Origin: Xiphias gladius
Taxonomy: Eukaryota; Chordata; Actinopteri; Istiophoriformes; Xiphiidae
Direction: 5' to 3'
Assembly (NCBI RefSeq): GCF_016859285.1
Contig: NC_053402.1
Coordinates: 10,537,324-10,601,323 of the forward strand
Length of the DNA: 64,000 nucleotides
Numbering within the stretch: the first letter of the stretch is position 1; the number at the start of each line of letters is the position of its first letter. This document shows, one piece after another, positions 1 to 64,000 of this stretch. The position numbers were made by a program, and so were the translations under genes. The notes below the pieces were generated by a model. The model saw only the letters and a program-made list of their open reading frames with translations. It made no database searches and was not told where the DNA came from.

Positions 1-436
1 AAATACATTAGACTCCTTTCAGTGGAAGCCAATCACTCATGTTTCCTTCACAAGCTTCTGAAGAAGCAGCAGGAAAATAATGTGCACGGTCACTGCATTG
101 ACTATTGCAGTCAGGGCGACAGTGATTATTCATCAAAACCTTGAAAGCTGATAATCAGCATTTCTTTTAACTCCAAGAGCTTCTCAACATTCTATTGTTC
201 ATTTTCAGCGAAAGAGGTGATGTCGTTTTTAGCGGCTGCACCAGCATTCAGACAGTGTGACCTCCATTACCCTGTTGACATTCTGTTTTTTTTCTAATTA
301 AAGAATAGGATTTGTTTTTAAGGTTGGCAAAGACAGCTCACTATCTAAGTGATGATTTTCAGCTGATGCATACCTGTGGGTGCAACAGTTCTGATGCTGT
401 CATCGTGACCTGAAATAAACTGGTGTGTGTGAGAGT

Positions 437-515
<79 letters not shown>

Positions 516-1921
516 GAAAGGGGCACTGATGATAATGCTAACACTTGCACTCTCCTCTGCTCCACTACACTAATGCTCATCACCACAGCAGCACCAACAG
601 CCAGCGAAAAGGCCACACAGCGGAGCAGAGCACTTGAGTCCCTCCAACTCACATTGACCGCATGCGTCTCAATATGCAACGCTGACTGACCCGGTGTGAC
701 ACCCTGCTCTCTCCGCTTCAGTGTGCTTCAACCAGTCTAATATGTGTTTGAAACTGACTTAAAAGCATTCATGAGAGTAAAAAAACCCTCTCCAGTTCTT
801 TTTTGCACGCTTTTGCAGATGTAAAGCTGAACATAAAGGACACATTAGGTGCTGATGGCTCATTAACCGAGGGAGGGACAGAGAGTACAATCTTAAGATG
901 GCAAGAGGAGAGGGGATCATATGCACGGTATCAGACCATGCCCCTCCCCCTCACTAAGTGCTGCGGAGATGCAAGGGAATGAGTGTGTATGTGAGGATCT
1001 GTGCATAAGAGGAGGGGGGATGGGGAAAAGAAAGTGAGGGTGTATGTATTTGTCTGTGAGTGGAGGCGGTTCCTACAGTTTGATGATGGCTGCAGATCAA
1101 GCAGGGTAAGAGAGCGGACAGGACAGGAAATGGATCGGCCGTTGGTGGAGGTGTAAGCTCAGGTGGCTAGGTTTCTGTCTGCCTCTACAGCACTTCATGA
1201 GGAAGTTTATACACACAGAAAGAAGGGGGGGGGGTGTTAAATTTACCAGGTGCTTATGCTTAGCATGACTAGATCTAGTATTGTTCGACTTTTTTATAAA
1301 AACTATGCAAAGATTAAAGATTTGTCAACATCAAATCCCCAGGGGATTTATATCTCCTCAGTAAGAAAGCTCCTCTTTACCAAGCTGAGGGGGAGGTGAT
1401 GCTGTTAGAGCGTTTGCTCAAGAGGGAGACTGGTGGCCTGGCGTAGTAGAGTGGGACAGGGGGTGTGGTTTCTCCAGGAGCCTCCCAGGATGGGAAAGTG
1501 TGCTTCTCTTCACGTGTGTCATGCTTATGAGGTCCGACAGCAGGGTGCACAATGCACTCCTCAGTCACAGCACCGTGCCACTATGTCCCACAGCTCCTCA
1601 TGCCCAAACTCACACTTACACATACTTGAGTGCACACTCATACATAAAGATCTCTCTCTTATGCACAAACACACACACAGTCCTTCTCTCTTCCTCTCAG
1701 CTGGTACCAGCCAGCAGCAAGAACAACCACCCATGGCTTTGACCCTGAATCAAACATTGATAGGACAAGTTGTTTCTGTAGAAAAATAGAAGAATTTCCA
1801 GAGGCTGATAAAATGTCTTTGGCACTTCTAAAAACACAGCATATATAAAGGAATCAAGACTGAGTATAAAAGGCCAAACTAGAAAGCTCTACAACCAGAA
1901 AAAGATTAAGATAATCCAGGT
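1..1921. other. Region downstream of sphk1, no gene seen
   Basis: This stretch follows the sphk1 stop codon and should contain the sphk1 3' UTR, which runs leftwards on the minus strand. I see no canonical AATAAA on the minus strand close to the stop, so the transcript end is not fixed. The main structure is a GT/GA microsatellite near 423-516. Open frames crossing it are translations of the repeat or lack splice and homology support. Confidence 0.6.
423..516. repeat. (GT)n followed by (GA)n microsatellite
   Basis: A compound dinucleotide tract: interrupted GT, then about 24 uninterrupted GT units, then a GA-rich tail. Open frames over it on both strands encode only Val/Cys or Thr/His runs. 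Confidence 0.97.
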
Positions 1922-15056
<13,135 letters not shown>

Positions 15057-15300
15057 CCCGGGCGGAGAGTGCGACGCGTCCCGCAGGCCGGTGTGCGGAT
15101 GGCGGTGCGTTGCAGACTCTGATCCTACTACCAGTCCGCTGCGGGACCCTTTGAGCGTGATAACGGCAGCTTTCCCAGTCCAGAGTCTCTCCCTAGTGAC
15201 TGAAAGGGGAATGGCAGTGATGGAGCCGGAGCTGTCCTGACACCGGCCGCTCCGCCTGAGGGACGAGGAAACACGGTCTGCCCTCTCTCCACAGTCTCAT
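15057..15300 (-). promoter_or_regulatory. sphk1 5' UTR and GC-rich promoter region
   Basis: The sequence from the sphk1 first exon up to about 15300 is GC- and CpG-rich compared with its AT-rich surroundings, as expected for a CpG-island promoter. The start ATG at 15056 has a GGG just before it and G at +4. No TATA box was recognised, and the exact transcription start cannot be set. Confidence 0.55.
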
Positions 15301-15724
15301 GGTGGAATTTGGCGAAACCAACTCATCTACGTTCTCACAGCTAAACTAGTTTATAAGTTTTATCTTAAGATGTAGCATCATTTGGCCAGAAAAAAAAGCC
15401 TTCCATCTTTTTTGTCTGCTCTTGCTGTCCGAATGAAAGTTACAGGATAGAAACCTGCTGCAGGGTCGCCAGTATGTTTTTACTTGAAAATAACAGTGAT
15501 GAAGATGAGTCTAATTCTGATAACATTCAGATTTTTAAAATAAGTTTTTGTCCTTTTAGCTCAGGTTCCTCGGAAATAGTGACTTGAAAAAAAAATCCTC
15601 ATTCTAGTTCCACTTTTCTGGAGCTGTTATAGAATGAAAACCATCTCAACCAGCTAAAAGATAAAAATGCTGCTTACACACTAATGCATTAGTAATAATA
15701 ATAACAATAATAGAGCCATTCTGC

Positions 15725-15910
15725 CACCTAATGAGTACTTTTACATTTAATAATTTAAGTAGACTACATTTAATTCTGATACTTTTTTGCTACATAAGTA
15801 AAATTACGAATGCAGGACTTATACTTATAATGGGAGTATTTTTTTAAAGTGTAGTATTGTTACTACTATTTCAGTAAAAGATCTCAGTGCTTTTTGCTGC
15901 CCTTTTAGTT
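15725..15910. repeat. Dispersed teleost repeat ('AAGTACTTTTAC' family), copy 1
   Basis: Contains the diagnostic phrases GAATGCAGGACTTATACTTAT, GGGAGTATTTTTTTAAAGTG and AGTAAAAGATCTCAGTG. I recognise these as the end of a widespread fish repeat. A second copy of the same family is at 40300-40730. This copy lies between sphk1 and the snoRNA host promoter. Confidence 0.55.
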
Positions 15911-16092
15911 TTACCACATATTTGCAGTATTAATACGATAATGTCGTTTTTCATATCTTGTATATAAATACGTTAAGTCATTTTTACATTATTAAAGAGA
16001 TTTATGATAGCCTATTGCATTTTTTGTGCACCACTATCAAATTAAACTGAATTGACAGGGGAAAAAAATCACTTTTACCGCACCCACTCGAG

Positions 16093-16145
16093 CACCACGT
16101 GGTGTGAGTGACGTTTACAATGCATAAAAACGTTTTCACGCGAGA
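16093..16145 (+). promoter_or_regulatory. Promoter of the snoRNA host gene: palindromic E-box, CRE-like site, TATA-like box
   Basis: A perfect 12-bp palindrome centred on CACGTG is at 16093-16104, the consensus for MYC/MAX and USF. A TGACGT CRE-like core follows at about 16109, and an ATAAAA TATA-like box at about 16124-16129. The TATA-like box is about 22 bases upstream of the pyrimidine-rich start CTTCC at 16146. This spacing fits a focused TOP-type start, as used by snoRNA host and ribosomal protein genes. Only the motifs are seen; factor binding is inferred. Confidence 0.6.
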
Positions 16146-16749
16146 CTTCCAGTCTTCTTGAGCTCGCGGAGGGTATCGCGGAGGGACAGCATGGGAGCTC
16201 CCGACTCCAGTATGCAGTTTTCATGTGTTGCGATACATTTATGTCTCGATGTGGAGTCCGCTACAGAGCACCCGCCGTGAAGAGGTACTGACATGATGAG
16301 TGGTTAGGGAGACTTCAGTGTGTGCAAGTCTGGAGGTGGTTTCGAGTGAACTGTGCTAGGTGGCTAGCTGTTAGCTTGCCTTTTTAGCCAGGCAAACACG
16401 TGCGAGGAGAGCATGTCGGGGAGAAGTTATAAATTGGTTATTGAGTAGGCGATTAAGAAAAGTCAGAGCATGCGTTACATTAATTCGCACGTAGAGTAAT
16501 ATGTATAAGTTTATATGCCATTTTTTATTGTGATTTAATAGTGTCGGACGGCAACGTGGCCCCCCATCGCTAATGTTCTGATTTCTGTGACTTACAGATC
16601 TAACGCCTGACTGAATCCATGTAACTTTACAGGCAGCCTTGGAGGATTTGGACTGAGCCTCACGTCCCTACGAACAAAGGGCGATGTATTTCATCGCAAT
16701 GAAAGGTAAAGCTGACCAGGAGAGATGTGGTTGCTGCTTTTACCAACTC

Positions 16750-16832
16750 TCTGCAGTGCATGTGATGAGTTTTGTTATCCCTGTCTGACAAAAATAAGTG
16801 TGGAAACCAATGGTATCTGACCTGCTGCAGAC
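16750..16832 (+). ncRNA. snord1: C/D-box snoRNA, SNORD1/snoR38 family (first copy)
   Basis: Box C GTGATGA is at 16762-16768, box D' CTGA at 16785-16788 and box D CTGA at 16817-16820. TCTGCAG (16750-16756) can pair with CTGCAGA (16825-16831) as a terminal stem. Directly before D' lies GTTATCCCTGT, complementary to ACAGGGATAAC in domain V of large-subunit rRNA. By the D+5 rule this directs 2'-O-methylation of a G, the site served by yeast snR38 and human SNORD1. It lies in an intron of the host gene, so it should be released by splicing and trimming into a nucleolar snoRNP. Confidence 0.85.
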
Positions 16833-16989
16833 TGATGCTTAAAGCCACTTGCTGCTGATGGATTACCACTAATGAAATGTGTTCTTACAGATTTGCCGTT
16901 CTAATGTCCCACTTCCCAGTGGCTGCATGCAGGAAGAAGAGGCACAGAGAAAAGGTTTGTACTCGACTGATTAGTGATTTAAGCTGCCA

Positions 16990-17072
16990 CTTGTTCAGTG
17001 ATTGAAAACTGCTGCATAGGAAGTGCCGTCTGATGCGATAACTGACGATGGCAAGAGCTGTTCTGAGAAATG
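16990..17072 (+). ncRNA. Candidate C/D-box snoRNA in the middle intron
   Basis: The intron between the two clear SNORD1 copies has a degenerate box C (AGTGATTG, 16997-17004), a D'-like CTGA at 17030, a C'-like TGACGATG near 17043 and a D-like CTGA at 17063-17066. The distance from the last box to the acceptor (about 75 bases) matches the two certain snoRNAs. However, box C is imperfect, no convincing terminal stem is seen, and the SNORD1 guide is absent. The case rests mainly on position. It may be a diverged SNORD1B-like copy or not a snoRNA at all. Confidence 0.35.
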
Positions 17073-17233
17073 TCACTTTTTTCGTTTTGGTGTCTATGAG
17101 ATGAACACTTAATGATCCAGATGTAAAATTTCACCCTACAGATGTAAGGGCAGCAAAGCAAGACTGTAGGAAGTCATGTGGGTCCTAAGATGACACAAAC
17201 CAGGTAAATGTTTCACGACTGATACTCAATGTA

Positions 17234-17307
17234 AGTCAAGCCAGTGATGATACAAGTTATCCCTGTCTGAACTCAAGTGTGGAGTCATGGTAACCTGAGG
17301 CTTGACT
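17234..17307 (+). ncRNA. snord1: C/D-box snoRNA, SNORD1/snoR38 family (second copy)
   Basis: A textbook C/D snoRNA. A perfect 9-bp terminal stem joins AGTCAAGCC (17234-17242) to GGCTTGACT (17299-17307). Box C GTGATGA is at 17244-17250, D' CTGA at 17267-17270 and D CTGA at 17295-17298. The guide before D' includes AGTTATCCCTGT, the same LSU-rRNA guide as the copy at 16750. The D'-D interval also shares AAGTGTGGA and ATGGTA words with that copy, so the two arose by duplication. Confidence 0.93.
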
Positions 17308-17449
17308 GGAGATACAGAATGACAATAGTATTTGGCAATAGGAGTTTTGTGCCAAAACTAATTCTTTTTGTACCTTTCCAGGTGAAATCAGTAGGGAAAC
17401 GGACACACAGCAGCTTGGGAGTGATCCGAAAGGTCTGACGCCACAGGAA

Positions 17450-17522
17450 AATAAAATGCCGTAGATTTATTTTGTATGCAAATTTAAAAACCCTTGTTTG
17501 ATCCCAAAACATGTTTAATAAA
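17450..17522. terminator. Convergent polyadenylation signals of snhg16 (+) and fbf1 (-)
   Basis: Plus-strand AATAAA hexamers are at 17450-17455 and 17517-17522. A minus-strand AATAAA (TTTATT) is at 17466-17471. If the distal plus signal is used, the two transcripts overlap tail-to-tail by several tens of bases. Signals are seen; their use is inferred. Confidence 0.65.
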
Positions 17523-17596
17523 ACTGAAGATGATGTATAAAATTCAAGCCAAATGGCACATTCAAGTATTTAGCCATATTAAGAGTAACATGTATC

Positions 17597-20500
17597 CTAT
17601 TGTAAGTGCCCAGCACGCAGTGGGCAGTCTGTGTTGAAAGATGATCTGTAGGATTTCTTCTTTAAATTTTCTAGAAAGATCTGCTCTTCTTGGAGGTATT
17701 CACGGTCCTGTGGGGAGGAAAAAGTGTGACTTATCTGGGATAGAAATTTGAAACACGTTTCCAAATGTTCAACGTTTACATCCACTGGTACATGGTGTCT
17801 TACCTCAAGTGTGTTAAAGTTGTTTGAAAGGCTGATGTGTAATTGTGAGTGAGCTACAACACTTAACTGTAATTTATAACCTGTTTTGACTTAATATTTA
17901 CAATAAAAGCCTGTGCAGTAACTACCTGTGTTGATTTGATGTCATAAGGAATCATCTGTGCCGTTATCTCCTGTCAACTAGTTGCAATGGTTCCATTTGG
18001 ATTTTAATTGATGCTACATTTAGTACACCAGCTAAAGTTTAAAAACACTGGGGCATGAGTTGATTTGATCAGACATCTTACATTTGAAACAAGCTCTGGC
18101 TGACTATTGCTTCTATGCTTAATACTACTGTGATAGAAAGTTTCCAACATACAGCTGGTACAGCAAAATATTTACCCAACGCATTTGTATAAGCTGTATC
18201 ACTAATACTTGCAGTCCTACACCAAACAACTTTTGGAAGGTGTGCCATCTTGAGTGCAAGATGCACCAATCGAAACGATTGTGGGACTACTTTTGTTGGG
18301 AAAACAGTTACAAACCAGCATGGAGACATATAGTTAGTAGCAGTTATCCTTAAAGTGCTAACCTTTTCTGCAGTGTACTTCCACAGAGCCAGACTGGCCT
18401 GAAGCGCCATAGACTGAGTGTTGGCAAATGACGTAGGAGGGGGAATGTTTAGGGGCGATGCCAGCTCAGGGTTTGGCAACACGGAACCTGAGTCTACAGA
18501 TTTAAAAAAAAAAAAAGCTTGTTACATTTTCCACACTGAATGGTTTGTACTTTTAACTGGTATTACACACTAGTTCTGTAAAATGATTCAAATCCAGAGT
18601 TAAGCCACCTGGTAAAATGGGGGGAATAATTTGTGGTAAAGTGGTGATGCGAGGGTCCTGCCTCATCCTCTCTGTCTCCTCCTGCAGATGACTTAACTGC
18701 ATGCGCTCCTGTAACAAAAACAGCACTTAGATACTACTGTTCAGTTAGCCTATACAATCTGTGCTGTTCATATTACCTGACACATACCCGAAGGTTTCGT
18801 TGTTCTTGCTGCCTCAGCCGCTCTGTTTGGATGTGGATATTTCTGAGCCTTGCCTCGTGCTCCGCCTCCACACGTTTTGCCTCCTGTGACGCTCGTTCTC
18901 CTTCCTCGTACTTTTCTGCAGCAAGCTACAAGGGACACACCGTGGTGAAAAATCAAATATTACATTGTTTTCTCCAGCACTTGTAGAGGTCAGTGAGGTG
19001 TGATTTTACCTTGCTGAAGGCCTCCACCTCCTGGGCTCGTGTTTTGAGTTTCAGGGCTGTGCTGCTTATTCTTTCTTTTTCTCTGTCTAGTTCTTCTCTT
19101 AGTCTCTCCAAAGTTTCTCGCTCCTGTGCCACGGCCATCTCCTTCTGTTTTACCTCTGCGGTTCGAAGCTTTAGGTCAGCTTGTTCCTACAACAGAGACG
19201 GACAAATTCTTTTTGTACTTTGGGGTCCTGTGTGTCCCAAAGGGCTACACAAAATTTACTTTAGAAATACAGTATATTCTGTTACACTGAGTGATGTAAA
19301 CAGAGTTGTAAGGAAGTACATGCTTTTTACCCAAACGTCTACTTGTGTAATGATTTATGAATTATTAGCCTTTCAAATAATAGTGTAGCAGATTAAAAAG
19401 AAAAAGAAAAAAAAAAGTCACCTCTCTTTTCTCCACTGTGAAACTCACCTGTGCCAGACTGATGATGGAGCCCTCCCTCTTCTCGATGAGACTGCTGACC
19501 TCTCGTTCAGCCCTCTCATGCCTCTGCTTCTCCTGGGCGTGGAAGTGGTGCCACTCAGCTGCCAGCTTCCTCCTCTCCTCGGCGCAATGCTGCATCACTG
19601 ACTTCTGCTCCTCCAGTAATGTGCTCTGATGGAAACAGAGACAGGGAGGAGAGGTCAGGTGGAGACGCATTGGAATCAACATGGAGCTCTTGATCTACTA
19701 TCTGCAGTGATGTGGATGATTGTCAGCCTCACCTTGGCTCTTTCCAACTCCTCTCTCTCCATGTTGATCTGCATGCTAAGGGAACGCCGCTCTTCCTCCA
19801 GGCCTCTTTGGGTAGACTCTGCCTTGGCCTGCTCTGCTGTCATCCTCCAGCGCTCCTGAGGCATACAAAGAGAAAGGCGCGTCTTCAGTCTTCGAGGGGT
19901 AGAGCATCAGTTTTAATTTCAGATGTTTCTATGTATGCTCTTGTGCTATACTGCTTGGTCTAGGCAAATAGTCTATTTTTAAGCTTTGTCTTTACTCTGA
20001 CCTTCTCAAGCTGTCTCTGCTGCTCATTGAGCTGAGTGTCCATCCTGGAAATGATTTCCTTGAGATAAGCTCTCTCCTCCGCCATGGCTTTCTGCTGCTC
20101 AGCCAGACGGCCCTGCATTACTGAAAAGTACATTTGGATAATGACCTTAACCCACTTGCAGTTTGATACAACCATGGCCTTACACAACTTGTGTCTTGAC
20201 CCATTTGTACAAAGTGTGTGCATGTGTAAGTGCATGAGGTACTTCGAAGCTGCTCATCTCTGTGCCGTGCCCCTTGCTCCAGGCCATGGGCCGTGTGTTC
20301 ATGTGTGCTCTCCACCCGAGAAGAGAGTTCTCCGAGCCGAGAGGAGAACTGCTCCATCTGCTCAATCACCACCGTTAGAGATCTGGAAAGAGACAGCGGG
20401 AGATCGTGAGCAGATATTTGAAAAATCACTGAAATCCTGACCAAAACTGGCTGGTCAATCTTAAAAATGTATTTGTATACGGAAATACAGCAAAAAGAAA

Positions 20501-23500
20501 GAATAATTCCAGGCTCACTGTTAAACTAGAATAAAAACATTCTGCAGTTGTTTTCTCCTGCTACATTTATCATAGAAATGTCTGAATCTAGTACTTCATA
20601 CAAAAACACAGAAAAGATACATGCTAAATATATAATTTTAAATGCGACTGGTATTGTCCTGTGATAATGACCTACCTGGTCTGAGATGTTGCGCTTGTAA
20701 CTGCATCAATCTCCTCATCCTTTAACCTCTTTAGTCTCTGGATCTGGTCTTCATGGTCTTTCTTCATCTCTAAAATAGATTTCCTTGATGGCAAAAACGG
20801 ACAAATACGACAATATATTGTAAACTTTAAAGTCTTTTATTTGTTATAAATTATAATATGCTCATTCTAGGGTTTGCAGAGTTATCTGGATACTTTGGTT
20901 AAGTAAGATCGAAAACAGATCTTTTGACATTGGTCCAAGCTCCAGCCTTGAGGGGATTCTGGGTATTGCACTGCTGGGATATCCAGATAATTCAGTATAC
21001 CTGCCTCTTTAATCAGACTCCTGATGTTCAGAAGCAGTAAACTGCACTCAACTCTTATTTTGGTTTAATTTTGTTTTTAATTCTTTAGAATGTAGGTTTC
21101 CTTAATTCTGACCTTTGGTCAACAGCTGGGCTGTTAACTGTTGAATATATCTTGTAATACAGTAAAGGATGTTCTCCTATTGCTAATGCTATTGTCACAG
21201 AAAAGGCGTCCCAAGGTTTACCTCTGGAGGTCTCTGAGTCTCTCCACCTCACGATCTCTGTCCTGCTGAGCCTGCGCCAGTTTGCGCTGGTACTGACCCT
21301 GCAGCTCTGAGCGTTCCTGCTCAGCCGAACGTGTTACTGTGGCCAGGCGTTCTATTAGGTCTTCATACTCCTGCCGCGCTCGTATCTCCCTCTGGGCTGC
21401 TGATTCCTCGAGCAGCTTCACACGAGTCCTGGATGCGCAAAGGAATATTTACAGTATGTGTTAAGCATATAGACAGACATAAGCCACTCAAAGTGTAAGG
21501 AATTATGCATAATGTATGGAACACTTTAACTACGTGTGTGTGTGTGTGTGTGTGTGTGTGGCGGTCTAGGAATAAACTACTTGTGTGTATTCTCCATAAG
21601 CTCCATATCCTGTTTATGCCGCTCCTGGAAACTCTCTAGTAACATTTCACTCTGGTCTCGCTCCAGCTGCAAGGTCTTCACCTGGACAATAAAAGATGAA
21701 AGTTTCAGGCTGGGCAAGTACATGGAGGTAACAAAAGAAGTGAAGCTGGGGCAGTATTGAAGGTAATTTTTCCCTCCTAAACATACAGTGGCAATACAGC
21801 GGCAACACTTATCCCCGTCATCACCACATAAGCCTGCACATACCTGTCCCTCCAACTGGATTATGCGAGCCCGTAAATCTTGGTAATCTCCAGGTTGATG
21901 CTCTTTGTCTTTGGGTCTCTGCAGGACCCCAGTATCCACAACACCCCCTAGACCCAGCAACTGGGACTGCATCATCTTTAGTAGGAGAGTAAGTAAGTCA
22001 ATAACAAACAGGCCATGAACGTGTTGTCATAGTTTGAATAAATCTGCGAGTAGAGGTACGTAAGTAGTTAAGTAGTTTCTTGCCTGCTGTTGTAGTAGCA
22101 GCTGCTGCAGACTGCCTGCTGAAAATGTCACCTATTCAGAAGATACAGAAGGAATTAAAAAGGCCTTATTAAATGATGTCCAAAATCATGACAACCATGT
22201 TACAGAAAAGCACCAATACCTGTTGCTGGACAGCAGTTGATGTGTCTTGCTGTGGAACTGCTGGGGAGAAAACAAACATGAGTAACAATCATGCTGATGA
22301 CCTCAAATTGGTTATTATAGCAATAGTGAAACATACTACTATATCTAAAACTACTTCATATTTCCCTAAAATTACGTACACCTCATGGTGCCAGGCAGTG
22401 TAGTAGACATAGTGCTGGGCAATGGCAGCTGTAGCGGGGTTTCGGCCGAAGCTTTATTAGGCCCTCTTAGCTCCCTGGGTCCCTTACTGGACTGGGGCTG
22501 GGGCTGGCTAATGCTTGGAGCAGAGACTGGCAAGGGACCAGTAAAATGGGGAGGATAATCTGAGGGATGAGACAATCTAAGAGTTTTTGAAAGGTCTACT
22601 TTAGCATGGAGATCGGTAGGTGAGGAGGTTGTTAAGGTGGAGGGCAGGTAAGGCTGGGCAGTGGGTGTACACTCGGTATATATAGAAGGAGATTGCGGTG
22701 GAGTGGAGAGGCAAGTGGGAATGGTATCTGTACGAGAGGAGGAGTACATGATTTAGAAGAACATGAGTTCATGATTTGCTAAAGTAATGAGAATGACATA
22801 ATACAAGGTAGGTATTAGATATGAGTCGGTAAGTGCACAGCATGCTGTGTAACATCTTTCATTTGTCAGAATGGCTAATTTTGTGAGAATGACAGGATGA
22901 CTGACAGACTAAACAGAGTCAAAGTGAGGAAGGCTTCTACTGTGAATGCGCAGTGTTGCCCGGGAGGGACATGGCTGTTGTGCAATCGGAATTAATTATT
23001 TTAAAATAAAGTATAACTGAAAAGTAGTTATTTGGGTCACTCGCTGCGTGAATCGCTGTGTGAGTACCTTGCTTGGTGCCCTCCTCTCTGATAGGGGTGG
23101 AGTGAGCAGCAGGGCTAGGCTGTCCATGAAGTGTGTTACTGCGAAAAAAGAAAAAAAAGGAGAATGAAAAATAAATTCCAAAATAGTCACTTACGTGGCT
23201 TTACTGGATTTACACAACAGATATATTACCTAGTTTCTTTGACAGATGTAATTGTGTCTTCTCTGCCCATGGGAGCCTGTGAAGTGACTTGTTTACTGAA
23301 AACAAGAGCAGGTAATCATTCAGTACTGAGAAACAAACATCTTCTCTGTCTGTATTGTATTGTACTGCATTGTGTGGCTTCAATGGTACCTAACAAACGA
23401 GTCCAGATCCACTTCTTCTCCCAGGCCTAAAGAATCTTCCAGTTTGGACTTTTTTGCCTCAGAGTTTGAAGCTGACAGACCCTTCTTCCTGCTCAGTGCT

Positions 23501-26500
23501 CCTGCTAACCAGTCATCCTCCTCCTCTTGTTTTTTCTGGATTTTTGAAACCTCTGGCTTGGTTTGTTTGGCAATATTAACAGTTTGGGCTGGGGTCTCCG
23601 CTGCCATTTTTGCAGCAGATGTGGTATGACTACCAGTCAGGGAGGGCTTTCTCTCCAAAAAGGGGGAGGAGGGAGCCTTTGGAGACACTGTTGAAGTCTC
23701 GGTGTCTTTGGTCTCATCCTCTAGAAACGTATTATCGTCATTTGTCTTGAGGCCTAACCAGTCAGCGGAGTTACGGTGTCGAGTGGAGGTGACGGTGGTG
23801 GGTTTTGGTTTCTTTTCTGGGGTAAGGGCACTGACATCCTCGGTGGAAAATCTGATGATAACAAGAAAAAGTCAAAGCTGCCGTATCATGTGTCTATTTT
23901 GTGCAGTTCACCATGGCAGGCAAAAAGCCTACTGTAAAACATCAAGACAGGACTACACACACACACAAACACACACCTGACAGACTGTCTGCGGGACTGG
24001 CGCCCTTCAGGCATGGATCCCAAAGTGGGCTGATAGGACCCAAATTTGAGATCATCTTCTAAAACCGGTTCTGATAAATGTAAACAAAATTAGCTTTAAT
24101 TATTTCATACTTTTAAAATGGTACTTGCTCACAGTTCGTGGAACTTTATTACCTTTCACACTGGTGGTCTTCTCCTGCTGCTGCTTCTCTTGAGACAGAG
24201 GCTGGTCCTTTCTCTCACCCGTGGGTGGTCGCTCCAGAAGATGAGGTGAAGTCAAACTCTCCAGAATCTCGTCCAGTCTAGTACGAGCTCTCTGAGGGGG
24301 CTCACTCCTGGGATTAAACACACCGAGGAAAAGGGGAGAACTATCTTTGCAAGAACAAGCAACGCAAAGGCAAAGCAAAGATTATGTTTTGTAAAAAGCC
24401 AATCATCTGAGAAAGAACAAGATCGGGTTCTGAGCAAAGTTTGTCTCTAGCTGCACCACAAAGCACTAAGGCAGTAATTATTTATCATTTGAGCACTATA
24501 AATAAGGACAACGAAAACAGCGAGACCGTAAAAGTTAAAACAGAGCTGTTACCTTTCCTTGTTGGACCAAAGCAGAGTCTCTTTTTTTGGGGGATAGTTT
24601 TTATCACTGTCAAATCCGAGGGCATCCATCAGGTCATCCTTACCATCATCGAATGTGAGATTGCCTGGTGTCTTTGCTGCTTTAGCTGATGAACAAAGAA
24701 TAAACACACACATGTTCCGTGTTTGATGATTGCATGGAAAAATGGAAAGTCAAGAGTTTTGGAAATTGTAAGGCTCACATGTTTTACTCTTTAAGATTGG
24801 AGATGCTGAAGGAGACTGCATGGATTGTTCGGGTTTGGTCTGCTGCACGCTCGTTTTAGATTCGGGCTTGGTTTCATCTGGAAGCAAGTCATCAAGTAGG
24901 TCAGCCAGGGGGTCATCTATGTCTGCAGAGGAAATTAGTTTCTTTATTGGTTTTATAGTGTTTACGGACAGCATAATATTAGAAAGGCCTTTCAATAAAA
25001 GGCAGTGGGTTTAACAAGGCCTGTTGCATTGGATTACATTAGATGTTACAGGGGTACTTAAAAAGTGAAAAAGTGAATAACTCAATTAAATGTATATGGA
25101 AATACATTGTATGGACAGTTATTTTTCTCCTGTTCAAACTCATAGATGCCCACTGAAACTACCCACTGATAATATTCAGCTACAAGTAAAAGACCTAACA
25201 CATATATTGTAGCTTTAATGTTTTGTGTCCGAACAAGACCTTCATCATCACCACCACAGTCTGAATTAATGAAGCAGTTTTCAGAAAACAAACCGAAGCT
25301 ATCAGTATGCAGCACTTTTGCTCTCCTGTTGAGTTATATAAAGCCCAGCATCAGAGATGGGATGGGAGACAGAGGCTCACTCACCAGAGAAGGTGAACTT
25401 CCTATAGGTACGCGCTGTAGACATAGAGGGCGCGGAGTTTGGCTTCTTCCCTCCTGTGCTGGGTTCATCTGAGTGAAGAGGGGGAGACACAGCTCTCTCT
25501 AAGTGCTGCTAATAATGGAAACTTCAAAGCCGCTAATAATGTGAAGCCAATAATGAGAAAATAATTTATGCAAGCACACTCTGCTCTGAATTACCTGCTC
25601 CCTCTAGTTTTACACTTTTGTCTAACGCAGTAGAGTCTTTCTTTGGCCCTTCATTACCAAACGGCTTTGTTTGTGCAGGAGCTGAACTAGGCTTTTTCTT
25701 TGATGCAAAAAGGTCTGCATCCAAATCATCCATGTCCTGTAGGAGAGAAAAACAATAAGCATTGTAGGTGAACCTGTGACCACGAATAGACAAACAACAA
25801 AACTGAACTTTGTCTCTGCTTCATTTATAATGACCTACCTTCACGGTCTTCAGTATGTCATTGGGATCTGCTGCTGAGACATCCGAATCCTTGGAAAGAA
25901 TGAAAATAAGAACAAAGAGGTGGATATAATAACCGTTAAATAAAATAGAGTATATGTGTCCAGACTCACACCTTTGTCTACATACCTCACTGTCCCCACC
26001 ATCCTTCTTTACCTCCTCTGCTAGCATACTGAAGATGTTATCAGTGGCAGAGGAGCTGGAGTAGAAAAATTAATGTGACTCGTAAACAGGAAGAGTAATC
26101 CTTTATAAATCGGTATTGTTTTACTGACTCTAACTACAATTTACCGATTCAAGGGCCCACTGCGAGTTGCTCTCCCCCTTACTGAATGTTCTGTTAAGAG
26201 AAAATATTATAATAACACATGGAACTGTCACAATGATAGCACCATTATGATAATGATGATACTGTTTGGTTCAAAACTGCAAAACTGTGCTCACTTACTT
26301 TTATCATCAAATAAGTTGTCAAGCAAATCGTCATCTCCGAATGAACCTTCGGAAAAACCGTGAGGTAAAACACTTTAATGGAAGCTTGAAACTCCGTAAC
26401 CTATTTTTTCTTAAAGTTACCTTGTTTTTTTATGTACAAATACTACATTTTGCGTATACTGCTAAGAGCTCTGAAGTGTCATCCTGTTATTCTGTATTAC

Positions 26501-26988
26501 TAGTGCTTTGTGGCATTGCTGTTATGTAGTTCTTGGTTGTAAAATGCATTTCTGTTTCTCTGCTGCTTCTGTTTGCTCTGTATATGTAACATTGCTATAC
26601 TGTTTCTGCATCCCGGTTGGGCGGGGGGTCCTCCAAATAAACTGAAGATCTAAGGGCACAGGGTGCCATATACAGATTGTAAAGTTAGGTTCATTCGTGC
26701 AGAGCTAAAATAATACAGTAAGCAAAACTGTGGTGTTCTGATTTCAAGTGACACAGGGGGAACTTACTTTTGGATGGTTTTCCCTTCGGCTTTGCAGCCT
26801 GTAAATTACACCGAAATATGGTGAGTTATTTTGCAGCTAAAATGGATTAACCTGGTGCGACACCTGGGTCCAAGGCAAAGAGCAAATCAACTATACACAC
26901 ACAAAACTTGCGTTTAGCTTTTTCGAAATTCTTTCTAACTCCGACAAGTCATGGAAATGTTGACAATGACTTCGGTCTGACTCACCAT
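17597..26988 (-). CDS. fbf1: Fas-binding factor 1 (Albatross), distal-appendage protein
   Basis: FBF1 is a centriolar distal-appendage and ciliary transition-fibre protein needed for the ciliary gate. I joined 31 in-phase exons, about 3801 nt and 1266 aa. Exon 1 is only the ATG (26988-26986), followed by a GTGAGT donor. Early acidic exons include 26346-26299 (DDDLLDNLFDD), 25736-25595 (DMDDLDADLF) and 24922-24779 (LADLLDDLLPDE). Later exons include 24685-24553 (LMDALGF), 24070-23977 (GRQSRRQSV) and 23851-23390 (SADWLGLK, DDWLAGALSRKK). From 21975 down to 18609 the exons encode one long heptad-rich coiled coil (IIQLEGQ, ERLRDLQR, SSRLGELSSRVE, LEEQKSVM, ISSTALKLK). The last exon, 17707-17597, ends LENLKKKSY plus a short tail. 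These phrases match human FBF1 (1133 aa) in order. Joining 22727-22380 to 22260-22220 stays in frame only with the GTACGT donor. The intron after 22131-22084 seems to use a GC donor. Confidence 0.92.
21534..21560. repeat. (GT)n microsatellite
   Basis: About 13 GT units in an fbf1 intron, ending about 20 bases from the donor of the exon at 21681-21581. Confidence 0.95.
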
Positions 26989-27644
26989 GTTGAATCTCTG
27001 CTGGTAATGCGGAACGTGAGAGCGGCTAGCTAGCTGACGCTAGCTAAATCTGATTACGCGCCTCCCGTCTCCATTGGTAACCGCTCCGCTGCACCGGCGA
27101 GAGTTCACGAGAAGGACACAACACGCGACCGTAGTAAGTTAATATGGCTACACTATGGTGTCGTTTTCGTGCTTTCGTATGCTCGTGTTTTGCGTTAGTC
27201 GTCGCGACGCTTAGCATTTTGACATTGGCCAGTTGACTTAAAGTAACGGTAAAATGAATCGCACCGCCACAACGAGCCACATCTGTTTAAGGTTGCACGT
27301 TGGCCATATTGCATACCTAAGTCAATTCAGTCTTCTAACACGTACGTTATGACTGACAGTAAATCCAACTAAACATAAGGTAAACGGTAAACCACTAGTT
27401 TCTGAGCGATTTACTGCAGCAATACCACAACCGTACCAACCGGCGAAACGTACGTTTCCTGCTTACAGTTGGCGGTGCATTGTGGGTAGAGTAGTTTTTT
27501 TTTTTTTAGCGTACCCTTTAGGGAAACGTCTAAGAGAAGGTGATTTATTTTGGACTGGGTTTAAATGATCAGTTTGCTTGTTTTGGACTTCCTTTAATAT
27601 CTTTCCCTGCTTGCCAACTTTTTGAAATCTACCAAACTGGTTTA

Positions 27645-27657
27645 CCACCAGGTGGCA
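27645..27657 (+). promoter_or_regulatory. CTCF-like motif
   Basis: CCACCAGGTGGCA fits the vertebrate CTCF core. It lies between the fbf1 promoter and prcd. The motif alone does not prove occupancy. Confidence 0.45.
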
Positions 27658-30032
27658 TCAGAGCAGAGAAAAAATAGTCAAAGGACAACATTTCCAGCAA
27701 AACTGAAGAGCTGAATAATTCATCCCATGTAGCCCATGTTTAATTCAGTCAGGTCTAGGCCTGATGTTGCACTTTTAATCAGTACGGTGGTAACAAGGCA
27801 AATCACCCTCCAGTAAGCACATCGCTCCAAATTCAGCTTATAACACTTTGCCTTATGGGGATTCGACTTTCCTGTGCTCCTCCAACTCCATCAGCACTAA
27901 ATAGGCTTTTCAGGTGTTCCGAGATGGAATTGGGCATACATGCCAACATCACATGGGTACCCCCCCCCCCACACACACACACACACCCGCCCATTCATCA
28001 AACAGAGAATTGTTCCATGACCATGGTGAGCAAGCAGACAAATTCCATTTAAAAGATTTGGCTAGAACATGTAGGAATATTTTCTTTCCCTGTAGCTTGT
28101 TGCAGTAGGGAGCTGTGCGGAGCTGGGTCTTTATGCATCCTCTGTCATGACTAATTTGTGCAGACAGCATTTCATCTGTACAGTTCTCTTGACAGATTAA
28201 AAACAGCAGTACAGAAACAATGTCTGTTGGACTTTACCCGATTCTGCTCAGTGATATGTAAACATTCATGCAAGTGATGATTCATAGAAATTCAGTGTTG
28301 AAGTAACCTGAGTGTGCATGTGTCCGTTCAATTAGATTGGAAGGGATTTTGTAATACATGCCATGGGATCCTGTTTTCCCTGGGATTTTGTAGATAACTG
28401 ATGTCCTATAGTCATATTTAGGACTTGTTTTTAGAATGTAAAGGCAGAAATTGCCAGAAAAAAAAGTAACTTTTATCTTTTTCTTGGGAATAATTGTGTT
28501 GCAAAATTACAGACAACAACACACTACCTGTATCAACAGAAAACAGCAGACCAACCTCACTGACAAGTTCAGACAATCTTTACTTTGAGGGAGTACGTCA
28601 ATTGCTGTAATGTGAGTTGACATGTTAAATGCGAGTTGGAGGCAGGTAGCAATACCGACCGTTTGTGGTGGAAAAGGGAAATAAATGCTTTGCTGATGTA
28701 ATTATAAGACTGTATACCTTTTCAGTGAATAATCAGGGAATTCACAGTGCGAATGAGGGGACAATCTTGAATAACAATGAAAGGCACTCAATTCATTGCT
28801 TCGTTTAGTCGGTGGGTTTCCCCTGTGAGAACAACATAAACATCTAAAGGATTCACAGGTTAGCCATACCTGCCACGTACAGTATAATTTCTGCTTTCAG
28901 CCCTTATTTCAGAAGAAATCAGGTCACTTAAGAGAACTTAAGAGAAGCTACTCTTTTAGATACATCCAGTCAAAGCTCATCCTGTCCTCATACATACATT
29001 TAACACAAATCATTACATTTGTCAAAGCAAGAAAAACATAAAATCAAAGAAATTGTTGTGGCTATTTTTTATATGGAGGCACAGAACATGTTTTATCACT
29101 TTAAACCCTGATCATATTGAAGTTTGAAGTCACACTATGGTTCTAAAGTAGATGAATGTACTAAATTCAGTTGTCATGATGATTATACAGTGTTTGTCAG
29201 GTTTCATCTACCAAACTGGAATTTACCCCGAGTTCACCCAGTTGCTGTTTCCTGTTCCAGCAATGAGAGAATCTGCAGGACAGATAGGGGAAGCCATGAT
29301 CAAAACAGTCCTCATTGTTATTGTAGCCCACTTTTTTTTAGTATCCGGGGGTAAGTCTTGAAAGCAGAGGCCACTGCAAAAAAAAACACAAAACAAATAA
29401 AGATTTAGTACTTTTAAAATTAACAAGGAAATACACATTTGTTCATTTATTTTCCGATTTATTCTAGGTAAAATATAACAAATGACAAAGCTCACCTGAT
29501 GCTCACCACCAGACTTGGGATAATGGCTCATTCTGGTATTGGTTCTTGTCTAAACAGGAGGGGGAGCACAAGGAAAGTGAAAACTGTCATGCTAAGTCCA
29601 TGACTGATGTAAAGAAATAATGATTCATAAAAAAAAAAAAGTGACCATGACTCAGCTGAATAGACTTGCCTCCATAAAAGTGATTCAGGTAAAAAGTGAA
29701 AGATAAGACGTCAACGGCCTGTGACCTGCATGTCAATATAGTGGTTGGGAAAATTGGTCAGTTAGTTTATTACTTTATTTTAAGATCTTTCACAGAGGCA
29801 TTAAATGGTGTGTTTGTAGGGAGGTAATGTATTTATAATAACCTTCCAAAGAGATGATGGATTGTTGTTCTGCCTCTGAATCATTTAGTATTAGCAATGT
29901 AGCAAGGAGTACTTAAAAGCTAAATGTGGGGCAGGCATCTTAGCTCTTTATGCATCTGTGCCTCTGTAACATGCTCTACTGCTCCACTTTCTCCCCTTGT
30001 CTGGAGCCCCTTCTGTAAACCCCCCCCCCAAT

Positions 30033-30045
30033 ACACACACACACA

Positions 30046-30100
<55 letters not shown>
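30033..30100. repeat. (AC)n microsatellite
   Basis: An AC tract of about 68 bases with one early interruption, preceded by a run of C. Confidence 0.97.
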
Positions 30101-30103
<3 letters not shown>

Positions 30104-30939
30104 ACTTCCACTAACTGTCAATGTCTCTTTGCCTATCTGGATGTTTTCCTGTTTCCCTTTCACGTACTGTGATTCTGTTTTGGTGTACTGGCTTTAAGTC
30201 TTCTGTAATGCTTATATGCATGAATTTTATTTTGAATGTACAGTTTAATTCAATTTAATTTTGCGTGCTGTTATTTTCATGTCTGCATTTATCATTTTGG
30301 ATCAGTTTTAGAACTGGTTTGATTACTTGTAGCATTGACCCAAATTTTTGCTGAATTACTGCTGAAAGGACTGCTGGCATTGAATAAGTATTGTTCGAGG
30401 GGAAGTATAAGTTTGATGATAAGGTATGATGTCTTCTGTGGCTCTGGGGGAGCTTTGTCAATCTGAGAAAATTATCCTGATGATATCATCGGGGTTATCT
30501 CATCTAAGCCCAGCATCCCAATCCATAATTGGCTAAAAATGTTAATTATGTGATAATGTTATCTCAGCTTGGGCTTGGTGACTACAAATTTATAGCAAAA
30601 AAGCAGTAACGCTTTACGTTACAGGTCTATCATTTCCTAATAACTAAAGAACTACTTGTAAATACAGAGAAAATACAGACAAAGCCCAGAAACATTTGTT
30701 TGAGTTTAATACGTTTTAGATAAAAATAGTTGTTAATTTCCAACTATGAACTTCCTTACAAAATTTCTAAGTCAATGTTAAGTCAAGTATCACAATTTTT
30801 GGAGCTTGACCCATGCTAGCCACTAAGAATCAGATTGTCGTGGCCTCTGCTGCTTGGAAGGCTAATACTAAATGACTGGAGTATCCCTTTAAGGCCCCTG
30901 TGGCCATTTAGTACATTTGCTCAGTCTGTTTTCATTGAC

Positions 30940-30945
30940 TTTATT
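30940..30945 (-). terminator. prcd polyadenylation signal
   Basis: AATAAA on the minus strand, about 37 bases beyond the prcd stop codon. It implies a very short 3' UTR and supports the gene model. Confidence 0.6.
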
Positions 30946-30981
30946 TGTTTGTGTTTCCTTACCCTGTGATGCTCACTGTTG

Positions 30982-31863
30982 TCATTTTTGGGTTTCTGAT
31001 GGTCCTTTGCTCTTCGTGTATGGCACGTCTTTCTCAATAGCCTCTTTCTGCCTGTGACAGGTGATACAGACCATAAAATTAATATTAAATAATACATATT
31101 TATCATCACACTACCTTCTTGGTCATGGTCAGTAAAACACAAGACTCTTTGGAAACAGTTTGGCGAAGAATGAAAAGGGTTTTGCTGTTGCCATGCTCCA
31201 TGGTGCTGTAGCCACGTGGAATTGTTTGCCAATGCTGTGTGAGTGGCAGTGCAGGGCCGGGGGCCTGAGAAGATTGCACTTTGTGTCAATTAGCAGCCAT
31301 GGACTCAACAGCCCTGATGCTTTCTGCTCCCTTCATCTCTCCATTAAAAAAAAAAAAGCTGGAATACACTGTTGTTATGTAGCCAGCCACTTAATCCACA
31401 CACTGTTGCTTGAGGCAAACCTTAAAATAATCACAGGGGTGATTTCAAATCAATGATGCAGATAAGTCTCTTCCTGCCTCCCTCGTGCTCCCACACATGA
31501 AACAGACATGCAGCTTCTGTGTTTGAATGTATGTGTATATGCTCGTATTTGGGTATGTGTTGAAGTATTTTATCTAATTTATTTTATGAAGTATTTAATG
31601 CTTTTCTCACAAGCCTCAAGCTGTTGAATTTGTCTATTTTGTCAGGCACTGTAAAACGTAGTCTAAATCAAAATCTAAGCAAAAAGCATCTTATTTCAGT
31701 TTCATCACTGAAAACAGACACATTTTCCAGTGAGGACTATTCCACAGTGCCTGCCAAAAATCAAAAGACAGTGCATGATCAGTACTCACGGTCTGATTTT
31801 GTTGGAGAACCTCTGCCGCAGGATGAGAGCGATGGTAGTGAGGACCACCATAGTGGTACACAT
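30982..31863 (-). CDS. prcd: Progressive rod-cone degeneration protein (PRCD), two-exon micro-gene
   Basis: PRCD is a tiny palmitoylated protein of photoreceptor outer-segment discs, needed for disc packaging; mutations cause retinal degeneration in dogs and humans. Exon 1 (31863-31790) encodes MCTTMVVLTT, a hydrophobic stretch, then LRQRFSNKIR, and ends in a GTGAGT donor with phase 2. Exon 2 (31051-30982) follows a pyrimidine-rich CTGTCACAG acceptor, completes a proline and continues QKEAIEKDVPYT to a TGA. The product is 47 aa against 54 in mammals. Cys2 (the palmitoylation site), the single hydrophobic segment, the following basic RQR and the FxN motif all match the mammalian protein, and PRCD neighbours CYGB in mammals too. 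The C-terminal half is not obviously conserved. The frame is too short for most ORF filters, and a longer but spurious plus-strand frame covers exon 1. Confidence 0.87.
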
Positions 31864-31869
31864 GGTCCT

Positions 31870-32050
31870 ACCCCAAGGATCTCCCGCCTTGGGACTGCTG
31901 GTGGTTTAGAGCACTGAGGCTTCTCCTCCCATTGGAAGGCTCGAATGGTAAAAGCAGAGACTGTGGTGTAACAATCTGACTATTCCTGTCTTTCCTATTG
32001 GCTCTCACTTATGATCTGGGAGATTAGCTCAGAGGATTAGCTAGGATCAA
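31870..32050 (-). promoter_or_regulatory. Putative prcd promoter with OTX/CRX-type site
   Basis: About 170 bases upstream of the prcd start, GGATTA is at 32034-32039, with a related AGATTA about 12 bases before it. GGATTA/TAATCC is the core for CRX/OTX photoreceptor homeoproteins. The location suits a photoreceptor gene, but the motif is short and could occur by chance. Confidence 0.35.
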
Positions 32051-32693
32051 GGAGGGGGGTTAGATTTTGCTGGCAGGACTAGGAGGTAAACAAAGTGTGC
32101 TGTGTTTCTATTCTGAAACATCCCACCGTGCCACCATAGCGTCGACACAGCACACCTAATCAACCTTGATAATGTCTTTTTTGTTGAGAAAGAGGAGTAT
32201 TTTGTCAAAGGGCCTGTTGAAATTGGGTTTGAGTGGTACTATGGCAGCTTCACAGCATGGGATTACAGTAAGGATGAACATATACCAACCAAATTACCAT
32301 ATATCTAGATAATAGTAATTCATTGTTAATGTGCTCACACTTCCTTTGGGGAATTCTGAATTGTTGTTATAGATATCATTGGACTGCTTCTAAATATACT
32401 GGACCCTCTAATGACATCCCTGCCAGCCAAGTGCAGCATTCCTACAATATATTATGAAAGGAGAAAGCATAGTGGGATAAATGGGGGTATAAATAGGGAC
32501 TTTCTGCAGCTGAGCCACTTATACTTAGCACCGGTGACTCAAGCAGAGAATAAGGGCCAAGCGAGAGAAGGGAAAGGTCTATTTTCGCCGACACGTCCGT
32601 GAGTAGAAATGCGGGGGTATCAGATTAAAGCAGATACAAGTTTAAAAGGATTTGACGTTGCGCGGTGACGTCACATGGTTTTCACAGGGTAAT

Positions 32694-32699
32694 TTTATT
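32694..32699 (-). terminator. cygb1 polyadenylation signal
   Basis: AATAAA on the minus strand about 465 bases past the cygb1 stop, giving a 3' UTR of about 0.5 kb. Confidence 0.55.
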
Positions 32700-33163
32700 T
32701 CAAAATTGGGTTGAATACAGATACAAAGGTGAGTCGTAATGAAAAAAAATTTACAATCATCACAGTTAACTGTTAAAAATGTAAAAATGTCTTGGTCTTT
32801 TTAATATCTCATAAAGTGGACACATGTGGATATAGACTGATAAAAGGAAACATCATAAAAACATCACAATATTTAGAAAGAATGGTATTTACAAGGCAGT
32901 TTTCTAGATATACACATTCAGTAGAAGGCACATCCAAGTCAAATGTGACCTCTCATCCATTGTTGGATTTATGTTTGCATTTTCTTCCTTTTTGCTCTCT
33001 CCTGTAAAGGGTTTGGTCCGTAGCCCATTATTATCTTAGATTACATCAAACTGTATTCCCAGGCTCCAGTCAGTTGATTCCTCTCTGTTTTGAGGCTCGG
33101 GCCAAAAAAAAAAAAAAAAAAGTCTCTTGGTGTGCACGGTCTGATAAAACCAGACTAAAAGCT

Positions 33164-38073
<4,910 letters not shown>

Positions 38074-40299
38074 CTGGGAACACAGCTGTGCAGAGCTGAG
38101 CACGTGAAGAAGGTAGGGTTGATGAGAGTACCCCTCCCCCAAAATAAAGACTCTATTTCTACCTTTTTCTTCTCTTTCTTGACGAGAGAGAAAGAAAATC
38201 AGTTTTGCTTTCTGCCTTTTCCCAAGGAGAATCTTTGCTCTCCACCACTGAATCTCTGCTGAGCGAGAGTGTGAGTGAAGAACAGGCTGAAAAAGCCCAA
38301 GAAACACACGCAGCGAATGAGGAGGAGCCTCTGTACTCTCTCTTTTACACTCTCTCTTCCCTCTCTCTCTTTCTTTCTCCCCCTTCCCACCTCACCTTTG
38401 TAAGTGGTGTTTGATGAAGGCTTGATGAGATAGGAAACAGATCCTTCGTAAGAGCGTGGGATATGCAACACACACATAGTAGTCAATGTGTGGGCATGAA
38501 TGCAATGTAAGATTATGATGTTAAAATAAGATAAAGGAGCACACTCTGACCTTTTTCTCCAGAGTCACCATTCTAGATTATCCAGGAGATTAACCTGTAA
38601 TGATACTGAATTTCTCAAAAATCCCTGTCGATGTAAATGTTAAAAACAATTTTACTGTCTGAAAATTAAACAGCGTGACGAGCAAAAATAGGCCAAAATA
38701 GGCTATTCATTTTTGGTGTGTTTTGTGCTTCTAACAAGATACAGATTATACCTGCGCATTTTCAGTCCACCTTTCATTACTTTACCGTCTTCATTATATG
38801 CACACGCCCTCAAGAGGCCCACACAGCTCTCACTGCACTCTTTCAAACACAGACATTTTCCACCTTTGTTGTGGCAGGGGTTATCAGTGGGTCGTCATAT
38901 CTCGCTTGTGTTGTCACAGCTGAAAACTTGGGAAAGCTCCCATTCAAGTTTGATAATGGGCTAGGTGAACAGGGCAATTAATCAGCAATCTGTCAGTTAA
39001 CTGTCAGAGGAGAGCGCACATAGGAGCAGAGAAAAGACGGCAGATATTGTAACGAAAGCTGTGATTAAGGGGGTATCTACCTCCTTACTGTGGAGGTTGC
39101 AATGTGCAGTAGGTGCAGACAACATGAACACCCATGTTAAAGACTGACAGCGTCCTTGAGAGAAAACCATTAACAATCCAATTTGTGAAAACTGTGCTAA
39201 AGATGGACAGATCTCATATTTCTGGGATTCCTGTGTCTCAAACATCTCAGCAAAAATAACCCCTTCAAGCAGCTTCATTATTCTCAACAACAGCAGTACA
39301 GCAAGGTCCTGACCAGTTATTATACCAGCTAATCAGACTTTAAATATTGTCAAAATTGGTTAAAGGTGAATATTATTCAAGTTCATCTCAGGCTCTCCCC
39401 AGGAAAAAAAAAAAAACCAAAAAAAAAAAAACCTAATAAGATCAGAGGTAATGTTTTAGGCTTCTTGTAGCACAGGTTTGTAAATTAACAACCATGCTGG
39501 TCTAGGTTCTTGTGAGTCAGACAATCAAGGAGACTTGGTCAATGATTGTAGATCAACATGCTCCGCTCTTAGTGGTTTTATGTTTCTACAGAAGGGCCCA
39601 GATTGAACTTATAATGCTTTATTGTTATTTCTGCTGTCCACACCCAGCCTAGCAAACTGAGACGACAATAAATATGAATAATGTTATACCTTTCACCCAC
39701 TCTCCCCAGAGGAAAAACAGATCTCATGATGTCTTTATGGTACAGCCAAAGGCATGAGTCTACTCAGTAGATACAGCAATAATGAGCGATGACATCTAGT
39801 GGACAGTTGGAGTAATATTGCCTCTCAGTTGCTACCAGAAATACTATTTTCGAAAAAAAAACAGTCAATTATAAATAGTCTGTGACAACCATGTATACAA
39901 ACAGGTGTTTGTTATGATGAACTAATATATCAGTTACATGGTTATCTAGCTGATTTTATCTGATCTAATCACTGAAACTTAATATGTCATAAATCCACAA
40001 ACCTCTGCTGATCATTTCTCCTGTCATCCTGCCATTTAAAATGAGAGGAATAAAACTGGAAAAAAAAAAAAAAGTCTCTTTAGGGCTTCTACTTTCAGGG
40101 ATATTTCAGTCACTTTGCAAAACTGTGTTAGGTAACAGTTTGGATGTTTTATAAAGATATGACATGATATGATTTCCTATTAAGATGGGATTTACAGGGT
40201 GTGTGTTAACCTGTATAAAACCGATGAAACCCATGAAACCTTCGGTCCTGACTGAACAAAGACTACTAAATCCAATAGCCGGTAATCTCAGTGGTGTGA
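38074..40299. other. cygb1 upstream region, no gene seen
   Basis: It includes the cygb1 promoter and 5' UTR. An open frame continues upstream in phase with the cygb1 start, but there is no homology to support coding. The CT-rich stretch near 38335-38385 and several A-runs near 39400 are low complexity. No confident gene. Confidence 0.6.
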
Positions 40300-40730
40300 A
40301 CTAACCATGTTCATTTACCCAAGTACTGTACGTGAGTACGCTTTTGAGGTAGCTGTACTTATATTGCACTCCACTTACTCCACAGTAATTATTTTTGAAG
40401 CTTTAGTTAGAAGTTACTTTGCAGATTCAGATTATTAATACAAAATTGAATCAACCAATTTATCATGATGTATTAATGTAGATTAAACGACCTAAAAGCA
40501 TCTAAACTAGTTAAAATTAGTCCCACCATCGGTATTTATGATCTAATACTATAATATACATCATTCTAAAATGGGCCATTCTGCATGAAGAGGACTTGCG
40601 TGATGACTATATTTCGATAGTAATATTTTAACAAGTAAAAGCTCTGACATGTAACGGAGTATTTGTACACTGTCATGTAGCCACTTTTACTTTTATCAAA
40701 AGTTCTCCGTAGTTCTTCCATCACTGAACG
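40300..40730. repeat. Dispersed teleost repeat ('AAGTACTTTTAC' family), copy 2
   Basis: It begins near CATTTACCCAAGTACTGTAC, contains CTTTAGTTAGAAGTTACTTT, and ends with ACGGAGTATTTGTACACTG and AGTTCTTCCATCACTGA. This is a fuller copy of the family seen at 15725-15910. No coding capacity. Confidence 0.6.
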
Positions 40731-40954
40731 ACCGACACATCCAAACCCAGTCCCTCACACTCGGCGTGGCTCAATCACAGCGGGCACTCCGCAAAAAGCG
40801 CAGCCGGCACGTTTGACCCAAAGGGGGTTCCGTAGCTCCGACCCCAGACAGTTGTGAGGCCAGAGTGCTACCTGTGTGACAGCCGGATACCTCAGCACAC
40901 TCGCGGAAATAATTGATCCCTGTTTTGTGGCTATGTTGTAGTTAAGTTTGCGTC

Positions 40955-41141
40955 GCCCACCGAAGGTCATTTCGCCCGGTTAGCTCGCCACGCAGGCTAG
41001 CGTGCGGTGGGTGGCTAGCTCTGTGGGCTAACGACAACGTCAACGAGCAGAAAAAAACGGCACAAACAGACGCCGTGGTCAGTGGATAAAAGGTGCCGCC
41101 GCTGTCGGTGACGGTGAAAAAAAACCAGCGGGAGCGCCACG
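40955..41141 (+). promoter_or_regulatory. prpsap1 promoter and 5' UTR (CpG-rich)
   Basis: A sharp rise in CpG density from about 40950 to the prpsap1 ATG, with no TATA box seen. This is typical of a housekeeping promoter. It is about 3 kb from the cygb1 start on the other strand. Confidence 0.6.
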
Positions 41142-41588
41142 ATGAATGTCGCTAAAAGTGGTTATCGCGTCTTTTCAGCAAACTCCTCCGTGGCATGCAC
41201 AGAATTGGCCAAGAAGATCACGGAGTAAGCACAATGTTCATGTACTATTCACCATTACTGCCGTTAGAGACTTGCTAGTTAATGTATACCGAGTTGTTCT
41301 GCTACACAGGGCCAAGCGCTCAGACGTTTGAGCCTGCGAATAACATCTAGCTGTATTTTGCCGAAGCCTGTTAAAAGATCGGTAACCTGCAACTTTTTAA
41401 AATTCGGCTACAGCAGATAATAGCAGATCGGTGGTGATGTGTAATGGTGTGTTATGTGACTGCTATCACCGGGTGCTTTTCGGGGTGCTTGCAGCTTTTC
41501 TTTCTTTCTTTCTTTCTTTTTTTGGCATGGCCAGCGAGAATCTGTGTATCTGGGAATGAATGGGTGATCTGATAAATGTCTCGTGTCG

Positions 41589-41623
<35 letters not shown>

Positions 41624-43152
41624 GGTGCGGGTGCGAGTCACTGCAGTGGGCAGCATCTTGTGATTATTGCACTCGGTCACATTGTAGGCCTCACTGTTAT
41701 TCTGTGCTCTCGTTCCTCAGGCGGCTGGGGGTTGAACTGGGGAAGTCTGTGGTCTTTCAGGAATCTAACAGAGGTGAGGACAATATTATGGCATGGGAGG
41801 CAAAATAATGTACTAATGTTATTAGTAATGGGCACTGGTAAGGAACCCTGGGGATTTTTATTCTAAGTGAACATGTCAGACATTTCCCTGACTACCCTTG
41901 GAGAAAAAAACCCCCCAAAACAAACTTCACTTTGAGTTAACTGACGTGAAGGCTGCTGACCTGATCAACATCCAGTTGTCGAACGGCGCTTCGGCCCGTG
42001 TACCTTGCAATATGTAACAACAAGCCAAGTTACAAGCAGGGTTTGAGTAGCATCAGCAGCATGTTTACGACAGCGTGGAGTGTAAAGAGCCATTTGTGCT
42101 GCACACAAGGCCGTTTGTGTGATTGCATGAAGATATTCTCCCCTAAACCCTGAGGAAACAGAGGTAACATACATACAGTTAAGTCCATAAGTAGCTGGAC
42201 AGCTACACAGTTTTCGTAATATTGCCTCTGTGCACCACCACAATGGATTTGAAACAAGATCTGACTGAAGTCGAGACTTTCAGCTTTAATTCAAGGGGTT
42301 TCACAAAAATAACAGTCTTGTTATTACAGCCAGTTTTAAACATAGTGCCTCATTTTCAGAGGCTCAAAAGAAAATGGACAACTGACAAGTGATAAGTTTC
42401 ATGGCCAGGTGTGGCCTGTTCCCTTGTTATTTCATAACAAATTAAGCAGGTAAAAGGTCTTGAGTTGATTCCAAGTGTTGATTTTTCATTTGGTAGCTCC
42501 TCATGGGAACTCTCAATATGTGATCCAAAGAGGGGACGATGCAAAAGAAGGAGGCCGTCATTAGGCTGAAAAACCTAAACTCACCCATCAGACAGAAACG
42601 TCAGGAGTGGCCAAAGCAACAGTTTTTTTAGATTTTTAAAAAGAAGGAAACAAAACATACTGCAAAAGCAACCCAAGAGCTTTTCAAGACAAAGAAATGG
42701 AATATTCTTTAACTAACCTGACCTCAACCCAATTGAGCAGGCTACTCACTTACTGAAGACCAAACTGAGGGAGAAAGACCCACAGACAAGCATCAACTGA
42801 AGGCCTGGCAAAGCATCTCAAGGGAGGAAACTGATGTCCATGGGTTCCAGACTTCAATTTTATTCAAGCACTAAAAATTATCCTTATATTTATTATTATG
42901 TTGGTTTGTCCAATTACTTTTGAGCCTATGAAAATAAGGGACTATGTATAAAAACGGCTGTAATTCCTAAAAGGTTAATGCAATATTTTTGTTAAACCCC
43001 TTGAATTAAAGCTGAAAGTCTACACTTCAGTCACATCTTTTTGGCTTTGTTTCAAATCTACTGTGGTGGTGTACAAAGGCAAAATTACGACAATTGTGTC
43101 ACTGTTCAAACACTCATGTACCATATGTATTCACCATGGTATCAAGCCAATA

Positions 43153-43184
<32 letters not shown>

Positions 43185-46100
43185 CTTCCCCAAAATTAAA
43201 AAAAGTGTTAAGTTATGACCTATAATTGATCGGCTTGATATGATTAGTAGTCTTACATTCTTCAAAAGTTGTGGGCCTGGGTTGGCTATTGAATATTTGA
43301 GTATGGCATGGACATTCATCATTGACGACTGTTGTGAAATGAATGTGATACATCAAGAAACTTCACATTGTTCATTAAAGAAATTAGTTATTACGACATG
43401 AAGCGTAGATGTGCTTGCACTGCCTAATACACAGTAATATTTGACTCATGCAAAATGTGCTAATAAGGTCTGATTAACTAATCCTGAAAGCTTTATCAAA
43501 TTCAGTATTAAACATTAAGCTGCAGCTTTTCTAAATTAACTGATCATGTCTTATTTTTTATTCTGTACAGAGACTAGAGTGGATGTAAAAGAATCTGTTC
43601 GTGGACAAACTATCTTCATCATTCAGACAATACCAAGGTGAGTATGGAAGGACATGCCATTTGCACTGCAGCGGGAATATGAAAAGTTCACACCATAGAC
43701 GATCAAAAACTTAAAGTTCACATGATGTAACGTTCTCACTGTCTTTTTGCTACAACCAGAGATGTCAACACAGCCATCATGGAGCTGCTGGTTATGGCTT
43801 ACGCCCTCAAGACCTCTTGTGCAAAGAACATCATCGGAGTTATTCCGTACTTCCCCTACAGCAAGCAGTGCAAGATGAGAAAGAGGGGCTCAATAGTGTG
43901 CAAGTTGTTAGCTTCAATGTTAGCTAAAGCAGGTAAAGACTACAACATGCATCTCAAGCGGTGGCTTGTTAAAAATCTTTTCATTCCTCACTGTCTCTGG
44001 TGTTGAGTTTGCAGGGACTTCCTCTCATGTCCACAGATAAAAACTATTATAATTGTTGACAGTAGAATACCTGTGTTAATTGTGAGAACGGCTGTGCTAC
44101 TCATCTGTCCTCTACCCCGAAGGATTAACACACATCATCACCATGGACTTGCATCAGAAGGAGATCCAAGGCTTCTTCAGCTTTCCGGTGGACAACTTGC
44201 GGGCCTCGCCTTTTTTGATTCAGTACATCCAAGAGGAGGTGATAATAATTTGAATGTTTATTGCGCGTGTGCAAGTATAGGTGTTGGCGACCCCACCTAC
44301 ACGCGAAGTCGATCAATCATTCTGATAGAAACCCTGACGTCTGTTTTCCTTCGTCCTGCCAGATTCCCGATTACCGAAATGCCGTCATTGTGGCAAAGTC
44401 CCCAGCAGCAGCTAAAAGGTAACCGATTGGGGAAAAAAAAAACAACAACACAGATTTCATCTTCTGTTATGAAATTTTAATGGACTCACGGAAAAAATAC
44501 AAACATCACATCATGCCAGAACTGTTGGCTCATAAAAATGTGTTTTATATCCATGCTGTATGTCATTTGCAATTTATGTGACTAAATATGGGCACAGAAA
44601 AACGTGTATTCACCACTGCATTCTGACTTTTCTTTTTTTTCCCCCCCGTTTGCTTCTTCTAGGGCTCAGTCCTATGCAGAGCGCCTGCGTTTGGGTCTGG
44701 CTGTGATTCACGGGGAGGCTCAGTGTTCAGAGTCCGACATGGCCGACGGAAGACACTCCCCGCCATGTGTACGCAACACCACCGGACACACAGGGCTGGA
44801 GCTACCTTGTAAGAACACCCATCTTTGTAGAGCTCTGTTTTGTGTTTCAGGTTTTCTATGCAGATTTGTAGGTCCACTGCTTGATAGATTTTCCTTGTAC
44901 AGATAACATATCCAATTTTATTGTTTCTCACGGATGGATTCCTTTTTATTTGTTCCACCATGGTCAAATTCAGCGAGAAATCTCTCGTAATTTCTGCTAG
45001 TTTCATTCTTCGGTGCTTTAAAATTCGATATCTCAACACATAGGAGCATTCATACGATAAATCCTACCTACAACCTAATACAGCTCTTACCCGTGCAAAC
45101 CTGTTTGGAGCTGATTCTGCCGTTTCTCTCTCATACCATCAACCATACTCCAAGAAATGGATTTTTTTTGTTACTGCATGTTTTAATTCCACAGATACAC
45201 TACCTCTACTCATGCTGCATCTTCAGCAAGCTGCAACTCATAACTTACAAATAGTGACGTGCTTAATAATAATAGAATAGTCCCTGCCTGTTTCTTGGCA
45301 CATACATTAATTTAAAAAAAATGTATTTATATATTTTTTTAATAAATACTAACACAACTCTGGCATATAGTTTTCAACATATTTGCAGTGTTAATTTCTG
45401 GTAAGGCCGTGTACAGTAAATGGTTCAGAGTGAGAAAATATCAAATGACTGTGTCATTGGCAAATGACTCCAAAGTATTTGTATCCACTGTTCACTTTAT
45501 TATTTGGTAAAAAAAAAATCTCTCTATTCTTACTTGTGTTTCTATTCTTACCCTCGACTTAAAAAATCCTCCCTTGGAACAGTAACTCATAAATCATAAA
45601 TCTATTTCAAGTTTTAACACAGTAAGTCTAATCTGTTGATGGGACTTTTAAAAGATTTCTTTCAGCCTAGCGAGAGGATTTTCCAAGTCTTGGCATCATG
45701 TGTTTGTCATGTCAAATACTTGTGCATTTGTGTTAACGTGGTGTTTATTTGTTGGTAATAGCAGGCAAACAACAAGCCCCGTTCCCTGGCATAGAGCTCC
45801 CAAGTACGGCCGTAAACTTAACTTACATCTGACTCTGAAATGATTCCTCCTCAAATGGTTCCTCAATTCGTGCATGTGTAGATAAAGGGTTTGTGTTGCA
45901 TCTTGTGAAAATACAGTCTGGATTCAGGAGGGGGAGTTTTTTGGAAAAATGCAGAAACTGATTGTTAGGGCCCAAACAATTTGCACTGACAAAAGTTTTT
46001 CAAGCCAATCAGCTCCAGTGTGCCTCATACTATATGCTATTTGCATGGCATGTTTGATTTGAACTAAGCAGCGCTCATGTTTACCGCACCTTTCTACGAT

Positions 46101-49100
46101 TCCAGACAGCTAGTTCTACAAGATGGCCAAAACCCTCTTTGTTCTGTTGTGTTCTGATTTAATTTTGAAATCCATAAATCAAACCAGAACCATGCCAAAC
46201 ATTTGTTTGTTTTATTTCTAACTTACATATCTGGACTCATCTTGCCAATCAACACATGATGCACCCATATTAAATCTGCTCTTAAAAACCTGATTAACAT
46301 TTGGTCATAACTTGCATGTGTTGGTAACAGTGAAGCATGCTTTTGAAACCTAACATCTAAAAAAGGGAAGGAGAAACGTTATGAATGGAAGGGTTGGTAC
46401 GTTTTTTCAAATATTGAATTCACACAGCACAAATCAAGTTTTAGTTCTCTCTTCTACCTCAGTGGGAAAGCAGATATATAATATTTAGCGTAGTATTACA
46501 CTTGTATCTCTATGGTAGAAGTTTCTTGAATGCAGTGCCAGCCTGTTGTTAAATTTTGCCAATGAAAGCCAGTACATTTCTTTAATCTATCACTGGAATG
46601 TTGATTAAATGGGTTTTCTTGAAAAATTTCAAGACCTCTATAAATTCATTTGAAAGATATTTGACCAAACATTTCTCAGGTAGCTTGTTGCAGTATCTCA
46701 GCAAGCTGTAAAGACAGCACAATTTTGAGAAGTGTGTGTAGTGCTAACAATGTGGCTTTTGCTGTTTTAGAAGTCTGAATGTGACATTGCCAGGTTTTCT
46801 GATGCTGTGGGACTCACGGTATTCAGCAAAGTGTTCTGCAAGGCATGCTCCTCCTTTCTCTGCTTCTTTATACGTTTTCCTTCACAATCAGCTTTGCTGG
46901 CTAATTGTGTACCAGTTGTTTGTTTCCTTACACCCTTTGGATGACCACATTTACATGCACATCAATGATATGCAGCTCTCAAATTGGGATATATGACAAA
47001 AACTGCATCAAATCCCTGTTTTAATTTTGATGCTTCAATTACCAACATGGCTTTTAGAATAACTTATTTCAGTTTCAGGTTATGCGCAATTGTATTGTTA
47101 AGTCTGTCACAAGGTGGAGCACTGTCATGTTGTCATCAGCATGTTGTTACGTTATAATGATTCTGTTTAACCTTTCTTGTGACAGTTTATAGAATTCTAG
47201 CAGAGTTGCATAGTATTATTTAAGCTACGGAAATTACATGGCACCGGGATATGTAGAGTTTGGAAGAAGTAATTGGAGCTGCTCATAGTCTGGGGGTGGA
47301 GAGAATTGCATTAATAGATGTATTGACCCCATATTGCGATGATGGACAGCGACCTGGCTCATAAGTAATCGTACTGACATGTGGAGCTGCCGTGATATGA
47401 ACAATTAAATGATACCTCTTTTGTTGTCTGGTTCAGAAAAGGCAGCTGTTGCATCTCCTGTGATTGGGCACGTGAGCTGCAATCCGATTATTGTGTGCAT
47501 GTAAAAGTAGCCACTGGCAGCAGTGATGTTCGACTGAAGACTGGCCCCAGAACATTGGCAAGTGTGTATGAAGAAACCCCTCATCAGTGCTTGTCAGCCA
47601 CCATGTGAAATAAGACCTGTCTGGTGCATATCGGTTCATATGCAGACTGCTGCCATGTGCCTGCCACAGCCCAGGCCTGAGGTTGTGTGTGTCCAGGCAG
47701 TTGTACATTGCCTTCTGATTGGGTATCCTGGGCAGAAAACCCTCTCATTTGATTTTTTTGCATGGCATGTGCTGTACTAAGTTTAGCATTTCAGTTTAAT
47801 CACCTAGGAGTAGGTGGGGTAGAATGGGGGGAAATATTCAAAGCAATTGCTGGCTTTTGATTGCCGTTTTAAATTTAATACAGCGTTGAATTACTCTAAA
47901 GAATTTCAGACTACTACAAAATAACAATAACAACCCTGTGATTTTGGGGCGTAGATTTGCCTAAACTTGCAAAACATTTTCTCGACCCATTTTACCCAAT
48001 CTACTGAGATTTCTTTTTGATAAGATGAAATGTTGTAACATCGCCTCCTTGATGTGTTCTCACAGGTAACTCCTTCTGCTTTCCTTTTTAGTAATGATGG
48101 CCAAGGAGAAACCTCCCATTACTGTAGTCGGAGACGTGGGAGGGAGAATTGCCATCATTGTGGTAAGACGCTGCAAAGACATTGCTTAAGCACTTTCTTT
48201 CGGTTACAACTTTGAGCTGTCATTTTCAGTTCTTCCCTCTCGTAATTATTACTCTTTTAGAGTACGCAGGTACAGCATTTCAAGGCATTTTCAAGTGGTT
48301 TTCCCTATAGGTGGTAAAATTCATTCATCCTCTACCCTAAATGCCATGCGCTGTATGACATAGAGCATGGATTTGAAACCATAACACGGACACGTCTGAA
48401 TGTAAATATTCAGACATTTTCGAAGAGCATTTTCACACCTTGAAATGAGACAATATCATTTTGAAATAAGTAATAACGCTTTCTTCTTCTGTGAAAAGCT
48501 GAATGTATAAAAAAATAAAACGTACGGATAATTTAGATAGATTTTGCTTTGTAACTGATGTATTACTGAATCAGTTCACAGATGCGATGACAGTGTGTTT
48601 TGGCACATGTGGCCACAGTGGCTGCTCTTCAGCAAATAGCACATAGTCTTGTTCATGTGTTCCTGTCATGATCCTAAACTACCAAATTCTACTGTAATGG
48701 ACACACTAAACCTGACCAAAAACAAAAACTGTAATTGTCAAGTCTTAGGTACAATTGCATTTTTCTTTTTTCTGTCTTTTTTGTCCAGGATGACATTATA
48801 GATGATGTAGGTGACTTTGTTGCAGCTGCAGAGATCCTGAAAGAGAGAGGAGCCTATAAAATTTATATCATGGCCACACATGGTTTACTGTCTGCTGATG
48901 CTCCACGCCTCATAGAGGAATCTGCCATTGATGAGGTGAGGACACCTAAACTAGTTGTTTTTCAATCGCGCGTGTGCCTTCTAGGGTTGGAGCTGTGCTA
49001 ATCAGTACAATTTATGTTTGTCTGAAGGAAAGCCCTCTGTGTCATACTTGCTCTGCTAAATGTCAATATGGAAGCTAACTGAGAAGTGACAAAGGGAATG

Positions 49101-50095
49101 AAAAACAATGCCAAACTGAAGAACTTTCTGGAAACCGGCAAGGGCTTGTTCTTGAACTCTTATCTACTCTTTGTAAACAATGTAAAACGAAATACTTCCT
49201 TCTAATGGAAGATTTTTAGGCTCAATTGTAAAGCACGAAATGAGTTGTAACAAGAGCCAATGGTGAATCATCATATCCAACAGTTGTTTGTCGTTGGAAA
49301 GTTGTCTGCCAACTATAAGTTTCAAATTACAATAGGTACAGTTTAGGTAAAATGTAAAATTCATTTTATAAAATGTATTACAATTATTTGATATATTCAG
49401 TTATATTTGTTTTATTTAGAACATATTAACATACGACTTGCAATCCCAGTTTGTTTCTCATATATACTGTGTTGACATTGCTTAGCTTAATTTATCTCTC
49501 CAGAGCAACTTTTTTGAGTTTTTTGTCAAAGGTTGCATGTCACAACTTGTGCAGCGTGGATTACAAAGATCTACATTTCCCTTCTCTGTCATTTTCTGAC
49601 CATCTCAGATTTTCTCGACTTCCATTTCAAACACATTTAATATTTAGACCAAAAAAAAATGTATATGTAACGTGGAATGTGTGCGCATAAAGTTTTGAAA
49701 GCCATGCGGCAGTAGCCCCTGAAGGCTCACATGTGAACCAGGTGCACAAGGTGGAAACCGAAAACCACCGAGACCAAATTATGTTGTCTTTTAAAGAGTA
49801 ATTGATGGTAGTTAAGCTTTACATTAAATCAGCCTGATAAGCAACTGTGCTGGTAAACTGCTTTTTAATTCAGATATATAGGGTCTATCTGATTATTAAG
49901 GCTGAGCACAATCTCTTATGTCCACTGGGTCCTCAGGTGGTGGTCACCAACACAGTCCCCCATGAAGTACAGAAGCTGCAGTGTCCCAAAATCAAGACTG
50001 TGGATGTCAGCATGATTCTGGCTGAGGCTATCCGCCGCATCCACAATGGGGAGTCCATGGCCTACTTGTTCCGCAACATCACTGTGGACGACTAG
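41142..50095 (+). CDS. prpsap1: Phosphoribosyl pyrophosphate synthetase-associated protein 1
   Basis: PAP39 is a non-catalytic partner in the PRPP synthetase complex and restrains PRPP production for nucleotide synthesis. Ten exons join in phase: 41142-41224, 41721-41773, 43571-43637, 43760-43932, 44123-44238, 44363-44418, 44663-44808, 48092-48162, 48789-48935 and 49937-50095. They give 356 aa, the human length. The product begins [16 protein letters not shown] and ends [21 protein letters not shown] and [13 protein letters not shown] match the PRS fold. The segment [10 protein letters not shown] (about 256-265) stands where active PRPP synthetases have their PRPP-binding loop and differs from it, in keeping with an inactive subunit. 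The long intron 7 (about 3.3 kb) and a Tc1 remnant in intron 2 explain most of the gene's length. Confidence 0.97.
41592..41620. repeat. (GT)n microsatellite
   Basis: About 14 GT units in prpsap1 intron 1, some 100 bases before exon 2. Confidence 0.95.
42174..43129. mobile_element. Decayed Tc1-like DNA transposon with long inverted repeats
   Basis: The left end (AGTCCATAAGTAGCTGGAC onwards) and the right end form inverted repeats of over 100 bases. For example, CTTTCAGCTTTAATTCAAGG near 42280 is the reverse complement of the block near 43000. Near 42717 the sequence reads through PDLNPIE, the conserved Tc1 transposase motif around the last catalytic acidic residue. Stops and gaps break the frame, so the element is inactive. 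It lies in prpsap1 intron 2. The left and right borders are approximate to a few bases. Confidence 0.85.
43158..43184. repeat. Poly-T tract
   Basis: A run of about 27 T just outside the right end of the Tc1-like element. Its length is liable to sequencing error. Confidence 0.85.
44809..48091 (+). other. prpsap1 intron 7, no internal gene seen
   Basis: A 3.3-kb AT-rich intron bounded by a GTAAGA donor and a TTTTTAG acceptor. I saw no snoRNA, no transposon ends and no supported open frame inside it. Confidence 0.65.
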
Positions 50096-50767
50096 ATTGC
50101 GTCAGACAGTGAGGGCTGAGGTGGGTGACCTGAGGTCAGGTGCACTTCTTCCCAGTCCAGTAAAACATGCTAATGCCACGTTCCATGTATTGTGTATGTC
50201 AGGATCACATGTGTCCACATTCGTTTCAAGAAATTGAAATTAAAGAATTACCCAAAGTTATTTATCTTATCAAGAGTTGTAAAAATGTGCTGTTGTTGAA
50301 TTGAGAAATGCATCTTGTCCATTATTACGTAAAGATGATAAAATACATTCGGTCCTATTTTGAAGCCTTGGTTCTTTCCTTGTCTTGCTGCTCTCATTGA
50401 CTTTCCAACATAAACAAAAGATGATGTATTTAAAAAGATATTTTGTCATACATTGTGGTACCTCATATTAAATGACTGAGCTTTGTCTGCAAATGCAAAG
50501 AAAAGAAATGTCTCCAGTAACAGGACTTTGTGCTTTTAAACCATTTTCCCAATGCTCTTGCTGGCCCTCATGATCAGGGCTTTGTTGCACTGTGATTACC
50601 TTGCATTTAATGGGGTGTGTTGTTTCAGACCACATGGATAAGCCTGGACAAACTCCTGCTCATTGGTGCCCAAACTATATTTTTATGCAGCATTTTTTTT
50701 GCACCATCCGTGGGAATGTTTGGTAAAATGTCCTATGTGGCATAAGAAGTTTTTCATCATCTGTGGA

Positions 50768-50773
50768 AATAAA
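50768..50773 (+). terminator. prpsap1 polyadenylation signal (proximal AATAAA)
   Basis: The first canonical AATAAA after the prpsap1 stop, 673 bases downstream. A variant ATTAAA lies closer, near 50235. Confidence 0.55.
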
Positions 50774-52538
50774 TTGGCCGTCCATTTATATTGTATTTAT
50801 GAAATGGTCCGTTCAACTAAATTATAACAACTTAACCTTAGTATTTTCTAGCCAAGAAGATGGTTTAGGTTTTATTTGTACCTGTTTTAAGAGACCTACT
50901 TCTGAGATTCCTGATATTACCCCAGTGCAATAGAGGTGAATGGAACTTGTGGTGTTCAGAGCATTAATTCTCATGGTTTTTAGCTCAAAGAACTGAAAAA
51001 TGTCTGTTTGAAAGAGTCTACCGTGCTCCCAGCGAGGCCTGTGGGCTATGGAAAGGCAAGTATTTAAAAGATTTGACAACCAGAAGTGAAATTCACTTCC
51101 ACTGTATTGTGTTGAAAGCAGAAGTCATTAACAGGGAATGGCTGGCTACTAGCAGTAGGTAGGAAGTAAGTTTTTTGTGATTGGCTGAACTGACTCTTTT
51201 GATATACTAGATTTCTTTAGAAATTGACTGAACATACACAGTACAATGCTTTGCTTATTGTAAGCAGCTGATGGTAGCTATTATCTGACAGTAACAACAC
51301 AATACATATGAGTTACGTACATAGCTTAAAGGAGGACCATTTGGTCTTCTGCACGTTTTAGCTGGTTTACTAGAGATCACAGAGATTGTACATTATTGCT
51401 CTTTTTCGAAACAGACCATAATCAACTTACAGGAACCAGCTTTGGTTTGGTAAAGTTATTGTTTTTGTCACCGTTACAGTATTGTCATCTGGTGATGTGA
51501 TTGAAAGTCTGGAGTGATTTGAAAAGGCTGCCTGGGTAGTGGTTGGGTATGTGCTGCCTACTTTACGCAGGCCACGTTAAAACAAGTGTTTGACTTGGAA
51601 GTTACTTATATTTTGAATGTAAGCAGGAGTCAAGTTCTCACTCTTCTTTGAAAGGTGTCCACATTTGCTCATTTTTTCCCTTCTGTATTTGAATTTTGAA
51701 CATTATTGTTCGTAAGGGCGGCCCACGTCTTGAAAGTCTTGATCTCGGCACTTGAATCCACTGGATCAGTAGACATGGAATTGATCCATGCTTTCAGGTG
51801 CATTACCCCGCAGTGACAACTTTGACAAAATTCAATGTAGTGGGTTACTTAAGTTGTTTTTTGTTTTTTTTAATACAGCACTAAAGGGAATTGAACCGAT
51901 GGCTGCCCTGAAAGATAGGACATGTCCACTAAAAACTGAAAAATGGCCAGCAGTAAGGTGAAATATGTGCATTTTATAGTTAATTGGCAAAAACATCTGA
52001 ACAGCAGGTTGGTCTTGATGTTAGTGTCTAAATTGCTGTGGTGTCTTCCTATAACAACCTGCACTTTTGAACAGGTGCACTCCTGTGCCCTCCGAGTAAA
52101 TTCAAGGGTGAAGCTCAAGAGGAAATGAGTGTATTTCTATGCCGATTGAGCCTTTTGCTCAGGGAAATATACTTTATAAGCCAATGCACAATTTGTTTTT
52201 TGCATTCTCGTGGGTGGGGGGAAAAAAAAAAAAAAGTCTGAGAATGTCTTCCATACAGCTGTACTGCACGCCTTTGCTTTTTACCATTGGTTTAGTTTTG
52301 TTATAAATACTGATATTGCTAAATATGCACATGGGTGTGTTGTGCTGGCAGAAAGTTTGAGGTTGTCTGTATCAAATGCTGAAGCTCTGCAAGCTCAGAT
52401 TTTCTATGTCATTAGCATATTTCACGATGTCTTCTCTGTATGTACTCTTCCCCTGACTTGCCTGCGATGTCAAGGAGGTATACTTTGGACAATAACACCC
52501 TTCTGTCTGCCTCTACAGCGTTTGTCAATGTCTATGAA

Positions 52539-52544
52539 AATAAA
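52539..52544 (+). terminator. Distal AATAAA, possibly of prpsap1
   Basis: A canonical plus-strand hexamer followed about 15 bases later by a T/G-rich stretch suited to a downstream element. If used, prpsap1 would have a 3' UTR of about 2.4 kb. Confidence 0.35.
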
Positions 52545-52560
52545 AGAGTTTCTTCTTGTG

Positions 52561-54860
52561 CCTTGTCTCTACCAAATAGGGCAACACATTATTGTGTTTT
52601 GGTGAACGACCAGACTTAGACCGTCCATCCATGTACAGTATGTCACTATATTACCGGAAAGTCGAACCTTATTAAGTTTGAATAGGAGTCTTATTTCTTA
52701 GTGTTTCTGAACAGGTGTCTCTCTGCATGGTCTGTATTAAACTGAAAATACATCACATTGAGTTGACAGCAGACAGCAACATTTTTAATCTCTATATAGT
52801 TCATCGGAATTATATATGACTGTATTCCTGATCTAACTTACATATTAAAAAGTGCAAATAATAACCTCTATTGATGATGAAATATTATAATATAGAAAGT
52901 TCATGTTCAAAATCTTCCATTTCAGTGAAGAATCAAATTAAAATTTAATAAAAAATATGACAGAAATGGAAATACATACATGATACCTCAAATCTCGCAG
53001 CATACCAGCTATCAGTTATTTTGTAGTGGATAGCCTGTCTTATGCCAGACAAACACTTGATGTAGTGGAGGTCAGAGATCCTATACTTGTTCAAAACTTC
53101 TCAGGCATCTATCCAACACTGAGGAGCTTTGACCAAGTCTAGGAGCAGAGACAAAAGCAGAAGCACACCCCGTTTACAGCAAGAGACGAAAGGATTTTCA
53201 TAATGATGAGTTCGGCTGAAACTAACCTGCTGACATCAAGATTTCTACGTTCTGTGTGGATACAAAGTTGTTGAAATGGTTAAAATGTCTAATGCCTATC
53301 TAAAGCAGAGTATATCTGTGCTCACTACATCCTGAATGAAAAGCGAAGTTCGCACCTGAGTTTTAAAAAAGGACAGTCCTGCCTCTCTTTCTCCTTCCAT
53401 GTGCCGAAAAGACGAGTTAGTGTGTGGCTGTGGAGCAGCTGAAGACAGCTGTGAGTTTAAACAGGGAACAAAGAGGAACCAGAGATTTGATTATCACAGG
53501 TCACTTCCTTGTCTAATTCTGGGGAAACAATGCACCTTGTCTCTCAATGTTTTTTGGAAAGAGGAAGCATACCTTTTTGGGCCTATGTCGCCTTTCAGCA
53601 GTTGGGGAATTTTACTGGTCTTTTATCAGCGCCTATGCGGAGCATTTAGAGAACATCAAAAATGTCAAACAGCTTGGCCGATGAGTGTAAACAGTCATCG
53701 TCATCATGTGTAGAGAGTAGCAAGTGTGAAGTTTTCCTCATACTCGCATGTCAGTTTACATCACAAATGTATCGTGCTCCTGAAGTCTATAAATTAGAAG
53801 AAGAGAAGAGTGTGCCAACCCCCCTTGGTTTTTTAGTTTTTAACCTTCCTGCATGACTCGTTGTTGCATGTTTCTGTACTAAACAGACAGAGGTCACTAG
53901 ACTTTTAACTGCTGAAACACCAAAGTAAGGATTGCAGAGTACATGTGAGGGACATAAAGTAAACAGTAGAGTTACGTAACCTTTTACTTTGAACCTCATG
54001 TACTGTAGCAGTCATTGGAGACAGAAGTTGATAGGGTATTTATGCCGTTTTTTTTTTTTTTTAAATTTAATTATTTTTGGATCTTTTAGACCAGATTCCT
54101 CGTGTCGACCTACAGACAGCATTTCTTCAAATTGCTGCATTGTTGGTACATAATAACCACCAGGGGGCGATGCAACACAGAGTAGAAAGCTCATGGAGTT
54201 GATTTTGTGTGTGTGTTAGACCAACGGAACAAGTCCGTTTTTTCACCTTGATATTTCACTCAGCATCAATACCACTTTCCAGGGAGTTTTTGGTACCTAC
54301 TTTAGAGTCAATACCAATCATGCACAAAACTTATCTTTCTGGTTAGACCAGCACTGTTCACGTGAAATCAATTATCAATTTGTTGGGAGTGGAATTAAAG
54401 TAATTTAATACATCAAAAATGTATCCATATGTTATGACAGAATTAATTAAATTTAAAAGATATATTCCTTGCAATGTGTTCATTCATCTCAGTGGAGAAT
54501 GTGCAGCCAAATCAAACAGATCTGACATAAACACGTCTTATTTGGAGGAGATTTTCTGCAAGAACCTGGAGCAGATTAGTACATTATGTCTTTAAATCTG
54601 ATCTAAATCTAAACGTCACTCGAAGAAAACTTTATATACTTTTCTCAGACAAGTGAGATTTTAAAGTGGCGTTTCTCTCAGTCCATATAAGCTTAACTTC
54701 GCTCTGTGTGTTAGTCTCATTACTCTAATAACGTAGTCATTTTCCAAGTCACTGCTGTAAAAAAAAAGTGAATATCTATGCCTTCCCCCACTAACTTCCT
54801 TTCTGTCTGTTCTGTCACATAAAGAAAACTGTCATCAATGAAAATAACTAATTATCATAT
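52561..54860. other. prpsap1-Ras-dva intergenic region, no gene seen
   Basis: AT-rich, with a CTCF-like motif at 54157. Open frames here have no recognisable homology or splice context. Confidence 0.6.
54157..54169 (+). promoter_or_regulatory. CTCF-like motif
   Basis: CCACCAGGGGGCG is a near-ideal CTCF core. It stands between the converging prpsap1 and Ras-dva genes, a place where an insulator would be reasonable. Confidence 0.5.
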
Positions 54861-55657
54861 AGAGTAGTTTTATTTATATTGAAATGGGCGTGCATAAAGT
54901 AAAACAGACATCACTGTGGTATCATGGTGAATAGAAAAATACATTGAAATTCTGAAAAAAAAAAAAAAAAAAAGGTGCAGACAAAAAGACCAAACCAAAA
55001 TAAACTGTCAGTTATACAACAAGGAAAACACCGGTTTAAAAAAAACAATTTATCAGACAAACAAAGAGAGTGAGAAACACCAGCAAATTTGCAGTATGTA
55101 TTTCAAAAATGTTAGGTTACATATGCATAATGAGGTTATGCAAAGCAACATTTCAGAGCTGCAGGGCAAGCTACACAAGATTTCACAACGTAACGTTTGA
55201 TACGTTGCCTTCAAAAGCATAGACAGTTTCCAGGTAAAGTTCTTCCTCTGTTGTTCACTTGATTCACAAAACCATCATACAAAGACACAAACAGACCTTT
55301 GCATAAACACCCATGACTTGACAGTCGCTGCTCCTTTATAAGCAGCAGTAACACGAAACCCCGACGTGAAACATCAAATATACAGAGATTTGAGTGGAAA
55401 CTGAGCTTATGATACATAATTCTGCTTCTACACTGTCACGATTTATTACCGCATCATTTTTGACATTCACAGTGAGTAGCGTCTGTGTACTATTTAATTT
55501 TTTCACTGTTCAAGCAGTTCAGCCACATTCTTTCAGATCTTCGAGGTGGGATCTCTTTTTTCATCACCACATGTTCTTCCGCATCGTAGCATCTCTGTGC
55601 CTCCAATGCTGCTGTGGGATTAGATGCAGTGCTTACAAGACTGATGAGGGGACAGAG

Positions 55658-55663
55658 TTTATT
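55658..55663 (-). terminator. Proximal polyadenylation signal of the Ras-dva gene
   Basis: AATAAA on the minus strand 168 bases past the stop. Another is at 54868-54873, so a longer 3' UTR of nearly 1 kb is also possible. Confidence 0.45.
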
Positions 55664-55830
55664 AACTCAGTGTTTCTTTAGAGTCTGAACGCATTAACAC
55701 TGTCTCGTGGTTTGTTTCTGTCCAGTCAGCTCCCCACCAACAATGTTCGATCACTCTCTTTTGGGTACTTTTCTTTCATCCTCTCCCAGTCTCTTTTTGT
55801 GATTGTTGCCCTTTGAGCAGCTCCGCATCA

Positions 55831-56457
55831 TTACGAGATGATGCAGCTGTTGGTCTTGTTCATATGAGGTCGTTTGTTGCTCTCCTTGGGGAAGGTTTCC
55901 CGTCTCCGGCACAGTGCCGGGCTGAGCCAACTGGGCAGGTTGGTCTGCTGAAGCAGCTCCTTGAAAGCCTCCAGCACGTTGACATTGTCTTTCGCCGAGG
56001 ACTCCAGGAAGCTGTGGTTCCAGTCCAGCTCCACTGTGGACAGCACGTCCTTGCTGGACACCTGGCGCTCATTGTGACGGTCAATCTTGTTGCCTATCAC
56101 CACAATAGGCGTGTACTTGTCCTCTTTGACCTCCAGGATCTCCTCTCGCAGACTCTTGACCGCCTCCAGGGATTCAGGGTCATCCACAGCGTAGACCAGG
56201 GCGAAGGCGTCGCTGTTCTGGATGGAGAGCTTCCGCATGGCTGGGAAGGAGTAGCTGCCGCTGGTGTCCATGATGTTGATGGTGACTTTGATGCCCCCCA
56301 CCTCATACTCCTTCCTGTGGAGCTCCTCCACTGTGCGCCGGTGCTTGGGCTCAAAGGTGTCTTTGAGGAAGCGTTGGATGAGGGCTGTCTTCCCCACTCC
56401 AGCCGCTCCCAGAAACACCAGACGCACCTCTGTCTTCTCCTTCACTTCGTAAGACAT
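55831..56457 (-). CDS. ras-dva: Ras-dva family small GTPase
   Basis: Ras-dva proteins are Ras-superfamily GTPases involved in anterior ectoderm and forebrain development in frogs and fish; the family is absent from placental mammals. The intact single-exon frame gives 208 aa. G1 is GAAGVGKT (17-24), G3 is DTSG (64-67), G4 is NKID (123-126) and G5 is SSAK (153-156). The C-terminal CAAX box is CIIS (205-208), predicted to be farnesylated and to place the protein on membranes. The position matching Ras Gly12 is Ala19, and that matching Gln61 is Ser68. The frame stays open upstream of this ATG to about 56655, but the extension is Ser/Thr/basic-rich and not Ras-like, so I take it as 5' UTR. A RASD1/RASD2 (Dexras/Rhes) assignment was rejected because their long cationic C-terminal domain is missing. 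Family assignment is from memory. Confidence 0.8.
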   Translation of the reverse strand: MSYEVKEKTEVRLVFLGAAGVGKTALIQRFLKDTFEPKHRRTVEELHRKEYEVGGIKVTINIMDTSGSYSFPAMRKLSIQNSDAFALVYAVDDPESLEAVKSLREEILEVKEDKYTPIVVIGNKIDRHNERQVSSKDVLSTVELDWNHSFLESSAKDNVNVLEAFKELLQQTNLPSWLSPALCRRRETFPKESNKRPHMNKTNSCIIS

Positions 56458-58590
56458 GGTGGGTGTCTGTTGCTCTTCTCCTCCAAAACTCAAAGAATCC
56501 CTTCTGTCGTTTGTCTTTGTTCTCCTCCTCTTTACTTGTGGATCCCTGAAAATGGTTTTGAAGGCAGTGATGGAGCTGGGTGTAGCTGTATTGAGGAGGA
56601 TGATGACAGCAGATGCATGTGAGTGTGGCTGCATTCTGAATTTATCTTCACACACAGTACCTGCCCCCTTCTGCTCTCAACCAATCAGGTGAGGGCAGTA
56701 TCTCCCTCTCTCTGAACTTAAAGCTGCCAATCAGAGACACTGATGCAAATCAAGTAGGGTAAGAGCAAAAAAAAAAAGGTGACAGAAGGGATTTTACTTT
56801 GAGTCTGTGTGCACTGCAGAAAAACCAGCAGTGGTGGGTTACTGACTGCGGATGCGATCAGAATCAGCTCTTTAGACGCTTTTTAACGCTTTAATAAGTG
56901 ATTTACAGATCATTAAAGGAACTACAGTGAAGGCTTTAATCAAACAAAGCTACAAACCTCATGCTTTTTCATTGCATTTCAGGTGTGGCTGCTACCAAAA
57001 GCTTTCCCGATTATTTATACTGGATCATTCAGCTAAGTTTGTTGCATTTTCATACAGGGTACACACATTTTATATCAAAGGAATTAGCCAGGAAATAAGA
57101 TGGTTTATTATTTCAAAAAAGAAGATTGGAGACACAAATCTTTAAAATATAACACTACAAAGCTAATTCTTGACCCTCGGAGAAAGCAGACGCACACGTG
57201 GACTGATTGTTTTGTTAAGTGACGGGAAATTGTTTCAGCAGATTGTAAAGTCACAGGCCCTTCTGCATGTTACAGGCTCAAATTTGAATGAATTGCTAAG
57301 TATACATACCGTATAGAACAACTGCGTGCCGACAGTATTGGTGAATTACAAACCAAGTTTAGAAAATTGATTGTTTTAATCACATTCAGTTTTTGATAAA
57401 ACTATCAGCTAATCGTTTTTGCGTGAAGCATCCACAAGCGAGTTCAGTCAGTGTAGTTTGAGTGTTTCGAACAGTTCTCAGCAGGCTGCCCAGACAAGAA
57501 CAATATGCCCATAATTTGCTGTTGATGTCCAAAATAAAATGACATGTCATCCCAGCAAGACTGCTTTGTTGAATATAAAAGATCTCCCTTTCCACTAGGG
57601 AAGACTCAATGCAATCACTCGAAAGCACGATTGTTCATGCTTATAGTTTTACACTCTGCATAAAGGGAAAAGGCATGACATCCAATTCATTAGTACAAAA
57701 TAAAAACCCTTCTTATTTAATACATTTGTATAAATATTTGCAGGCTGATCTCCTTTTTTTTTCATTTCGGCTCAGCTCTAGTCTCAGTAGATATTTGTCT
57801 AACACTTGCTGGTATTATTTGCACTCATGACACATGGTGACAAAGGGAGATGTCTCTCACTGTCTGAAACTCTGCTCACGTGTCAGAGGCTGAAGAGGTC
57901 AGCAGAGATGTTCTGTTCCTGCACTCCTAACAAGCGTGTCACAGTTTTGCGCAGGTTTGACGCAGCTGTTTTCATTGCAGCGCGTTAATCGCAAACTCGT
58001 TTAACATAACATCGAGTGCATGTTTAGGCAGATCCTCTTTCGCATTAAAATTTGTGTATCCCTTGTAAAAAAAAAAAAAAAAAGTGTGTGTGCAAAATTA
58101 TTGTTTTCCCAGTGCTGCCGGGATTCAGATGTCAATTGTGTGGGAAGCTGAATGGTCTGCATTCAGTTCGGACAAAGTAGAAAAATAATATAATAATACT
58201 GTTATCATTATCATACTTAGATCTCTCACATGCTCCCTTAGCTGGGACTTCGTCACTTGTTGCTATGATACCACAGAATCCATTACCTGAGAGTTCAAAG
58301 GGATTTATGAGTAGAAATTGGCTCCTAATTAGTGCTGTCATTTATTACTGAGTCTAACTGTTCACGCTAGAAGATGGTAATGGCCAGTAATGGGGATTAC
58401 TGGCTAATCAGGCAAATTAAAAGCACGTTTCCTGTCACTATATGTCATTGGCCGAACAACCTCTGCATGTGATTTTGAATAAAGGCCACATTTTATTGTA
58501 GCTACCTCAATAGCCGTTCTCTTGCATCATTGGAAATTGAAATATAGAACGTGTCGATTTCTACACCTGGGTTCTTCTTGGCCTGTTCAG

Positions 58591-58627
58591 TCGACCGGGT
58601 GTCTGCCAAAGACAGACACCTGGTCGA
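58591..58627. other. Near-perfect 15-bp inverted repeat around a SalI-type GTCGAC
   Basis: TCGACCGGGTGTCTG at 58591-58605 pairs with CAGACACCTGGTCGA at 58613-58627 through a 7-base loop, with one G-T wobble. GTCGAC is present in both arms. No element boundary was found around it. Confidence 0.75.
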
Positions 58628-58862
58628 CAGGTCCTTAAGTACATCTCCTGATGTTGATGCAAGGGACTTGGGGACGTTAACTCTGGACGTCCTGACCTGT
58701 GTCTGGACCAGGCCCACATCCTCCGCTCTCTAGAGACAAAACTGGCCTGAAACTAAAGCTCAAGGCCCCCAAGGCAATTCAACACCTCCTCTCTGGTTTT
58801 TCACTTCATTAAACACAGGAGCAAGACAGTACCGGCAAGGGAGTATATATACATCGATCAGC

Positions 58863-58899
58863 CACAACATTAAAACCAGTAACTGGTTTTAAGGTTGTG
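58863..58899. repeat. Palindrome made from a repeat terminus
   Basis: CACAACATTAAAACCAGT is followed almost directly by its inverted copy AACTGGTTTTAAGGTTGTG. The arm GATCAGCCACAACATTAAAA is a familiar end of a fish dispersed repeat, so this looks like two fused ends left after internal deletion. Confidence 0.6.
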
Positions 58900-58906
58900 A
58901 CTGAAT

Positions 58907-58908
<2 letters not shown>

Positions 58909-58940
<32 letters not shown>
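58909..58940. repeat. (GT)n microsatellite
   Basis: About 16 GT units directly after the palindrome at 58863-58899. Confidence 0.95.
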
Positions 58941-58944
<4 letters not shown>

Positions 58945-59239
58945 TATATATATATAATTGCCTATTTTAACATTTAGCAGACATGGAGCGATATTAGCAT
59001 TAATTTGAAGTTGCTTTTCTGTCCGCGTGATGAATGTAAGTTCAATAACTTTTGTGCTCTTTCTCCCCCAAATCCTGAGAAATACATCTGGCTATTTAGC
59101 TACTAAATGCTAAAGTACATTCACCATCTAGTCACTTTGTCTGTCTTCCTACCATTCAATTTCAGTCATTTTTACCAGACAACATTAACCCATGAGTGAA
59201 GCGTTAATTTGTCGGTTAAATTATTATCCGCGGTAGCCG

Positions 59240-59640
59240 TGTGGCTCTAGAGATGGCAATGCCAGTTGGTCAGGCCACCACTTTGGTTCGGCACCCAACA
59301 GCTATTTGATGAATTGCCCTGAAATTTTGTACAGACATTCATGTTCTTTTCAGGACTAATTGTAATAACTTTGGTCATCCCTTAACTTTTAATGTGGTGC
59401 CATCATCAGGTCCAAATTGCAATTTGTGAAACAAGTTAGTTCATGACAAAATACCTGCAAAACTAATGACATTCACATCAGTCTCAGCTGTACTATGTGT
59501 TTAGTACTAATTAGCAAATGTTAGCATTCTAACACGCCAAACTAAGTTGCTGAACATGGTAAACATTGTACCTGCTAAACATCAGTTGTGTCTGCACGTT
59601 AGCATTAGCTTAAAGCAATGCTGTGCCAAAGTACAACGCC
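59240..59640. repeat. Dispersed teleost repeat, copy C (reverse orientation)
   Basis: Reading the minus strand gives the same blocks as copies A and B, including the reverse of CTAATGACATTCACATCAGT and of GCTAACATTTGC-like words. This copy is fuller than the other two and runs into TGGCAATGCC near its outer end. Confidence 0.65.
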
Positions 59641-60266
59641 ACAATCATGGCCAGTCATGTTTGATTGCCAATTTTTCCACACATCTCTTGTTTCTATATT
59701 AAACAATTGTTGAAGGATTTGCTGTTCATAACAGTTTCATGCACATTAAGCAATCATTTTTTTGTCTTGCCATTTTTTTTCGTAAAAATTAGTGTATAAT
59801 TATAGCCGAGTTTTTCCAGCAGCTGGCTTTTTCCTGGGCTGTGGTGCAGGATTGAGCTGCTGGCTCTCACTGGCTCAGAGGTGTTATTCTATGATGATGA
59901 CTGGTAATGAGAGGAACAAGCTGTTCTCAGAGCACAAAGTCTTTTATTTGGCCACAGAGGAGGGACACTCTCAGGACCCGGTGCTCTGTCGATTAGTTAT
60001 AATTTTTGCACACTGCTCACTAGCGTCTTATTAAAGACGAATTCTAAAGGAGGGAGGGATGTGTATTCTGTACACAGACGTTATGTCTGTCTTCAGTGTC
60101 CTAAGAAAAATGCTGAGACTCAGTCTCAGGAGACAGCACCTGATGACATTTACTTAAGTTACACAACAGTATTTGATAAGCCATTACAGGGGCATTAATA
60201 GAGTTGGTGAAGATTGAGCACGCTGATATTAGCGTGCAGGTCCTGGGTAAGAGAGTCACATATTTA

Positions 60267-61039
60267 CAGTGCATTTGGAAAGTATTCAGACGCCTTCACT
60301 TTTTCACATTTTGTTATGTTGCATCTTCATGGTAAAATCATTTAAATTCATTTTCCCCTCATCAGTCTACACTCAATACCCCATAATTACAAAGCAAAAA
60401 CAGAATTTTAGAATTTTTTTGCAAACTTATTAAAAAGGAGAAACTGAAATGTCACATGTACATAAGTATTCAGACCCTTTGCTATGATACTTGAAATTTA
60501 GTTCAGGTGCCTCACATTTCTCTGGATCATCTTTGAGATGTTTCGTCACCTTGATTAGAGTCCACCTGTGGTAAATTCACCTGGTTGGACATGATTTAGA
60601 AAAGCACACACCTGTCTCTATAAGGTTTCACAGCTGACAAAGCACATCAGCGAAAACCAAACCATGAGGTCGAAGGAACAGCCTGCAGAGCTCAGAGACA
60701 GGATTGTGTCGAGGCACAGACCTGGGGAAGGCTACAAAAAAAAAAAAAAAAAGAGCAAAGTGGCCTCCATAATTCTTCAATGGAAGAAGTGTGCAATAAC
60801 CAGGACTCTTCCTAGAGCTGGCCCCCCAGCTAAAATGAGCAATCGGGGGGAGAAAGGCCTTGGTAAGAGAGGTGACCAAAAACCTGATAGCCTCTCTGGC
60901 TGAGCTGCAGAGATCCTGCGTGGATCCTGTGTGAAAATGATTTTTTTAATTTTTTAATTTTTTAATTTTAGCATAAGGCTGCAACATAACACAATGTGAA
61001 AAAAGTGAAGGTGTGTGTGAATACTTTCTGAATGCACTG
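60267..61039. mobile_element. Internally deleted Tc1-like transposon with TA target-site duplication
   Basis: Starts CAGTGCATTTGGAAAGTATT and ends with the inverse of CAGTGCATTCAGAAAGTATT, flanked by TA on each side, the Tc1/mariner signature. The inverted repeats extend about 55 bases (CCTTCACTTTTTCACATT on both ends). The total is about 773 bp against about 1.6 kb for intact elements, so roughly half is missing. It keeps the N-terminal part of the transposase. Confidence 0.92.
60664..60903 (+). pseudogene. Tc1-like transposase fragment (N-terminal DNA-binding part)
   Basis: The frame starts MRSKEQPAELRDRIVSRHRP, the standard start of fish Tc1 transposases (paired-like helix-turn-helix). 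A poly-A run near residue 25 replaces part of the sequence. It reads VASIILQWKK and then MSNRGE before an indel shifts it off the normal RKALVREV continuation. The catalytic DDE domain is deleted. It is not functional. Confidence 0.9.
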
Positions 61040-64000
61040 TATATCTTATGGAGGTGTGGTTTGTTTCTGTATGTGTTTAATCAGCCGGGTGTATTGATTT
61101 GACCGGTAGCATGGCCCGTCAGTCAGTTATGTCATGTTTCATTATGTGTCATGGGTTGCGGAGGAGAGTGCATGGACACTTTGTTTGTCTACTGCCACCA
61201 GGTAGTCAGGTGAAGGGGCCAACAGTCTATATTTGAAATAGTAAAAGTTTGCATTGCATGTGAGAACTTCTCGTGCAAAACAAACAGCTCCTAATAATTA
61301 CTAACAAGGGAGTGTAAGTCACACAAGTGTTATTCTGTTTTTCGTGTATGGCATAAATAAACACAGGTGTACTATAACCTGTTATAGAGACTGACCTAGA
61401 AACCCTGCACCATGCTGTAAAGTCATTTGATCTTTACAGCTGAGCTAAGTGGGCAATTTAAGAACTCTGCTCTCCACTGGAGGGTATGATGAAGTCTGAA
61501 CAGACGCAGGATCTGCACACTTTGTTTGCCCATGGAATAAAGACAAAGTCAATTGCCACAGTAGGCTATTAATGCCATTAAATGGCTATGTATCAAGCAG
61601 AATAGGAGTGTACAAATTTTTCCCTTTTTAAAAAAACCTTTATTTACAAAAGACACAGTGGAATTTCACTTGCTGATTAGTACACCAAATACTGTATCTT
61701 ACAGCCACACTTTAGAAGCCAAAGCTGCTTTTCCTACATTACGTGCAGGAGGGTTTCAGACTATATCAGCTTGACTTTGATGCACTGGCTCATTATTTTT
61801 GGGGTTGAACAGTAGCAGTAACATTACCTTCCATAGATGTAAGAAACAGCGTGAGGCATGCATAATGGCCTGGGCCAGGGAGCGATCTGACAGCAGACTT
61901 TTGGATGGATTCTTCCCCGTGGAGACTGTAGCCGTGTGAATTATTTTAAAATGAAAGGGAAGAACTTCCACAATCAGCTGCTGCCTCACAGGTAATCCAC
62001 TTTGGGAGGTTTTTGCCGAGTGTGGATACTAATTGGGTTTGTTTTATTTCAGGATTTGGGCCTTAAGTCATAGCCCTACAGCACACATGTGATTAGGGAG
62101 ACGGCTATGGCTTTGTCCTGCATTTGTCAGTGTCTGTCCACAAAGAAATATGTACAATAAATACAAACTTTTCAATTTATTTTTTACCTTTTTCTAATAT
62201 ATCTTTTATTCTTAATTAAACACATCTCATCCTGCAAATACAGATACCACTTTACATGTATTTCAATAACAAGTAAAGACCAGAAAACTCACAAAAGCCC
62301 GCCAACACTGGCCCACTAATTTCTTATCGTTGGTCTTAATCTTTCCTTTTCAGTCGGTGGCTTTGTGACTAGAAAGAACGAGAGCGCACATGCCGGTCCT
62401 TCTCGTGACTGTGTAGTTAAACCTCCTCCCTCCTAAGTTTGGAGGCTACAGGTCCTCTGCCATTGTCCTTTGGGACTGGAACATCATGTCCTGGATAATG
62501 AGATGTGTGGCGGTGGAGGGTGGAGGAACAACAGCGGTTAGCCAGTGGTGACTGGTCTCATTACATTTCACTGCAATACAAAGTGTTCTCTATGTTTGAG
62601 CAAGCATTAGTTATAATGACTGAGAAGGATCTACCTCTGTGTGTCAACAATTTATTCTAAGTAGAGAAATAAAACAAATGCTTGCCATTTAACACCTTTA
62701 CCTAATGTTTTGTGCCTGAATCATGTTTCTTTTTTTTTTTTTTTTTAACTGACATATTTCTGCATGTTCTATGAATAGAAACAGCAGCAATCACTAGAGA
62801 CTACTCTCCTCTTCCATTTCTTTTTCAGGGTCAACAATAAGTTGACAACGCAACACTAACAGCTTCTTTTCTATGTTGAGGTTAGCAATAACTTAAGAGG
62901 AGTCTTTGTATGCATCAGAAGTCTGCAGGGCTGACTGGGTCCTTAGAGAAGGCCAGTGAAGTGGGAGACAGTCATACAATCATACATGAGGATGCTTGTG
63001 GTGTCTTATGAACAGAATTTGTTTGCATGTACTCAACACATTCAGAACGTACCGTGATTAAACTGAAAACACTTTTGGACGGGGTGTACGAGGACTTTGT
63101 TATGCAACCTGTGGCACTGAAGGGGGGGGGGGCAGCTGGGTAGGAGGCATCGAGAGGCAGCAGGTATTTATAGTAGGTTTGACCGAAATGGCAAGTAGGA
63201 GAATTCTCTCAGTCCATACAGGAAAATTTAATTGATCATTTTAATTGAAAATTAAAAATTCAGATTCGATCCATGTTTGGAGAAATGTGGTTTTCACTGG
63301 ACAGTGACATATATGTATATATATCTATATATCTATATCTATACATCTGTCTATATATGTATGTACATATGGTTGATTTTTGAATTTTGAATGTACAAAT
63401 GACCATCAGCTGACACCGCTCCTGCTGTTTGTTTTACAGTAAAATTAACTGTACTAAAGACCAACATTAGACATAATCATTTTTACACTAAACCTTACCT
63501 TGCTTTGACTCATGCAGATAGTCCAAAAACACCTTGTGAATATGTATGAATATACCATCTCTATGCTGCAGAGATGGTATATTCACAAAAGTTCTTTTTG
63601 TTCAAACTGGTCACCAGTCATTATTTCAGCCATTGGCCCCATAACACTCCAATAAGGTTACTAAACCCATAGTGAGTATATCTTAAAATGAGATTTTGAG
63701 AGCTTCTCAGATCCTTCAAGACCACTGCAGACTTCATGTGCTCCTTTGTGCTCATTACACTGAGGTTTAGAGTCCCCAAGCCTGCTCTCAGTTGTTGTCC
63801 AAAGCATCAGAGAGCAGTCTGCAGCAAGCACCTTTTTAATTTGAACAGTGGTTTGCTGGTTTCTAGCTGGAGAATCAATGACTCCGCGCTTAGTTTCTTT
63901 GGTGAAAGGTGTTATCTATCAAGGAGTTGCTATATTAAACTTATAAAACAAGACAAGGGCAGCTTCTATGCAGCTCACTGACATATCCAGCATCATTATC
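61040..64000. other. Right-hand end of the window, no gene seen
   Basis: AT-rich sequence with an (AT)-rich tract near 63308-63360, a G run near 63123 and a perfect hairpin at 63548. Open frames are short and show no homology. Confidence 0.6.
63548..63584. other. Perfect 15-bp hairpin
   Basis: GAATATACCATCTCT and its exact reverse complement are separated by the 7-base loop ATGCTGC. The stem does not extend further by more than a base or two, so it is short for a miRNA precursor. Confidence 0.8.

Follow-up and report, generated by a model that had tools for sequence, protein, structure and literature searches.

Mammalian PRCD, a component of photoreceptor discs, is the closest described system to the locus considered here. 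PRCD mutations have been linked to human retinitis pigmentosa and to retinal atrophy in dogs. The papers cited here describe a protein of 54 amino acids (human, dog) or 53 amino acids (mouse) (in part PMC7698587), in which Cys2 is palmitoylated, residues 3–15 form a membrane segment and residues 16–18 are basic (PMC9503786), and which binds TULP1 and TUB (PMC7698587). In mice without PRCD, the discs are disordered and rhodopsins are fewer and less densely packed (PMC7577997). Variants reported in patients include R17C and a truncation at Ser38 (PMC13205176, PMC9503786), R17C being described both as a polymorphism and, in the homozygous state, with disease (PMC9503786). In human PRCD, an intron follows c.74, and a minigene carrying c.74+5G>C skipped exon 1 (PMC8742059). 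A literature search by title and abstract found no paper about fish prcd, and the available part of one zebrafish paper (PMC9672332) merely cites PRCD; the exon structure of human PRCD beyond exon 1 and the gene order were likewise not found by literature search. Fish prcd is an ordinary gene of a known kind, and the locus may well be annotated already.

The window analysed here is the whole 64-kb stretch of DNA at positions 10537324–10601323 of contig C3, and the genome searches covered all 690,834,319 bases. The genome is taken for that of a fish on account of the likeness between its cytoglobin and zebrafish cygb1. In this window, a small minus-strand locus is very probably fish prcd, the orthologue of mammalian PRCD, with a first coding exon probably spliced to 31051–30982. 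This identification is based on a match to the Pfam family PF15201 above its cut-off that shuffled sequences did not reproduce, the position of the sole human PRCD match in the genome, an intron placed as at c.74 and the neighbouring genes cygb1 and fbf1. The layout is as follows.

31863–31790, minus strand: prcd coding exon 1, 74 nt, consisting of 24 codons and the CC of codon 25, read from the letters.
31789–31052, minus strand: intron 1, 738 nt, phase 2, running from GTGAGT to TGTCACAG.
31051–30982, minus strand: proposed prcd coding exon 2, 70 nt including the TGA stop, joined in frame; plausible, not proven.

Exon 1 reads MCTTMVVLTTIALILRQRFSNKIR plus CC and is followed by GTGAGT; its DNA opens with ATGTGTACC and closes with AGACC, and the intron ends with CACAG directly before 31051. 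Joining the two exons gives MCTTMVVLTTIALILRQRFSNKIRPQKEAIEKDVPYTKSKGPSETQK, a protein of 47 amino acids. Without splicing, the frame of exon 1 meets a stop after codon 25 (MCTTMVVLTTIALILRQRFSNKIRP), and splicing is thus needed for a longer protein. The letters and coordinates in the initial annotation, including the 74-nt exon 1, the in-frame joining and the 47 amino acids, were all reproduced, and the 97-codon open reading frame that it had called spurious is present on the opposite strand at 31624–31917 with a TTG start. The gene would serve as an example of a tiny, exon-split gene that ORF-based annotation would miss. Across all six frames of the 64-kb window, the string MCTT turns up a single time. 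By generic weight matrices, the exon 1 donor scored 5.7, a value reached by 199 of 3591 minus-strand GT dinucleotides, and the exon 2 acceptor at 31051 scored 7.3, a value reached by 173 of 4393 AG dinucleotides on that strand.

Against PF15201 (Rod_cone_degen), the spliced 47-amino-acid protein scored 30.1 bits, above the curated cut-off of 27, and DUF4817, the sole other Pfam family listed for it, remained under its own cut-off. Exon 1 alone (the 25-residue unspliced frame, comprising exon 1 and the next G) scored 29.3 bits against the same cut-off, and none of 10 shuffles of the protein (six free and four within segments) matched the family. The human PRCD query used by us consisted of approximate letters and itself matches PF15201 at 131.7 bits over profile positions 1–54. 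In a TBLASTN search of the kind suggested by the initial annotation, this query found exon 1 in the window with an E-value of 6.5e-7, the next best match having 0.31, and the alignment went no further than codon 25, at the end of exon 1. Searched up to E 10, the entire 690.8-Mb genome gave one match to the same query, namely exon 1, with 46% identity over 26 amino acids. Several observations run counter to the prcd reading, namely the E-value of only 0.105 for this genome-wide match, a null PF15201 scan of the genome, RQR instead of RRR at residues 16–18 and the mediocre exon 1 donor (5.7). When the PF15201 profile was run over the fish's own genome, nothing reached E≤0.001; because the exon comprises only 25 codons and all 14 control genomes were silent too, we do not take this result as absence. 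The fish protein had no match among solved structures up to E 10, and a tblastn search of plasmids also gave none.

The fish protein and mammalian PRCD have in common the MCTT start, Cys2, hydrophobic residues 3–15, basic residues at positions 16 and 18, F19, N21 and P25. In the fish protein, the hydrophobic segment 3–15 has a mean Kyte–Doolittle value of 2.28, compared with −1.79 for residues 16–47, and is followed by RQR at positions 16–18, with K22 and R24 beyond. The polybasic stretch thus holds two arginines of three, unlike the RRR of mammalian PRCD, and the differing residue is Gln17 (31813–31815) in place of the arginine that is the site of R17C in human PRCD. Based on the approximate human letters, 12 of the first 25 residues (48%) are identical. 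Over the whole protein, identity is 34%, the C-terminal half is without clear likeness, and the predicted length of 47 amino acids falls short of the 54 of human and dog and the 53 of mouse. As for the likeness to PRCD claimed in the initial annotation, what can be recognised falls within exon 1, and the resemblance of FSNK to the mammalian protein extends to F and N, whereas the other two letters differ from the human query sequence, FANR. The claimed agreement in splice phase stands, as the first coding exon is 74 nt long in both species and ends in the same phase and codon, the junction falling within proline codon 25; the predicted fish donor lies directly after coding nucleotide 74, like human c.74.

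The gene had been placed on the minus strand between fbf1 and cygb1, and both neighbours were recognised, fbf1 by PF21007 and tblastn and cygb1 by PF00042 and PDB entry 6q6p.

38073–33164, minus strand: cygb1, upstream neighbour, with coding pieces near 38073–37930, 34285–34055 and 33328–33164 (stop).
24303–21221, minus strand: fbf1, downstream neighbour; the coordinates cover the stretch that tools recognised (PF21007, tblastn).

The cygb1 middle exon (34285–34055) scored 66.3 bits against Globin PF00042 and matched the cytoglobin 6q6p at E 3.7e-45; the suffix 1 in its name is presumed. The fbf1 ORF at 21221–21448 scored 58.9 bits against PF21007 FBF1, and an approximate N-terminal part of human FBF1 found pieces of 24303–23482 by tblastn at E 1.3e-9 or better; judged by eye, the full gene presumably extends from about 26054 to 17651. 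Further off than these two, sphk1 and a prpsap1-like exon (PF14572) are also near. We take PRCD, CYGB, FBF1, SPHK1 and PRPSAP1 to be neighbours on human 17q25, and a literature search found no paper joining PRCD, CYGB and 17q25. In the fish, prcd lies behind cygb1 in the same orientation (30982–38073), whereas the human genes PRCD and CYGB are on opposite strands, a difference that would imply a local inversion. An AATAAA read by eye at 32694–32699 (minus strand), roughly 470 nt beyond the stop of cygb1, suggests a gap of some 0.8 kb between the end of cygb1 and the start of prcd. Teleosts often carry two cytoglobins; the cygb1 middle exon (34055–34285) finds only itself genome-wide at E≤0.001, and no second cytoglobin was seen.

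Downstream of the prcd stop codon, two features bear on how the transcript ends.

30962–30965, minus strand: donor-like site AGG/GTAAGG, scoring 9.6 and ranking 17th among the 3591 minus-strand GT dinucleotides.
30945–30940, minus strand: AATAAA, a candidate poly(A) signal provided that exon 2 is terminal; the density of AATAAA on this strand is 0.75 per kb.

With its first base at 30945, the 37th after the stop, the AATAAA is exactly where it had been reported. Its place fits a poly(A) signal of this gene, and a terminal exon 2 would imply a 3′ UTR about 60 nt long; it is a candidate for that role, with the strong donor-like site, whose first intron base (30962) is the 20th base after the stop, lying between the stop and the AATAAA. 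It is quite possible, though not what we expect, that exon 2 is instead 31051–30963 (89 nt) and is spliced at 30962 to a non-coding third exon, in which case the AATAAA at 30945 would be intronic. The score of 9.6 at 30962 exceeds that of the exon 1 donor (5.7), and a stop codon 19 nt ahead of a junction normally does not trigger decay; against this, a strong donor-like site can arise by chance, and the AATAAA sits where a poly(A) signal fits. This arrangement is a variant of the prcd reading, compatible with it, and would leave the protein unchanged.

With regard to the two-exon structure proposed in the initial annotation, exon 1 is convincing and exon 2 is plausible as its true partner, but the Pfam score does not separate exon 2 from rival tails. 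Exon 2 raises the PF15201 score by only 0.8 bits (from 29.3 to 30.1), with a match that extends no further than residue 28 of 47. The 15 kb downstream hold 118 acceptor-like sites with scores of 5 or more, the site at 31051 included; four rival tails from among them gave 32.3, 31.0, 27.7 and 30.0 bits, two of which are above the exon 2 version (acceptor 30361, 32.3 bits; acceptor 29549, 31.0 bits). These values could favour another second coding exon further downstream, so that the C-terminus given here would be wrong. We consider this unlikely, since the tails differ little in Pfam score, some lying above exon 2 and others below it, and since no acceptor other than 31051 scores at least 7.3 over the 2.2 kb that follow the donor, save 31750, for which the intron would be 39 nt. 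Furthermore, exon 2 leads the 16 tails compared for codon score (+1.4 bits), a value that 4.3% of 4415 background stretches reach; the 16 include 14 of the 18 acceptor sites with scores of 5 or more within 3 kb (the four omitted have tails of at most four residues). The codon model was trained on merely 678 codons of the window, with some exon flanks included, and together with the generic splice matrices this makes the support for exon 2 moderate. As judged from the sequence, 31051–30982 is probably the real exon 2 of prcd.

That the locus is a chance open frame or a dead remnant without a working prcd is highly improbable: the exon is small, the genome-wide E-value with the human query is just 0.105 and the PF15201 genome scan was null at E≤0.001, but the Pfam score is above the cut-off with 0 of 10 shuffles matching, the phase and place of the intron are as in human PRCD, cygb1 and fbf1 are the neighbours, no other candidate was found among those scored in the genome and the frame is intact up to the splice site.

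Considering the locus as fish prcd, we propose the following scenario. Exon 1 would be spliced to 31051–30982, and the resulting 47-amino-acid protein would be produced in rods and cones. By analogy with mammalian work, Cys2 may be palmitoylated, and the hydrophobic segment may anchor the protein in the disc membranes of outer segments, where it would support orderly disc formation and rhodopsin packing as in mammals. The fish protein may thus do the same job as mammalian PRCD. If a working fish PRCD has Gln17 and a short, unlike C-terminus, the full RRR and the mammalian C-terminal half might be dispensable in discs; we regard this as doubtful, and, if true, it would contrast with R17C and the Ser38 truncation in patients. 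With its first exon intact, a fish orthologue offers a natural comparison for tolerated residues, notably Gln17.

The region upstream of the start codon contains the following sites.

32021–32040, minus strand: CTAATCC and TAATCT, CRX/OTX-like sites, about 160–170 nt upstream of the ATG; weak.

The naming of TAATC[CT]-type motifs after CRX/OTX is our assumption. At least two such motifs, on either strand, occur in 4.6% of 300-bp windows, and photoreceptor promoter sites were discarded as support for prcd because this signal is weak.

Searches for a second prcd covered the whole genome and scored the best candidates only. With the fish protein, two matches were obtained, both at the prcd locus; with the human PRCD query, the single match up to E 10 was at the same locus. 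The DNA of the region gave 19 matches, of which one was the region itself and 18 fell on a short dispersed repeat that lies outside the exons; no further place matching the exons or the intron was reported. This repeat lies at 30796–30858, just 3′ of exon 2, and its 18 further places in the genome show 79–85% identity.
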